From: Ruminococcus sp.
GTDB taxonomy: Bacteria; Bacillota; Clostridia; Oscillospirales; Acutalibacteraceae
Length of the DNA: 55,953 bases
Assembly: GCA_017416065.1 (NCBI GenBank)
Contig: JAFQDM010000036.1
Coordinates: 1 to 55,953 of the forward strand
Reading direction: 5' to 3'
The notes under the pieces are model-generated. The model was not told where the DNA came from. It saw only the letters and a program-made list of their open reading frames with translations, and did no database searches. Below are positions 1-55,953 of this stretch, in pieces. Both the position numbers and the translations under genes were made by a program. Each line of letters starts with the position of its first letter. Position 1 is the first letter of the stretch.

Positions 1-839
1 ACATTCTCAATGTGATTGACCTTATCAAGAAAAGCGAAGATAGCTCAAAATATAAGGTTTATGCAATGGTTGCTCCTTCAATCTCCAGCCAGTTTACATA
101 TGCAAAGCTGGGTCAGGTTGTAAAAGGTCTTAAAGAGCTTGGATTCTTTACAGTTATAGAGGCGGCTTTAGGTGCGGATATGGTGGCTCAGGCAGAGTCT
201 AAGGAACTTGCAGAAAAAGGCTTCCTTACAAGCTCTTGTTGTCCTGCCTTTGTACAGTATATCGAAAAATCCTTTCCTCAGCTTAAGGAGTTCGTTTCTC
301 ATAATCTTTCACCTATGGCAACATTGGCGAAATATATCAAGTTAACTGACCCAACAGCTAAAGTGGTGTTTATCGGTCCGTGTACTGCCAAAAAGGCAGA
401 GGCACAGCTTGAATCTGTAAAGCCTTATGTTGATACGGTGCTCACCTTTGAGGAACTTCAGGCACTTTATGACAGCCGTGATATTGATATTACGACTCTT
501 GAGGAAGATGTTCTTGACAATGCCTCATACTACGGCAGAATATTTGCTCGCAGCGGCGGACTTTCAGACGCAGTAAAGCAGGGACTTGCTGAACAGAATA
601 TTGATTTTGAACTTAAAGCAATCCCCTGTGACGGTATTGAAGCATGCCGAACTGCTCTTCTCAGAAAGAGCAAAAATGTGCTTGACGCTAACTTTATCGA
701 AGGTATGGCATGTGTTGGCGGTTGTATCGGCGGTGCAGGTTGCCTTACTCATGGCGAAAAGAACAAATCCCAGGTTGATGAGTACGGCAAAGAAGCACTT
801 GAGAAAACTATTGGTGATGCAGTATCTTTGTTAAAATAA
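1..839 (+). CDS. [FeFe] hydrogenase catalytic (H-cluster) domain, 5'-truncated by window edge
   Basis: Reversible H2 production/oxidation in the cytoplasm, usually coupled to ferredoxin. The reading frame is open to the left edge, so the N-terminal ferredoxin-like part lies outside. All three H-cluster motifs are visible: TSSCCPAF (about residue 73 counting from the GTG at 12), GPCTAKKAEA (about 122) and MACVGGCIGGAGC near the end. The L1/L2 wording fits the monomeric group B enzymes of fermentative Clostridia rather than classic group A; this subgroup call is from memory of motifs and is less certain than the family. Followed by an intrinsic terminator, so it ends its own transcript. Confidence 0.93.
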   Translation, partial: ILNVIDLIKKSEDSSKYKVYAMVAPSISSQFTYAKLGQVVKGLKELGFFTVIEAALGADMVAQAESKELAEKGFLTSSCCPAFVQYIEKSFPQLKEFVSHNLSPMATLAKYIKLTDPTAKVVFIGPCTAKKAEAQLESVKPYVDTVLTFEELQALYDSRDIDITTLEEDVLDNASYYGRIFARSGGLSDAVKQGLAEQNIDFELKAIPCDGIEACRTALLRKSKNVLDANFIEGMACVGGCIGGAGCLTHGEKNKSQVDEYGKEALEKTIGDAVSLLK

Positions 840-886
840 AATTCTAAGTTTTGAGTGAATAAAGAGTATTATATATGTTTAGGCTC

Positions 887-930
887 ATAGCGGTCACCTC
901 CTACCTGATTTCTTTTGCATTGACCGCTAT
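887..930. repeat. 10-bp perfect inverted repeat enclosing a Shine-Dalgarno on the minus strand
   Basis: ATAGCGGTCA (887-896) and TGACCGCTAT (921-930) are perfect inverted copies. Read on the minus strand the structure contains AGGAGGTGACC followed directly by an ATG (889-887) and a 14-codon frame (MSLNIYNTLYSLKT). A sequestered strong SD of this kind resembles type I toxin mRNAs of Firmicutes, but the peptide is not hydrophobic. Function unknown. Confidence 0.5.
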
Positions 931-939
931 TTTACCAAA

Positions 940-976
940 AAGCAAGGTTACTATTAATTAGTAGCCTTGCTTTTTA
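940..976 (+). terminator. Intrinsic terminator after the hydrogenase gene
   Basis: A 14-bp stem (940-953 with 959-972, one G-U pair), 5-nt loop, then a T run. A-rich upstream flank would let it also work on the minus strand. Confidence 0.85.
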
Positions 977-1053
977 TTGATTCCTTCGCAAAAATGTAAG
1001 TGTTGCAGTATATGGGAATGGAATTATTTATATCCTTCGTAATATGAAGGGTA

Positions 1054-1082
1054 TTGCAAAATAGATTTTGTTGGTGTATAAT
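1054..1082 (+). promoter_or_regulatory. Sigma-A promoter of the thiamine operon
   Basis: TTGCAA (1054-1059), 17-bp spacer, TATAAT (1077-1082). Start of transcription expected near 1089, just upstream of the TPP riboswitch. Confidence 0.8.
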
Positions 1083-1099
1083 CAACTTACAATTTAACA

Positions 1100-1192
1100 A
1101 ACGGGAGCTTGTATTACAGGCTGAGAGGAAGGTGTGACCTTTGACCGAGAACCTGATTTGGATAATGCCAACGTAGGGATGCCTGATACAAG
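1100..1192 (+). promoter_or_regulatory. TPP riboswitch (THI element) aptamer
   Basis: The two conserved TPP-binding segments are recognisable: CTGAGA (1121-1126) with its GGGAGC partner strand upstream (1103-1108), and ACCTGATTTGGATAATGCCA (1151-1170) followed by CGTAGGGA. It sits between the promoter and a terminator hairpin and precedes thiS, so thiamine pyrophosphate is expected to shut the operon off by premature termination. Confidence 0.96.
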
Positions 1193-1217
1193 GATATTGG
1201 GAAGAACAAGGGATTTT

Positions 1218-1249
1218 AGGAAGTTACCAAATCGGTAACTTCCTTTTTT
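1218..1249 (+). terminator. Expression-platform terminator of the TPP riboswitch
   Basis: Perfect 11-bp stem AGGAAGTTACC / GGTAACTTCCT with 5-nt loop and six T. It lies directly 5' of the thiS Shine-Dalgarno, so control is at transcription elongation. Confidence 0.9.
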
Positions 1250-1267
1250 GTTTTTCAGGAGGTTTTT

Positions 1268-1462
1268 ATGGTAAAGATCAATGGCGAAGAACTAAACATT
1301 GCAGGCAAGAGTATTTCAGAATTCCTTGCGACAACAAATTATGACCCAAAACGAATTGCTGTTGAACGCAATGGTGATATTGTACCCAAAGCACAGTACG
1401 ACGAAACTATGCTATGCGATGGCGATGTGGTTGAAGTTGTCAGTTTTGTAGGAGGTGGTTGA
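1268..1462 (+). CDS. thiS: Sulfur carrier protein ThiS
   Basis: Small beta-grasp protein (64 aa) that carries sulfur as a C-terminal thiocarboxylate to thiazole synthase. The C-terminus is Gly-Gly-Gly after VSFV, which is the required terminal di-glycine for adenylation by ThiF. Good SD (CAGGAGG) ahead of the ATG. First gene of the TPP-riboswitch operon; its stop overlaps the beginning of the thiF frame. Confidence 0.95.
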   Translation: MVKINGEELNIAGKSISEFLATTNYDPKRIAVERNGDIVPKAQYDETMLCDGDVVEVVSFVGGG

Positions 1463-1463
1463 T

Positions 1464-2099
1464 CTGATTCCTACAAAAGAACAGTGGCACAGAGCTTTAT
1501 GCGAAAGACACGGAGAAGATATACAAAGATATTTTGAATCTGCCACAGTTGCAATCTGCGGACTTGGAGGGCTTGGCTCAAATATAGCTGTTGCGCTTGC
1601 TCGTGCAGGTGTTGGTAAACTTGTACTTGTTGATTTCGATAAGGTGGATATAACAAATCTTCACCGACAGCAATATAAGGCAGACCAGATCGGCAGGTAC
1701 AAAACAGAAGCATTAGCTGAAAACCTGAAAGAAATAGCACCATATACTGAACTTGCTTTGCATACTGTCCGGGTGAATGACGAAAACGCTGTGAATTTAC
1801 TTCAGAATGCAGATATAATCTGCGAAGCATTTGACGATGCAGAGTGTAAGGCACAGCTTGTAAACACCGTGCTTGAAAAAATGCCTCATAAGTATATTGT
1901 GGCGGCTTCAGGTATGGCAGGGTTTTCAAGTGCCAATACCATAAAAACAAGAAAAATAACAAGTAAATTCTATTTGTGCGGTGATGAGGTAAGCGATGCA
2001 AAGGACGGCGTTGGTCTTGTGTCCTCCCGTGTAATGATTTGTGCTGCACATCAGGCACATATGGTTTTGAGAATTTTAGCAAATGAATTTGAAGTTTAA
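1464..2099 (+). CDS. thiF: Sulfur carrier protein ThiS adenylyltransferase ThiF
   Basis: E1-like enzyme that adenylates the ThiS C-terminus. The nucleotide-binding GLGGLGSN and the [14 protein letters not shown] segment are typical of the ThiF/MoeB/E1 fold; the short length (about 210 aa) matches clostridial ThiF. The first GTG of the frame (1455) lies inside the SD sequence AGGAGG (1450-1455) and cannot be the start. The next codons are CTG (1464) and ATT (1467); CTG, giving M-I-P-T-K-E-Q, has correct spacing, so a non-standard start is proposed. Start uncertain, product firm. Confidence 0.9.
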
Positions 2100-2116
2100 G
2101 AAAGAAGGTTATAAAA

Positions 2117-2887
2117 ATGAATAACGACAAACTTATTATTGGCGGTCATGAGTTCAATTCTCGTTTTATCCTTGGCTCGGGTAAGTATTCTATGAAACTT
2201 ATCGAAGCCGCAGTAAAAGATGCTGGTGCTGAGATTATTACTCTTGCAGTGCGTAGAGCAAACACTAAAGATCAAGAGAATATCCTTGACTATATACCCG
2301 AAGGTGTTACCTTGCTTCCTAATACATCAGGTGCAAGAAATGCACAGGAAGCAGTGCGAATTGCTCGTCTTGCAAGAGAGCTTGGTTGCGGTAACTTTGT
2401 AAAAATTGAAATCATGCGTGATTCAAAGTATCTGTTGCCCGATAATCAGGAAACTATAAAGGCTACCGAGATACTTGCAAATGAGGGTTTCGTAGTTATG
2501 CCCTATATGTACCCTGACCTAAATGTAGCGAGAGATTTAGTAAATGCAGGTGCGGCTTCCGTTATGCCTTTAGCATCTCCCATAGGCTCTAACAAAGGGC
2601 TTGCCACAAAAGAGTTCATACAGATACTTATTGATGAAATTGATGTGCCGATTATCGTGGATGCAGGTATCGGCAGACCTTCGCAGGCTTGCGAAGCTAT
2701 GGAGATGGGCGTCTCTGCTATTATGGCTAATACAGCGCTTGCAACAGCAGGAGATTTGCCTTTGATGGCATCAGCGTTCAAGAATGCAATAGAGGCAGGC
2801 AGAAAAGCTTACCTTGCAGGACTTGGCAGAGTGCTCACCCGTGGTGCATCCGCCTCTGACCCTCTCACAGGCTTTTTGAGAGATTAA
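2117..2887 (+). CDS. thiG: Thiazole synthase ThiG
   Basis: TIM-barrel enzyme that joins deoxyxylulose 5-phosphate, dehydroglycine and ThiS-borne sulfur to form the thiazole phosphate. 256 aa, full length. The Schiff-base lysine is K96 in FVKIEIM; phosphate-binding glycine-rich segments ([19 protein letters not shown]) are intact. ATG preceded by AGAAAGAAGG. Forms the synthase together with ThiS, ThiF and ThiH encoded beside it. Confidence 0.96.
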
Positions 2888-2896
2888 GGAGCAAGT

Positions 2897-4150
2897 ATGG
2901 AAAATCAATTTTTCGTAGATTCTGGGCATTTGTCAGCAGAAGCACTCAATAAAAAACACAGACTTGAGAATGATCCTTCATTTCGTACCAATCATATGGA
3001 GTATATGGAAGGTATGGAAATTATAGAATCCGATGTTTGTTCAAATGTAATGGAGCAGAGGAAGTCTTATGATTACAGTAAATACACGGCGGCTGATGTA
3101 AAGGCAGCACTTGAGCATGATGTATGTACTATTGAAGATTTCAAGGCTCTTTTATCTCCGGCGGCTAAACCTTTTCTTGAGCAGATGGCACAGAAAGCAA
3201 GACTTGAAACAAGCAAGCATTTTGGTAATACAGTGTATCTTTTTACTCCTTTGTATATAGCGAATTACTGTGAAAACTACTGTGTGTACTGCGGATTTAA
3301 CTGCTATAACCACATAAAGAGAATGAAACTTAATATGGAGCAGATTGAAAAAGAAATGCAGGTTATTGCAGACAGCGGCATGGAGGAAATTCTGATTCTG
3401 ACAGGGGAGAGCAGATCTAAAAGCGATGTATCATATATAGGCGAAGCCTGCAAATTGGCAAGAAAGTATTTCCGTATGGTGGGGCTTGAGATATATCCTG
3501 TCAACACAGATGAATATAGATGCTTGCACGAGTGCGGTGCTGATTACATAACTGTATTTCAGGAAACCTATGATTCCGATAAATACGAAACTCTTCATCT
3601 TCTGGGACATAAGCGTGTGTGGCCTTATCGCTTTGACGCACAGGAAAGGGCTCTTATGGGTGGAATGAGAGGCGTTGCTTTTTCGGCTTTGCTTGGACTT
3701 TCTGACTTTCGTAAGGATGCATTGGCAAGTGCCTTGCACGTCTATTATTTGCAGAGAAAATATCCTCACGCAGAAATGTCTTTGTCTTGCCCAAGGCTCA
3801 GACCTATTATCAATAACGATAAAATAAACCCTTTGGATGTAGGAGAGAGCGAGCTTTGTCAGGTTCTTTGTGCCTACAGAATTTTTCTTCCCTTCGTGGG
3901 AATCACTGTGTCCTCCCGTGAGAGCGCGCAGTTCAGAAACGGTATAGTGAAAATCGCCGCAACAAAGGTTTCGGCTGGTGTTTCTACAGGAATAGGGGAC
4001 CACGAAAGTAAATACACAGGTAAAGAGACAGAAGATGTTCAGGGTGACGAGCAGTTTGAAATTGACGATAACCGAAGTCTTGATAAGATGTATAAGGATA
4101 TTGAGTCCGAGGGTCTCCAGCCTGTGCTTAATGATTATCTGTATGTGTGA
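2897..4150 (+). CDS. thiH: 2-iminoacetate synthase ThiH (radical SAM)
   Basis: Cleaves tyrosine by a 5'-deoxyadenosyl radical to give dehydroglycine and p-cresol, the anaerobic alternative to glycine oxidase ThiO. Radical SAM cysteines are C125, C129 and C132 in CENYCVYCGF. The C-terminal half (SSRESAQFRN, AGVSTGIGDH) is typical of ThiH. At 417 aa it is about 40 residues longer than E. coli ThiH at the N-terminus; the first ATG has GGAG at a usable distance, so the extension is probably real. Ten bases separate it from thiE. Confidence 0.95.
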   Translation: MENQFFVDSGHLSAEALNKKHRLENDPSFRTNHMEYMEGMEIIESDVCSNVMEQRKSYDYSKYTAADVKAALEHDVCTIEDFKALLSPAAKPFLEQMAQKARLETSKHFGNTVYLFTPLYIANYCENYCVYCGFNCYNHIKRMKLNMEQIEKEMQVIADSGMEEILILTGESRSKSDVSYIGEACKLARKYFRMVGLEIYPVNTDEYRCLHECGADYITVFQETYDSDKYETLHLLGHKRVWPYRFDAQERALMGGMRGVAFSALLGLSDFRKDALASALHVYYLQRKYPHAEMSLSCPRLRPIINNDKINPLDVGESELCQVLCAYRIFLPFVGITVSSRESAQFRNGIVKIAATKVSAGVSTGIGDHESKYTGKETEDVQGDEQFEIDDNRSLDKMYKDIESEGLQPVLNDYLYV

Positions 4151-4160
4151 GGAAAAGAAA

Positions 4161-4796
4161 ATGAAAAGTTTTGATTCAAGTTTATATTTTATAACCGACA
4201 GTTCTAACTATACAGAACAGGAATTCTTAAGCCGTGTCGAAAAGGCGTTGCAGGGTGGTGTAACACTTTTGCAGCTTCGAGAAAAGGATAAAACAACCCG
4301 AGAGTATATTGAGCTTGCCGAAAAAGTTCATAACCTTACTCAAAAATATAATGTTCCTCTGATTATTGACGACAGAGTTGATGTGGCACTTGCCATAGAT
4401 GCTGAGGGTGTTCATGTTGGACAGAGTGATATGCCTGTAACTTTGGCAAGGAAACTTATGGGGAAAGACAAAATTGTAGGTGCAACAACAAAGACCGTTG
4501 AACAAGCAAAAGAAGCCTTTGAGCAGGGTGCAGATTATCTTGGTGTAGGTGCTATTTATCCTACCACAACAAAGGTTAAAACTGTGCTGACCTCTACTGA
4601 TACTCTCAGAGGTATTTGCAGTGCTGTACCAATACCTGTTAACGCAATCGGCGGACTTAATAAAGACAACATTGATATTCTTGAGGGAATTGAGATATCA
4701 GGAATCTGTGTGGTATCCGCAATAATGAAAGCTGATGACCCTAAAACGGCAACAGAAGAACTCAAAGCAAGAGCAAAGGAACTGAACTTATGTTAA
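4161..4796 (+). CDS. thiE: Thiamine-phosphate synthase ThiE
   Basis: Couples thiazole phosphate with HMP pyrophosphate to thiamine phosphate. 211 aa TIM barrel with QLREKD near residue 33, IIDDRVDVA, GVHVGQSDMP and the pyrophosphate loop GVGAIYPTTTK. The frame is open further upstream into thiH, but the ATG at 4161 follows GAGGAAAAG and begins exactly at the family N-terminus, so it is chosen. The 3' end overlaps the next gene by 7 bases. Confidence 0.95.
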   Translation: MKSFDSSLYFITDSSNYTEQEFLSRVEKALQGGVTLLQLREKDKTTREYIELAEKVHNLTQKYNVPLIIDDRVDVALAIDAEGVHVGQSDMPVTLARKLMGKDKIVGATTKTVEQAKEAFEQGADYLGVGAIYPTTTKVKTVLTSTDTLRGICSAVPIPVNAIGGLNKDNIDILEGIEISGICVVSAIMKADDPKTATEELKARAKELNLC

Positions 4797-6238
4797 AAGG
4801 AGCAATATTTGATTTTGATGGAACACTTGTTGATTCAATGTTCATTTGGGAGACTTTTGGTGAGGAATATTTAAAAAGTCTTGGCAAAGAGCCAAAAGAA
4901 AACTTGCGTGAAACTTTTGCTACATTTACGTTGGAACAGGCGGCAGAGTATTATCAGAAACATTATGAAGTAACACTTTCCGTGGAAGAAATAGTGACAG
5001 GTGTAAACCGAATGGTTGCAGAAGCTTACAGAGACAAAGTAGGCTTAAAAACGGGTGTTGCTGAATTTTTGCAAAAGCTTTATTCAAAGGGCGTTAAAAT
5101 GTGCGTTGCCACTTTGACTGATAAGAATCTGGTTGATGAAGTTCTTGAAAGATTGGGTGTTCGAAATTATTTTTCTGAAATCTTCACAACTGCTGAGGTC
5201 GGTCACAGTAAAAAAGAACCGCATATATATCGTGTGGCTCTTGAATATATGGGTACAAATAAAAGCAATACCGTTGTATTTGAGGATGCTTTTTATGCGC
5301 TTATGACCGCAAAAAACGATGGATTTAAGGTAGCAGCTGTGTATGATAAGTCTGAGACAAATCAGGTGATGATGAGAGCAAATGCTGATTATTATATATC
5401 TGATTATTCTCACTTTGATTTTACTGAACAGATTAAAACGGCTCTTACTATTGCAGGCTCTGACTCGAGCGGTGGAGCAGGGATTCAGGCGGATATCAAG
5501 ACTATGACAATGAACGGTGTTTATGCTATGAGTGCCATAACTGCACTGACCGCACAAAACACAATGGGTGTCAAAACTATTCAGGAGTCAACACCTGAGT
5601 TCTTAAAAGAACAGCTTGATTCCGTATTTGAGGATATATATCCCAATGCTGTAAAAATCGGAATGGTGTCATCAAGCGAACTCATAGGGGTTATTGCAGA
5701 AAGACTTCGATTCTATAATGCAAAAAATGTAGTTGTAGACCCTGTTATGGTTGCGACAAGCGGTTCTTCTCTTATGAGAAGTGATGCAGTAGATACATTG
5801 TGCGAAGAACTGTTGCCTCTATCGACTCTTGTAACACCCAATATCCCAGAAGCACAGGTTCTTTCAGGCTTAGATATAAACAGTAAAGAGGATATGGTTA
5901 AGGTAGCAAAGCAAATTGGAGATAACTTTCATTGTGCCGTTCTGCTTAAAGGTGGTCATAGTATAAACGACGCAAACGATTTACTTTACTCAAATGGTGA
6001 AACGGTTTGGTTTGAGGGAAAACGAATTGATAATCCAAATACCCACGGCACAGGTTGTACCCTTTCAAGTGCAATTGCTTCAAATCTTGCAAAAGGATTT
6101 TCTCTTGAGGAAGCTGTAAAAAGAGCCAAAAATTATATCTCAGGTGCATTATCTGCACAGCTTGATTTAGGACAAGGTTCAGGTCCTATGAAGCATAATT
6201 TTAATTTGTCGGGAAAATATTCAGAGGTGGCAGAATGA
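4790..6238 (+). CDS. thiD: Fusion: HAD-superfamily phosphatase + hydroxymethylpyrimidine (phosphate) kinase ThiD
   Basis: Two enzymes in one 482-aa chain. Residues 1-213 are a HAD hydrolase of the beta-phosphoglucomutase/phosphatase type: nucleophile motif DFDGT (D8, D10), T109, K141/K142 and VFEDA. Residues 217-482 are a full-length ThiD kinase: IAGSDSSGGAGIQAD at 221-235 and the catalytic THGTGCTLSS near the end. ThiD makes HMP-PP for ThiE. The HAD part may act on a thiamine intermediate (for example a phosphate ester of HMP or thiamine) but its substrate cannot be read from sequence. Overlaps thiE by 7 and thiN by 4 bases. Confidence 0.93.
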   Translation: MLKGAIFDFDGTLVDSMFIWETFGEEYLKSLGKEPKENLRETFATFTLEQAAEYYQKHYEVTLSVEEIVTGVNRMVAEAYRDKVGLKTGVAEFLQKLYSKGVKMCVATLTDKNLVDEVLERLGVRNYFSEIFTTAEVGHSKKEPHIYRVALEYMGTNKSNTVVFEDAFYALMTAKNDGFKVAAVYDKSETNQVMMRANADYYISDYSHFDFTEQIKTALTIAGSDSSGGAGIQADIKTMTMNGVYAMSAITALTAQNTMGVKTIQESTPEFLKEQLDSVFEDIYPNAVKIGMVSSSELIGVIAERLRFYNAKNVVVDPVMVATSGSSLMRSDAVDTLCEELLPLSTLVTPNIPEAQVLSGLDINSKEDMVKVAKQIGDNFHCAVLLKGGHSINDANDLLYSNGETVWFEGKRIDNPNTHGTGCTLSSAIASNLAKGFSLEEAVKRAKNYISGALSAQLDLGQGSGPMKHNFNLSGKYSEVAE

Positions 6239-6876
6239 AACGATGTGTTGTTGTCGGTGGTGCAGACATAAACAACTACGAATATATCAGAGATTGTCTT
6301 TGTGAAGATGATTATATAGTCTTTTGTGACAGCGTATTGAAACACATGGATAGCCTCGGAGTAAAACCAAATCTGATTGTGGGAGATTTTGATTCTTATG
6401 AGAATCCGAACCTTGATGTTGAAACAATCGTGCTGCCTTGTGAAAAGGATGACACGGATACTGTGTTCGCTGTTAAAGAAGCGATCAGAAGAGGCTTTGA
6501 TGAATTCCTTTTAATTGGTGTTGTTGGTGCAAGACTCGACCATACTCTGGGCAATGTTTCAATATTACTGTACCTTGATTCTATTGGCAAACGAGGTATT
6601 ATTATTGACGATTACTCTAAAATTGAGGTCGTATCCGATAAGCCTGCATATATTGAAGATTTTTATGCTTTCTTTTCTTTGCTTAATATTACAGGTGTTG
6701 CAAAAGGCGTGACTATAAGAAACGCAAAGTATCCTCTTGAGAATGCAGAGATTACTTGTGAATATCAGTATGCAGTCAGCAACGAAGTGCTTTGCGGAAA
6801 TGTTGCTGAAGTCACGGTGAAGAATGGAAAATTGCTGTTGGTAAAAACCTTTGCAAATGGATTAAATCAGGTATAA
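6235..6876 (+). CDS. thiN: Thiamine pyrophosphokinase
   Basis: Makes TPP from thiamine and ATP, the last salvage step. 213 aa; shows PNLIVGDFDS, the KDDTDT metal/ATP site and GARLDHTLGN, the three hallmarks of the family. Starts at an ATGA overlap with the preceding gene, so translation is coupled. Presence of this enzyme means the operon covers both synthesis and salvage. Last gene of the operon. Confidence 0.95.
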   Translation: MKRCVVVGGADINNYEYIRDCLCEDDYIVFCDSVLKHMDSLGVKPNLIVGDFDSYENPNLDVETIVLPCEKDDTDTVFAVKEAIRRGFDEFLLIGVVGARLDHTLGNVSILLYLDSIGKRGIIIDDYSKIEVVSDKPAYIEDFYAFFSLLNITGVAKGVTIRNAKYPLENAEITCEYQYAVSNEVLCGNVAEVTVKNGKLLLVKTFANGLNQV

Positions 6877-6879
6877 GGG

Positions 6880-6908
6880 CAGAGGGGGCATTATTAAGTG
6901 CCCCTCTG
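6880..6908 (+). terminator. GC-rich hairpin after thiN (weak T tract)
   Basis: CAGAGGGGGCA and TGCCCCTCTG pair around an 8-nt loop four bases after the stop codon. No T run follows, so it may stabilise the 3' end rather than terminate by itself. Confidence 0.5.
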
Positions 6909-7322
6909 TATTGATGGGATTTGTCCTGTGGATTACTACCATACCTGATGCTTTCAAGTCCAGTGCTTATCAACATTTTGGAAATTCCTAATTTATGTAC
7001 AATCTATCTATCGATTTTTTACGTATAATTTTAATTTTATATATATTCTTTGAGAGTCGAATTGTTATTCGGCTCTTTTTTTATTTGTTTTTTGCTTTAT
7101 TTGTCATTATATAAATAGGGAACTCCTTAACCGTGATGACCACGGGGATAGCCTGTCTCGGCAGGAAGCATTTTTCATAGGTCAGCTGAGATTGCAGTCA
7201 AGTGTAAAGAATATATGTAAGCATTACTTAATATCAATCTATAGAGTTATATGTAATATGTGCTTAATCATATATTGGTGTGAATAATCTTAAACTTTGA
7301 AGAAAGCGATGGTAGTTATCGG
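6909..7322. other. Intergenic region with a terminator and two small hairpins, no gene seen
   Basis: Very AT-rich. Besides the terminator at 7053-7083 it has two adjacent hairpins: CCGTG/CACGG (7131-7135, 7141-7145) and CCTGT/GGCAGG region (7152-7165). No coding frame longer than about 20 codons with an SD is visible on either strand, and no cotJC 3' fragment was found here. Confidence 0.6.
7053..7083 (+). terminator. Intrinsic terminator
   Basis: AGAGTCGAA (7053-7061) pairs with TTCGGCTCT (7068-7076), one G-U pair, 6-nt loop, followed by a run of T. Confidence 0.8.
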
Positions 7323-7454
7323 ATGATTGAAAAAAATGAAGCAGTTAAGTCTGCAGATGAGAGAGATTGTACTCTTATTGTCAGCGAGCTTGTTGCACGG
7401 ATCATTTCCCTGCAGATTGCATCGGAAGTTGCTCAGTCAGAAAAGATTGATTGA
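7323..7454 (+). CDS. Small acidic protein upstream of the recombinase, unknown function
   Basis: A 43-codon frame from an ATG at 7323, beginning MIEKNEAVKSADERDCTLIV and ending with QSEKID. The sequence has helical, protein-like composition (repeated acidic and aliphatic residues) and lies 81 bases ahead of the recombinase on the same strand. SD is weak. I do not recognise a family. It could be an accessory protein of the recombinase (directionality factor or expression control) or a gene remnant. Confidence 0.45.
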   Translation: MIEKNEAVKSADERDCTLIVSELVARIISLQIASEVAQSEKID

Positions 7455-7535
7455 GGGACAGAGCTGTATGCCGTATAATTTAAGTGTTATGCGGCGTACG
7501 GAGGACTTTGGCGATGTTCGGAAGGAGGAAATAAA

Positions 7536-9086
7536 ATGCCAAAAGTTGCAATATACGTACGTTTGTCTAAAGAAGACCGTGACAAGCAGTTGCCGACTGA
7601 CGATTCGGGGAGCGTTCTAAATCAGCACATGATGCTTTTAGAGTTTGTTCGTAAGAATAACTGGGAATTATATAAGGCTTATATAGACGAGGATTTCAGC
7701 GGTTCGGATAGGGAAAGACCGGAATTTAACGAGATGATCAAGGATGCGCAAGCGAAGAAATTCGACATCATTCTTTGTAAAACTCAATCGAGATTCGCAA
7801 GGGATATAGAGTTGGTTGAGAAGTATCTTAACTACTTGTTTCCTATCTGGGGCATCCGATTTTTGAGCCTGGTCGATAATGCTGATAGTGATAATAAGGG
7901 CAATAGAAAATCTCGACAGATCAATTCTATGGTCGATCAGTGGTATCTCGAAGATTTGTCTGAAAACGTGAAGGCAACGCTGGCTTCTAAAAGACGCCAG
8001 GGACTTTGGGTTGGTGCGTTTGCACCCTATGGGTACAAGAAGGATCCGAATAACAAGAATCATCTTGTTGTTGATGAAGAAGCCGCAGAGGTAGTTCGAT
8101 ATGTTTTCGACTTATATCTGCAAGGCTTGGGATATAATTCAATAGCTAAAAGACTGAACAGAGAAAGAATTCCCAATCCGGCTACATATAAGAAACAGCA
8201 CAATATGCCTTTTCAGAATTGTAACGGAGAATGTTCGGATATCTGGCATTCGTATTCAATTTTCAATATAATAAGGAATCGGATTTACATAGGAGACACC
8301 GTTCAGGGTAAAACGACGAATGTTTCATATAAGTCAAAGAAGAAGCGACAGATACCTGAGAAGGATTGGTGTGTCGTAGCAGGTACTCATGAACCTATTA
8401 TTGATATGGACATATGGTTCGATGTTCAGGAAATGCGAAAAAACAGAAGACGAAGTGATAAGACAGGTAAGCATGGTGTGTTTGCCAATAAGCTGTTCTG
8501 TATGAATTGCGGCAGTTCAATGCATTCTTACATAACAGCACAAAAAAAGTATTATCGCTGTCATACTCGCTGTGTTGCAAAAGACAAGTGTTCTGATGGC
8601 GCTTGTATATCTCATTCTGTTTTGGAAAAAAATGTTCTGTCAGAAATCCGTGCACTCTATGATAAGTATTTCGATGTAGATATTGTTACTCGTAATGTTG
8701 TGCTCAGGGACAACTCAAAAGAAAAGATTGAGATGCTTGAGAAGAAATTGTCTGATATAGAAGCAGGTATCGCAAAGCTGGACAAGCGTGTTGATGCTAT
8801 GTACTATGACAAATTGGACGGAAATATTTCTGAAGATGAGTATTCCCGAAGAAAGACTGAGTGTTACAAGGATAAGGAGCAGTTACAGAGTCTTGCTCCG
8901 GAGTATAGAGCCAAGCTTGAAAAACTTCAGAATCGACAGGACGAAACTGATATAATCATGCAGTATATTGCCAAGAATAAAGAATTAAAATCTCTTGATC
9001 GCTTGACAGTTGATATACTTATCGATTATATTGTAATTGGTGGAACGAGAGATAACAGAATTATCGACATACACTGGAAATTTTAA
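7536..9086 (+). CDS. Large serine recombinase (site-specific integrase/excisionase)
   Basis: 516 aa, complete. N-terminal resolvase domain with catalytic serine S11 in YVRLSKED and the conserved R-rich SRFARD segment (about residues 84-89); then the recombinase domain (GAFAPYGYKKD, NRERIPNPATYKK), a zinc ribbon with CMNC (about 324) and further Cys, a long coiled coil (about 395-475) and a terminal IDYIVIGG segment. This is the TnpX/phiC31-like class that inserts and excises mobile elements between short att sites. ATG with SD GGAGGAAATAAA. Its stop lies 4 bases from the end of the truncated cotJC on the other strand. Base composition is poorer in G+C than the cotJ genes beside it. Confidence 0.95.
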   Translation: MPKVAIYVRLSKEDRDKQLPTDDSGSVLNQHMMLLEFVRKNNWELYKAYIDEDFSGSDRERPEFNEMIKDAQAKKFDIILCKTQSRFARDIELVEKYLNYLFPIWGIRFLSLVDNADSDNKGNRKSRQINSMVDQWYLEDLSENVKATLASKRRQGLWVGAFAPYGYKKDPNNKNHLVVDEEAAEVVRYVFDLYLQGLGYNSIAKRLNRERIPNPATYKKQHNMPFQNCNGECSDIWHSYSIFNIIRNRIYIGDTVQGKTTNVSYKSKKKRQIPEKDWCVVAGTHEPIIDMDIWFDVQEMRKNRRRSDKTGKHGVFANKLFCMNCGSSMHSYITAQKKYYRCHTRCVAKDKCSDGACISHSVLEKNVLSEIRALYDKYFDVDIVTRNVVLRDNSKEKIEMLEKKLSDIEAGIAKLDKRVDAMYYDKLDGNISEDEYSRRKTECYKDKEQLQSLAPEYRAKLEKLQNRQDETDIIMQYIAKNKELKSLDRLTVDILIDYIVIGGTRDNRIIDIHWKF

Positions 9087-9090
9087 TATT

Positions 9091-9540
9091 TTATATTAGG
9101 CGGAGGAAGACGTTGTGTTTAGCAATGGCTTCCTCCGCTGCCATATCCTCGTGCAAATCGGTGATGGGGTCGCCTTTTACCTGAATATATGCTGCATTAA
9201 AGGGGACGCCTGCTGCAGAGGAGGGATACACACCTGTTGTGTGGTCTACAAAGTATGCGTCGAAGCCAGCTGCTTTGAGCTGTTCTTCGTTCAGATTTTT
9301 TGTAAGCTGATAAACAATAGAGCCTATCATTTCAAGGTGGCCAAGCTCCTCGACGCCAATGTCGTTAAGTGTAGCTTTGAGTTCAGGAATTGGCATAGTA
9401 AAGCGTTGGCTCAGATATCTCAGCGAGGCGGCAAGCTCACCGTCGGGTCCGCCGTACTGTGAGATTATTATCTGTGCAAGCTTGGGGTTTGTCTGCTTGA
9501 TCTTGACAGGGTACTGAAGTCTTTTTTCATATACAAACAT
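9091..9540 (-). pseudogene. cotJC: Spore coat protein CotJC, C-terminally truncated
   Basis: Manganese-catalase-like (ferritin-fold) coat protein of the inner spore coat. Residues 1-137 match the family well (YEKRLQYPVK, QYGGPDGELAASLRYL, EELGHLEMI, YIQVKGDPI). Family members are about 190 aa, continuing after AAEE with KAR... and a final helix with RFLRERE and a metal-binding His. Here the family match stops at E137 and 12 unrelated residues (AIAKHNVFLRLI) lead to a stop beside the recombinase. The missing helix carries a metal ligand, so this copy should be inactive unless rearranged. Third gene of cotJA-B-C. Confidence 0.85.
9100..9138. other. Putative recombinase attachment junction (39-bp interrupted palindrome)
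   Basis: GCGGAGGAAG (9100-9109) and CTTCCTCCGC (9129-9138) are perfect inverted copies, 19 bases apart. The right arm is the codons Ala-Glu-Glu of cotJC, the last residues matching intact family members; the left arm is sequence foreign to cotJC. The length and symmetry are compatible with an att half-site pair of a large serine recombinase. Inferred, not proven. Confidence 0.5.
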
Positions 9541-9546
9541 ACTGCT

Positions 9547-9792
9547 TTATACTCCTTCCCAGGGCCAGGGGTCGTTTACCCATGTCCACTTTTTTGAGTT
9601 GTCGTTTGATTTCTTCAAAGGTCCGTATTTCCTCTCGTATTCTTCTACAAGGGGATTTAGTTTTTCTTCGCAGTCTCTGATTTTCGCAATAGTAGCCTCG
9701 CACTTGGGATGAGTGTCAAGGTAGAGCCTGTATTCGTGTATTGCAAAGGCATAGGTTGAGATCTTTCTGAGTAGGATTTCTCTTGTAGTCAT
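9547..9792 (-). CDS. cotJB: Spore coat protein CotJB
   Basis: 81 aa, full length. Family pattern: LLRKISTYAFAIHEYRLYLD at the N-terminus, P-x-C-containing middle, and the WTWVNDPWPWEG tryptophan-rich end. Needed for assembly of the CotJ polypeptides into the coat in Bacillus. Overlaps cotJA by 4 bases, 6 bases before cotJC, so one operon, read in the mother cell during sporulation in the known systems. Confidence 0.93.
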   Translation of the reverse strand: MTTREILLRKISTYAFAIHEYRLYLDTHPKCEATIAKIRDCEEKLNPLVEEYERKYGPLKKSNDNSKKWTWVNDPWPWEGV

Positions 9793-9989
9793 CGTTTGTC
9801 ACCTCTGCATTTTCCGCCATACCAGGGCTTGTCAAGGCAGGGATACATGGTTCCTGCCTCAAAGCCTCTGACGGCGGTGTAGCTTTCTGCACCGTAAGGC
9901 TGAAAAGGAACATAAGCCATTGCAGGAACTGTTTTGTCCGGCAATGCTTTTATTCCGTAGGAATGCATTACATCATTTATAAAATCCAT
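9789..9989 (-). CDS. cotJA: Spore coat-associated protein CotJA
   Basis: 66 aa. Recognised by MAYVPFQPY and GFEAGTMYPCLDKPWYG, the conserved core of CotJA. ATG preceded by AAAGGAG. First gene of the cotJ operon. No convincing sigma-E promoter could be identified between it and the divergent amylase; a 7-bp inverted repeat CAACAGG/CCTGTTG (10003-10009, 10028-10034) lies in its leader. Confidence 0.92.
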   Translation of the reverse strand: MDFINDVMHSYGIKALPDKTVPAMAYVPFQPYGAESYTAVRGFEAGTMYPCLDKPWYGGKCRGDKR

Positions 9990-10136
9990 ATTTTTCTCCT
10001 TTCAACAGGTGAGGAATGTGTCTCTTTCCTGTTGTTACATCTTATGCCGGGCTATGCTGTGTGGTGACCTGTATTTTCAAAGTGTGGGATGAAATATTAT
10101 CCAAAGGTATGTGGCAATAATTGGTGTTTATGCTAA

Positions 10137-10165
10137 TTGAAAACACAGGTGCTTTGCCGTATAAT
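10137..10165 (+). promoter_or_regulatory. Sigma-A promoter of the amylase gene
   Basis: TTGAAA (10137-10142), 17-bp spacer, TATAAT (10160-10165). The SD GGAGGTTTG follows about 45 bases later. Confidence 0.75.
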
Positions 10166-10223
10166 TTTTAATGAAATGAAGCAGATGATTCTGCTTTGAA
10201 TATTTAGACGGAGGTTTGAATCT

Positions 10224-12923
10224 ATGAAAACAAAAAGACTCACAAGCCTGATCTTTGCTGTGGTTATGATAGCAAGCTGTGCTTTTTCCGCAGGGTTTAC
10301 CGCATCTGCACAGACGCCTTCTGAGGACTACGGTCTTGGATACACGGCAAACGACGGATTGATCCTTCAGGCGTGGAACTGGTCCTATTCGGAAATTCAA
10401 AATAACCTTGATGCTATCGCAGGGGCAGGCTTTACCACTATTCAGATTTCTCCTCCAACTGAGCTCAAGGAAGCTACAAAGGGAGTAAAGATCCTCAGAA
10501 AAGAGAATGATAACGGATGGTGGATGATGTATCAACCTGCGGCATACGAGCTTAATCAGAGTGAGGATAACGCTCTCGGTACAAAGGATGAGCTTATCTC
10601 TATGATAAATGCCGCACACGAAAAAGGTCTGTTTGTTATTGCGGATGCTGTTATCAACCATCTGGGTAACTCTGAGACAGGTGACTATAAAATCAATGCA
10701 AATGCTGTGCCGAGTGATGCTAATGCTGTAGATTATCTATGTGAAAGAGCATGGGAGTTTGAAAGCTCAAGGGCTATTATTGATGCAGGAGCATTCCATT
10801 ATCCCTATGCAAACTGCAAATATAACGACACCGGTGCTTTTGATTGCACTCAGAATGCTGTGTCGCTGCTTCCTGACCTTGATACAAGCAAGCCTGTTGT
10901 TCAAGAGACTATCCTTGACTATTGGCACGAGTGCATAGATGCAGGAATCGACGGCTTCCGTATTGATGCCGCAAAGCACATCGAAACAAAGTATGACGGA
11001 GAGTACGCCTCTGATTTCTGGGATGTGCTTATGTATGACGGCATAAACGGCAAGCAGGGTATTTATCCTTATGCAAAGGATAAATACGGAAAAGACCTCT
11101 ATATGTACGGTGAGATTCTCAACACCGTATCCACAGAGCGTTCCTTCACCTGGTATCTTGAGTATATGAACATCACCAATTCCACAGCATTCAACGATAT
11201 AAGACTTGCTGTGAATAACGGCAATGCAAAGAATGCGGTGCCCGAATCCTTCAACAACGGAATGACAAACAAAACTGCCGTGCTGTGGGATGAATCTCAC
11301 GACACTTATATGACCGATTGCAAGTCCAAGCACCTTCCCTCCGTGAAGCTCCTTACAAAGCGCTGGGCTTGTATGGCTTCCCGTGCGGATGTGGTTTGCA
11401 TGTATCTTGCTCGTCCCACAAACAGGGCCTCTGAGGTCTACGACCTTGACCTGGGTACAGCATACGATACAGCGTGGAACGATAAAGAAACTGCAGTAAT
11501 AAACAAATTCCACAATCACTTCCAGGGTGCAGGGGAGGCTGTTTCCAGCTCAGGTAACATTGCAATTATTGAGCGTGCAGACTCAGGAGTTGTGCTTGTA
11601 AACTGCAAGGGCGATGCTGCGGACATCAGCGTGCCGCTTCAGGCTTTAGCAGACGGTATGTACATCGACCAGATGACGGGTAATACCTTTACCTGCGAGA
11701 ACGGAAGCATCACAGGTACAATGGGAGAAACCGGCATTGCAGTAATTTATAACCCAGAAACTCCCGTAGTAAACGCTTCCAAGGAGAGCTGTAAGTTCAC
11801 AACCAATACTATCACGGTTGATGTTGTTGCAAACGGCGCAGTTGCTTCTTATCAGGTGAATGATGAAGAGCCTGTAAAATTCACGGGCAAAAAGACGTTG
11901 GAGCTTGCTCCTGTTTCCGATGAAGGAGAGGTTATGGCTGATATTGGACTCCTTGGCGATTCGGACGGCAATAATGCTGTGAGCATTAAGGACGCAACCC
12001 TTATTCAGAAGCACGTGGCAGATATTCAGATTATTGATGACTACCTTCTGTCCCTTGCAAACGTTACGGGTGACGTTACGGCAGATAACAAGCCAAATGT
12101 TAACGTCAAGGATGCAACAGCAATTCAGAAGCATCTGGCAGATATTCCTACAGGCCTTGATATAGGAAAAATGATCTCTGAGGTACGTCCTCCAGAAACA
12201 GGTGATGTAACCCTGACACTCACTTGCGGTGATGAGATCAAGACTTATACTTACACAAAGCTAAAGAGAGAAGACGTAAATTGGGTGAAGTTTGATAATT
12301 CTCAGACTCAATGGTCCAACGTTTACTGTTATGCATTCCATGAGGAAGGCGGACAGAACAATGCCTGGCCCGGAATCCTGATGACAAGGTTGGAGGATGA
12401 CATCTGGTACTACGAGCTTCCCAAGGAGCTTGAGGGCGCAGTGGTTATCTTCTCAGATAATGTTCTGGGTACAGGTCAGCAGACAGGCAACCTGCCTACT
12501 CTGAACCCTGAGACGGGAGAAGCCTACTCCAAGCATTTTATCTTCACAAACGGCAAGTGGAACGCTATCGCGGCTGACGGCTCATACACAGAGCTTGAGG
12601 AAACGCGTTCAGGTTATTACGTTGTATTCACAGATGTTCTTGGCTGGAAATCCGGCACAAAGGGTAAGATGTGTTACTACGCATGGGGAGGAGGTCCCTC
12701 AATTGCCTGGCCTGGTGTTGAGATGGAGCTCATAGGCCAGGATGAAAACGGCCATAACCAGTATAGTGCTTGGATCGACAGAGGCTACACTAACATCATT
12801 TTTAACAGTAACAATAAGCAGACGGCAGATCTGACCGTTCAAGGCAATTACAACTATGTTCCTAATGCAACCACAGGAAGCATTACCTGCGATATGATAG
12901 AGATCACACCCCCTGAGGAATAA
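10224..12923 (+). CDS. Secreted GH13 alpha-amylase with dockerin and two starch-binding modules
   Basis: 899 aa. Signal peptide 1-29 (SAGFTASAQ cleavage area). GH13 catalytic domain about 40-510: region I DAVINH (D141, H146), nucleophile D248 in GFRIDAAKH, acid/base E297 in YGEILN, and D360 in ESHD. A type I dockerin with two Ca-binding repeats spans about 577-645 (GDSDGNNAVSIKDA and a second copy ending VKDATAIQKHLAD). Two CBM26-like modules follow, about 684-785 and 797-899, each with W/Y-rich starch-binding patterns (YCYAFHEEGG, NNAWPG; YYAWGGG, IAWPG). It hydrolyses alpha-1,4 links in starch outside the cell and should dock onto a cohesin scaffold. The matching cohesin protein is not in this window. 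Own promoter, hairpin at the end. Confidence 0.95.
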   Translation: MKTKRLTSLIFAVVMIASCAFSAGFTASAQTPSEDYGLGYTANDGLILQAWNWSYSEIQNNLDAIAGAGFTTIQISPPTELKEATKGVKILRKENDNGWWMMYQPAAYELNQSEDNALGTKDELISMINAAHEKGLFVIADAVINHLGNSETGDYKINANAVPSDANAVDYLCERAWEFESSRAIIDAGAFHYPYANCKYNDTGAFDCTQNAVSLLPDLDTSKPVVQETILDYWHECIDAGIDGFRIDAAKHIETKYDGEYASDFWDVLMYDGINGKQGIYPYAKDKYGKDLYMYGEILNTVSTERSFTWYLEYMNITNSTAFNDIRLAVNNGNAKNAVPESFNNGMTNKTAVLWDESHDTYMTDCKSKHLPSVKLLTKRWACMASRADVVCMYLARPTNRASEVYDLDLGTAYDTAWNDKETAVINKFHNHFQGAGEAVSSSGNIAIIERADSGVVLVNCKGDAADISVPLQALADGMYIDQMTGNTFTCENGSITGTMGETGIAVIYNPETPVVNASKESCKFTTNTITVDVVANGAVASYQVNDEEPVKFTGKKTLELAPVSDEGEVMADIGLLGDSDGNNAVSIKDATLIQKHVADIQIIDDYLLSLANVTGDVTADNKPNVNVKDATAIQKHLADIPTGLDIGKMISEVRPPETGDVTLTLTCGDEIKTYTYTKLKREDVNWVKFDNSQTQWSNVYCYAFHEEGGQNNAWPGILMTRLEDDIWYYELPKELEGAVVIFSDNVLGTGQQTGNLPTLNPETGEAYSKHFIFTNGKWNAIAADGSYTELEETRSGYYVVFTDVLGWKSGTKGKMCYYAWGGGPSIAWPGVEMELIGQDENGHNQYSAWIDRGYTNIIFNSNNKQTADLTVQGNYNYVPNATTGSITCDMIEITPPEE

Positions 12924-12939
12924 TTGTGATAATAAGCTT

Positions 12940-12973
12940 AAGATCCGACCGTCTGATATGGCGGTCGGATCTT
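12940..12973 (+). terminator. Strong 12-bp hairpin after the amylase gene
   Basis: AAGATCCGACCG / CGGTCGGATCTT perfect stem, 10-nt loop. The downstream T run is missing, so termination efficiency is uncertain. Confidence 0.6.
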
Positions 12974-13075
12974 GAGAAGTGAGCTTGATTTCAGCCCTGC
13001 TTCAGGGGCATTTCATATATCTGTCACTTTACGGATATAGTATATAGAAAAGCAAAAGGCTTTTGGGAGGTATTT

Positions 13076-14590
13076 ATGAACGAAAATCCATATGAGAATT
13101 ATTATAACAATAACAAACAGGAGAAGCCGTCAGACTTGCCGCAAGTAAATTCTGAGGCTGCAGGTCCTGCAGAAATCGAAGAAATTCGCTCTTTGTCTGA
13201 TGCTGAAGTATCTGCAAGCAATGAGGCCGAAGTGATATTTGCAGATGATAAAAAAGAAAACGTATATTCATCTGAGCCCTATTCACAGGCACAGGAGGTG
13301 CAGAATGGCGGCGAAGCAGGCCGAGAGGTCAGCTCCTTTGAGTGGAACGGAAGCTCTGTGGGTGTTGACACCTCGCAGGTATTTACAACAGCACAATCAG
13401 AATATATACCTAAAAAAGAAAAAAAGAAAAAGAGCAGGGGAAGAATGTCCGTGGCGGCAATTCTTATTCTTTGTGTTCTGATTTCATCTGTTGCAGGTGC
13501 AGGATCTGCGTTCCTTGTGAATTCACTGCTCAGAGGCGGCTCCGGAATCACCATAAACCAGGTAACACAAAGTAACAACAAAGGTGATTATAACCCCTCT
13601 GCAGAGCTCAGCACCGTAGAGATTGTTGATAAATATGCAGACAGCGTGGTAGAGATCATCACAGAATCTGTCAAGACGGGTGTGTTTGCACAGCAGTTTA
13701 TTCAGTCGGGTGCCGGCAGTGGAGTGATCATAGACAGTAAAGGCTACATCGTCACGAATCATCACGTTATAGACGGAGCAAGAAAGATCTCCGTAACCCT
13801 CAGAAACGGAGAATCATACGATGCACAGCTTGTGGGCTCAGATGTAAACGAGGACCTTGCCCTTCTTAAGATCGAGGCCGAGGAGCTTACTGCGGCAGTA
13901 CTGGGTAATTCCGATAACCTGCGCGTAGGACAGCGCACCATCGCAATCGGAAATCCCTTGGGTCAGTTGGGCGGCACAGTTACAGAGGGCATCATCAGCG
14001 CTCTTGACAGAGACGTTGTGGTGGATGGACAGACAATGAATCTGCTCCAGACGGACACAGCCATCAATCCGGGTAATTCCGGCGGCGGTATGTTTGACGG
14101 CAACGGAAATCTTATTGGAATTGTTGTGGCAAAATCCTCAGGCTCAGAGGTTGAGGGATTGGGCTTTGCCATCCCTATCAACGATGCTATAGATATCCTT
14201 TCTGACCTGATGGACTACGGCTATGTGCGCGGCAGAATCGCAATAGGAATGGAATTCATCGATGTAACCTCAGACCAGGTCGCATGGATGTACGGACTTT
14301 CTGAGACGGGCTGCTATGTTTACAGCGTAGACCCCGGCTCCAACGCTGAGGAAGCAGGCTTTAAGAGTGGAGATCTTATCCTCAAGGTTGACTCTGAAGA
14401 GGTAGAGACCTCCGACGAAATTGAGGAGATACTCAAAGAAAAGAACGTTGGAGATAAAGTGAAGTTTGATCTTAAAAGAGGCAACAACAAGGGCACGGTC
14501 ACACTTGAGCTGGAGGAATATGTTCCGGATACTCTGAAGAATTCAGCCGGTGAAGAAGAGGATGACCTTATAGATTGGTTCTTTAATTAA
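13076..14590 (+). CDS. HtrA/DegP-type membrane-anchored serine protease
   Basis: 504 aa. Cytoplasmic acidic/basic N-terminus (1-123), one membrane helix (about 124-150), then an extracytoplasmic trypsin-like domain with catalytic triad H230 (TNHHVI), D260 (EDLALLK) and S335 (GNSGGG), and a C-terminal PDZ domain (about 395-490). Degrades or refolds damaged envelope proteins. ATG follows TTGGGAGGT. Single gene with its own terminator. Which of the Bacillus paralogues (HtrA, HtrB, YycK) it matches cannot be told. Confidence 0.94.
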   Translation: MNENPYENYYNNNKQEKPSDLPQVNSEAAGPAEIEEIRSLSDAEVSASNEAEVIFADDKKENVYSSEPYSQAQEVQNGGEAGREVSSFEWNGSSVGVDTSQVFTTAQSEYIPKKEKKKKSRGRMSVAAILILCVLISSVAGAGSAFLVNSLLRGGSGITINQVTQSNNKGDYNPSAELSTVEIVDKYADSVVEIITESVKTGVFAQQFIQSGAGSGVIIDSKGYIVTNHHVIDGARKISVTLRNGESYDAQLVGSDVNEDLALLKIEAEELTAAVLGNSDNLRVGQRTIAIGNPLGQLGGTVTEGIISALDRDVVVDGQTMNLLQTDTAINPGNSGGGMFDGNGNLIGIVVAKSSGSEVEGLGFAIPINDAIDILSDLMDYGYVRGRIAIGMEFIDVTSDQVAWMYGLSETGCYVYSVDPGSNAEEAGFKSGDLILKVDSEEVETSDEIEEILKEKNVGDKVKFDLKRGNNKGTVTLELEEYVPDTLKNSAGEEEDDLIDWFFN

Positions 14591-14608
14591 TATAAGTTCA
14601 GTGTTTCG

Positions 14609-14645
14609 GTCAGCATCGGCTTTACGGTCGGTGCTGATCTTTTCC
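14609..14645 (+). terminator. Intrinsic terminator after htrA-like gene
   Basis: TCAGCATCGGC (14610-14620) pairs with GTCGGTGCTGA (14627-14637) with G-U pairs, followed by TCTTTTCC. Confidence 0.75.
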
Positions 14646-14673
14646 TTGCTTTTTCTGATTATTGTGCTATAAT
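14646..14673 (+). promoter_or_regulatory. Probable promoter of the cobalamin-riboswitch transcript
   Basis: TTGCTT (14646-14651), 16-bp spacer, TATAAT (14668-14673), about 60 bases upstream of the riboswitch core. Confidence 0.55.
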
Positions 14674-14733
14674 ATGTGCAGGACATTGGTCCAAATATTA
14701 TGAACACAAGTAAATAAAACACGATTTTGCAAT

Positions 14734-14900
14734 ATGCAGCCTGTTGTTTTTGTCGAGAGAACAGGTGGTAGGGAAAGAACGGTGAGAATCCGTCGCAACA
14801 GCCATTACCGTATTTAAGTTTATCTTATAAGTCGGAATGCCTGCCGTATCGTGAACCGTAAACGGTCCTTGGGCAAAAGGAGAGGCCTGGTTATCTGCAA
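14734..14900 (+). promoter_or_regulatory. Cobalamin (B12) riboswitch
   Basis: Contains the family core: AGGGAAAGAACGGTGAGAAT (14769-14788), then CCGTCGCAACAGCC (B12-box region) and GTCGGAATGCCTGCC. A closing stem is suggested by GCAG near 14736 and CTGC near 14895. It precedes a terminator hairpin and the DUF4430/ECF pair, so those genes should be off when cobalamin is plentiful. Boundaries are approximate. Confidence 0.92.
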
Positions 14901-14925
14901 TAAAAGCAGTTTAATTTGTATTTAG

Positions 14926-14958
14926 CGCACTCTCTTTTGGAGGGTGCGTTTGCTTTTG
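14926..14958 (+). terminator. Expression-platform terminator of the cobalamin riboswitch
   Basis: CGCACTCTC (14926-14934) pairs with GAGGGTGCG (14940-14948), then TTTGCTTTTG. Confidence 0.75.
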
Positions 14959-14989
14959 TTTATGGGTGTGAAAGAAAGAAGGATTTTCT

Positions 14990-15490
14990 ATGAAAACCAA
15001 AATGACCACCAACAAATTAACCTCATTTTTACTCGCTGTGCTTTTGTGCCTGAGTTTGTGTGTGTCACTCTCAGCCTGCAAGCAAGATGCAGAAATTCCT
15101 GCGTCACAGCCTGCGGATGAAACTGTCAGCTCCACGTCTGCCGACGAGTATGCATCAGTCTGGGCAGATGCCGCTTACACAGAAGACACCGTCTTGGGTG
15201 AAGGCAATACTACCTTCTTTTTTGAGGTGAAGGTTGGAACCCACAGCGTGACCTTTACTGTGAATACAGATGAAACCCTGGTTGGTGCGGCACTGCTTGA
15301 AAACGGCATTATTGCAGGTGATGATGGTCCCTACGGCTTGTATGTAAAGACTGTTAACGGAATCTTTGCAGATTACGACGTAAACGGTACTTATTGGGGA
15401 TTCTATCAGGATGGAGAATATGCAATGAATGGCGTCGATGCTACCAATATTGAAAACGGAGCACATTATGAAATGGTCTACAGCAAATAA
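14990..15490 (+). CDS. Surface lipoprotein with a DUF4430 (transcobalamin C-terminal-like) domain
   Basis: 166 aa. Lipoprotein signal peptide ending in the lipobox LSAC (Cys at about 29). After an Ala/Ser/Thr-rich linker, residues 70-166 carry the DUF4430 pattern: FEVKVGTHSVTFTVNTDETL, a G-rich turn, and YWGFYQDGEYAMNGV...GAHYEMVY. This domain resembles the cobalamin-binding C-terminal domain of intrinsic factor/transcobalamin. Under the cobalamin riboswitch and translationally overlapped with an ECF S component, so it is probably a cell-surface corrinoid-capturing protein. Ligand is inferred from regulation and domain, not shown. Confidence 0.88.
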   Translation: MKTKMTTNKLTSFLLAVLLCLSLCVSLSACKQDAEIPASQPADETVSSTSADEYASVWADAAYTEDTVLGEGNTTFFFEVKVGTHSVTFTVNTDETLVGAALLENGIIAGDDGPYGLYVKTVNGIFADYDVNGTYWGFYQDGEYAMNGVDATNIENGAHYEMVYSK

Positions 15491-16037
15491 GGATAAACCG
15501 CCAAAATCAAAATTCACTCTTAGTCTATTTGAGATGACCTTGTTTTCTATGTTCGGAGCTCTCATTTTTGCCTCCAAGGTAATAATGGAGTTTCTTCCGA
15601 ATATTCACCTGGTTGGGATGTTCACCGTGCTTCTTACTGTTGTGTACAGAGCAAAGGCCCTTATCCCTCTTTATATCTTTGTTTTGCTCAATGGTATCAT
15701 TGCAGGGTTTAACACCTGGTGGGTTCCTTATCTTTACATATGGACTGTTTTGTGGGGAATGACAATGCTTGTTCCCAAAAAAACACCTGCCGGTGTAGCT
15801 GTGTTTGTATATCCCTTGCTGTGCTCATTCCACGGTTTCATATTCGGAGCTCTGTACGCTCCCTTTCAGGCACTGATATATAACTTCACATGGGAACAGA
15901 CTGTGGCCTGGATAGTGGCGGGGTTTTCCTTTGACCTTGTCCACGGGGTAGCAAATTTTATTTTGGGACTTCTTATCTATCCGCTTTCAAAAGTCCTGAG
16001 AAAGCTTACAAGCGCAGTAAGCGTCAACACTTTGTAG
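15468..16037 (+). CDS. ECF transporter S component, probably for cobalamin or a corrinoid precursor
   Basis: 189 aa, about six hydrophobic helices (for example 22-40, 47-65, 70-95, 110-135). Typical of the substrate-binding subunit of energy-coupling-factor transporters; it needs the shared EcfA/A'/T module, which is not in this window. The frame is open further upstream but the ATG at 15468 has GGAG six bases before it and is chosen; it lies 23 bases inside the lipoprotein gene, implying coupled translation. B12 specificity rests on the riboswitch. Confidence 0.82.
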   Translation: MKWSTANKDKPPKSKFTLSLFEMTLFSMFGALIFASKVIMEFLPNIHLVGMFTVLLTVVYRAKALIPLYIFVLLNGIIAGFNTWWVPYLYIWTVLWGMTMLVPKKTPAGVAVFVYPLLCSFHGFIFGALYAPFQALIYNFTWEQTVAWIVAGFSFDLVHGVANFILGLLIYPLSKVLRKLTSAVSVNTL

Positions 16038-16060
16038 CAAAACAACATAAATAGACAAAA

Positions 16061-16090
16061 AGAATGGAGGTGCGTTTGCACCTCCTTCTT
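16061..16090. terminator. Bidirectional terminator between convergent genes
   Basis: GGAGGTGC GTTT GCACCTCC with AAGAA/TTCTT extending the stem on both sides. Confidence 0.75.
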
Positions 16091-16098
16091 GATCTTTA

Positions 16099-17169
16099 TT
16101 AAGCTTTTTTTGATTTTAGTGATGTAACGTAATCTGTCAGATGCAGAAGTCCGACAGAAATTATCAAAGTTCCTGCTATCGTAATGATCATCTGAATCGG
16201 TACGTTCAGATGTCCCAGATACGAGGGTACCAGCTCGATAAGGATCAACTGGCTCAGATATATGGGCAGGGAAAGCTTTCCTAAATAATATATGAACTTG
16301 TTGTTGAATATGTTGCTTCCGAAGCCAATATTTGCAAATGTGATGGTGGTTGCTGCGGCGATTATCAGCAGTGTATAGATCTCATAGTAATAAGATACGG
16401 TGGTCATTACCAGTACCGCACACATACCCCACAATGCGATCTCTGCTGCCGTAAAAGCAAGGCGGCCTTTTTTTGTCAGCTCCATTGCCTTAATAGCTCT
16501 GGAGATCTCAAAGCAGGTGGTGCCCAAAGAAAGCTCAAGCACACCTCTGAGCGTTCCTCTGTAGCACAGCCCTTCCCAAGACATTACTCCCGAAAGCTTG
16601 CCGTAGTTGTGGGCCATATATCCTAAGGCGAGAACGGAGAATATAGGTGCGATAATATGAGTGAACGTTGTGTAGTATTTTCTGAGCAGGGGATATATCA
16701 GCAGCATACCTATGAGCATTGCAGAGAGATACCATTCTATGTGGTTTATGTACGTGCCTTGGAAGCCTGCCATCTGCAAAAAGAAGAAGCCTGAGATAGA
16801 GTCAACCGCTTTATCAAAGCATTTTGACAGTCCCCAGTTTCGTCCAAGGGCGGTTGCAATGAACACGGGCAGAGCAACAATGCAGTGCATGGGGAATATT
16901 CCCATAAACTTTTTCTTCATAAACAGGGCGGTGCTTTTGCCGAGACTTAGATTTTTTTCTCTTTCCATTGAGTTAAAAACGTATGAAGCCATCAGAAATC
17001 CGCTTACAACAAAGAAGAATTCTACACCCATTGCACCATGTGGGAAAAAGTCAAAACGAACGTTGCCTGTGGGCTTGATTTCCGTTGCTAAGTATTTCTG
17101 CACGTGAAAGCACAGAACACCAATGCTGAAAATAAATCTTAAAAGCTCAATTTTACCGTTTCTTTTCAT
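16099..17169 (-). CDS. Acyltransferase family 3 membrane protein
   Basis: 356 aa, about ten membrane helices. N-terminus IELLRFIFSIGVLCFHVQKY with the family's conserved His, and FFFVVSGFLMA typical of acyltransferase-3 (O-acetylation of sugars or peptidoglycan, OatA/WecH-like). Starts directly after murC on the same strand, so likely co-transcribed; acceptor unknown but a cell-wall target would fit the neighbour. Confidence 0.88.
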   Translation of the reverse strand: MKRNGKIELLRFIFSIGVLCFHVQKYLATEIKPTGNVRFDFFPHGAMGVEFFFVVSGFLMASYVFNSMEREKNLSLGKSTALFMKKKFMGIFPMHCIVALPVFIATALGRNWGLSKCFDKAVDSISGFFFLQMAGFQGTYINHIEWYLSAMLIGMLLIYPLLRKYYTTFTHIIAPIFSVLALGYMAHNYGKLSGVMSWEGLCYRGTLRGVLELSLGTTCFEISRAIKAMELTKKGRLAFTAAEIALWGMCAVLVMTTVSYYYEIYTLLIIAAATTITFANIGFGSNIFNNKFIYYLGKLSLPIYLSQLILIELVPSYLGHLNVPIQMIITIAGTLIISVGLLHLTDYVTSLKSKKA

Positions 17170-18558
17170 TTAGTTTACATCTCCTTGCTCTTTCTCCTCA
17201 AGGGCTTTGAGGATCATATTTGCACACATATATACGTTGCCTCCGCCCATAGTGAGTACAAGCTCACCTTCCCGGGCATTTTCTTTGATGTATTCGGTGA
17301 TCTCCTCAAAGGTGTCAATGCATTTTGCGGTGGGGATCTTCGCTCCCAGATCTCTTGACTCAATGTTGTATGTGTTGGTCTCTCTTACAGCAAGAATCTC
17401 TGAGATGATTGCCTCGTCAGGGATGGACAGCGCGGAAGCAAAGTCCTCAAGAAGCAGGGCGGTCCTTGAATAAGTATGAGGCTGAAAGATAGCTCTTACT
17501 TTCTTGAATCCCATATTCATAGCAGAGTTGAGTACCGCCGTAAGCTCTGTGGGGTGATGTGCAAAGTCGTCTGCAACGGTTATTCCGCAGGGAGTTCCCA
17601 GCACCTCAAAGCGTCTGTGAACACCTGCAAACTTCTGCAGATTTTCTGCGATCTCAGCACCCGTTGCTCCAAAGTAATGTGCGGTTGCCGCCGCCGCAAG
17701 GGCATTTGCAATGTTGTGTCTTCCGGGGACTATGAGCTTAACTGTGGCGAGCTTTTCACCCTTGTGCATCAGGTCAAAGGATTGATTCATACCCTGAGAT
17801 ACAATATTCTCTGCATAGTAGTCGTTGGTGTTTTTAAAGCCGAAGGTTATCTTCTCCAGGGGAACGTCGTCCAATGCTTCGTGGCAAGCCTCGTCGTCTC
17901 CGCAGAAGATAAGTGCCTTTGTTGTCTGATTTGCAAATTTATTAAAGGATCTCTTAATGTTTTCAAAAGTCTTGAAGTAATCAAGATGGTCCGCGTCAAT
18001 GTTCAGAATTACCGAAACGTACGGGGTAAGCTGAAGGAAGGTGTCAACGTATTCGCAGGCTTCACAAACTATAATGTCGCTTTGTCCCACATAGCTGTTG
18101 CCGCCGATGAAGTTCAGCTTTCCGCCTATAATGGCAGAGGGGTCAAAGCCGCTGCCGATAAGCACCTGAGAGATCATAGCGGTTGTGGAGGTCTTGCCGT
18201 GAGTTCCTGCAACTGCAATGGAACGGTTGTACCTTCTGGTCACGATTCCCAGCATAATGCTTCTCTCCAGGCAGGGGATGCCCTTTTCGCGGGCAGCCAC
18301 AAGCTCGGGATTGTCCGCTTTTACCGCGGCAGTATACACAACAAGCTCTGCACCCTCAATATTTTCTGCTTTATGTCCCATGTAAACGGGAATGTTGTAG
18401 CTTTTAATACGTGCAAGGGTGTCGGATTCGTTGGCATCTGAGCCGGAAAGCTCAAAGCCTTCTGTGTGCAGTATCTCAGCAAGAGGGCACATTCCGCTGC
18501 CGCCAATGCCGATGAAGTGTATCCTCTTTATATTTTCCAGGATATTGTCATATTTCAT
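17170..18558 (-). CDS. murC: UDP-N-acetylmuramate--L-alanine ligase MurC
   Basis: Adds L-alanine to UDP-MurNAc in peptidoglycan synthesis. 462 aa from the ATG at 18558. Rossmann segment HFIGIGGSGMCPLA, ATP loop AGTHGKTST, the NIDADHLDYF segment and VADDFAHHPTE are all canonical Mur ligase motifs. An upstream in-frame TTG (18582) is possible, but GGAG lies between it and the ATG, favouring the ATG. Own promoter; acyltransferase follows immediately. Confidence 0.95.
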   Translation of the reverse strand: MKYDNILENIKRIHFIGIGGSGMCPLAEILHTEGFELSGSDANESDTLARIKSYNIPVYMGHKAENIEGAELVVYTAAVKADNPELVAAREKGIPCLERSIMLGIVTRRYNRSIAVAGTHGKTSTTAMISQVLIGSGFDPSAIIGGKLNFIGGNSYVGQSDIIVCEACEYVDTFLQLTPYVSVILNIDADHLDYFKTFENIKRSFNKFANQTTKALIFCGDDEACHEALDDVPLEKITFGFKNTNDYYAENIVSQGMNQSFDLMHKGEKLATVKLIVPGRHNIANALAAAATAHYFGATGAEIAENLQKFAGVHRRFEVLGTPCGITVADDFAHHPTELTAVLNSAMNMGFKKVRAIFQPHTYSRTALLLEDFASALSIPDEAIISEILAVRETNTYNIESRDLGAKIPTAKCIDTFEEITEYIKENAREGELVLTMGGGNVYMCANMILKALEEKEQGDVN

Positions 18559-18621
18559 ACCTTTATCATCTCCGAATGTCAATATGTGAACTCAATATTT
18601 AATGTATCTATTATATTTCGG

Positions 18622-18650
18622 ATTATATAAAAAATAAATATCTGTGTCAA
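18622..18650 (-). promoter_or_regulatory. Sigma-A promoter of murC
   Basis: On the minus strand: TTGACA (18650-18645), 17-bp spacer, TATAAT (18627-18622). Confidence 0.85.
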
Positions 18651-18676
18651 CATTGTTACTCTTTTTGTGTGAGCCG

Positions 18677-18705
18677 TTGCAAAAATTCTTCATAGATGAT
18701 AGAAT
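18677..18705 (+). promoter_or_regulatory. Sigma-A promoter of the rRNA methyltransferase gene
   Basis: TTGCAA (18677-18682), 17-bp spacer, TAGAAT (18700-18705). Confidence 0.65.
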
Positions 18706-18744
18706 ATCCCTGAACAATATTTATATTATGCACAACGGTGGATT

Positions 18745-20115
18745 ATGGAACTTAAAAAGAACGATATTATAGAACTGAATATAACCGCAATGTCCTCTGA
18801 AGGAAGCGGTATCGGCAGAACACAGGAGGGTATGGCCGTTTTTGTGCCTATGTCCGCAATAGGGGATTCCCTCAGAGTGAAGCTCCTTAAGGTGAAGAAG
18901 ACCCATGCGTTTGGTAAGATCGAAGAGATCATCAGCCCTTCTTCTGACAGAATAGAGCCATCCTGCCCTGTATTCAGGCTTTGCGGAGGATGCGTGTATT
19001 CCCACATTACTTACGAGGCAGAGGCTAAGATCAAAGAACAGAGAGTTGCAGATGCCATAAGCAGGATTGGCGGGATAGATACTAAGATCAACCCCATAGT
19101 GTCTGCAGATGCACCCTGCCGCTACAGAAACAAAGCCCAGATTCCCGTTGGCGTTTCTTCAGACGGTTTGCCTGCTATGGGTTTCTTCTCACGTCACAGC
19201 CACAGAATAATAGACAGTACGGATTGTGAACTTCAGCCTGAGCTTTTTGTAACTGCTTCAAAGATTTTGAGGGACTTTATAGAAGATAAAAATATTTCTG
19301 TTTATAACGAAGAGAGCCACACAGGGCTTGTTCGCCATCTTTACCTGAGGTATGGACAGGTGAGTGGTGAACTTATGGTCTGCATAGTCGTAAACGGCGG
19401 CAAGCTTCCCTTTGAAGAGGAGCTTGTAGGCAGATTCCTGCAAGCTTTGCCGCAGGTGAAAAGTATAATTCTTAATTCTAATACGGAAAGAACAAATGTG
19501 ATCGTAGGCAAAAAATTCAGAACCTTATACGGCTCAGGATATATAAAAGACACTCTGTGCGGACTCGAGTTTATGCTGTCACCCCAGTCCTTTTACCAGG
19601 TGAATCACAATCAGGCAGAGCGCCTTTACGCTCTTGCTAAGGAGTACGCACAGCTTAAAAAAACAGACGTGCTTATGGACCTTTACTGCGGTACCGGTAC
19701 CATCGGGCTTTCTATGGCAAGGGATTGCAGAGAGCTGATTGGTGTGGAGGTCGTTCCCGAAGCTATAGAGGATGCCAAGAAGAACGCAAAGGCAAACGGT
19801 ATAGAGAACGCAAGGTTTATCTGCGCCGATGCGGCAAAGGCGGCTTTAGAGCTGAAGGCGCAGGGGGTAACTCCCGACGTTATAGTTATCGACCCACCCA
19901 GAAAAGGTTGCGACTCAGCCCTTATCCGCACAATAAGCGAAATGTCGCCTCAGCGTGTGGTCTATGTATCCTGTGACCCTGCAACTCTGGCCCGTGACTT
20001 AAAGCTTTTTGCAGAGCTCGGCTACGAAACTCTGGAGGTCACTCCCGTTGATATGTTCCCACGCACCTCTCACGTGGAGACTGTGGCGCGGCTTTACCGC
20101 AAACCTCTTTCTTGA
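18745..20115 (+). CDS. 23S rRNA (uracil-C5)-methyltransferase, RlmD/RlmCD (TrmA/RumA) family
   Basis: 456 aa. N-terminal TRAM RNA-binding domain (1-60), then an iron-sulfur site with C74, C80, C83 and C161, matching the RumA arrangement. Methyltransferase domain with LYCGTGTIGL, DPPRKGCD and the catalytic cysteine in VSCDPATLARD. Methylates uracils of 23S rRNA (position 1939 and, in Bacillus RlmCD, 747). Which positions are modified here cannot be told. First of four closely spaced genes. Confidence 0.93.
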   Translation: MELKKNDIIELNITAMSSEGSGIGRTQEGMAVFVPMSAIGDSLRVKLLKVKKTHAFGKIEEIISPSSDRIEPSCPVFRLCGGCVYSHITYEAEAKIKEQRVADAISRIGGIDTKINPIVSADAPCRYRNKAQIPVGVSSDGLPAMGFFSRHSHRIIDSTDCELQPELFVTASKILRDFIEDKNISVYNEESHTGLVRHLYLRYGQVSGELMVCIVVNGGKLPFEEELVGRFLQALPQVKSIILNSNTERTNVIVGKKFRTLYGSGYIKDTLCGLEFMLSPQSFYQVNHNQAERLYALAKEYAQLKKTDVLMDLYCGTGTIGLSMARDCRELIGVEVVPEAIEDAKKNAKANGIENARFICADAAKAALELKAQGVTPDVIVIDPPRKGCDSALIRTISEMSPQRVVYVSCDPATLARDLKLFAELGYETLEVTPVDMFPRTSHVETVARLYRKPLS

Positions 20116-20130
20116 ACTCAATTTGAAAAT

Positions 20131-20760
20131 ATGGGTAATTCTATGGAAAAGATTATTAAATATATTAAGAACAAATATGATCCGCTTGCAATTATCGTCT
20201 ACGGCTCCTATGCAAACGGAACGAATAATCTGAATAGCGATTTTGATGCCTTGGTAATATCTGCCCGGGATACAGAGTTTCACGATACATCCTTCGCAGA
20301 TGATGTTCAGTTGGATGTTTTTGTGTATCCGAGCCGCTTCTTTGAGGGGGAGTTTGAGTGCGAGGATTTTGTTCGTATATTCGATGGAATAATCGTTATG
20401 GATACAGATGATGTAGGTGTAAACCTTAAAAATAAAGTGCTGGCTTATATTGAAAATAAGCCTGAAATATCAAAGGAACAGATAGCGGAAGATATCACCT
20501 GGTGCGTTAAAATGTGTGACCGTGTGAAAAGAAACGATGCAGAGGGGCTTTTTCGCTTTCATTGGCTTTTGGTAGACAGCCTGGAGATATTTTGCAATGC
20601 AGTTCACCAAATGTATCGCGGTCCCAAAAAGTCATTGAAGTGGATGCAGGAGAATCATCCCGAGGCTTTTGTCTGCTACCAAAAGGCCTTGTCTGATTTT
20701 TCAGTGCAAAGCCTGAATGCCTGGGTTGATTACTTACAATCCTTAATAAGCGGAGAATAA
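20131..20760 (+). CDS. Nucleotidyltransferase-domain protein
   Basis: 209 aa. N-terminal Pol-beta superfamily minimal nucleotidyltransferase motif VYGSYANGTNNLNSDFDALV (about 23-42), with a further acidic strand QLDVFVYP. The C-terminal part is helical. Resembles stand-alone MNT-type or aminoglycoside-like nucleotidyltransferases; substrate unknown. Start could also be the ATG at 20143; neither has a strong SD. Stop overlaps the next start by one base. Confidence 0.75.
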   Translation: MGNSMEKIIKYIKNKYDPLAIIVYGSYANGTNNLNSDFDALVISARDTEFHDTSFADDVQLDVFVYPSRFFEGEFECEDFVRIFDGIIVMDTDDVGVNLKNKVLAYIENKPEISKEQIAEDITWCVKMCDRVKRNDAEGLFRFHWLLVDSLEIFCNAVHQMYRGPKKSLKWMQENHPEAFVCYQKALSDFSVQSLNAWVDYLQSLISGE

Positions 20761-21266
20761 TGATTATGAACCTGAATTTCAGAAAAGCAAAGACGGAAGA
20801 CCTTCCGCGCATACTCAGTCTTTACAAAGCAGTTGTAGAAAATATGATATCAAGCGGCATCAACCAATGGAGCGACGAATACCCGAATAAAGAGGTCCTC
20901 AGCGAGGATATCCGCAAAGGGGAGCTTATTGTAGGTGTCAGGGATGATGAAATACTCACAGCCTTCGTTATGAACGAATTTGCCGATGATGATTATTACA
21001 AAGCCGCCTGGCAGTATCCTGAAGAATCCTGGTGTGTTGTGCATCGCCTTTGCGTTTCGCCTTTGTATCACAGGCAGGGTCTGGCAACCTCCGTAATGGA
21101 ATATGTGGAGAATACAGCAAGGGCGCAGGGCTATGGAGCAATTCATCTTGATACCTTTTCAGGAAATCCAAAGGCTCTTAATTTGTACCACAAGTTAGGC
21201 TTTACAGATGTAGGCGAGGCATATTGGGCACGGGGAAGGTTCATAATAATGGAGAAAAAACTCTGA
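20760..21266 (+). CDS. GNAT-family N-acetyltransferase
   Basis: 168 aa. Acetyl-CoA binding motif VHRLCVSPLYHRQGLATSVM (motif A with the Q-x-x-G-L-A loop) and motif B NPKALNLYHKLGF. Substrate unknown. Starts at the stop of the previous gene; an ATG two codons later is an alternative. Confidence 0.88.
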   Translation: MIMNLNFRKAKTEDLPRILSLYKAVVENMISSGINQWSDEYPNKEVLSEDIRKGELIVGVRDDEILTAFVMNEFADDDYYKAAWQYPEESWCVVHRLCVSPLYHRQGLATSVMEYVENTARAQGYGAIHLDTFSGNPKALNLYHKLGFTDVGEAYWARGRFIIMEKKL

Positions 21267-21280
21267 CAGGTGAGTGATTT

Positions 21281-21586
21281 ATGAATACGTTTGGGAAGAT
21301 ATACGAGGTTGTAAAAAGAATCCCAAAGGGCAAGGTTGCAACCTACGGACAAATTGCCGCATACGCAGGCAATCCCCATTGGTCGCAGGTGGTAGGGTAT
21401 GCTCTGCATTCTAATCCCGACCCTGATTCTATCCCGTGCTTTCGGGTTGTGAATCGTTTTGGTGAGCTTTCCTCAGCATTTGCATTTGGCGGAATCAATA
21501 TGCAGCAGAGCCTTCTTGAAGAGGATGGGGTAGAGGTTCGGGACGGAAAAGTGGACCTTACCGTTTACCAATGGGACGGCAAATAA
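21281..21586 (+). CDS. MGMT-family DNA-binding protein with altered active site (PCFR instead of PCHR)
   Basis: 101 aa, the single alkyltransferase domain. Helix-turn-helix part IPKGKVATYGQIA and the wing GNPHWSQVVGYALH are typical. The active-site segment reads IPCFRVVNRFGE: the acceptor Cys is kept but the following His, which activates it in O6-alkylguanine transferases, is Phe. It may be an alkyltransferase-like lesion-recognition protein. 14 bases after the acetyltransferase and followed by a terminator. Confidence 0.85.
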   Translation: MNTFGKIYEVVKRIPKGKVATYGQIAAYAGNPHWSQVVGYALHSNPDPDSIPCFRVVNRFGELSSAFAFGGINMQQSLLEEDGVEVRDGKVDLTVYQWDGK

Positions 21587-21596
21587 AGAATACTTT

Positions 21597-21620
21597 GGCC
21601 TGCATTGCAGGTCTTTTCTT
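21597..21620 (+). terminator. Intrinsic terminator after the MGMT-like gene
   Basis: GGCCTGC ATT GCAGGTC stem, then TTTTCTTTTTT. Confidence 0.8.
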
Positions 21621-21672
21621 TTTTGCAGACCCATTGTCTGTAATATAATATGGAAGAAAATCACACATATTA

Positions 21673-21701
21673 TTGACAAAAAGCGCATAATATCTTATAC
21701 T
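21673..21701 (+). promoter_or_regulatory. Sigma-A promoter of the amino-acid ABC transporter
   Basis: TTGACA (21673-21678), 17-bp spacer, TATACT (21696-21701). Confidence 0.85.
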
Positions 21702-21764
21702 TTACCCATTGCTGACTTTGGTTGGTAATGCAGACTACTGTAAATTTATCAGGAGGATTTTAAC

Positions 21765-22622
21765 ATGAAAAAGATTTTGGCTGTACTTATGGCAGTGCTT
21801 ATGATGTGCTCTGTGCTTGCTGCTTGCGGCGGTGACGCAAAGGACACAAACGCAAAGACTGCAAAGGTAGTAGAGATCGACCTTACTCAGGAGCTTTACG
21901 CTTTCGGTGTAGACAAGGCTCAGCCCGAGCTTCTGGAGAAGGTAAACACATTTATCGCTCAGATCAAGGCTGACGGTACACTTGACGCTGTATGCAACAA
22001 GTACTTTGGTGAGGGCAAACCCGAGCCTGTAGCCTCTGCTGCTCTTGATGAGTCAAAGGATCAGCTGGTTGTGGCAACAAACGCTGCATTCGAGCCCTTT
22101 GAGTATATGGACGGCGACAAGTACCTTGGTATCGATATGGAGATCGCAAAGCTTCTTGCAGATTATCTGGGCATGGAGCTTGTAATCAACAATATGGACT
22201 TTGATGCAGTTTGCCTCTCTGTTGGTCAGCACAAGTGCGACATCGCAATGGCAGGCCTTACCATCAACGAAACACGTAAGGAGTCCGTTGATTTCTCTGA
22301 GTCTTACTACGAGGCTTCTCAGCGACTGATCGTTAAGAGTGACGACACAACCTTTGACGGCATCAGCTCTGCAGACGAGGTTGAAGCAAAGCTCAACAGC
22401 CTTGGCAAGGATACAAAGGTTGGCTACCAGAACGGCACAACAGGTCAGTTCTATGTAGACGGTGATGCTGATTGGGGCTTTGAGGGTCTCAACGTTACAG
22501 GTGTTGGCTACAAGAACGGCTCCCTTGCTGTTCAGGATATGCTCAACGGTAACCTTGACTACGTGATCATCGACAAAGAGCCTGCAAGCTTCATTACAGA
22601 ATCCATTAATGAGTTGGCTTAA
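21765..22622 (+). CDS. Polar amino-acid ABC transporter substrate-binding lipoprotein, apparently circularly permuted
   Basis: 285 aa. Lipobox LAAC (Cys21). Residues 98-271 follow the usual family order: QLVVATNAAFEPFEYM, GIDMEIAKLLAD, DIAMAGLTIN, VGYQNGTTGQFY and GNLDYVIIDKEPA. The segment that normally ends such proteins (ending of the type ELL-x-K-IN-x-LKADGT-x-D-x-I-x-x-KYFG) is instead at residues 40-83 (YAFGVDKAQPELLEKVN...KADGTLDAVCNKYFGEG), and the protein stops soon after the DYVIIDK strand. Works with the permease and ATPase encoded just downstream; amino-acid specificity unknown. Confidence 0.92.
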   Translation: MKKILAVLMAVLMMCSVLAACGGDAKDTNAKTAKVVEIDLTQELYAFGVDKAQPELLEKVNTFIAQIKADGTLDAVCNKYFGEGKPEPVASAALDESKDQLVVATNAAFEPFEYMDGDKYLGIDMEIAKLLADYLGMELVINNMDFDAVCLSVGQHKCDIAMAGLTINETRKESVDFSESYYEASQRLIVKSDDTTFDGISSADEVEAKLNSLGKDTKVGYQNGTTGQFYVDGDADWGFEGLNVTGVGYKNGSLAVQDMLNGNLDYVIIDKEPASFITESINELA

Positions 22623-22638
22623 TATTTGAATAAGGCAG

Positions 22639-22675
22639 ATACCTCACCCTTTGCGATGAGGTATTTGTTTTGTTT
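22639..22675 (+). terminator. Weak intrinsic terminator between binding protein and permease genes
   Basis: ATACCTCA (22639-22646) pairs with TGAGGTAT (22657-22664), then TTGTTTTGTTTG. Probably lets only part of the transcripts continue, giving excess binding protein. Confidence 0.65.
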
Positions 22676-22702
22676 GCAGTTAATTTTGCAAAGGAATAAA
22701 CT

Positions 22703-23413
22703 ATGGGTAATTTTGATAGAAAAATAGAGATCTTCTTTGAATATATGTTTCAAAAAGAAGGCTACAATATGGTGGTTGAAGGACTGTGGAACACGGTGCT
22801 CATTGCTGTTGCGGGTCTTCTGATAGGTATCCTCATAGGAACACTCATTGCAGCTGTCAGGGTGATTCCCAAGTATAACGTAATACCCCGTATCCTTAAC
22901 GGGATCTGCAGTGTTTACGTTTCGCTTTTCAGAGGAACACCTATTGTTGTTCAGCTTCTGCTGTTTTACTATGTTTTGTTCCCTCTTATAGGAGTTAACA
23001 TAACCTCAGTTAACGTATCCATCCTTGTATTCGGTCTCAACAGCGGCGCGTATATTTCCGAGATTATGCGCGGAGGGATTCTTTCTGTTGATGCAGGTCA
23101 GATGGAGGGCGGACGTGCTATGGGTCTGAGCTTCTCTGCTACCATGATGAAGATCGTAATTCCTCAGGCGGTCAAGAACATCATTCCCACTCTGGGCAAT
23201 GAGTTCATAGCTCTCATCAAAGAGACGTCAGTTGTAAGCTTTGTAGGCGCAACAGATCTTTATAAGGCGTTCAATACAGCAGGCACGAACTCCTACGAGT
23301 TTATGGTGCCTTACCTTGCTATGGCGCTGATCTACATAGTAATGGTGCTTGTTATTACATTAGCGATAAAACTTCTGGAGAGGAGGCTGCGTAAAGGTGA
23401 TAAGAGTATGTAA
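22703..23413 (+). CDS. Amino-acid ABC transporter permease (HisM/GlnP type)
   Basis: 236 aa with about five membrane helices. The cytoplasmic EAA loop [20 protein letters not shown] docks to the ATPase; [16 protein letters not shown] and [14 protein letters not shown] are diagnostic of polar amino-acid permeases. Overlaps the ATPase gene by 17 bases. Only one permease gene is present, so a homodimer is expected. Confidence 0.93.
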
Positions 23414-24197
23414 TCTGTGCAAACAGTTCGGAGACAACGTGGTGCTCGACGGCATCAACCTGGAGATTAAGAAGGGAGAGATAGTTGTTATCCTCGGTCC
23501 TTCCGGTTCAGGCAAGTCCACGCTTTTGCGTTGCCTTAATTGTATGGAAGATCCCACCTCAGGCAATATCTTCTTCCACGATGTTGACATTGCAGATATG
23601 AAGGTGGATATTAACGTACACCGACAGAAGATAGGAATGGTTTTCCAACATTTTAATCTTTTTAAGAATAAGACCGTGCTTCAGAATATGACATTGGCAC
23701 CTGTATACGTTGCCAAGAAGAAGTGCCGCAAGGCTAAAATGCGCAAGTTCTTTCATAGGTCATATAATTCAGAGGATATACGCACCCTTAAGGAGATCAA
23801 AGCAAGTGCAGAAGAAACTGCATTTGAGATGCTGGACAGGGTAGGCCTCAGAGAGAAGGCGGATGCATATCCTTCCACTCTTTCAGGCGGTCAGCAGCAG
23901 AGAGTTGCAATCGTACGTGCGCTTTGTATGAAGCCCGACGTTATGCTTTTTGACGAGCCAACCTCAGCCCTGGACCCCGAGATGGTAGGAGAGGTTCTTG
24001 ACGTTATGCGCTCTTTGGCTCAGGAGGGAATGACCATGGTGGTAGTTACCCACGAGATGGGCTTTGCCAAGGAGGTAGCCTCCAGAGTTCTGTTCATAGA
24101 CGAGGGAATCGTGCTTGAGGACGGAACTCCTGCAGAGATCTTCGATTCTCCAAAAGCTCCCAGACTCAAGCAGTTCCTTGAGAAGATCCTCACATAA
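23397..24197 (+). CDS. Amino-acid ABC transporter ATP-binding protein (GlnQ type)
   Basis: 266 aa from a GTG start with GAGGAGG ten bases before. Walker [11 protein letters not shown]-loop FQHFNLF, signature LSGGQQQR and Walker [13 protein letters not shown] are intact. Between the Q-loop region and the signature (about residues 108-135) there is a lysine-rich insertion ([18 protein letters not shown]...) of roughly 25 residues not found in the usual 240-aa members. Confidence 0.94.
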
Positions 24198-24213
24198 TCT
24201 GATATGTATAGAT

Positions 24214-24246
24214 AAAGCAGCACGTTTGTGTTGCTTTATTTTTTTA
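24214..24246 (+). terminator. Intrinsic terminator of the ABC transporter operon
   Basis: AAAGCAGCAC GTTT GTGTTGCTTT then ATTTTTTT. Confidence 0.88.
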
Positions 24247-24251
24247 GTTAC

Positions 24252-24279
24252 ACACCGCATACGGAATCTGCATAAAATG
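24252..24279 (+). promoter_or_regulatory. Possible sigma-K-type promoter of dpaAB
   Basis: AC (24252-24253), 17 bp, CATAAAATG (24271-24279), near the mother-cell sigma-K pattern AC-16/17-CATAnnnTA. Weak match, suggested mainly because dipicolinate synthase is a sigma-K gene in Bacillus. Confidence 0.25.
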
Positions 24280-24313
24280 CAGAGAGAAAATAAGATATCA
24301 AGTGGTGTTATAT

Positions 24314-25183
24314 ATGAATACAAGCTACGGCTCCTTTGCAATAATCGGCGGAGATAAACGCCAACTTTTCTGCGCCCGTTCTCTTTCTGATGACGGATAT
24401 GCAGTAACTTTGGGCGGATTTGACAGCATAGCCCGGATGAAGAACGTGGAGATCACCACTCCTTTTGAAGCGGCACTTATGAGCGAAGTCATAATTTTGC
24501 CTCTGCCGTGCCTTGACTCAAAGGGCTTGATCCCGGCTCCCTTTTGCCGAGAGAATATAACTCTTTCTGACGACCTCATAACCGCAATGAAGGGCAAAAA
24601 GATCTTTTGCGGAATGAAGCAAAGGCTTGAGTCCTCCTGCTCACTCCTCACACCGTATCTTTACGATTATTATGAAAGAGAGGAGTTTGCCGTGTGTAAT
24701 GCAGTTGCAACGGCAGAGGGAGCTTTGGAGATTGCAATGAGAAATTTTGAGGGTACCATCAACGGGGCAAAATGCCTTGTGACAGGATTTGGCAGAATAG
24801 GAAAATCTTTGATGAAGATTCTTACTTCTCTGGGAGCAGACGTTACGGTAAGTGCCAGAAAGCCATCCGACCTTGCCTGGATCGAGCTTATGGGTGCAAA
24901 AGCCGTTCGCACGGATGAGCTTTACAAAGAAGGACCCTATGACATTATTTTCAATACCGTTCCTGCCCATATCCTGAGCTGTGTGCTGCTTGCAAAGATT
25001 GCACTGCATGCCGTAGTTGTAGACCTTGCCTCGGGCGAGGGAGGAGTAGATAAATATGCGGCTGAGCGCCTGGGGATAACTCATATCCACGCCCTTTCAC
25101 TTCCTGGAAAGGCTGCGCCCAAAACCGCCGGGGAAATAGTAAAAAATACAATTTATCACATTCTTGAGGAGGATGACAGGTGA
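24314..25183 (+). CDS. dpaA: Dipicolinate synthase subunit A
   Basis: NAD(P)-dependent subunit of dipicolinate synthase (SpoVFA); with DpaB it oxidises dihydrodipicolinate-pathway intermediate to dipicolinic acid, loaded into the spore core for heat resistance. 289 aa. N-terminal FAIIGGDKRQ, C-terminal Rossmann fold VTGFGRIGKSL and NTVPAHIL; DLASGEGG near the end. GTG codons upstream are in frame, but the ATG at 24314 gives the family N-terminus. Start overlaps nothing upstream; the stop overlaps dpaB. Confidence 0.9.
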   Translation: MNTSYGSFAIIGGDKRQLFCARSLSDDGYAVTLGGFDSIARMKNVEITTPFEAALMSEVIILPLPCLDSKGLIPAPFCRENITLSDDLITAMKGKKIFCGMKQRLESSCSLLTPYLYDYYEREEFAVCNAVATAEGALEIAMRNFEGTINGAKCLVTGFGRIGKSLMKILTSLGADVTVSARKPSDLAWIELMGAKAVRTDELYKEGPYDIIFNTVPAHILSCVLLAKIALHAVVVDLASGEGGVDKYAAERLGITHIHALSLPGKAAPKTAGEIVKNTIYHILEEDDR

Positions 25184-25764
25184 CAGAAATAACCGTAGGT
25201 TATGCTTTGTGCGGTTCGTTCTGCACCTTTTCGAAAACAATTCCCCAAATGAAGGAGCTTGTAAAAAGTGGATACAAGGTGCTTCCCCTTATGTCGGAAA
25301 CTGCCTGCTCCACAGATACTCGGTTCGGAAAAGCAGAGGAGTTTATTTCGGAAATAGAGGGCATAACCCACAACAAGGTTATTAAGACTATTTCAGGTGC
25401 TGAACCCATTGGACCCAAAAAAATGTGCGATCTGCTTGTTGTGGCACCCTGCACGGGCAACACCCTTGCAAAGCTTGCAAACGGGGTTACTGACACAGCG
25501 GTGACTATGGCAGTTAAATCTCACCTTCGTATAAAGCGCCCTGTGCTTCTGTGTGTGGCAACCAACGACGGCTTGGGTGCTTCGGCGCAGAATATAGGCA
25601 GACTTTTAAACACAAAGAATATCTTCTTTGTACCCTTTGGGCAGGATGACCCAGGCTCAAAGCCAAACTCCCTGGTGGCGGATTTCAGCCTTATTCCAAA
25701 GTGCGTGGAGCTTGCTCTTGAGCAGAGGCAGTATCAGCCCGTTATCATAGGTAATAAGCAGTAA
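25180..25764 (+). CDS. dpaB: Dipicolinate synthase subunit B (flavoprotein)
   Basis: 194 aa, flavoprotein fold like Dfp/UbiX: VGYALCGSFCTFS at the N-terminus, VVAPCTGNTLAKLANGVTDT in the flavin-binding region and VATNDGLG. GTG start with AGGAGG upstream, overlapping the dpaA stop (GTGA). Together with cotJ this marks the organism as spore-forming and as using the DpaAB route rather than the EtfA-based route of some clostridia. Confidence 0.93.
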   Translation: MTEITVGYALCGSFCTFSKTIPQMKELVKSGYKVLPLMSETACSTDTRFGKAEEFISEIEGITHNKVIKTISGAEPIGPKKMCDLLVVAPCTGNTLAKLANGVTDTAVTMAVKSHLRIKRPVLLCVATNDGLGASAQNIGRLLNTKNIFFVPFGQDDPGSKPNSLVADFSLIPKCVELALEQRQYQPVIIGNKQ

Positions 25765-25774
25765 AATTTAAGTG

Positions 25775-25807
25775 AGGTGTACTCCCCTCAGGAGTGCACC
25801 TTATCTT
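25775..25807 (+). terminator. Intrinsic terminator after dpaB
   Basis: AGGTGTACTCC / GGAGTGCACCT (one G-U pair), 5-nt loop, then TATCTTTTTC. Confidence 0.8.
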
Positions 25808-25826
25808 TTTCTCTTCCATCCCCGTG

Positions 25827-25855
25827 TTGCAAAATGCTTTATGCTGTGGTAATAT
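25827..25855 (+). promoter_or_regulatory. Sigma-A promoter of the zinc-ribbon gene / ispDF
   Basis: TTGCAA (25827-25832), 17-bp spacer, TAATAT (25850-25855). Confidence 0.6.
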
Positions 25856-25888
25856 AAAGGGTAGAATGATTAAACGAGGTGTTTGTGT

Positions 25889-26401
25889 ATGAAATACTGT
25901 GCATCCTGCAAAGCTATTGTGAATGACGAGGCAGAGAAATGCTCTGCTTGCAGCGGAGCACTTTGTGATATCACCGATGAGTCCACGGTTACCGTTGCTG
26001 TTGTTAAGGGCACAGCTTTAAAGCTTCTTGAGCCTGCTTTGAAGGAGGTTGGCATCCCTTGTGTGTTTGAGAAAACAGACGGGAATGTTTACAACGAATA
26101 CAACCTGAAGGTAAGTGCAGAGAGCGACTACAAGGTGCTGGTACCCTTTGAAATGTACAACAAAGCTTTTGACGTGTGCCAGGGCTTTGGCTTTGTAAGC
26201 TCAGAAGATAGGTTGATTCCTGAGGATGCTCAGGGTGAAGATGCCGACAACCGTTCTTATGATGAAAAATTTGAGGCTAAAACTGGATTGAAGCATCGTA
26301 CCTGGCAGATGCTTTCACTTATCCTTTTTGTTATTGCCGCCTGTCTTGTTATCTGGGGAATCGACTTTGCGGCAGAATTTATCAAAGGCCTGTTTTATTA
26401 A
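25889..26401 (+). CDS. Zinc-ribbon membrane protein, unknown function
   Basis: 170 aa. N-terminal zinc ribbon (KYCASCKAIV and KCSACSGAL, two CxxC), then a small alpha/beta region (about 32-100) reminiscent of DUF2007-type signal-transducing domains, an acidic linker and one C-terminal membrane helix (MLSLILFVIAACLVIWGI). ATG chosen over an upstream in-frame TTG because GAGGTG lies 8 bases before it. 18 bases upstream of ispD, so probably co-transcribed. Confidence 0.7.
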   Translation: MKYCASCKAIVNDEAEKCSACSGALCDITDESTVTVAVVKGTALKLLEPALKEVGIPCVFEKTDGNVYNEYNLKVSAESDYKVLVPFEMYNKAFDVCQGFGFVSSEDRLIPEDAQGEDADNRSYDEKFEAKTGLKHRTWQMLSLILFVIAACLVIWGIDFAAEFIKGLFY

Positions 26402-26419
26402 CAGATAAGGTGATAATGT

Positions 26420-27118
26420 ATGAATAAAGAGCCCTATGTTACCGCAGTTGTGGTGGCTGCAGGTAACTCCACAAGGATGAAAAGCGAGCAAAGCAAGCAG
26501 TTTATCCCTCTTCTTGGTAAGCCCGTGATAGCTTACACCCTGCGTGCTTTTGAGGATTCAGACTGTATTGCTGAGGTTGTGGTTGTCTGCAGAGAAGCGG
26601 ATATGCAAAAAATAAAAGAAATTGCAAGTGATGAGAAGTGTTCAAAGGTGAAGGCCTTTGCCATAGGCGGAGCTACACGCAGCGAAAGCGTGCGTGCCGG
26701 CATTTCTGCCGCAACCGATGCCACAACACATTTTGCAATTCACGACGGAGCCCGTCCGTTGGTGCTTCCCGAAGATATAGGCAAGGTTGTTGCAGAAGCG
26801 CTCTCTTGCGGTGCGGCAGCTCTTGCAGTACCTGTTACAGACACAATAAAAGTAGTTGACGAAGACGGCTTTATCGTGTCTACTCCTCTGCGTTCAACTC
26901 TAAGGGCAGCTCAGACCCCCCAGGTGTTTGAAAGCTCCCTCTATATGAAAGCTCTGGAAACTGCAAAGGGTACAGACTTTACAGACGACTGTGCTTTGGT
27001 GGAGACGGTAGGAGCAAAGGTGAAGATAGTTGTAGGCGAATACACCAATATTAAGGTCACAACACCTCAGGATATTCCCCTTGCAGAGGGGATACTCCGA
27101 GCAAGAACAGAAAGGTGA
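26420..27118 (+). CDS. ispD: 2-C-methyl-D-erythritol 4-phosphate cytidylyltransferase
   Basis: Third step of the non-mevalonate (MEP) isoprenoid pathway: CTP + MEP to CDP-ME. 232 aa. CTP-binding loop [39 protein letters not shown] and [10 protein letters not shown] are diagnostic. Directly followed by ispF as in many bacteria. Confidence 0.96.
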
Positions 27119-27123
27119 ATTAT

Positions 27124-27597
27124 ATGATAAGAATCGGACACGGATACGACGTTCACCGTCTGAAAGAAGGCAGAGAGCTCATAATCGGCGGTGTTAACAT
27201 TCCCTATGAATTCGGACTTGACGGACACAGCGATGCAGACGTGCTCGTTCACGCTGTGATGGATGCCCTCCTTGGTGCGGCAGCTCTTGGAGATATAGGC
27301 GGACTGTTCCCCGATACTGACCCGGCGTACAAGGGGGCGGATAGTATGAAGCTCCTTGAGCACGTTGTTAAGGTCATCAATGAAAAAGGCTACTCAGTAG
27401 GTAATGTTGATGCAACCTTAATTGCTCAGAAGCCCAAGATCAAACCCTACCTTCTGCAGATGAGAGAAAATATCGCAAAAGCCTGCGGTGTGGATACAGA
27501 CTTTATAAACGTTAAGGCAACCACAGAGGAGAAGCTGGGCTTCACAGGTGCCTGCGAAGGTATGGCCGCCCACGCAGTCTGCATAATCTCAAAGTGA
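27124..27597 (+). CDS. ispF: 2-C-methyl-D-erythritol 2,4-cyclodiphosphate synthase
   Basis: Fifth MEP-pathway enzyme. 157 aa. Zinc/substrate motifs [29 protein letters not shown] and [12 protein letters not shown] intact. The ATG at 27124 follows AAAGGTG; a GTG three codons earlier overlaps that SD and is less likely. IspE is not in this window. Confidence 0.96.
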
Positions 27598-27615
27598 ATA
27601 TAATGAATACAAACT

Positions 27616-27661
27616 GCACTTCTTTCATATTTATTTTATGAATATGAAAGAGGTGCTTTTT
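27616..27661 (+). terminator. 16-bp hairpin: ispF terminator that also holds the SD of the next gene
   Basis: 27616-27631 pairs with 27641-27656 (one G-U pair), 9-nt loop, then five T. The 3' arm contains GAGGTGC, the Shine-Dalgarno of the ATG at 27662. Read-through transcripts would have this SD buried in the stem. Confidence 0.75.
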
Positions 27662-28840
27662 ATGTCTGCTTCAAAAAATAGAATAAAAAACAAAGGATTG
27701 CGTCTTTTATCTCTTGTGTTCGCGGTAATACTTTTAATGTGCACAGGGTGGGGAGGCCTGCAGGTCTGCGCTTTGTCTTCAGAAGATATATCTGCACCAT
27801 CCGCCGTTCTGATGGAGCCCGTGACAAAACAAATACTGTTTGAAAAGAACCCTCACGAGATCCGTGCTTGTGCCTCTATTACCAAGGTTATGACTCTGAT
27901 ACTTGTGTTTGAAGCCATAGAGCAGGGTAAGATCAGCTTTGAGGATGAGGTGTGCACTTCAGCCCACGCGGCGGGAATGGGCGGCTCAGATATCTGGCTG
28001 GAGGAGGGAGAGGTTATGACCGTTCACGAGATGATAAAAGCGGTGGTGGTAGCCTCTGCCAACGATGCGGCAGTTGCCTTGGCAGAGCTTATCTGCGGCA
28101 CAGAGGATGAGTTTGTGTCAAAGATGAATGAACGTGCAAAGGAGCTTGGAATGAACGATACGGTGTTCAAAAATTGCAACGGACTTGACGAGGAAGGACA
28201 TCTGACCTCTGCCTACGATGTTGCGCTTATGTCTTGCGAGCTTATCAGACACGAAAAAATATTCGAGTACAGCTCCATATGGATCGATTATCTGAGAAAC
28301 GGAGAAACCCAGATAGTAAACACCAACAAGCTGCTTAAATCATATAAAGGTATCACGGGGCTAAAAACCGGTACTACCTCACAGGCTGGCAGTTGTATGT
28401 CTGCAACTGCACAAAGAGAGGGGTTGTCTCTTGTAGCGGTTGTACTGGGCTGTGACACAGGCAAGGGCAGGTTTGCGGACTGTGCAACCCTGCTGGATTT
28501 CGGCTTTGCAAATTACAAGACGGTGGAGCTTGTTCTGCCAAAAGGATGTCTTGAGCCCTTGAGTGTCAAGGGAGGTATGGAGCCAAAAGTGCCAGTAAAC
28601 TGCCGTGTGGGGAAGAGCCTTATACTTCCAAAGGGTAATTCCTCACAGCTGAGTTCCGAGTTTACGGTAGAAGAAGAGCTGGAGGCTCCCGTCAAGGTCG
28701 GGCAGGTGGTAGGAAGAGTTACTTTTTCCTTTGAAGGCGCTACCGTAGACGAGTATAATATTACAGCAGTATCTTCCGTAGAACCCCTGAGTTTTGGCTC
28801 TATTGTGAAGATTATGTGGCAAAATCTAATTTCTTTGTAA
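27662..28840 (+). CDS. D-alanyl-D-alanine carboxypeptidase (DacF/PBP5-like)
   Basis: 392 aa. Signal peptide, then a serine penicillin-binding domain with S72-x-x-K75 (SITK), S132-A-N134 and K235-T-G. C-terminal beta domain (about 275-360) and a terminal amphipathic/hydrophobic segment (IVKIMWQNLISL). Trims the terminal D-Ala of peptidoglycan side chains. In Bacillus dacF and dacB act in sporulation, but this assignment to a paralogue is not supported by sequence alone. Start chosen from SD GAGGTG. Confidence 0.93.
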   Translation: MSASKNRIKNKGLRLLSLVFAVILLMCTGWGGLQVCALSSEDISAPSAVLMEPVTKQILFEKNPHEIRACASITKVMTLILVFEAIEQGKISFEDEVCTSAHAAGMGGSDIWLEEGEVMTVHEMIKAVVVASANDAAVALAELICGTEDEFVSKMNERAKELGMNDTVFKNCNGLDEEGHLTSAYDVALMSCELIRHEKIFEYSSIWIDYLRNGETQIVNTNKLLKSYKGITGLKTGTTSQAGSCMSATAQREGLSLVAVVLGCDTGKGRFADCATLLDFGFANYKTVELVLPKGCLEPLSVKGGMEPKVPVNCRVGKSLILPKGNSSQLSSEFTVEEELEAPVKVGQVVGRVTFSFEGATVDEYNITAVSSVEPLSFGSIVKIMWQNLISL

Positions 28841-28878
28841 GAATTTATAAAATTTTAGTGAAAATGTAAAAATCCTCC

Positions 28879-28907
28879 TTGCATTATCTTACATAATATA
28901 GTATAAT
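28879..28907 (+). promoter_or_regulatory. Sigma-A promoter of pgi
   Basis: TTGCAT (28879-28884), 17-bp spacer, TATAAT (28902-28907). Confidence 0.75.
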
Positions 28908-28962
28908 ATCAATAACTAAAACTTGTGCGACCATATCGCACGGATACAATGGAGGATTTACA

Positions 28963-30300
28963 ATGCCCACATATCTTTCTGATAAACATGTTTCAGGCTT
29001 TATTTCTCAGGAGGAGCTCACAGCTATTGCTCCTCAGGTAAAGGCTGCACACGAAGCTTTGCACACAGGCACAGGCCTGGGCAACGACTTCATCGGCTGG
29101 CTCACACTTCCCACAGATTACGACAAGGAAGAGTTTGCCCGCATCAAGGCAGCAGCAGAGCGCATCAAGAGCAACACAGATGTGTTCATCGTTATCGGTA
29201 TCGGCGGCTCATACCTTGGAGCAAGAGCTGCTATCGAATTCCTGACTTCACCTAACTATAACGCACTTGCCACGGATACTCCCCAGATCTATTACGCAGG
29301 TAATTCCATCAGCTCAACTGCACTTTCAGAGCTTATCGACCTGTGTGAGGGCAAGGACGTTTCCATCAATATGATCTCAAAATCAGGCACGACCACAGAG
29401 CCTGCCATCGCTTTCCGTGTTCTCAGAGAGCTTCTGGAGAATAAGTACGGCAAAGAGGGTGCAAAGGAGCGTATCTACTGCACAACAGACAAGGCTCGCG
29501 GCACACTCAAGCAGCTTGCTGACAGAGAGGGCTACGAAACATTTGTAGTTCCCGATGATGTAGGCGGCAGATACTCAGTGCTCACAGCAGTTGGTCTTCT
29601 TCCCATTGCAGTTGCCGGTGCAGATATTGACGCACTCATGGCAGGTGCACAGAAGGCTCAGGCTGATTTTGACAATGACGATGTATTCACCAACGACTGC
29701 TATAAGTACGCAGCACTTCGCAATTGCCTCTATCGCAAGGGCAAGACCACAGAGGTTCTGGTATCTTACGAGCCTGCATTCACAATGATGTCTGAGTGGT
29801 TCAAGCAGCTTTACGGAGAGAGTGAGGGTAAGGACAACAAGGGTATCTTCCCTGCAAGTGTTGTTTTCTCCACAGACCTCCACTCCATGGGTCAATACAT
29901 CCAGGACGGCAGAAGAGACCTCTTCGAGACCGTTGTACTTTTTGACAAATGCAAAAGGGAGATCACCATCGGCACAGATCCCGAGAATGTAGACGGACTC
30001 AATTTCCTCTGCGGCAAGACTATGGACTTCATCAACAGAAAAGCATTTGAAGGCACAGTGCTTGCACACAATGACGGCGGAGTTCCCAACATTGTTCTGA
30101 ACGTTGCCGAAATGACAGAGAGTGAGCTGGGATACCTCATCTACTTCTTTGAGAAGGCATGCGCTATCTCCGGTTATCTCTTGGGTGTGAATCCCTTTAA
30201 TCAGCCCGGTGTTGAAAGCTACAAGAAGAATATGTTTGCTCTTCTTGGCAAACCCGGATATGAGCAGGAAAAAGCAGCCTTGGAAGCAAGGCTTGTATAA
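28963..30300 (+). CDS. pgi: Glucose-6-phosphate isomerase
   Basis: Interconverts glucose 6-phosphate and fructose 6-phosphate. 445 aa, the shorter bacterial type. Sugar-phosphate binding loops [14 protein letters not shown] and [10 protein letters not shown], catalytic region [14 protein letters not shown] and the C-terminal [12 protein letters not shown] are all intact. High G+C and regular codon use suggest strong expression. SD AATGGAGG. Confidence 0.97.
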
Positions 30301-30321
30301 AACATTACGGAGGTAAAACTT

Positions 30322-30738
30322 ATGGTAACACTTATCATCGGAAAAAAAGGAACCGGCAAAACAAAAAAACTCATTGCTCTGGCAAACGACACTGCAGCAG
30401 CCTCCACAGGTAACGTTGTAGTTCTTGAGAAGGGTGCCAAGCTTACTTACGATATCACACACAAGGCTCGTCTTATTGATACAGACCAGTATGCTATCAC
30501 AGGTTATGATATGCTCTTTGGCTTCATCTCCGGTATTTGCGCAGGCAACTATGATGTAACAGACATCCTTGTAGATTCCACATTCAAGATCTGCCCCACA
30601 GCTATCGAGGGTCTTGAGGAATTCATCGTTAAGGTTAACAGGCTTGCTGACGAAGCAAACACAAAGATCACATTCCTTATTTCTGCTGCAGAGGCAGACC
30701 TTCCCGAGGGTCTCAAGGCAGTTTGCCAGGAAATCTGA
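30322..30738 (+). CDS. Small P-loop protein, unknown function
   Basis: 138 aa with a clear Walker A near the N-terminus (IIGKKGTGKTKKL, residues 5-17) and a DILVDSTF strand that could be Walker B. No further domain recognised; it looks like a minimal P-loop nucleotide-binding protein. 21 bases after pgi with its own GGAGG, followed by a terminator, so co-transcribed with pgi. Confidence 0.75.
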   Translation: MVTLIIGKKGTGKTKKLIALANDTAAASTGNVVVLEKGAKLTYDITHKARLIDTDQYAITGYDMLFGFISGICAGNYDVTDILVDSTFKICPTAIEGLEEFIVKVNRLADEANTKITFLISAAEADLPEGLKAVCQEI

Positions 30739-30764
30739 TTTTTCTACATAGCATTTAATAGTTC

Positions 30765-30795
30765 AGGTGTCGCAGTTTTGCTGCGGCACCTTTCT
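30765..30795 (+). terminator. Intrinsic terminator of the pgi transcript
   Basis: AGGTGTCGCAG TTTTG CTGCGGCACCT stem, then TTCTGT. Confidence 0.7.
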
Positions 30796-30901
30796 GTATT
30801 TCGTGGTGATGGGGGAGTACATCACAACATCTATGTGCAATTTTTTGCACAATATATAACTAAAACGTCGGTAAAACTTCTAAATATAAGCAATTTCTAT
30901 A

Positions 30902-30930
30902 TTGACAAACCATGTCTTACAGGATATAAT
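30902..30930 (+). promoter_or_regulatory. Consensus sigma-A promoter of DUF177-rpmF
   Basis: TTGACA (30902-30907), 17-bp spacer, TATAAT (30925-30930): a perfect match to consensus. Confidence 0.9.
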
Positions 30931-30977
30931 ATTAAACGATGTTTTATTATGCGTCATTGTGTATTCAGAGGTGTTTT

Positions 30978-31472
30978 ATGGTTTTTGACCTTAAGGAAGT
31001 ATTCGAACGCGACGGAGCTGCTAAGACAGTCAGCTTCGAACTGGCAATAAGCGATATCGAGCTTGACTCAGGTTATCCATTCAGCACACCTGCTCAGGTG
31101 ACGGCAACCGCCTCTAACAAAACGGGTATAGTCCGTTTGTATCTGGACGTAAGCTTTGTCTACAACCGCCCTTGTGACCGTTGTATGAAGGAGCTCACCA
31201 CTACAATGGAGTATTCCTTTGAGCACAGGCTGATTGCTTCCCTTTGCGGAGATGATGACGGTGACTATATTGAAACACCGGACTTTAGTCTTGAGCTGGA
31301 CGAGTTGGTCCTCAGCGACATTCTGCTTGAGCTTCCCTTAAAATTCCTTTGTGATGAGGATTGCAAGGGCTTGTGTCCCACTTGCGGACACGACCTGAAC
31401 GAAGGGGACTGCTCCTGCGATAAGCGCACAATTGACCCCAGGCTTGAGGCGCTGAAACAACTACTTGATTAA
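30978..31472 (+). CDS. DUF177 (YceD-like) protein
   Basis: 164 aa. Conserved family protein nearly always encoded just before rpmF; implicated in 23S rRNA accumulation. Shows YNRPCDRCMKEL and a C-terminal Cys cluster CPTCGHDLNEGDCSC that probably binds zinc. Start is the ATG after GAGGTG; the frame is open further upstream without an SD. Confidence 0.9.
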   Translation: MVFDLKEVFERDGAAKTVSFELAISDIELDSGYPFSTPAQVTATASNKTGIVRLYLDVSFVYNRPCDRCMKELTTTMEYSFEHRLIASLCGDDDGDYIETPDFSLELDELVLSDILLELPLKFLCDEDCKGLCPTCGHDLNEGDCSCDKRTIDPRLEALKQLLD

Positions 31473-31499
31473 CTTTTAACATAAGGAGGTCTGTAAGAA

Positions 31500-31682
31500 A
31501 TGGCAGTACCAAAGAACAAACATTCACAGGCAAGAAGAGACAAAAGACGTTCCAACGTTTGGAAGCTGGACGCTCCCGCTCTGAGCACATGCCCCAACTG
31601 CGGCGAGTTCAAGGCTCCCCACAAGGTATGCGCTAACTGCGGTATGTACAACGGCAGACAGGTTATCGCTAAAGAGGACTAA
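31500..31682 (+). CDS. rpmF: 50S ribosomal protein L32
   Basis: 60 aa. N-terminus AVPKNKHSQARRDKRRSNVW is typical of L32; zinc-binding CPNC and CANC pairs are present (the zinc form). SD AAGGAGG. 27 bases after DUF177 gene, then a terminator. Confidence 0.97.
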   Translation: MAVPKNKHSQARRDKRRSNVWKLDAPALSTCPNCGEFKAPHKVCANCGMYNGRQVIAKED

Positions 31683-31720
31683 TCTTTAGCTCTCCCAATG
31701 CTCTGTAAGACAAAAGATAC

Positions 31721-31757
31721 AAGGCGGCAGTGCACCACTGTCCGCCCTTTTGTTTTT
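31721..31757 (+). terminator. Intrinsic terminator after rpmF
   Basis: GGCGGCAGTG (31723-31732) pairs with CACTGTCCGCC with a bulge, then CTTTTGTTTTTT. Confidence 0.75.
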
Positions 31758-31785
31758 TATAGGCTCGCTCACAGGAGGTGGTATT

Positions 31786-33081
31786 TTGGCAGTCATAATT
31801 TCAGATGTAACTAAAAATTCAAGCGCTTACAGCGCAGGAATCCGCGGGGGAGATACGCTTTTATCTCTGAACGGTCACGAGATCGTTGACGTGCTGGATT
31901 ATCGCTTTTATCAGCTGGAGCGTGAGCTTGACGTGGAATATATTTGTGGGGGAGAAACAAAAACTGTCCGTATCCGCAAGCCTGAGTATGACGAGCTTGG
32001 CTTGGAGTTTGATTCTTATCTGATGGATAAGGAGCATTCCTGCCGCAATAAGTGTATATTTTGCTTTATAGATCAGATGCCGAAGGGTATGAGAGATACC
32101 CTGTATTTTAAGGATGACGACAGCCGTTTAAGCTTTCTTTTCGGCAATTACATAACCCTCACAAACCTGACAGAACACGAGATAGAGCGTATTATCAATA
32201 TGCATATAAGTCCCGTGAATGTGTCGGTCCACACTACTAACCCTGAGCTTCGGTGTAAGATGATGAACAACCGCTTTGCAGGGGAATCGCTGAAGATAAT
32301 GAAGCGCTTTGCTGATGCAGGCATTGTGCTTAATTGCCAGCTTGTTATCTGCCCCGGCATCAATGACGGGGACGAGCTCAGGCGTTCACTTGCTGACTTA
32401 GAGGCAATGGGAGTTAATTCCATTGCAATCGTTCCTGTTGGACTTACTGACCACAGAGAGGGACTGTATCCTCTGAAGCCTTTTGATAAAGAGTGTGCCG
32501 GGGATGTTATTGATATTGTAGAGGAATTCTCTGCAGATTGTCTAAAAAAATACGAGAGAAGAATTGCTTTTGCCGCAGATGAACTGTATATCAAGGCGGA
32601 GCGTGAGTTACCCTCCTCAGAGTTTTACGAGGACTACCCCTGCCTTGAGAATGGAGTGGGACTCATAGCACTCCAGAGGGAGGAGTTTTCCTTTGCCCTT
32701 GAAGATGCAGAGGGAGATTCTACCCTGGAAAGGATCAAATCCATTGCCTGCGGTGAGAGCGCGGCACCTTATCTTTCTCAGCTTTGTGAGTTGCTAAGGT
32801 CAAAATTTCCGGGTGTGCGTGTAAATGTGAACCCCATAGTCAATAATTTCTTCGGAAAAATGATAAATGTTTCCGGTCTTGTTGTGGGTCAGGATCTTAT
32901 TGCTCAGCTTGAGGGCAAGGAGCTTGGCTCAGAACTGCTTATTCCCGTATGTATGCTCAGAAGCGGAGAGGATGTATTCCTTGACGATGTAAGAGTATGC
33001 GACGTTGAAAAAGCGCTTAATGTAAAAGTAACTGCAGTAGAAAACACGGGAGATGCCCTGCTTTCTGCTCTTATAAATTAA
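31786..33081 (+). CDS. DUF512 protein: PDZ + radical SAM-like Cys motif
   Basis: 431 aa from a TTG start with AGGAGG eight bases upstream. N-terminal PDZ-like domain (1-65), then the Cys motif CRNKCIFCFIDQMPKGMR (about 87-104), which looks like a radical SAM CxxxCxxC site, and the DUF512 region to the end. Function unknown; almost always next to der and plsY in Firmicutes as here. Confidence 0.9.
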   Translation: MAVIISDVTKNSSAYSAGIRGGDTLLSLNGHEIVDVLDYRFYQLERELDVEYICGGETKTVRIRKPEYDELGLEFDSYLMDKEHSCRNKCIFCFIDQMPKGMRDTLYFKDDDSRLSFLFGNYITLTNLTEHEIERIINMHISPVNVSVHTTNPELRCKMMNNRFAGESLKIMKRFADAGIVLNCQLVICPGINDGDELRRSLADLEAMGVNSIAIVPVGLTDHREGLYPLKPFDKECAGDVIDIVEEFSADCLKKYERRIAFAADELYIKAERELPSSEFYEDYPCLENGVGLIALQREEFSFALEDAEGDSTLERIKSIACGESAAPYLSQLCELLRSKFPGVRVNVNPIVNNFFGKMINVSGLVVGQDLIAQLEGKELGSELLIPVCMLRSGEDVFLDDVRVCDVEKALNVKVTAVENTGDALLSALIN

Positions 33082-33114
33082 ACTATCCTTTGAGTATTGA
33101 AAGGAGTTGAGAAT

Positions 33115-34440
33115 ATGGCAAAGCCCGTTATTGCAATTGTAGGCAGACCAAACGTTGGCAAGTCTACACTTTTCAATAAGCTTACAGGCACAAGAATCTC
33201 TATCGTTGACGATACACCGGGTGTTACCCGCGACAGAATCTACGGTGAGGTAGAGTGGCTTGGAAGGCACGCCACCCTTATAGACACAGGCGGTATTGAG
33301 CCTTATTCAGACGATATAATCTTATCTCAGATGCGCCGTCAGGCACAGCTTGCCATAGAAACGGCAGACGTGACCATTCTGGTGACGGATGTTCGTTCAG
33401 GACTGGTGGCAACAGATGCTGAGGTTGCTCAGATGCTGCAAAAAAGCGGTAAGCCCGTGGTGCTTTGTGTTAACAAATGTGACCGAATCGGCGAGCCTGA
33501 CCCTGATTTTTACGAGTTTTATAATTTAGGCTTAGGTGAGCCCATTCAGGTTTCTTCCGTTCACGGACACGGTACAGGCGACCTGCTTGATGCTGTTTTT
33601 GACCTTATTCCGGAGAGTGAGTATCTTGACGAAGACTCAGAGGTTATCTCCGTTGCAGTTATCGGCAAGCCTAACGTGGGCAAATCCTCACTGATCAACA
33701 GGGTAACGGGTCAGGAGCGCAGCATTGTTTCCAACATTGCAGGTACCACCCGCGACAGCATAGACTCCCGTGTTACCAATTCTCACGGAGAGTTTATATT
33801 TATTGATACAGCAGGCATCCGCCGCAAGAATAAGGTAGATAATGCTATAGAGAAATACAGCATTATCCGTGCAAAAATGGCAATTGAGCGTTGCGATGTG
33901 TGCGTCATTATGATAGATGCAGAGGAAGGCCCCACAGAGCAGGATACTAAAATTGCAGGTATGGCTCACGAGGCAGGCAAGGGATGCATCATCTGCGTTA
34001 ATAAATGGGATGCTATCGAAAAGGACGACAAGACAATGAGCGAGTTCAGAAAACAGCTTGACCTTGACTTCGGCTTTATGTCCTATGCTCCTACGCTGTT
34101 TATTTCCGCCAAAACCGGCCAGAGGATCGACAGACTCTTTGAGCTTATCAAATACGTTGCAAACACTAACGCCATGAGGATCAAGACGGGCGTTTTAAAC
34201 GAGCTTCTTGCAGAGGCTACCGTCAGAGTTCAGCCTCCCTCAGATAAGGGAAGAAGACTCAAGATCTACTATGTAACCCAGCCCAGCACCAAGCCTCCCA
34301 CTTTTGTATTCTTCTGTAATAATGCAGAGCTCTTCCATTTTTCCTATCAGCGATATCTGGAAAACAGGATACGTGAAACGTTTGGTCTGGAGGGTACACC
34401 CATTCGCATCGTAGTGCGTGAGAGAGGAGAAAAAGCATAA
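33115..34440 (+). CDS. der: Ribosome biogenesis GTPase Der (EngA)
   Basis: 441 aa with two tandem GTPase domains and a C-terminal KH-like domain. First G1 GRPNVGKST and DTGG; second G1 GKPNVGKSS, DTAGIRRK and NKWD. Needed for 50S subunit assembly. ATG at 33115 follows AAAGGAGTTGAG; an in-frame TTG inside that SD region is not used. Stop shares one base with the plsY start. Confidence 0.97.
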   Translation: MAKPVIAIVGRPNVGKSTLFNKLTGTRISIVDDTPGVTRDRIYGEVEWLGRHATLIDTGGIEPYSDDIILSQMRRQAQLAIETADVTILVTDVRSGLVATDAEVAQMLQKSGKPVVLCVNKCDRIGEPDPDFYEFYNLGLGEPIQVSSVHGHGTGDLLDAVFDLIPESEYLDEDSEVISVAVIGKPNVGKSSLINRVTGQERSIVSNIAGTTRDSIDSRVTNSHGEFIFIDTAGIRRKNKVDNAIEKYSIIRAKMAIERCDVCVIMIDAEEGPTEQDTKIAGMAHEAGKGCIICVNKWDAIEKDDKTMSEFRKQLDLDFGFMSYAPTLFISAKTGQRIDRLFELIKYVANTNAMRIKTGVLNELLAEATVRVQPPSDKGRRLKIYYVTQPSTKPPTFVFFCNNAELFHFSYQRYLENRIRETFGLEGTPIRIVVRERGEKA

Positions 34441-35183
34441 TGGAATTTCTTTCAATATATTGGTGGAGATTGTTAGTCTCTGTGGTGATCTCCTATTTGT
34501 TAGGCAGCTTCAGCTTTGCGGTAATATTCTCAAAAATGTCCAAGGATCACAAGGATGTGAGAGAGATGGGCTCAGGTAACGCGGGATTTACCAACGTTCT
34601 GCGTACTGTTGGAGTTGTGCCTGCAGTGTTCACCTTTGTTTTTGATTGCCTCAAGGGTATAATTGCCGTTTTCATTACTATGTGGATATTCAATCTGCCC
34701 TTTGACAACGGTGCTATTGAAGCCCTGGCTGAGAATGTAAGATTTGAATATAACGTTTACGGCAAATACCTGGCAGGCGCATTCTGCGTATTGGGTCACA
34801 GCTTCCCTGTTTTCTTCGGCTTCAGAGGGGGCAAGGGAATCACCACAATGGCAGGTATCCTCCTTGTGCTTGACCCTGTTCCCTGGATGCTGGTGCTCAC
34901 CCTTGCAGTCTGGCTTTTATTCTTCCTTTCCACAAAGATCATCTCTGTGGGATCAGTTGCAAGCACAGTTGCAATCGTTGTCTGGAACTTTGTAATCACA
35001 TTCTTCTTTGTGTACAAGCCTTCCTTGGGCACCGATATGCCTCTGAGGCTCAGCTATGTAATTACCACCACGGTGATAATGTTCTTCATCGGTCTGTTTG
35101 TGGCAATTATGCACAGAGAGAACATCAAACGTATTATCCGTGGCGAAGAGAAGAAGATAAGCGTTAAAAAGAATAAATCATAA
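34440..35183 (+). CDS. plsY: Glycerol-3-phosphate acyltransferase PlsY
   Basis: 247 aa membrane enzyme transferring acyl from acyl-phosphate to glycerol 3-phosphate, first step of phospholipid synthesis. Motifs LLGSFSFAVI, MGSGNAGFTNVLR, LGHSFPVFFGFRGGKGI intact. A hydrophilic insertion of about 20 residues (around 75-100) makes it longer than the usual 200-215 aa. Confidence 0.94.
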   Translation: MEFLSIYWWRLLVSVVISYLLGSFSFAVIFSKMSKDHKDVREMGSGNAGFTNVLRTVGVVPAVFTFVFDCLKGIIAVFITMWIFNLPFDNGAIEALAENVRFEYNVYGKYLAGAFCVLGHSFPVFFGFRGGKGITTMAGILLVLDPVPWMLVLTLAVWLLFFLSTKIISVGSVASTVAIVVWNFVITFFFVYKPSLGTDMPLRLSYVITTTVIMFFIGLFVAIMHRENIKRIIRGEEKKISVKKNKS

Positions 35184-35200
35184 TAATATCAGCTTACCAT

Positions 35201-35231
35201 ATGCGTCTTCTGCGGAAGGCGCATTTTTTTC
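35201..35231 (+). terminator. Intrinsic terminator after plsY
   Basis: ATGCGTCTTC TGCG GAAGGCGCAT stem, then T8. Confidence 0.9.
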
Positions 35232-35241
35232 TTTGTAAACC

Positions 35242-35270
35242 TTGACTATAAGAGCAAAAAGGCTTAAAAT
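35242..35270 (+). promoter_or_regulatory. Sigma-A promoter of the HIT gene
   Basis: TTGACT (35242-35247), 17-bp spacer, TAAAAT (35265-35270). Confidence 0.7.
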
Positions 35271-35300
35271 TTATTTATATATTATTATATCTTAAAATAA

Positions 35301-35660
<360 letters not shown>

Positions 35661-35681
35661 TAGGTTGAAAGGAAGTTTATT

Positions 35682-36221
35682 ATGAGTGAAACATATAAAA
35701 TGACAATTGCAGGCTGCGAGAGAGAGCTTGAGATGTTCTCTGTAAGCGAGAAGCTGGATATTGCAGCATTCATCCTGTTTAACGATGTGGAGATTACAGA
35801 GAAATCTGCAGAGGCATTGCTTAAGGTGTGCCCTGAGCATGATGTTGTGCTTACTGCAGAGGCAAAGTCTATTCCTCTTGCTTATGAATTTGCCCGTCAG
35901 GGTTGCGGCAAGTATGTTGTAGCACGCAAGGGCCTCAAGGTTTATATGCGCAACCCTGTAAGCGTTACGGTGAAATCCATCACAACTGCCAATGAGCAGA
36001 CCCTTCATCTGGGTCAGACAGAGGTTGACGAAATCCGCGGCAAGCGTGTGCTTATTCTTGACGACGTTATCTCCACGGGAGAGAGCCTGAGTGCTATGGA
36101 GCAGCTTGTAAATGCTGCAGGGGGTAATATCGTAGGCAAAGCGGCTGTGCTTGCAGAGGGTGATGCCGCAGACAGAGATGATATCATCTTTCTTGAGAAG
36201 CTGCCTCTTTTCTTTAAATAA
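35682..36221 (+). CDS. Phosphoribosyltransferase, adenine-PRT-like
   Basis: 179 aa. PRPP-binding motif VLILDDVISTGES (about 120-132) and LTAEAKSIPLAYEFA match the type I PRTase fold, closest in pattern to adenine phosphoribosyltransferase and xanthine/PurR-like relatives. Base specificity not certain. 21 bases after the HIT gene. Confidence 0.85.
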   Translation: MSETYKMTIAGCERELEMFSVSEKLDIAAFILFNDVEITEKSAEALLKVCPEHDVVLTAEAKSIPLAYEFARQGCGKYVVARKGLKVYMRNPVSVTVKSITTANEQTLHLGQTEVDEIRGKRVLILDDVISTGESLSAMEQLVNAAGGNIVGKAAVLAEGDAADRDDIIFLEKLPLFFK

Positions 36222-36240
36222 TTTTTAAGGACTGATTATT

Positions 36241-38421
36241 ATGCAACGGCTGTTAGGACTACTGGGACTCACTTCTCTTGTAGTGCTGACAGCTTGTTTT
36301 TATACGAGCAATGGTTTTGCCGTGTTCTTACTTATCGTCTGCGTTGCTTTGTTTGCTTTGTCCCTGCTGTTTGCAAAGCTTCGCAAGGAGAAAACCATTC
36401 CCGTAGGATTAATAACGGCGATAATTGCCATATCTGTCTTTTTGTCCTACACTCACATTTATGCAGAGCCTCTGCAGAGGATGTATGATAACAAGAAGGT
36501 TTCTGTTACGGCTACTCAGCTTTCGTCGGAAGATTACGTGAACGGGTTCTATACTTATAAGCTTAAGGTTACATCTGTCAATGGGGATAACGCAGACTTT
36601 AAAATGATGTTGCGCTCAAAAGTGCCTTTCAATTCGGAGCCTTATGACGAGCTCAGCTTTCCTTGCGAGCTCAGGGTTACTTCTAAGAATTCAGATGCTT
36701 CTAAGGGTATATTTTTGCAGACATATCTTTTTGACCAGGTGGAATTTAGCGTAAAAGAGCCCGAAAGAAGACCGTTTACATATCATCTCATTAATCTTCG
36801 TGAAAGGCTTTCCACAGATCTGTATATGGAGATGGACTATGATACTGCCTCCTTTTCAAGTGCTGTGCTCCTTGGTGACAAATACGCGGTGTCGCCTTAT
36901 TTGCAAGGGCTGTTAAGAACCACGGGACTTTCTCACATAGCGGTTGTTTCTGGTTTGCATTTGTCTATCGTAACTCTTATTTGCCGCAAAATATTCAGTA
37001 AACTGTTTCGAAACATAATAGCTTCCGGATGCCTTACCATTGCTTCTGTTTTGGTGTTTGCGGGTCTCACGGGTTTTGGAATTTCTGTTATTCGTGCGGC
37101 AGTTATGCTTATAATCTACATAGTCGGCACAATGGTGGGCAGAAAGGGCGACTCCCTGAACTCTATCGGCTGTGCGGCCTTGCTTTTGCTTTGCATAAAC
37201 CCTTACGCGGTAGGGGACGTGGGTATGCTTTTGTCATTTGCGGCAACGATCGGTATCGTGCTTTGGAGCAAGAAGCTTTCAGTCCCTGCAATGGATAAGC
37301 TTAACACCATTCCGTTCTTTAAGCTTAAGGCAGTTAATTGGCTTGCAAGTCTTGTAGTTGAGACTTTATCCTGCAGTATTTGTGCAACCTTGTGGACCCT
37401 TCCCATAACGATTCTTGTTTACAGAGGATTCTCACTTGTGTCATTGATTGCCAATCTTTTGGTCGTCCCCTTGATGACGGTTGTGCTGTTCTGTATTGGT
37501 GCCTGTATTGCGATTCATTACATTGAGTTTCTCAGCGTTTTGGGTGATGCTTTGAGCTTTGTTGTAGCTTTATTCTACGACTATCTTCTTTGTGTGTGCG
37601 GCTTTTTGTCGGAGCTTCCCTTTGCCTATATTTATACAACAGAGTCCTATTTCTATGTATGGCTTGCTGTCAGCATATGCCTTGTAACTGTTGCTTTGGT
37701 CATGCGCAGAAGGTTTGTGAACGTACTTTGCATACTGCTGTCTTTGTTGACGGTTTTCTCTTGCTCTGCTGTATACCGTATATTTAACAAAAACAGCGTA
37801 TTTGTACATATTACGGATACAGGCTACGGACAGTCCGTTGTGCTTGAAAGCACCGACGGCTATGCTGTGCTTTCTGCCGCAGGCACTCGTTCAAAATCTT
37901 ACCTTCTCAATAACAAGGTGAGGACTCTGAGCGCCTGGGGAAATGACGTGCTCGTTGACACGGGAGGATATAATTCTGCAGAATATTGCAGAAATCTTGT
38001 GAATGAGTTTGACTATGAGCACATTTTAAGGTATCATAATACTAATAAATCCGTAGACACCCTGCCTTATTCTGAGGATGAAACTGTTTTCAGCCGACAA
38101 TATGCCCTTGACCTTTGGCAGAAGGTGCACGTTGAGCTTGTGCCGGTTGGGAATATCATTATAGAGTATGTGCACATTGGTGGCAGTACCTTGCTCCTTT
38201 TGCCTCGTGGTACTGACTGCGAGCAGATACCGAAGGAGTTTATAAGTGCAGACTACCTGATTGCAGACGGGAAAATTAAATCAGCTCATTTGCTCGAATT
38301 TGATACCTTGGTTGTTTCAGATGATGAAAAGTTTGCAGATGAAAGCATTCTGCCTCTTTTTGCAAAGGCGAAAAGCGTGCAAACAGGTTTGGATATAGTT
38401 TTAAAAATTAAGATAACATAA
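36241..38421 (+). CDS. comEC: ComEC/Rec2-family DNA uptake channel with degenerate C-terminal domain
   Basis: 726 aa. N-terminal helices and OB-like domain (about 40-180), competence membrane domain with the typical GLSHIAVVSGLHLSI and further helices to about 510. The last 210 residues align in position with the metallo-beta-lactamase domain but start VFVHITDTGYGQSVVL and lack any HxHxDH zinc motif. The DNA channel part looks complete, so uptake of single-stranded DNA is plausible; nuclease activity of the tail is not. Lies upstream of holA as in many Firmicutes. Confidence 0.9.
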   Translation: MQRLLGLLGLTSLVVLTACFYTSNGFAVFLLIVCVALFALSLLFAKLRKEKTIPVGLITAIIAISVFLSYTHIYAEPLQRMYDNKKVSVTATQLSSEDYVNGFYTYKLKVTSVNGDNADFKMMLRSKVPFNSEPYDELSFPCELRVTSKNSDASKGIFLQTYLFDQVEFSVKEPERRPFTYHLINLRERLSTDLYMEMDYDTASFSSAVLLGDKYAVSPYLQGLLRTTGLSHIAVVSGLHLSIVTLICRKIFSKLFRNIIASGCLTIASVLVFAGLTGFGISVIRAAVMLIIYIVGTMVGRKGDSLNSIGCAALLLLCINPYAVGDVGMLLSFAATIGIVLWSKKLSVPAMDKLNTIPFFKLKAVNWLASLVVETLSCSICATLWTLPITILVYRGFSLVSLIANLLVVPLMTVVLFCIGACIAIHYIEFLSVLGDALSFVVALFYDYLLCVCGFLSELPFAYIYTTESYFYVWLAVSICLVTVALVMRRRFVNVLCILLSLLTVFSCSAVYRIFNKNSVFVHITDTGYGQSVVLESTDGYAVLSAAGTRSKSYLLNNKVRTLSAWGNDVLVDTGGYNSAEYCRNLVNEFDYEHILRYHNTNKSVDTLPYSEDETVFSRQYALDLWQKVHVELVPVGNIIIEYVHIGGSTLLLLPRGTDCEQIPKEFISADYLIADGKIKSAHLLEFDTLVVSDDEKFADESILPLFAKAKSVQTGLDIVLKIKIT

Positions 38422-38431
38422 GAGGTGACCC

Positions 38432-39532
38432 ATGGCTTTTTTGGATGAAAAGAGTTTCAAAAAGCATATATCATCAAAAAAATTCAATAATATATATGTA
38501 ATCTTTGGCGATGACAAGTATCTTTGCAAATTCTATACAAAGGAGCTTGTTGAGGCTGTAGCCGGCAAAGACCCCTGTGAATTCGGATTTCATCAGTTTT
38601 CATCAACGGCGGAGGTTCAGGCTTTGGCAGACGCTGTAGGGGTTGTACCCTTTATGACGGAGTATAACTGCGTGCTTGTGCAGGATTATGACGTAAACAA
38701 GCTTAGCAAGGAGCAGTATGATTCTCTTATAGAGGTGCTGAAATCTGTGCCTGTTTCAACCGTTGTGATCTTCAGCTTCACATCATTGGGTTTATCTGCC
38801 AAGGAAAAATCAAAAAGCTCAGATTCTGAGGATTCTGACAAAAAACGCAGCCGCTTCAAGCCCTTCTGCAATGCTGTGGACAAAATGGGAATGGGCTGCG
38901 TTGCAGAGATCAATATGCGCAGTGCAACTGCCTTGGAGCATCAGCTCTCAAAATGGGCTGATAAACTGGGCAAAAAACTTTCTCTGCCTGTTGCGTCCAA
39001 AATAATATACTACTGCGGCACCGACCTGGCTACACTTCGTCTGGAGCTCGACAAGGTCTGCGCCTATGCGGCAGACAGTGATGAAGTAACGATCGATATG
39101 GTAGAAGCAACGGTGATCAAAAAGCTTGAGGCAAAGGTTTATGATATGGTGGATAACGTTATCTACGGAAAAACAGATATGGCCTATACTCAGCTTCATC
39201 AGCTTTTTGCTCAGCGTGAGGATCCCCGTGGAATCGTAAGGATTCTGGGCCTTGCGTATGTTGACCTTTACCGTGCAAGGGTTACAATGCAGTCAGGCAG
39301 TAGGATGAAGGAAACTGCAGAGTTTTTTAAGTACGGCAACAGGGAATGGGTGCTTTCAAAAGCCGTAAAAAAAGCAGACAAGCTTTCAACTAATGCACTC
39401 AGAGAGAGCTTGGGGATTATTTCCGATCTGAGCGCCAAGCTTAACAGCGTTTCCATAAACGAAGAAGCGGCGGTAGAAAAGCTTATTGCGGACCTGGTGC
39501 TGATAGCAATTAGGGAGAGAGACAATGCTTAA
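38432..39532 (+). CDS. holA: DNA polymerase III delta subunit
   Basis: 366 aa clamp-loader subunit that opens the sliding clamp. N-terminal FGDDKYLCKFYTKEL and VQDYDVNKLS, middle SKIIYYCGTDLATLRLELDKVCAYA and C-terminal collar-domain pattern are typical of HolA. An acidic/lysine insertion (SKSSDSEDSDKKRSR) sits near 125. 10 bases after comEC; overlaps rnmV by 8 bases. Confidence 0.92.
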   Translation: MAFLDEKSFKKHISSKKFNNIYVIFGDDKYLCKFYTKELVEAVAGKDPCEFGFHQFSSTAEVQALADAVGVVPFMTEYNCVLVQDYDVNKLSKEQYDSLIEVLKSVPVSTVVIFSFTSLGLSAKEKSKSSDSEDSDKKRSRFKPFCNAVDKMGMGCVAEINMRSATALEHQLSKWADKLGKKLSLPVASKIIYYCGTDLATLRLELDKVCAYAADSDEVTIDMVEATVIKKLEAKVYDMVDNVIYGKTDMAYTQLHQLFAQREDPRGIVRILGLAYVDLYRARVTMQSGSRMKETAEFFKYGNREWVLSKAVKKADKLSTNALRESLGIISDLSAKLNSVSINEEAAVEKLIADLVLIAIRERDNA

Positions 39533-40115
39533 GGTTAAAGAAGCTGTTATAGTGGAAGGAAAGTACGATAAACAGCGGCTCAGCGAATTTCTGTCCGCCA
39601 CCATAATCCCCACGTCAGGCTTCAGAGTGTTTAAGGATAAGGAGAAGCAGCGGCTCATCCGCAAGCTGGCAGAGGAGCAGGGGATAGTTGTTATGACCGA
39701 CAGCGACAAAGCAGGGCTCGTGATCCGCAATTTCCTTAAGGGAATCGTACCTCTTGACAAAATAAAGCAATGCTACGTTCCGCAGATCGCAGGCAAAGAA
39801 AAACGTAAGTCTGAGACTTCAAAAGAAGGTCTTCTTGGAGTAGAGGGGCTCAGCCATCAGGTTCTGTACGATGCATTGCTGGCCTGCGGTGCAGACGTGG
39901 GACAGGATGTACAGCAGAATAAGCCCTCTGAGCCTATGACCAAAGGCGATATGTTTGAGATGGGCCTTTCCGGCAGAGAGAATTCTGCGGTCTTGCGCAA
40001 GCGCTTGATGGAGTCTTTAGGGCTTCCCACGTATCTTTCTTGCAATGCTCTGCTTGATGTGATAAATACTTTGTATTCCAAAGAAGAAATCCTTGACAAA
40101 CTACAAAGTATATAA
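39525..40115 (+). CDS. rnmV: Ribonuclease M5 (TOPRIM)
   Basis: 196 aa. Final maturation of 5S rRNA in Firmicutes. TOPRIM glutamate in IVEGKYDKQRL and metal aspartates in TDSDKAG; GVEGLSHQVL follows in the usual place. Its 3' end contains the promoter of the rubrerythrin gene. Confidence 0.93.
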   Translation: MLKVKEAVIVEGKYDKQRLSEFLSATIIPTSGFRVFKDKEKQRLIRKLAEEQGIVVMTDSDKAGLVIRNFLKGIVPLDKIKQCYVPQIAGKEKRKSETSKEGLLGVEGLSHQVLYDALLACGADVGQDVQQNKPSEPMTKGDMFEMGLSGRENSAVLRKRLMESLGLPTYLSCNALLDVINTLYSKEEILDKLQSI

Positions 40116-40121
40116 TATAAT
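40093..40121 (+). promoter_or_regulatory. Consensus promoter of rubrerythrin, inside the rnmV 3' end
   Basis: TTGACA (40093-40098), 17-bp spacer, TATAAT (40116-40121): perfect consensus. Confidence 0.85.
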
Positions 40122-40135
40122 TAATTTGAATAAAA

Positions 40136-40150
40136 CAGTAATGATTACTG
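40136..40150. promoter_or_regulatory. PerR/Fur-type 7-1-7 operator candidate
   Basis: CAGTAATGATTACTG is a perfect 7-1-7 inverted repeat, sharing TAAT-N-ATTA with the Bacillus PerR box. It lies about 8-22 bases after the expected transcription start of rubrerythrin, a good place for repression. Confidence 0.55.
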
Positions 40151-40182
40151 ATTTATAAATTAAATTTTACGAGGTGTTTTTT

Positions 40183-40716
40183 ATGAATCTTAAAGGAACA
40201 AAAACCGAAGCTAACCTGATGGCTGCATTTGCAGGTGAGTCTCAGGCAAGAAACAAGTACACATATTTTGCATCCAAGGCTCGCAAAGAGGGCTATGTTC
40301 AGATTGCAAAGCTTTTTGAGGAAACAGCATCAAACGAAATGGAGCACGCAAAGCTCTGGTTCAAGCATCTTGGCGGAATCGGCACAACAGCTCAGAATCT
40401 TTCTGACGCTGCAGACGGCGAAAACTACGAGTGGACAGATATGTACGCAACATTTGCAAAAGAGGCAAGAGAAGAGGGCTTTGATGCAATTGCTGACCAG
40501 TTCGAGGGTGTTGCCGCTATTGAGAAGGCTCACGAGGAGCGCTATCGCAAGCTTCTTGCAAACGTAACAAACGGCGAGGTGTTCAAGAAGGGCTCCATCG
40601 TTATCTGGGAGTGCTCCAACTGCGGACACATCGTTATCGGCACAGAGGCACCTGAGGTTTGCCCTGTTTGCTTCCATCCCCAGGCATATTTCAAGATCAA
40701 GGCAGAGAACTATTGA
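40183..40716 (+). CDS. rbr: Rubrerythrin
   Basis: 177 aa peroxide-reducing non-haem iron protein. Di-iron four-helix bundle with [11 protein letters not shown] and [17 protein letters not shown] and EKAHEERY; C-terminal rubredoxin-like domain with CSNCG and CPVC. Start ATG follows GAGGTG; a weaker in-frame ATG lies three codons upstream. Single-gene unit with strong promoter and terminator, probably induced by peroxide. Confidence 0.96.
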
Positions 40717-40734
40717 TTTTGAATTTTATACACC

Positions 40735-40764
40735 AAGGCCCGCTGTACTCAGCGGGCCTTTTTG
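40735..40764 (+). terminator. Intrinsic terminator after rubrerythrin
   Basis: AAGGCCCGCTG TACT CAGCGGGCCTT then TTTTG. Confidence 0.92.
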
Positions 40765-40816
40765 CGCTTTTTAGGATATTTTCCGTGTTCCTTCAAAAAC
40801 TAAATTCGGTGATAAT

Positions 40817-41230
40817 ATGAAGGGAGATATTCAGAAAGATATAGCTTTGTTCTGCGCTGGAGGTTTATCCTATGCGGGGCTTGAACTTTTGTGGCGTCAG
40901 CGCACCCATTGGTCTATGGTGCTTACCGGCGGAGCGTGCTTTCTGTGTCTTTATAAGCTGTACGAAAAGCACCCTAATCTTTCCACAGCAGAAAACTGTG
41001 TGCTGGGCTCCTGTATAGTTACGGGGATAGAGTTTGCCGTGGGATGCGTTGTGAATCTGATGCTCGGCTGGAGGGTTTGGGATTATTCCTCAATGCCTAT
41101 GAATCTTCTGGGGCAGGTGTGTCTTTTGTACAGTGTGCTGTGGGGAGCCTTGTGCATACCCATAAGTATTGCTTGCAGAAGAATACGTGCTCTAATTGAA
41201 TCAATGCAAAAAAAGAAAGCCCGAACCTGA
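40817..41230 (+). CDS. CmpB-type membrane protein (putative ABC permease family, PF06541-like)
   Basis: 137 aa, about four membrane helices. The WDYSSMPMNLLGQVCLLYS segment is characteristic of this clostridial family annotated as putative ABC transporter permease although no transport partner is known. No ATPase gene adjoins. Weak SD (AAGGGAG overlaps the start). Confidence 0.75.
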   Translation: MKGDIQKDIALFCAGGLSYAGLELLWRQRTHWSMVLTGGACFLCLYKLYEKHPNLSTAENCVLGSCIVTGIEFAVGCVVNLMLGWRVWDYSSMPMNLLGQVCLLYSVLWGALCIPISIACRRIRALIESMQKKKART

Positions 41231-41246
41231 AAAGGTTTGGACTTTC
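41216..41246. terminator. Bidirectional terminator between convergent genes
   Basis: AAAGCCCGAACCT GAAA AGGTTTGGACTTT stem (G-U pairs), A run on the left gives T-rich tail for the minus-strand gene. Overlaps the last codons of the CmpB-like gene. Confidence 0.7.
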
Positions 41247-41257
41247 TGTGTTTATGA

Positions 41258-42529
41258 TCAATCTTCATCATCCTGCTTTTCAGTTCCAAGGAATCTGATG
41301 GTAGCAGTTCCGATCCTTCTGTTTTTGACGCTGTCAACCTTTATGGAAAGGCCTCTGAACTCAAAGCAGTCGCCCTTTTTGGGGATTCCCTCCAGCATTT
41401 CGGCAATAAAACCTCCAACGGTAATGCAGTCGCTGTCGTCCTCACTTTTTGTCATGCCAAAGAGCTCGTACATATCCTCAAGCTCCATATCTCCGTCAAC
41501 GCGCCATTCGTGGTCAGATATCTTCTGTATAGTGTTTTCTATCTCTTCATCCTCATCCCATATCTCGCCAACTATCTCTTCCAGCAGGTCCTCCATAGTA
41601 ACGATTCCAAGTGTTCCGCCGTATTCGTCGGTCACAACCGCAATATGGAGTCTTCTGCGTCTGAACTCAGAGAGAACGGAGGACAGGTTCTGAGTCTGAA
41701 AGATAAAATGTGCAGGGCTTATAAGCTCTCTGAGGTTTGCCTTTTTGCCCGATGCCACAGTACCTAAGTAATCCCAGGTATGAAGGATTCCGACTATATG
41801 GTCAATGGTATCCTCATAAACGGGAATTCTTGAGAATCTGTGTTCTTTGATGACCTTCATTATCTTGCTGTGGTTATCGTTGATATTAAGTGCCACAACG
41901 TCAACTCTGGGAGTGAGCACCTCCACAACCGTGGTTTCGTCAAAATCAAGAACAGAGCGTACCATTTCGCTTTCCTGCTTTTCAAGGATGCCGTGTTCCT
42001 CGATCTCTTCAACTATGTATTTGAGCTCGTCCTCTGTAACCGTAGGGTCGTCGCCCTTAATGCTGAGTATCTTAAGCGCCAGCTTCTTGATTCCTATGAA
42101 AAGATGTACAAAAGGAGTCAGCACAAAGATCATAGCTACAAGAATTCCTGAGATGGAAAGAGCGAGCTTGTCGCATTTTTCTTTGCCGTAGCATTTGGGG
42201 ATGATCTCACCGAAGGTGAGCACCAGCAGGGTGATAACGCCTGTGGAGAGTGCGGCACCGTATGCAGGGCAAATATTTAGAAACAGCAGGGTTGCCAAAG
42301 CAGAACAGCTCAGGTTAACGATGTTGTTCATAATGAGGATCGCTGTCAAGGCTTTGTCGTAGTCATTTACGATCTTTAATGCACGTTTTGCTTTTTTGTT
42401 GCCTTCGTCTGCCCAAAGCTTGAGTCTGACAGGGCTTGCACAGGAAAACACCGTTTCGCTGCAGGAGCAAAAGGCAGAAAGTGCAATAAGTATTACAATT
42501 GATATTGAGTAGATAACGTTCGTATCCAA
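41258..42529 (-). CDS. CNNM/CorC-type membrane protein with CBS pair (hemolysin family)
   Basis: 423 aa from a TTG start with AAGGAG ten bases upstream. N-terminal CNNM/DUF21 transmembrane domain (FCSCSETVFSCAS, ILIMNNIVN, TFGEIIPKCYGKEKC), then two CBS domains (about 185-310; VLTPRVDVVAL, DEYGGTLGIVTMEDLLEEIVGEI) and a C-terminal CorC_HlyC domain. Members export or control Mg2+/Co2+; true hemolysin activity is not implied. Confidence 0.93.
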   Translation of the reverse strand: MDTNVIYSISIVILIALSAFCSCSETVFSCASPVRLKLWADEGNKKAKRALKIVNDYDKALTAILIMNNIVNLSCSALATLLFLNICPAYGAALSTGVITLLVLTFGEIIPKCYGKEKCDKLALSISGILVAMIFVLTPFVHLFIGIKKLALKILSIKGDDPTVTEDELKYIVEEIEEHGILEKQESEMVRSVLDFDETTVVEVLTPRVDVVALNINDNHSKIMKVIKEHRFSRIPVYEDTIDHIVGILHTWDYLGTVASGKKANLRELISPAHFIFQTQNLSSVLSEFRRRRLHIAVVTDEYGGTLGIVTMEDLLEEIVGEIWDEDEEIENTIQKISDHEWRVDGDMELEDMYELFGMTKSEDDSDCITVGGFIAEMLEGIPKKGDCFEFRGLSIKVDSVKNRRIGTATIRFLGTEKQDDED

Positions 42530-42621
42530 ACTAAATTCACTCCTTAATATATAGTAGGATACCATAAAAATAAAAAACAATATTGTAATAAAGAAATATA
42601 AATAATATTATTATATTATTC

Positions 42622-42650
42622 TTGAAGATTTTACTATGTAGTGGTATAAT
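42622..42650 (+). promoter_or_regulatory. Promoter of tepA
   Basis: TTGAAG (42622-42627), 17-bp spacer, TATAAT (42645-42650). A TTGGAG/CTCCAA hairpin (42681-42698 area) lies between it and the SD GAGGTG. Confidence 0.7.
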
Positions 42651-42712
42651 AAATTTAATTATATACATTATCTTGTGCTGTTTGGAGAAACTACTCCAAG
42701 AGGTGCAAGAAA

Positions 42713-43492
42713 ATGAACAGATCAAATAAGAATAATATATCCGAAGATAAGAACCACAGCGATGATTCCTTCATCAAAAATCCCTGCGATGAAGGCTCGG
42801 GCGTGGAAGAAGACAGCCCCATAAACGAGCATCATACAGAGCAGATAAACGAAACGGGCTCTGTCATCGTAAACAGGAACGGTGTAATTGTTCATTGTCT
42901 GACTATTGTGGGGCAGATAGAGGGGCACTATATTCTGCCATCTCAGAGCAAATCCACAAAGTACGAGCACGTTATACCGCAGCTTGTGGCAGTTGATGAG
43001 GACGAGAGGATCCATGGACTTATGATTCTGCTCAATACCTGCGGAGGAGACGTTGAGGCAGGCCTTGCAATTGCAGAGGTCATTTCAGGTATGAAGAAGC
43101 CTGTGGTCTCCATTGTACTCGGAGGAGGTCACTCCATAGGCATCCCGTTGGCTGTAGCCTCAAAGCACAGCTTTATTGCCAAAAGTGCCTCAATGACGGT
43201 CCATCCCGTGCGCACAACAGGGCTCACCGTAGGTGCTCCTCAGACCTTTGAGTATTTTCGCAGAATGCAGGATAGGATCACAACCTTTGTATCAGACAAT
43301 TCCAATATCTCCAAAGAAAGGTATAACCAGCTTGTTCTCAATACAGGCGAGCTTGTGCTGGATATCGGTACCATCCTTGAGGGAGAGGAAGCTGTCAAAG
43401 AAGGGCTTATTGATTCAGTAGGCAGTTTTTCTGATGCAATGAACTGTCTTTACAGTATGATAGAAGAAAATAAAGGGCAAGATAAGGGCTGA
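42713..43492 (+). CDS. tepA: ClpP-fold serine protease TepA
   Basis: 259 aa. Hydrophilic N-terminus (1-48), then a ClpP/crotonase-fold protease with oxyanion segment LNTCGGDVEAGLAI, catalytic S141 in GGGHSIGIP and H164 in TVHPVR. In Bacillus TepA (translocation-enhancing protein) lies just upstream of spoIIIE; the same neighbourhood is kept here with uppP inserted between. Confidence 0.9.
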   Translation: MNRSNKNNISEDKNHSDDSFIKNPCDEGSGVEEDSPINEHHTEQINETGSVIVNRNGVIVHCLTIVGQIEGHYILPSQSKSTKYEHVIPQLVAVDEDERIHGLMILLNTCGGDVEAGLAIAEVISGMKKPVVSIVLGGGHSIGIPLAVASKHSFIAKSASMTVHPVRTTGLTVGAPQTFEYFRRMQDRITTFVSDNSNISKERYNQLVLNTGELVLDIGTILEGEEAVKEGLIDSVGSFSDAMNCLYSMIEENKGQDKG

Positions 43493-43563
43493 GCCTTGTC
43501 TTTCCTTACATATAAATCAGCATACCATAATATTATTAACTGAACATAAACGGAGGTATATCA

Positions 43564-44487
43564 ATGACAGAGTACATATTTTCCTTTTTTCAGGGAATCC
43601 TGCAGGGACTCACAGAGTTTCTGCCTGTTTCCAGCAGCGGACATCTGAACATTTTTCAGCATTTCTTCGGAATAACAGAGGGCAACCTTTTCTTTAACGT
43701 AATGTTGCATCTGGGCACACTTATCTCAGTTTGCGCTTTTTATCGCAAGCTTATAGTCCGCCTTGTAAAGGCTGTTTTTGCTATGATAAAAGACATATTT
43801 ACAGGCAAATTCAGCTTCAAAAATATGGACGAAGACAGAAACCTTGTGGTTATGCTTATTATCGGACTTCTGCCCTTGTTCCTGCTTTTTGTGCCCATTG
43901 GAGGCGGTATGAAGGTAAAGGACCTGGCAGAGATGCTCTCAGGCGGTACCCGATACTTCATTGTTACGGGAATTTCTCTGTTGCTGACTTCTGTTCTTCT
44001 CACAGCAGGTATTGTAATGAATAAGCGCAGAGAATCACTTGTTGCACAAGGTAAGGTTAAGCCTAAGGAGCGCTACAATCCGCTTGATGCTGTGCTGGTT
44101 GGTATAACTCAGGTGGTAGCCGCTATCCTTCCCGGACTTTCACGCTCAGGGTCTACCCTTGCAACAGGCCAGAGCAGGGGAATAAACAAGCAGAAAGCAT
44201 TGGATTATACATTTATCCTTGCAATTCCCTCCATTCTTGCAGCGGCAGTGCTGGAGCTTTTCGATGCTATATCAGCCCCTGAGGGCCTCAGTGTGAATAT
44301 GGGTCCCGTGCTTCTTGGTATGGTAACGGCTGCAGTGGTAGGCTATCTCTCAATTGCGCTGTTCAAGTGGCTTCTGAAGACAGACAAAACTTACATATTC
44401 GTCATTTATACAGCTCTTGCAGGTATAGCTGTTACCGTTATTAGCATTATTGAGCTTACAACCGGCAACGTGGTAACTTTCGTATAA
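43564..44487 (+). CDS. uppP: Undecaprenyl-diphosphate phosphatase UppP (BacA)
   Basis: 307 aa polytopic membrane enzyme recycling the lipid carrier of wall synthesis; confers bacitracin tolerance. Active-site motifs GLTEFLPVSSSGHL (about 16-29) and LPGLSRSGSTLATG are intact. About 20-35 aa longer than usual in the middle (residues 73-100, FTGKFSFKNMDED). SD AACGGAGG. Confidence 0.95.
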   Translation: MTEYIFSFFQGILQGLTEFLPVSSSGHLNIFQHFFGITEGNLFFNVMLHLGTLISVCAFYRKLIVRLVKAVFAMIKDIFTGKFSFKNMDEDRNLVVMLIIGLLPLFLLFVPIGGGMKVKDLAEMLSGGTRYFIVTGISLLLTSVLLTAGIVMNKRRESLVAQGKVKPKERYNPLDAVLVGITQVVAAILPGLSRSGSTLATGQSRGINKQKALDYTFILAIPSILAAAVLELFDAISAPEGLSVNMGPVLLGMVTAAVVGYLSIALFKWLLKTDKTYIFVIYTALAGIAVTVISIIELTTGNVVTFV

Positions 44488-44527
44488 ATTACAGACCTAT
44501 ATCAGGAATATAAACGGAGGAAAAACC

Positions 44528-47167
44528 TTGGCACAAAAGAAAAATACAAAGAAGCGTACTTCCGCCTCCGGGAAGCGAAGTACATCAAAAAAATACAGTA
44601 ATTCAAAAACCAAAGGCAAACAGCCTCAAAAGGAACCGATGAATCCCCAGGTTAAGGCGATCCTCCTTTTGGCGGTTGCCGTTGTTCTGTTGATGCTTGC
44701 AATTTTCCCTGCTGAAGCATTTCTGGGCAAGCTCAGGGGCTTTTTCTACGGAGTGTTTGGCTTTGGATTTATTCTGATCCCTGTTCTTTTGGGGTATCTT
44801 GCAATTATGACAGCAAAGGAAAAGCAGGTTGCAAGGCTTTCTACCAAGATGGTGTTGTCTGTTCTTGTAATTCTGTTTGCATCATCTCTGTTCTTTATGT
44901 ATGGCTCAGGGGACTACAAGGCTGTAGGCTTCTTTGAAGCTATGAAGCTTTCATACATAGATTCCAGCGACCTTTCAAAGGGAATAGGCGGAGGAATCCT
45001 CAGTTGCTTTGCAGGGTATCCGCTTGTGAAGCTTTGCGGTGACAACGGATGGCCCAAGTTTCTTGCGATTCTTGTTATCATCGTGTGTGTGATGCTTCTA
45101 ACGGGAATCACTCTCGTAGACCTGGCAAACGTAGCCAAACGCAGATTAAACGCTCTCAGACACAGAAGAGAGCCTGTATACGACGAGGAAGAATATGAGG
45201 ATAACGGCTACATAGAAGAGATTCCAAAACCCGAAAAGCAAAAACGCAGAAGAAATACAGGCAGGATAGATATACCCCTTACAGATGCAGACAGCAAAAA
45301 GCAAGGAGCAGACGATGTATCTGATGATTCGGAGGAGTCTGCGGTTTATTCGCCTGCTGATGAGCTTATCAATTCCGTGCTGATAGCTCAGGATGGAAAC
45401 AACTCAGAGATGAACAGGGCTTCGGCCGTTGCACAGCAGATAACAAAGGCAAAGGGCATTGAGCACTTAACAAAGGGTGCAAAGCAGCCTGATCCCGAAA
45501 CCGTTTCTGTTGATCCTATGGCTCCTCCTGCTAAGGAGGATGATGAAACGCCGGTGGATATTAAGGCTGAGACCCTTGCAGTTGCTTCAGAAGTAAAGAA
45601 TGCCGAGGAGGGAAGGGAAGAGTCTGCAAAGTACTCTTATCCTCCCATTCAGCTTCTTAAGCTTTCTCTTGACGGCAACGACACTCAGGCTATGCGAGAG
45701 CTTGAGGGCAACGCGGAGAAGCTCATAGAAACCCTGGAGAGCTTTGGTGTTAAGGCTTCTATCTGCGATATTTGCCGCGGTCCTTCAGTTACCCGCTATG
45801 AGCTTAAGCCTGCACCCGGTGTCAAGATCAACAAGATTACAAATCTTGCAGACGATATCGCACTCAGCCTTGCGGCAGACGGTGTTCGTATTGAGGCTCC
45901 CATCCCGGGCAAGGCCGCCGTGGGTATAGAGATACCAAACAAATTCGTGAGTATGGTCACTATGCGTGAGCTTATTGATTCTCCACAGTTTCGCAATGCA
46001 CAGAGCAAGCTAACCTGTGTGCTGGGCAAGGACATCTCAGGAGAGATAGTCACTACCGACCTTGCCAAGATGCCCCACCTGCTCATTGCAGGTACCACAG
46101 GTTCAGGTAAATCCGTTTGTGTTAACTCTCTGCTTATGAGCATACTCTTCAAGGCTACTCCCGACGAGGTCAAGCTTTTGCTTGTAGATCCCAAGATGGT
46201 TGAGTTCTCTAAGTATAAGGGGCTTCCGCATCTGCTGATTCCCGTTGTTTCAGATGCCAAAAAGGCGGCAGGTGCTCTTAACTGGGCAGTAACGGAAATG
46301 ATGCAGAGATACAAGCTTTTCTCTGAGTATGATTGTAAGGATATCATCTCCTTTAACAGCCTGGTGGAGTCTAATCTGCAGTATATCGAGGATAATAAAG
46401 CAGACGACCCGGAGGCTTGTATGGAGGTTAACGGACTTCCCGTTCCCAAGGAGAAGCTGCCACGCTTTGTTATTGCAATTGACGAGCTTGCAGACCTGAT
46501 GATGGTAGCTGCAAAGGAAGTTGAGGACGCGATCTGCCGTCTTGCTCAGATGGCACGTGCCGCAGGTATGCATCTGGTGCTTGCCACTCAGCGACCCACC
46601 GTAAACGTTATCACAGGACTTATCAAGGGTAATATCCCCTCAAAGATCGCTCTCAAGGTAAGCACAAATACAGACTCAAGAATTATTCTTGACTGCGGCG
46701 GAGCAGAAACTCTCATAGGCAGGGGAGATATGCTCTTCTCACCTGTAGGCTCCTCCAAGCCTATCCGAGTTCAGGGCTGCTATGCATCTGACGAGGAGAT
46801 CGAGGGCGTTACCGCTTATATCAAGAAGAGCCACCGTGCCCAGTATAACGAAGAGATAGAGGAGAAGATACGTCGCATTGCCGCAGAGGAAATGGAGAAG
46901 AACTCCAAGGGCTCAGAAGACGGAGACGACATAGAGATAGACGATAAAATGGAAGAAGCCATCAAATTCGTCATAGAAGCCGGACAAGCCTCCACCTCTA
47001 TGCTTCAGCGCAGACTCAGAGTAGGCTATGCCCGTGCAGGCAGAATGATCGACGATATGGAGAAGATGGGCATCGTAGGTCCCTACCAGGGAGCAAAGCC
47101 CAGAGAGGTACTCCTCACGTATCAGGATTGGCTGGAGCGAAACAACATCTCCGGTGATGAAACATAA
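44528..47167 (+). CDS. ftsK: DNA translocase FtsK/SpoIIIE
   Basis: 879 aa from a TTG start preceded by CGGAGG. Basic N-terminus, four to five membrane helices (about 42-215), charged linker (to about 360), then the RecA-like motor with Walker A GTTGSGKS near residue 525, LLLVDPKMVEFS and IDELADLMM, and a C-terminal gamma winged-helix (about 815-879, AIKFVIEAGQASTSMLQRR) that reads KOPS/SRS polarity sites. Pumps DNA through the division or sporulation septum. Beside tepA as in Bacillus, which supports a SpoIIIE role. Confidence 0.95.
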   Translation: MAQKKNTKKRTSASGKRSTSKKYSNSKTKGKQPQKEPMNPQVKAILLLAVAVVLLMLAIFPAEAFLGKLRGFFYGVFGFGFILIPVLLGYLAIMTAKEKQVARLSTKMVLSVLVILFASSLFFMYGSGDYKAVGFFEAMKLSYIDSSDLSKGIGGGILSCFAGYPLVKLCGDNGWPKFLAILVIIVCVMLLTGITLVDLANVAKRRLNALRHRREPVYDEEEYEDNGYIEEIPKPEKQKRRRNTGRIDIPLTDADSKKQGADDVSDDSEESAVYSPADELINSVLIAQDGNNSEMNRASAVAQQITKAKGIEHLTKGAKQPDPETVSVDPMAPPAKEDDETPVDIKAETLAVASEVKNAEEGREESAKYSYPPIQLLKLSLDGNDTQAMRELEGNAEKLIETLESFGVKASICDICRGPSVTRYELKPAPGVKINKITNLADDIALSLAADGVRIEAPIPGKAAVGIEIPNKFVSMVTMRELIDSPQFRNAQSKLTCVLGKDISGEIVTTDLAKMPHLLIAGTTGSGKSVCVNSLLMSILFKATPDEVKLLLVDPKMVEFSKYKGLPHLLIPVVSDAKKAAGALNWAVTEMMQRYKLFSEYDCKDIISFNSLVESNLQYIEDNKADDPEACMEVNGLPVPKEKLPRFVIAIDELADLMMVAAKEVEDAICRLAQMARAAGMHLVLATQRPTVNVITGLIKGNIPSKIALKVSTNTDSRIILDCGGAETLIGRGDMLFSPVGSSKPIRVQGCYASDEEIEGVTAYIKKSHRAQYNEEIEEKIRRIAAEEMEKNSKGSEDGDDIEIDDKMEEAIKFVIEAGQASTSMLQRRLRVGYARAGRMIDDMEKMGIVGPYQGAKPREVLLTYQDWLERNNISGDET

Positions 47168-47170
47168 AAC

Positions 47171-47199
47171 TTGACGGATAAGCAAAAAAACCTTATACT
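47171..47199 (+). promoter_or_regulatory. Promoter of tyrS
   Basis: TTGACG (47171-47176), 17-bp spacer, TATACT (47194-47199). Leader is only about 40 bases, so no T-box riboswitch fits. Confidence 0.75.
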
Positions 47200-47246
47200 T
47201 ATCCCTGTAAATATTATTTTACTTTTCAGATAAAGGAATGATACCA

Positions 47247-48515
47247 ATGAACGTATTTGACGAACTTAAAGCCCGTGGCATTATTGCCCAGTGCACAAAC
47301 GAGGAAGAAATCAGAAAACAGCTGGAGGCAGGTCCTGTCCGCTTCTACGTAGGCTTTGACCCCACAGCTGATTCTCTGCACATCGGCCATTTTATTCCGA
47401 TCATCCTTATGTCCCATCTGCAGAAGGCAGGCCATGTTCCCATCGCTCTCTTTGGCGGCGGAACAGGCGTTATCGGCGACCCTTCAGGCAAGAGCGATAT
47501 GCGCAAGATGCTCACTATGGATGACATCAAGCACAACGTTGAGTGCTTTAAAAAGCAGATGTCCCGCCTTATTGACTTCTCTGACAACAAGGCAATTGCC
47601 GTAAACAACGCAGATTGGCTTTTAGACCTTAATTACATTGATTTTATCAAAAAGGTTGGAGTGCACTTTACCATCTCCAAGATGCTCGCGGCTGAGTGCT
47701 ACAAGCAGAGAATGGAGAGGGGACTTACCTTCTTTGAGCTCAACTATATGCTCATGCAGAGCTACGATTTCTACGTGCTCAATCAGGAGTACGGCTGTAT
47801 GATGGAACTGGGCGGAGACGACCAGTGGAGCAATATGATAGGCGGCGTTGAGCTTATCCGCCGTATTGCCGCTAAGGAGGCAGAGGAAACAGGCAAGCCT
47901 GTTCCCGAGTCAACAAAGGTCAACGCATTTACCTGCTCACTCCTGCTTACCTCTGAGGGTAAGAAGATGGGCAAGACCGAGAAGGGTGCCCTTTGGCTTG
48001 ACCCTGAGAAAACATCCCCCTACGATTTCTACCAGTATTGGAGAAACGTTGACGATGCTGACGTTATCAAGTGTATGAAGATGCTCACCTTCCTGCCTCT
48101 TGATTATATTGACGAGCTTGCAAAGGCAGAGGGCTCTGAGATCAACAAGGTCAAGGAGATACTTGCTTTTGAGGTTACAAAGCTTATTCACGGCGAAGAA
48201 GAGGCAACAAAGGCACAGGCTACAGCCAGAGCACTCTTTACCACAGGCGGAGATATTGAGAATATGCCTTCAACCGAGCTTTCTGCAGAGGATTTCACAG
48301 ACGGCAGAATCTCTGTTCAGGATGTTCTTGTTAAGTGCAAGCTTTGTCCTTCAAAGGGCGAGGCAAAGCGCCTTATCCAGCAGGGTGGAGTTCTTGTTGA
48401 TGATGTAAAGGTTGCAGATATGTTCGCATCCCTTACAGAGGAGGATTTCTCCAAGGGTTACGTGGTGATCAAAAAGGGCAAAAAAGTCTTTCATAAGGCT
48501 GTTTTTAACAAATAA
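47247..48515 (+). CDS. tyrS: Tyrosyl-tRNA synthetase
   Basis: 422 aa. Class I synthetase: HIGH box LHIGHF, tyrosine pocket [12 protein letters not shown] and [17 protein letters not shown], signature KKMGKTEKG in place of KMSKS, and C-terminal S4 domain (about 355-420, [18 protein letters not shown]). ATG at 47247 preferred over 47238, which touches the SD AAAGGA. mscL follows 19 bases later on the same transcript. Confidence 0.97.
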
Positions 48516-48534
48516 ATAGGAGGTTCATTTAATT

Positions 48535-49002
48535 ATGAAAAAGTTTTTTTCTGAGTTTAAGGAATTCATTTCACGCGGAAGCGTAATGGATCTTGCAGTC
48601 GGTGTTGTTATCGGTGCCGCTTTCCAGGGTATCATCAAGTCCCTTGTTGATGATGTAATTATGCCTCTCATCTCACTCATCACAGGCGGTATGGATTTTT
48701 CAAATTGGTACGTTGTTCTGGGTACCATCCCCGAGGGTGTAGAGAACAACCTGACAGCGCTCAAAGAGGCAGGAGTAGCAACCTTCTGCTACGGTAACTT
48801 TATTTCCGCAATCATCTATTTCCTGATTCTTGCATTTGTAGTGTTCCTGCTTGTAAAGGTTGTTGCCAAGGTTAAGGATTTCGTTCCCAAGAAGGAAGAG
48901 GAGGCTGCAGAACCCACAACCAAAAAGTGCCCCTTCTGCTGCACAGAGATCGACATTAAGGCAACCCGTTGCCCCCACTGCACATCCGAGCTTGCAGAGT
49001 AA
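48535..49002 (+). CDS. mscL: Large-conductance mechanosensitive channel MscL with C-terminal zinc ribbon
   Basis: 155 aa. Pore helix SRGSVMDLAVGVVIGAAFQG, periplasmic loop, second helix (ISAIIYFLILAFVVFLLVKVV). After a Lys/Glu linker, residues 131-151 form a zinc ribbon: CPFCCTEIDIKATRCPHC. Protects against osmotic downshock by opening a wide pore. The ribbon replaces the usual C-terminal helix bundle. SD TAGGAGG. Confidence 0.95.
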   Translation: MKKFFSEFKEFISRGSVMDLAVGVVIGAAFQGIIKSLVDDVIMPLISLITGGMDFSNWYVVLGTIPEGVENNLTALKEAGVATFCYGNFISAIIYFLILAFVVFLLVKVVAKVKDFVPKKEEEAAEPTTKKCPFCCTEIDIKATRCPHCTSELAE

Positions 49003-49028
49003 TTCTTATTATACATAAAAAAATAAAA

Positions 49029-49063
49029 GGGGCTGTCTCACTTAATGTTAGTGAGACAGCCCC
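49029..49063. terminator. Bidirectional terminator between mscL and the wall hydrolase gene
   Basis: 13-bp perfect stem GGGGCTGTCTCAC / GTGAGACAGCCCC with 9-nt loop, A-rich on the left, T-rich stretch (ATATCTTTT) on the right. Confidence 0.85.
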
Positions 49064-49070
49064 ATATCTT

Positions 49071-50582
49071 TTACCAATTTCTGTTGGCTCTTGCTTTGAT
49101 TCTTTCGTAGCGAGCCTTTTTCTTTTTCTTTTCTGTAGAGAATACGATCCAGAATGCACCACTCATAAATACCACCATAATAATAAGCCAGATTATGAAT
49201 GAGCCGTTACCGTTTTTAGAGCTTGTCTCTTTAACGTCAAGGTCAACACCTTCAAGAGCTTTTGAAGCAAGCTGTGCGGATTTGAGCACGATGTCAGAGG
49301 ATTCTGTAGGCATTATAGTCGCGGGAGCGTTTGTTGTGCCTGTTGCGCTTTCTGTTGCACCTTCCGTTGCCGCCTCAGTTGCGTTGGGGTTGTAAACAAC
49401 AGTTCTGCCCTCGTCATCTCTGTTGGGGTTTTCAAGTGCTCTGGTGCTGAAAAGAACTGTGTAAGTCTCTTCGTCAACTATACCTGTAGCAACAAGTCCG
49501 TTCTCTGTCTGGAAGCTTGCAACTGCATTTTCTGTCATATCGCCATAATAGCCTGTTGCATCATCATTAAAATATCCTAAGTCAGCAAGCTCTGTCTGAA
49601 TTCCGTAAACATCGTCGTGATAGTCGCCGTTTGAGTAGGAGAGGGGAGATGCGTCATTGATCGTTTCTTCGTTTTCTTCTGCAGGCTCTGTTGCAGATTC
49701 ATCATCGGGAGTCCCAAGCTCCGCAATGCTTCCTACGGGTGCAGAATCAGAATTGAGGAGCTCAATTTCGTCATCGCCTGCGATTCCGTCGGGATAAAGT
49801 CCTGCGGCCTTCTGGAATCTTTTGTAGGCTGCTTCTGTCTGCTCGCCGTAATAGCCGGTAATGTCTCCGCCGTAGAAGCCGAGCTCTGTAAGCCTATACT
49901 GGAGTTCAGTTACTTTATCTCCGTAGGAGCCAACCTTAAGGTACTGGCTTTCTGTGCTTGATGTGTCTGCGTCAACGTCTGCAATAGCACTTGTGTCTCC
50001 GGGGGTAGAGGAGCTTATGCCGCTTGCGTCAAGGTAGTAGGAGATGCCGTCAACCGTGATGTAGGTATCTGTCAGGTATTCTCCGTTTTCGTAGTAATAA
50101 TAGTTGCCGTTGAAGTATTCCCAGCCTTCTGTGGGGTAGGAAACACCTGCAACCTTGAACCAGTTTGTCCAGCCCTTTGAGTATGCGGACTGGTAACAAA
50201 CACCGTAGCCCTCAGATCTTGCGTCAACTGCCATACCTGCGCCAACGTAAACTCCAACGTGACCGGGCTCGTAAAGGCCAAGACCGTGAATGTTGGGGAT
50301 TCCGCTTGCGGTAGAGCCTGTCTCATAAGAGGAGCCCATCATATCACTTCTGCTGCCTGAGCCTGAGTACATATAGATGAGTCCCGAGCAGTCAACTGCT
50401 CCGACGCTTGCTCCGCCGTAAACGTAGCTCCATCCGCTGTAATAGGCGTTCAGAGCGTGCTCGGCAAGGCCTGTGCCCGTGCCTGCGGCAGATGTAGACG
50501 TCAAAGCGCCGCCTACGATTGTGACTGTTACCATTATAATAAGTATAAGTAATAAAGAAATAACTTTTCTTAAACGATTCAT
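49071..50582 (-). CDS. NlpC/P60 peptidoglycan hydrolase with two PG-binding domains and a C-terminal membrane anchor
   Basis: 503 aa. Signal peptide or anchor (1-32), NlpC/P60 domain (about 36-145) with catalytic C65 (VDCSGL) and H108 (GHVGVY); choline-binding-like aromatic repeats (about 152-190, YFNGNYYYYENGEYL); two PG_binding_1 domains (217-275, 317-378; each with LTELGFYGG or LADLGYFND pattern); a Thr/Ala/Glu-rich linker (400-428), a membrane helix (461-482) and a basic tail. Cleaves peptide stems in peptidoglycan. Start is the ATG after GGAGG at 50582. Confidence 0.9.
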   Translation of the reverse strand: MNRLRKVISLLLILIIMVTVTIVGGALTSTSAAGTGTGLAEHALNAYYSGWSYVYGGASVGAVDCSGLIYMYSGSGSRSDMMGSSYETGSTASGIPNIHGLGLYEPGHVGVYVGAGMAVDARSEGYGVCYQSAYSKGWTNWFKVAGVSYPTEGWEYFNGNYYYYENGEYLTDTYITVDGISYYLDASGISSSTPGDTSAIADVDADTSSTESQYLKVGSYGDKVTELQYRLTELGFYGGDITGYYGEQTEAAYKRFQKAAGLYPDGIAGDDEIELLNSDSAPVGSIAELGTPDDESATEPAEENEETINDASPLSYSNGDYHDDVYGIQTELADLGYFNDDATGYYGDMTENAVASFQTENGLVATGIVDEETYTVLFSTRALENPNRDDEGRTVVYNPNATEAATEGATESATGTTNAPATIMPTESSDIVLKSAQLASKALEGVDLDVKETSSKNGNGSFIIWLIIMVVFMSGAFWIVFSTEKKKKKARYERIKARANRNW

Positions 50583-50684
50583 AGTATGAAATAACCTCCG
50601 AAAATAGGGGGAGCCCCCCAAAAAAACACCATAGTAGGCATTGTAAATTACAATTTTATTATCAATAATTACAACTTTGTAAAC

Positions 50685-50713
50685 ATTATAGCACAGTAGT
50701 GGAGTGATTGCAA
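50685..50713 (-). promoter_or_regulatory. Sigma-A promoter of the NlpC/P60 gene
   Basis: On the minus strand: TTGCAA (50713-50708), 17-bp spacer, TATAAT (50690-50685). Confidence 0.75.
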
Positions 50714-50867
50714 CCCTTTTTGCAGGAATAAATGTTAAAAAACAATAAATATTGTGATAACAACTGTATTTTATACAACATATACAAAATGTTGTAGTGT
50801 GTAAAAGTGTAACTTTTTGTAACCTTCGGAAGTGTTCCTTAATATTATCCTCATGAACGCAGGCTAA

Positions 50868-50901
50868 ACAAAAGCATCTGCAGAATCGGCAGATGCTTTT
50901 G
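50868..50901 (-). terminator. Intrinsic terminator of the HTH/membrane-protein pair
   Basis: AAAGCATCTGC / GCAGATGCTTT perfect 11-bp stem; on the minus strand followed by TTTTGTTT. Confidence 0.85.
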
Positions 50902-50919
50902 GCAGGTGATTTGGTTTGA

Positions 50920-51336
50920 TCAATACTTTTTTCTGATAATAAGGTAGCATACCCAATATATCAGGAGCATGGCACAAACAGAAAAAGATATATACGTTCC
51001 TATCTCAGTTTTATTAAACAGTTGTAATACAATAACGGCTGCGCAGGACATAAGCACATAGATATAAAACGCTATGCTTTTTGCTTTGTTGGCAATCATT
51101 AGATTCCTTTCGTCCGTTTCCGCAATCTCCTGACTTTTCAGCTTATCTTTATTTCTTGTAATAATGAAGTAATTCCTTATGCGTACAAGGTTGATTACTG
51201 CCAGCCCGAGCCCAAAAGGGGAGAAGAAGCCGCTTTTATCTGCAAAAAGATTAGATGTAATAATAATTCCAATGCCTGTAATCAAAAGAACAAAGGAAAA
51301 TATCAGACGTGCTTTTAGTTTTTTTCGGTATTCCAT
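50920..51336 (-). CDS. Four-helix membrane protein paired with an HTH regulator
   Basis: 138 aa, four predicted membrane helices (about 10-28, 32-50, 83-102, 110-132) with a charged middle segment containing AETDERNLMIANKAKS, a pattern shared by small DUF2178-type membrane proteins that accompany short XRE regulators in Firmicutes. ATG follows GAGGAGG located in the last codons of the HTH gene, so the two are co-translated. Function unknown. Confidence 0.75.
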   Translation of the reverse strand: MEYRKKLKARLIFSFVLLITGIGIIITSNLFADKSGFFSPFGLGLAVINLVRIRNYFIITRNKDKLKSQEIAETDERNLMIANKAKSIAFYIYVLMSCAAVIVLQLFNKTEIGTYISFSVCAMLLIYWVCYLIIRKKY

Positions 51337-51337
51337 A

Positions 51338-51535
51338 TTAATCCTCCTCAAAAATAAATATTTCTTCAATGGTCAGGGCAAAATGCTTTGCAATGTTATG
51401 AGCAAGCTGCAGTGAGGCGTTGTATCTCCCGTTTTCCAGAGAAATGATGGTCTGCCTGGTAACTCCCACCGCATTTGCCAGGGTATCCTGAGTGATGCCT
51501 CGCTCTTTTCGTAATTCTTTAATCCTGTTTTTCAA
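51338..51535 (-). CDS. Short XRE-family transcriptional regulator
   Basis: 65 aa consisting of one helix-turn-helix domain: KNRIKELRKERGITQDTLAN then VTRQTIISLENGRYN. This compact type usually regulates its own operon with a small membrane protein. TTG start with TAGGAGG nine bases upstream; an ATG further upstream in frame has no SD. Confidence 0.9.
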   Translation of the reverse strand: MKNRIKELRKERGITQDTLANAVGVTRQTIISLENGRYNASLQLAHNIAKHFALTIEEIFIFEED

Positions 51536-51554
51536 ACAAACACCTCCTAAGAAA

Positions 51555-51570
51555 GTAAAGTGCACTTTAC
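51555..51570. promoter_or_regulatory. Palindromic operator at the HTH gene start of transcription
   Basis: GTAAAGTGCACTTTAC is a perfect 16-bp palindrome lying over the expected start point of the minus-strand promoter (about 51570). A half copy CTTTAC is at 51611-51616, upstream of the -35. Confidence 0.65.
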
Positions 51571-51576
51571 AATATT

Positions 51577-51605
51577 ATAATATACTATTATTTTAAGAAT
51601 GTCAA
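51577..51605 (-). promoter_or_regulatory. Sigma-A promoter of the HTH/membrane-protein operon
   Basis: On the minus strand: TTGACA (51605-51600), 17-bp spacer, TATTAT (51582-51577). Confidence 0.8.
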
Positions 51606-51660
51606 GCGAACTTTACATAGAATATAACGACAAATTAAGAAAATAGTGAAAAGCGCAAAG

Positions 51661-51704
51661 AAAAAAGAAACGACAATCTTCGTATCGAAAATTGCCGTTT
51701 CTTT
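51661..51704 (-). terminator. Intrinsic terminator of the tRNA-Ser transcript
   Basis: An 18-bp stem with G-U pairs (AAGAAACGGCAATTTTCG with CGAAGATTGTCGTTTCTT on the minus strand), 3-nt loop, followed by TTTT. Confidence 0.85.
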
Positions 51705-51794
51705 TGGCGGAGGACAAGAGATTCGAACTCTCGCGCCGGTTACCCGACCTACTCCCTTAGCAGGGGAGCCTCTTCACCACTTGAGTAATCCTCC
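51705..51794 (-). tRNA. tRNA-Ser (anticodon GCU)
   Basis: 90 nt with encoded CCA. Acceptor GGAGGAT/GTCCTCC, long variable arm typical of serine tRNA (AGGTCGGGTAACCGGCG), anticodon loop CTGCTAA, T-loop GTTCGAATC. Reads AGC/AGU. Confidence 0.95.
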
Positions 51795-51830
51795 GTATAT
51801 TGGTGAACTTAAAAAAGTGAATATTTAGTT

Positions 51831-51919
51831 TGGCGGAGAGGAAGGGATTCGAACCCTTGGTACCTTTCGGTATCACTAGTTTTCAAGACTAGCTCCTTAA
51901 ACCGCTCGGACACCTCTCC
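51831..51919 (-). tRNA. tRNA-Ser (anticodon UGA)
   Basis: 89 nt with encoded CCA. Acceptor GGAGAGG/CCTCTCC, anticodon loop CTTGAAA between CTAGT and ACTAG, long variable arm GATACCGAAAGGTACC, T-loop GTTCGAATC. Reads UCA family codons. Upstream partner of the GCU tRNA; probably one precursor. Confidence 0.96.
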
Positions 51920-51983
51920 GTATCGTGCAAGAGTTATTTTAACACAACGCATCCGGATTGTCAATAGAATTATTTGAAAGACC

Positions 51984-52012
51984 TTGCTAAATCTTTAAAA
52001 ATGATATATTAT
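51984..52012 (+). promoter_or_regulatory. Promoter of the GtrA-like gene
   Basis: TTGCTA (51984-51989), 17-bp spacer, TATTAT (52007-52012). Confidence 0.55.
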
Positions 52013-52040
52013 TTTTATATACGAAGGGAGTCGATATGCC

Positions 52041-52466
52041 GTGTCACAAAAGAAGAAAGAGATTATGAGAAGTATTAAGTTTGTGCTTTTTTCAATCAGC
52101 GCAGGAGTGATTCAGATTCTGAGCTTTACTCTGTTTGAGGAGGTTATGCACCTTACTCATTGGGTGGCTTATCTTATTTCACTTGTTTTGTCAGTATTGT
52201 GGAACTTTACCCTTAATAGAAAGTTTACCTTTTGCTCGGCAAACAACGTTCCGGTGGCAATGGTTAAGGTGGCGGCTTTCTATCTTGTTTTCACTCCCTT
52301 GTCCACATGGTGGACAGCTGTGCTGACAGGTGCTTCTGTAGGCTGGAACGAGTACCTTGTTCTGGCTTTGACTATGATTATTAACTTTGTAACGGAATTC
52401 CTTTATGACAGATTCATAGTGTTTGGCAACAGCATTGATACTGCAAAGAAAAAATCGGATAAATAA
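52041..52466 (+). CDS. GtrA-family membrane protein
   Basis: 141 aa with four membrane helices. Patterns FVLFSISAGVIQILSFTLF, WNFTLNRKFTF and NFVTEFLYDRFIVF define the GtrA family, small proteins involved in translocating lipid-linked sugars for wall or teichoic-acid decoration. GTG start with AAGGGAG; an internal ATG (52065) is an alternative. Confidence 0.88.
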   Translation: MSQKKKEIMRSIKFVLFSISAGVIQILSFTLFEEVMHLTHWVAYLISLVLSVLWNFTLNRKFTFCSANNVPVAMVKVAAFYLVFTPLSTWWTAVLTGASVGWNEYLVLALTMIINFVTEFLYDRFIVFGNSIDTAKKKSDK

Positions 52467-52470
52467 ACTT

Positions 52471-52505
52471 AAAGGACTTGCCTCATAATGAGTGCAAGTC
52501 CTTTT
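52471..52505 (+). terminator. Intrinsic terminator after the GtrA-like gene
   Basis: AAAGGACTTGC (52471-52481) pairs with GCAAGTCCTTT (52494-52504), followed by TTTTG. Faces the 3' end of ddh and may serve both. Confidence 0.85.
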
Positions 52506-52525
52506 GTTGTAAAATTCAGTATAGA

Positions 52526-53509
52526 TCAGAGAAGCTCTTTTCTCAGTTCCTCTGCGCTCTTAATACTCAGAAGTGCAGGGGGAATGTCAAATACGGTCTT
52601 GCATCCACTGTCACCCTGAAGGCTCAGTCTGTATGCGGCTCTTGCAAAGGCAACGATTGCAGAAGACGTGAACTCGGGGTTGGAGTCAAGCTTAAGACTG
52701 TATTCAATAACGTGGTTGTGCTCTTTGTTAAAGCCCGTCTTGCCTGTTCTGATAACAAAGCCTCCGTGGGGAATGCCTGAGTGGTCACGCTTCATTTCCT
52801 CGGCTGAGATGAAGTGCACCGTTGTGTCGTAATCTGCAAAGTAGTTGGGCATTTCCTTGATCTGCTTTTCGATCAAAGCCTTGTCTGCATCCTCACTTAC
52901 CACAACAAAGCATTCTCTTGTATGCTTTTCCCTGGTTGTAAGGGTAGGTGCCGCACCGCTTCTGACTGCCTCAAGAGCAGAGTCTACGGGAATGGTGTAC
53001 TGCTTTGCATCCAGAACCCCCTCAATTCTGCGGATCGCATCAGAGTGACCCTGGCTCACGCCCTTGCCCCAGAAGGTGTAGTCCTTGCCCTCGGGGAGCA
53101 CCGCGCCTGCATAAAGGCGGTTAAGAGAGAACATACCCGGATCCCAGCCCACAGAGATCATTGCAATGTTGCCGCCTTCCTTAGAAGCCGCATCAACATT
53201 CTCAAAATGCTCGGGAATCTTTGCGTGTGTGTCAAAGCTGTCCACAACGTTGAACATTCTTGCAAGCTCAGGGGTCTGCACGGGCAGATCTGTTGCACTG
53301 CCGCCGCAGAGTATCATAACGTCGATCTTATCTTTATAATCAGCTACATTGGCAGCACTTGCAACCTCAACGCCCTCTGTGTTGATTCTGAGTGTTGAGG
53401 GGTCACGTCTTGTGAATACTGCAACAAGCTCCATATCCGAATTCTGGCGGATAGCACTCTCAATGCCTCTGCCAAGGTTGCCGTAGCCGAAAATACCTAT
53501 TCTTATCAT
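52526..53509 (-). CDS. ddh: meso-Diaminopimelate dehydrogenase
   Basis: 327 aa. One-step NADPH-dependent route from tetrahydrodipicolinate to meso-DAP for lysine and peptidoglycan; the same pathway also feeds dipicolinate for spores. Rossmann segment RIGIFGYGNLGRG, CGGSATDLP, SVGWDPGMFSLNR, WGKGVSQGHSDAIRR and the C-terminal NPEFTSSAIVAFARAA are diagnostic. Its presence indicates DAP-type wall. Confidence 0.96.
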   Translation of the reverse strand: MIRIGIFGYGNLGRGIESAIRQNSDMELVAVFTRRDPSTLRINTEGVEVASAANVADYKDKIDVMILCGGSATDLPVQTPELARMFNVVDSFDTHAKIPEHFENVDAASKEGGNIAMISVGWDPGMFSLNRLYAGAVLPEGKDYTFWGKGVSQGHSDAIRRIEGVLDAKQYTIPVDSALEAVRSGAAPTLTTREKHTRECFVVVSEDADKALIEKQIKEMPNYFADYDTTVHFISAEEMKRDHSGIPHGGFVIRTGKTGFNKEHNHVIEYSLKLDSNPEFTSSAIVAFARAAYRLSLQGDSGCKTVFDIPPALLSIKSAEELRKELL

Positions 53510-53542
53510 TTTTATCAGACCTTCCGTTTTGTGACTGTGAAT

Positions 53543-53566
53543 CTTCTAAAAAACAATTTAGAAGAA
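53543..53566. repeat. 9-bp inverted repeat in the ddh/ygiQ divergent region
   Basis: TCTTCTAAA (53543-53551) and TTTAGAAGA (53558-53566), perfect, 6-nt gap. It lies about where a minus-strand promoter (TTTACA/TAAAAT, 18-bp spacer, around 53575-53605) would start ddh transcription, so it may be an operator or a leader hairpin. Confidence 0.45.
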
Positions 53567-53651
53567 TTCATAGATATTTTACTCCAAAAGTGTGTTGTTT
53601 GTAAATACTTTATTGCAAAAAAAATCATTTAGAATTGTAAATTTCCCTCAG

Positions 53652-53680
53652 TTGTATTTACTCAATGAATGTGATATAAT
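53652..53680 (+). promoter_or_regulatory. Promoter of the YgiQ-family gene
   Basis: TTGTAT (53652-53657), 17-bp spacer, TATAAT (53675-53680). Confidence 0.65.
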
Positions 53681-53708
53681 CAATTTATCAATCAGAGAGG
53701 TAACGCTT

Positions 53709-55616
53709 ATGCCTTTTTTACCTATAACTAAAAAAGAAATGCTGGAGCGTGGATGGGATGCTCCGGACTTTGTGCTTGTAACAGGGGATGCTTACGTTGA
53801 CCATCCGTCTTTCGGCACAGCCATAATCTCCCGTGTGCTTGAAGATGCAGGCTATAGAGTGTGCATCCTTTCTCAGCCAAGGTCCGATGCTGACTACAAG
53901 CGTTTTGGCGAGCCGCGACTCGGATTTCTTGTTAACAGCGGAAATATTGATTCCATGGTTGCACACTACACAGCCGCCAAAAAAAAGCGCAGTGACGATG
54001 CATATACTCCCGGCGGCAAGGCGGGTGCACGACCTGACCGTGCGGTGATAGTTTACAGCAAGGCTATCCGCAAGCTTTATCCCGATGCGTTCATTGCAAT
54101 TGGCGGACTTGAGGCATCCTTGCGCCGTTTTGCTCACTACGATTATTGGGATGATAAGGTGCGTCCCTCTGTGCTTGTGGATTCTGTGGCGGATCTGCTC
54201 ATGTACGGAATGGGAGAAAAGCACATAGTTGAGATAGCAGACAGGCTGAAAGCGGGAGAGGATAAGAATAGTCTCACAGATATCCGAGGCACCTGCTACG
54301 CTGTCAAAACTCACGACTACACCCCGGGTCCTGTTAAGGAATGCCCCTCCTTTGATGCGGTGTCTGCTCCTACAGACCAAGGCAAAAAGCACTATGCTAA
54401 ATCCTGCAGGATCCAACAGCAGGAGCACGATGCTGTGCGCGGAGGAGTGGTGATCCAGCGCCACGGAGATAAAATCGTGATTCAGAATCCTCCTATGCCT
54501 CCTCTTACCACAGAAGAGATGGACAAGGTCTACTCTCTGCCCTTTATGCGCACGTATCATCCCTCATATGAAGCTTTGGGTGGTGTGCCGGGAATCGAAG
54601 AGGTTAAGTTTTCGATCATCCATAACCGAGGCTGCTACGGTGCTTGCAATTTCTGCTCCCTTGCATATCATCAGGGCAGGCAGATAAGCTGTCGCAGTCA
54701 CGAATCTGTAATAGAAGAAGCAAAGTGTATCACGGAAATGCCCGATTTTAAGGGATATATCCACGATGTGGGCGGACCCACGGCAAATTTCCGTGCACCC
54801 TCCTGCGATGCACAGCTAAAGAGGGGACTTTGCCCGGACAAGAAATGCTTAGCGCCACAGCTTTGCCCTGCGGTTAACGTTGACCACAGCGACTATCTCT
54901 CGTTACTGCGCAAACTTCGCAAACTTCCGAAAGTTAAAAAAATCTTCATACGCTCGGGAATCCGCTTTGATTACCTCATAGCAGACAAAGACGAGACCTT
55001 TTTCAAGGAGCTTGTTACATATCACGTCAGCGGTCAGCTTAAGGTTGCCCCCGAGCATTGCTCGCAGGACGTGCTCAGGCGAATGGGCAAGCCGCCTGTT
55101 GAGGTGTACAACCGCTTCAAAAAGCGCTTCTATGAATTGACGGAAAGCATCGGCAAAAAGCAGTATTTGGTGCCGTATCTGATGTCTTCTCACCCCGGCA
55201 GTACCCTTAAGGATGCAATCGAACTTTCTCTTTTCTTAAAGCGAGAGGGGCTCCACCCCGAGCAGGTGCAGGATTTTTATCCCACACCGGGCACGGTCTC
55301 AACCTGTATGTTCTACACAGGTCTTGATCCATATACAATGGAGCAGGTCTATGTGCCCAGAACTCCACAGGAGAAAGCACAGCAGAGAGCACTGCTCCAG
55401 TATTTCAAGCCTGAGAATAAGAAGATCGTCTACGATGCTTTGCGCAAAGCAGGCAGGCACGACCTCATAGGCACGGGCAAAAACTGCTTGGTTGCACCAA
55501 TGCAACCTGATCCCAAAAAGCAGAAGCAGACCGGTGCAAAAGGGAAGACGCAACAAAATAGCAGAAGAAATAATTCCCCAAAACCTTACAATAAGCAAAA
55601 ACCCAAACGAAGATAA
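53709..55616 (+). CDS. YgiQ-family radical SAM protein
   Basis: 635 aa from the ATG after AGAGAGGTAACG. N-terminal YgiQ domain (FLPITKKEMLERGWDAPDFV, TGDAYVDHPSFG), radical SAM site NRGCYGACNFCS near residue 307 (CxxxCxxC), HVSGQLKVAPEH later, and a C-terminal DUF3362 part with a basic, low-complexity tail (KQKQTGAKGKTQQNSRRNN). Function unknown; widely conserved in anaerobes. Single gene with own promoter and terminator. Confidence 0.93.
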   Translation: MPFLPITKKEMLERGWDAPDFVLVTGDAYVDHPSFGTAIISRVLEDAGYRVCILSQPRSDADYKRFGEPRLGFLVNSGNIDSMVAHYTAAKKKRSDDAYTPGGKAGARPDRAVIVYSKAIRKLYPDAFIAIGGLEASLRRFAHYDYWDDKVRPSVLVDSVADLLMYGMGEKHIVEIADRLKAGEDKNSLTDIRGTCYAVKTHDYTPGPVKECPSFDAVSAPTDQGKKHYAKSCRIQQQEHDAVRGGVVIQRHGDKIVIQNPPMPPLTTEEMDKVYSLPFMRTYHPSYEALGGVPGIEEVKFSIIHNRGCYGACNFCSLAYHQGRQISCRSHESVIEEAKCITEMPDFKGYIHDVGGPTANFRAPSCDAQLKRGLCPDKKCLAPQLCPAVNVDHSDYLSLLRKLRKLPKVKKIFIRSGIRFDYLIADKDETFFKELVTYHVSGQLKVAPEHCSQDVLRRMGKPPVEVYNRFKKRFYELTESIGKKQYLVPYLMSSHPGSTLKDAIELSLFLKREGLHPEQVQDFYPTPGTVSTCMFYTGLDPYTMEQVYVPRTPQEKAQQRALLQYFKPENKKIVYDALRKAGRHDLIGTGKNCLVAPMQPDPKKQKQTGAKGKTQQNSRRNNSPKPYNKQKPKRR

Positions 55617-55619
55617 ATA

Positions 55620-55654
55620 GAAAAGCTCCAAGCCGTAATGACTTGGAGCTTTTC
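55620..55654 (+). terminator. Intrinsic terminator after the YgiQ-family gene
   Basis: GAAAAGCTCCAAG / CTTGGAGCTTTTC stem, 9-nt loop, symmetrical so usable on both strands. Confidence 0.85.
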
Positions 55655-55761
55655 ATTGCATATGGTTTATAACTCAAGGCTGACTTTTGATTTATTGCGT
55701 TTTCATCTGCATAACGTTCATCGATGATATATTTTGAAGTAAAAGTGAAAAGGCAAAAAGT

Positions 55762-55795
55762 AAAATCCCGATTGATGATACAATCGGGATTTTTT
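55762..55795. terminator. Bidirectional terminator beside the tRNA remnant
   Basis: ATCCCGATTG ATGATA CAATCGGGAT stem flanked by AAAA and TTTTT. On the minus strand it would have terminated the tRNA transcript. Confidence 0.85.
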
Positions 55796-55838
55796 GGCAC
55801 CCCCTACGCGAATCGAACGCATAACTAACCCTTAGGAG
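55795..55838 (-). pseudogene. 3' half of a tRNA (Arg CCU-like), possible att remnant
   Basis: On the minus strand: anticodon loop-like CTCCTAA, stem half GGGTT, T arm ATGCG-TTCGATT-CGCGT, acceptor half AGGGGGT, then G-CCA. The matching 5' half (acceptor ACCCCCT, D arm) is absent from the upstream sequence to the window edge. Such lone tRNA 3' halves are the usual scar at the far end of an element integrated in a tRNA gene. Confidence 0.7.
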
Positions 55839-55953
55839 TGACCTCGAAACTCGGTTGTAGAGTCACTTCCTGTACCCGATAATCCCGTATTTTCAAGGCT
55901 TTTTCGCACTTTGAGTGTTAAGCTGTGTTACGGAATTACTGCTAATTTTACCC
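55839..55953. other. Right-edge sequence beyond the tRNA remnant, probably inside an integrated element
   Basis: No gene with an SD is visible. A GTGAC/GTCAC inverted pair (55838-55842, 55863-55867) encloses a T/G-rich loop, and a minus-strand frame of about 30 codons ends at the TAA formed by the tRNA fragment. Too short to identify. Confidence 0.35.

Follow-up and report, generated by a model that had tools for sequence, protein, structure and literature searches.

A large serine recombinase element splits cotJC at the codon for Glu136 in a Ruminococcus genome and is probably excised during sporulation

Introduction

Intervening elements are known in the sporulation genes sigK, spsM, spoVFB, gerE, and yabG (PMC5595907, PMC10747680, PMC5025042, PMC4191935). 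In C. difficile, the recombination directionality factor (RDF) of the skin element is under the control of sigma-E and SpoIIID, so that excision is confined to the mother cell (PMC5025042). In B. subtilis, the phage SPbeta resides in the spore-envelope gene spsM, and its excision rebuilds the gene (PMC4191935, PMC10747680). In these papers, such elements are described in a few genes, for the most part in strains of Bacillus and Clostridium.

Here we describe a comparable locus in a stretch of 55,953 bp (hereafter the window), corresponding to contig C35 in the draft genome of a Ruminococcus sp. (1.86 Mb, 36 contigs, 84.8% complete). The genus of this genome includes Ruminococcus bromii. An initial annotation, made from the window alone, proposed that a large serine recombinase (LSR) had cut the gene cotJC as part of a skin-like element.

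Results

The cotJC gene and its two parts

The LSR gene (7536–9086, plus strand, 516 aa) encodes Resolvase, Recombinase, and zinc-ribbon domains in that order (PF00239, PF07508, and PF13408) and matches PHROG 95 with an E-value of 1.5e-97. It converges on a minus-strand group (9989–9133) formed by cotJA (9789–9989) and cotJB (9547–9792), both intact according to the domain search, and the 5' part of cotJC (9133–9540). The stop codon of the LSR lies 4 bases from that of the truncated cotJC frame, a minus-strand ORF of 149 aa (9091–9540) matching Pfam Mn_catalase over residues 1–138. The last codon that fits cotJC is codon 136, GAG (Glu136, 9133–9135), so that the 5' part comprises codons 1–136, from the ATG to this GAG, where the likeness to whole relatives ends. 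The rest of the frame, 13 foreign residues and a stop (9091–9132), is an element-derived tail. The truncation first annotated is confirmed. A naturally short form of cotJC was considered and rejected, since no uninterrupted relative stops at this residue; their frames are approximately 200–244 aa long, with one of 176. The most similar uninterrupted cotJC among the relatives (92%) was found in genome G020, in which cotJC and an amylase gene are arranged as in the window. A partial recombinase match at position 36875 of contig C50 of genome G002 has the same position as the match in record FMUV01000019 of R. bromii YE282, which places R. bromii in this genus.

The missing 3' part had been predicted to lie at the other end of the element, possibly past the left edge of the window, and was to be sought on the minus strand, beginning with K-A-R and adjoining the same core sequence. 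Searching the genome with Pfam Mn_catalase returned the cotJC of the window and one second piece, located on contig C21 (83218–83373, minus strand, Pfam positions 149–200) at 1.36 kb from the end of this 84,731-bp contig, next to a GAG core. The piece reads QKARTTYDNILRYCDD...CFKKDK*; its full translation is QKARTTYDNILRYCDDPDVIDPIRFLREREIVHYQRFGENLRLLTDKLDSKNFYAFNPSFDKKCFKKDK followed by a stop, and it opens with Q-K-A-R, so that the prediction was confirmed. A sporulation gene is thus occupied by an element with gene parts in frame at both of its ends, on two separate contigs (C35 and C21).

Attachment sites

In the sense of cotJC, the window junction reads GCAGCG-GAG-GAAGCCATTGC-TAAACACAACGT and the C21 junction reads ACGTTGTGTTTA-TAATCTCTCTCA-GAG-CAGAAAGC. 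The core GAG, present on the forward strand of the window as CTC (9133–9135), is common to the putative attL in the window and attR on C21 (83368–83370), and two 12-bp arms are inverted copies of each other without a mismatch, with the GA of this core at their centre. One arm, ACGTTGTGTTTA, occurs once in the window (9110–9121, plus strand), and its inverted copy is at C21:83383–83394. With the GAG core and these arms, the junctions resemble the two halves of a split LSR attP. The initial annotation had placed the break on one arm of a different inverted repeat, GCGGAGGAAG...CTTCCTCCGC (9100–9138). This repeat exists, but it is no evidence, because the window has 38 start positions of perfect 10-bp inverted repeats with loops no longer than 30 (longer repeats being counted more than once). 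It was rejected as an attachment feature, being of a common kind and not seen at the junctions of G028; the repeat that matters is formed by the arm at 9110–9121 and its inverted copy on C21.

Genome G028 has similar ends, with the element reversed, so that the recombinase lies next to the 3' part. The junction overlaps are GAG in our genome, CAGA in G028, and GAGCA in G015. The GA common to all three is likely the crossover dinucleotide.

A recombinase family specific to codon 136

When 84,980 species genomes were scanned with an alignment of three recombinases as the query, 31 loci were recovered. All 15 matches of at least 500 residues at 50% identity or more, two of which are G028 and G015 themselves, adjoin a cotJC part broken at codon 136, vs. 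none of the 16 remaining loci. The same break as in our genome is present in G028 and 13 further genomes. The proposal that the recombinase targets cotJC was therefore upheld at the level of its family. Among 79 viral loci, two more full-length matches (51–52% identity) were found in contigs L151 and L152; near these recombinases no cotJC was found, and each is adjoined by an attP-like palindrome instead. The codon-136 recombinases used for the tree numbered 19, i.e., the 15 matches together with G262, G151, G081, and our own; 14 of them lie beside the 3' part and five beside the 5' part (our own, L126, L128, L244, and L248).

Three insertion sites in cotJC

Two other breakpoints recur in cotJC, at codons 29–32 (core near TA[CT]GG[CT]GG) and at codons 62–65 (core near GG-AC-GA[AG]). 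In a quick tree of 78 LSRs with SH-aLRT support, recombinases at codons 29–32 formed one clade (12 rows, support 100), and one clade (support 99) held 24 of the 25 at codons 62–65; the 25th row, L243_3376, had been translated in a wrong frame (its end branch is 7.9) and is still within the tree counts. Seventeen of the 19 codon-136 recombinases fell into one clade together with the two viral contigs (support 100), those of G151 and G081 being outside. Site labels required six changes on the tree vs. a mean of 42 after shuffling.

The three sites coincide with, or are no more than six codons away from, Glu35, Glu65/His68, and Glu136. In the alignment with the solved Mn catalase 1o9i, these residues fall on Glu35, Glu66/His69, and the equivalent Glu. 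The metal ligands of the L. plantarum catalase we take to be Glu35, Glu66, His69, Glu148, and His181. On a plain reading, the recombinases are fixed on very conserved codons.

Frequency of interruption and genes with two elements

In an order-wide census, 217 genomes were searched and 171 had a match; all counts refer to the matches listed. The N-terminal query gave a readable frame in 142 genomes, of which 36 had a frame shorter than 165 aa and 104 a longer one, while two, truncated at the end of a contig, were excluded. All short-frame genomes except G135 and G153 (34 of 36) were examined as DNA. With G228, G247, G200, G180, and G072 added from split rows at codons 29–32, the genomes with an interrupted cotJC number at least 41 among the 145 classifiable ones of this order-wide sample; an uninterrupted frame is present in the other 104. 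A hand count over 59 relatives gave 20 interrupted genes among 49 orthologue-bearing genomes, with G003, G005, G018, G036, G051, and G057 known by one part only.

At 24 fetched loci (23 places, L133 and L269 being the same), neighbouring cotJC parts lie on one contig in the same strand and order, 3.1–16 kb apart. Wider gaps, judged by coordinates, occur in G247 (31.5 kb) and G009 (37.7 kb). Three genomes carry two elements in one cotJC with all three pieces ordered on one contig, and an LSR of the fitting group adjoins each break: G081 at codons 62–65 and 136 (on a contig of 1.55 Mb), G070 at 29–32 and 136, and G009 at 29–32 and 62–65. In G076, G209, G059, G071, G180, and G072, the parts imply two breaks, and only some of the pieces were found.

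Mobility and a free phage form

The recombinases of G015 and L130 differ by a dS of 0.06, while the dS of their host cotJC genes is saturated. G133 and G217, which belong to different families, have identical recombinase proteins and cotJC genes with a dN of 0.175. These comparisons show that the elements move between species into the same codon. Viral contig L152, taken from a 29-kb record, matches the element within the cotJC of G262 at 99.2% identity over 3242 bp; the match begins at the core of the cotJC junction and runs to the end of the G262 contig. L152 has the whole attP and, according to PHROGs, encodes tail proteins, an endolysin, a holin, and an integrase. At least one member of the family is therefore a phage caught both outside and inside cotJC. 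With the L152 recombinase as the query, all 807 records matched in the phages collection were below 60% identity.

Extent and cargo of the element

The window portion of the element spans positions 1–9132, and the final 1361 bp of C21 form the opposite end. The GC content is 0.399 over 1–9086 (0.38–0.43 per kb throughout 1–9000) vs. 0.454–0.455 over 9990–55953; for the end of C21 it is 0.398, vs. 0.45–0.46 outside. Two groups of plus-strand genes in the window portion are probable cargo: an iron-only hydrogenase-type gene, truncated by the contig edge to its 3' part (12–839), and a thiamine group of thiS, thiF, thiG, thiH, thiE, a HAD-thiD fusion, and thiamin pyrophosphokinase (1268–6876). The thiamine genes are so regarded because they lie between attL and the contig edge in DNA of low GC. 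The C21 side carries a remnant of RtcB and a LacI-type regulator, and a search of the genome for RtcB returned only this fragment. No virion or lysis genes were recognised among the scanned ORFs of the visible 10.5 kb, the middle of the element being missing.

An alternative is that the element belongs to cotJC while the thiamine and hydrogenase-type genes are host DNA that was placed next to it when a later rearrangement broke within the element. Contigs C21 and C35 are not joined. Among the contexts examined, host thiamine genes are found approximately 12 kb from an intact cotJC in G010 and approximately 2.7 kb past the cotJC 3' part, outside the element, in G047, which gives this alternative more weight. 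In addition, RtcB, of which a remnant stands at the end of C21, lies two genes upstream of cotJA in the contig of G028. More widely, thiG was present in 13 of 58 other relatives searched (at least 57% identity). The uniformly low GC on both contigs nevertheless argues against host origin, as does the related element of G028, which carries another cofactor operon just inside the junction: nadA, a gene for a FAD-binding protein read as nadB, and nadC. We consider host origin of these genes possible but rather unlikely. Elsewhere, the cargo includes a replication protein, a FtsK-type ATPase, and an AIPR protein in G015, a citrate transporter in G001, and a neurotransmitter-type symporter in G032.

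Selection on the split gene

The Spo0A C-terminal domain was detected in all 26 genomes tested (24 with split and two with intact cotJC), and R. bromii forms spores (PMC5814915). If the insertions were plain insertions into a dispensable gene serving as a safe site, cotJC would simply be dead in these genomes. Insertional mutants of two CotJC homologues in C. difficile are reported to show no significant coat defect (PMC11222575), the insertion in our genome could be recent, and an uninterrupted frame is kept by 104 of the 145 classifiable genomes, all of which agrees with a dead gene. Against it, all 14 codon-136 3' parts examined (G081 not among them) keep an open frame as far as a stop close to where the gene naturally ends. 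The median dN/dS of 3' parts was 0.080 in split vs. 0.092 in intact genomes, from few usable pairs (11 of 91 split–split and 33 of 190 intact–intact; 49 of 280 intact–split pairs were also usable). For 5' parts, the usable pairs were 43 of 190 intact–intact, 30 of 160 intact–split, and 4 of 28 split–split.

As dS is saturated in most of these distant pairs, the case for selection rests on genomes G032 and G034. Their upstream flank, element, and cotJC align at 92.6–95.5% identity, and the insertion was therefore taken as shared. Over 180 codons of the 3' part, dN was 0.002 and dS 0.32, a dN/dS near 0.006; over 35 codons of the 5' part, dN was 0 and dS 0.10; for the recombinase, dN was 0.036 and dS 0.36. 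These values indicate that cotJC is under strict selection while split, in a pair that has another site and species than the window. A dead cotJC is accordingly an improbable reading.

A further reading is that the two parts are separate polypeptides assembling into one protein, with no rejoining of DNA. Both parts are indeed conserved, and an in-frame TTG or GTG is present upstream in seven of the 14 3' parts. The other seven have no in-frame ATG, GTG, or TTG upstream, and an upstream ATG is present in none of the 14. Only four open codons separate our own 3' part from an upstream in-frame stop; it contains no ATG but two internal GTG codons, and the break falls at a predicted metal-ligand codon. 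These features make separate polypeptides very improbable.

An assembly misjoin at 9.1 kb or bin contamination might be suspected in an incomplete draft of 36 contigs, two of which end near the junctions, but it is the least credible explanation, as the junctions fit an attL/attR pair whose cores and arms correspond, the break recurs in G028 and 13 further genomes, and cotJC is also split, though at the other two sites, in the single-contig genomes G259, G149, and G200.

Small upstream ORFs and promoter patterns

In most of the codon-136 family, an ORF of 33–67 aa is located approximately 130–260 bp upstream of the recombinase; some members (L124, L132) showed no such ORF. In the window, this is a 43-aa ORF (7323–7454, plus strand), which had no match to PHROG. 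Eleven of the small ORFs cluster by BLAST; our own and that of G028 are outside the cluster and are alike by eye. By its position, the 43-aa ORF is a candidate for the recombination directionality factor.

Regions upstream of 76 LSRs were searched for sigma-E- and sigma-K-type patterns. The strict sigma-E-like pattern (spacer of 13–16) was present in five of 18 codon-136 regions, a number reached by none of 200 resampled sets, vs. one of 12 at codons 29–32, none of 25 at codons 62–65, and none of 21 other LSRs. The five matches are near-identical copies at one position in one lineage, and the pattern is absent upstream of our own and the G028 recombinase. Neither the looser sigma-E-like pattern nor the sigma-K-like patterns clearly exceeded what resampled sequence gave. 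Promoter patterns were dropped as evidence.

Discussion

The best explanation of the locus, on sequence evidence, is that an LSR element has integrated into cotJC at the GAG codon of Glu136 and is probably, like skin and SPbeta, excised in sporulation to rebuild the gene. The recombinase joined an attP with 12-bp inverted arms and a GA crossover to a match of 3–5 bp in conserved cotJC, leaving the gene as two parts in frame at the ends of the element, as the sequences of the two separate contigs show. In sporulation, the same recombinase, together with a small directionality factor encoded by the element, would cut the element from the mother-cell chromosome. The joined cotJC would thus arise in the cell that needs it, and the element would persist in the forespore. 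We infer excision in the mother cell from the selection on split genes, from the free phage form of a relative, and by analogy with described elements. Each LSR clade uses one of the three sites at codons 29–32, 62–65, and 136, and the elements may be tolerated because cotJC is silent in growing cells and can be restored.

A broader interpretation, to which we give about even chances, is that cotJC in this order of gut and rumen bacteria is a programmed split gene. LSR lineages, each tied to one of three conserved stretches of codons next to the metal ligands of a Mn-catalase-type protein, would maintain up to two DNA 'introns' in a gene of approximately 200 codons, and every sporulation would see them cut out in the mother cell, which is disposable. 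The site would then be a docking place tolerated by the host and shared by phages, small elements, and cofactor operons (thiamine, NAD), where damage would be costless in growth and repaired on cue.

More than one in four classifiable genomes of the sample carry a broken cotJC, with three fixed break points used by distinct recombinase clades, and the gene offers a replicated natural system for asking whether such elements are parasites turned harmless or parts of the spore programme. The cotJC elements also come with many recombinase/att pairs, and a split cotJC should not be annotated as a pseudogene by default.

No earlier report of an interrupted cotJC was found in the open full-text literature searched. 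The nearest case found there is the prophage phi027 of C. difficile R20291, which lies beside the CotJC homologue CDR20291_1465; the catalase gene there (678 bp) is described as a bacterial gene downstream of attR, and not as split (PMC11222575).

Among the described systems, the skin elements in sigK of B. subtilis and C. difficile resemble the cotJC element in encoding an LSR and lying inside a sporulation gene; attL and attR with inverted-repeat half-sites and a conserved core are likewise common to both (PMC5025042). The target of skin is a sigma factor, whereas cotJC encodes a coat protein related to Mn catalases and has three separate sites, and excision from it is a proposal. The phage of G262 and L152 is likely the counterpart of SPbeta in cotJC, in another host order and another gene; unlike SPbeta, the element of the window shows no recognised phage genes in its visible part. 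To that extent it resembles gin in gerE of B. cereus, which is also without phage genes (PMC5595907, PMC10747680). Together with yin in yabG of C. botulinum and vfbin in spoVFB of B. weihenstephanensis, gin belongs to the elements that likewise intervene in sporulation genes (PMC5595907, PMC10747680). In these descriptions gin, yin, and vfbin have one target site each, whereas cotJC has three, sometimes with two of them occupied at once.

Cargo and gene content of the cotJC elements

Cofactor genes lie on the element side of the junction both in the Ruminococcus sp. element inserted at cotJC codon 136 (thiamine genes, window 1268-6876) and in its closest relative, the element of genome G028 (NAD cofactor genes, L115:3796-6674). 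The cofactor differs between the two elements, and their gene sets together hint that vitamin genes are a recurring cargo. Just inside the junction on C21, the contig carrying the cotJC 3′ part, an RtcB remnant was detected (C21:83565-83873, locus L064). It comprises only the C-terminal ~100 residues, and a search of the same genome did not find the rest of RtcB. In G028, a complete rtcB is located two genes upstream of cotJA.

In genome G015, the 12-kb element in cotJC (L067:7653-17583) encodes an ORF2/G2P-type replication-associated protein, an FtsK-type ATPase, and an AIPR protein. This gene content suggests a mobilizable element of small size, possibly with defence cargo aboard. Viral contig L179 carries a distant large serine recombinase (28%) together with a cotJC fragment (residues 30-66) and is perhaps another phage inserted in cotJC. 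In viral contig L151 (54.7-kb record), an attP-like palindrome adjoins a recombinase of the codon-136 family; an integrated partner of this contig was looked for, and none has been found yet.

Recombinases and element orientation

In genome G048 (L072:6977-9181), a recombinase of the codon-62-65 clade and a DNA alkylation repair domain form one 734-aa fusion (Pfam DNA_alkylation, E 2.6e-14). Its counterpart in L239 (genome G165) gives a match in two pieces.

The orientation of the element within cotJC varies among members (window, L066, L067, L126, L128, L244). The recombinase adjoins the cotJC 3′ part in 14 of the 19 codon-136 members and the 5′ part in five. Since the attP arms are nearly symmetric, a switched sense of the central dinucleotide could flip the element.

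Amylase beside the cotJ genes

An alpha-amylase with CBM26 (window 10224-12923) adjoins the cotJ genes. Its G028 relative has a dockerin by Pfam; in the window copy, a dockerin-like stretch was recognised by eye only. These features fit a component of an amylosome like that of R. bromii.
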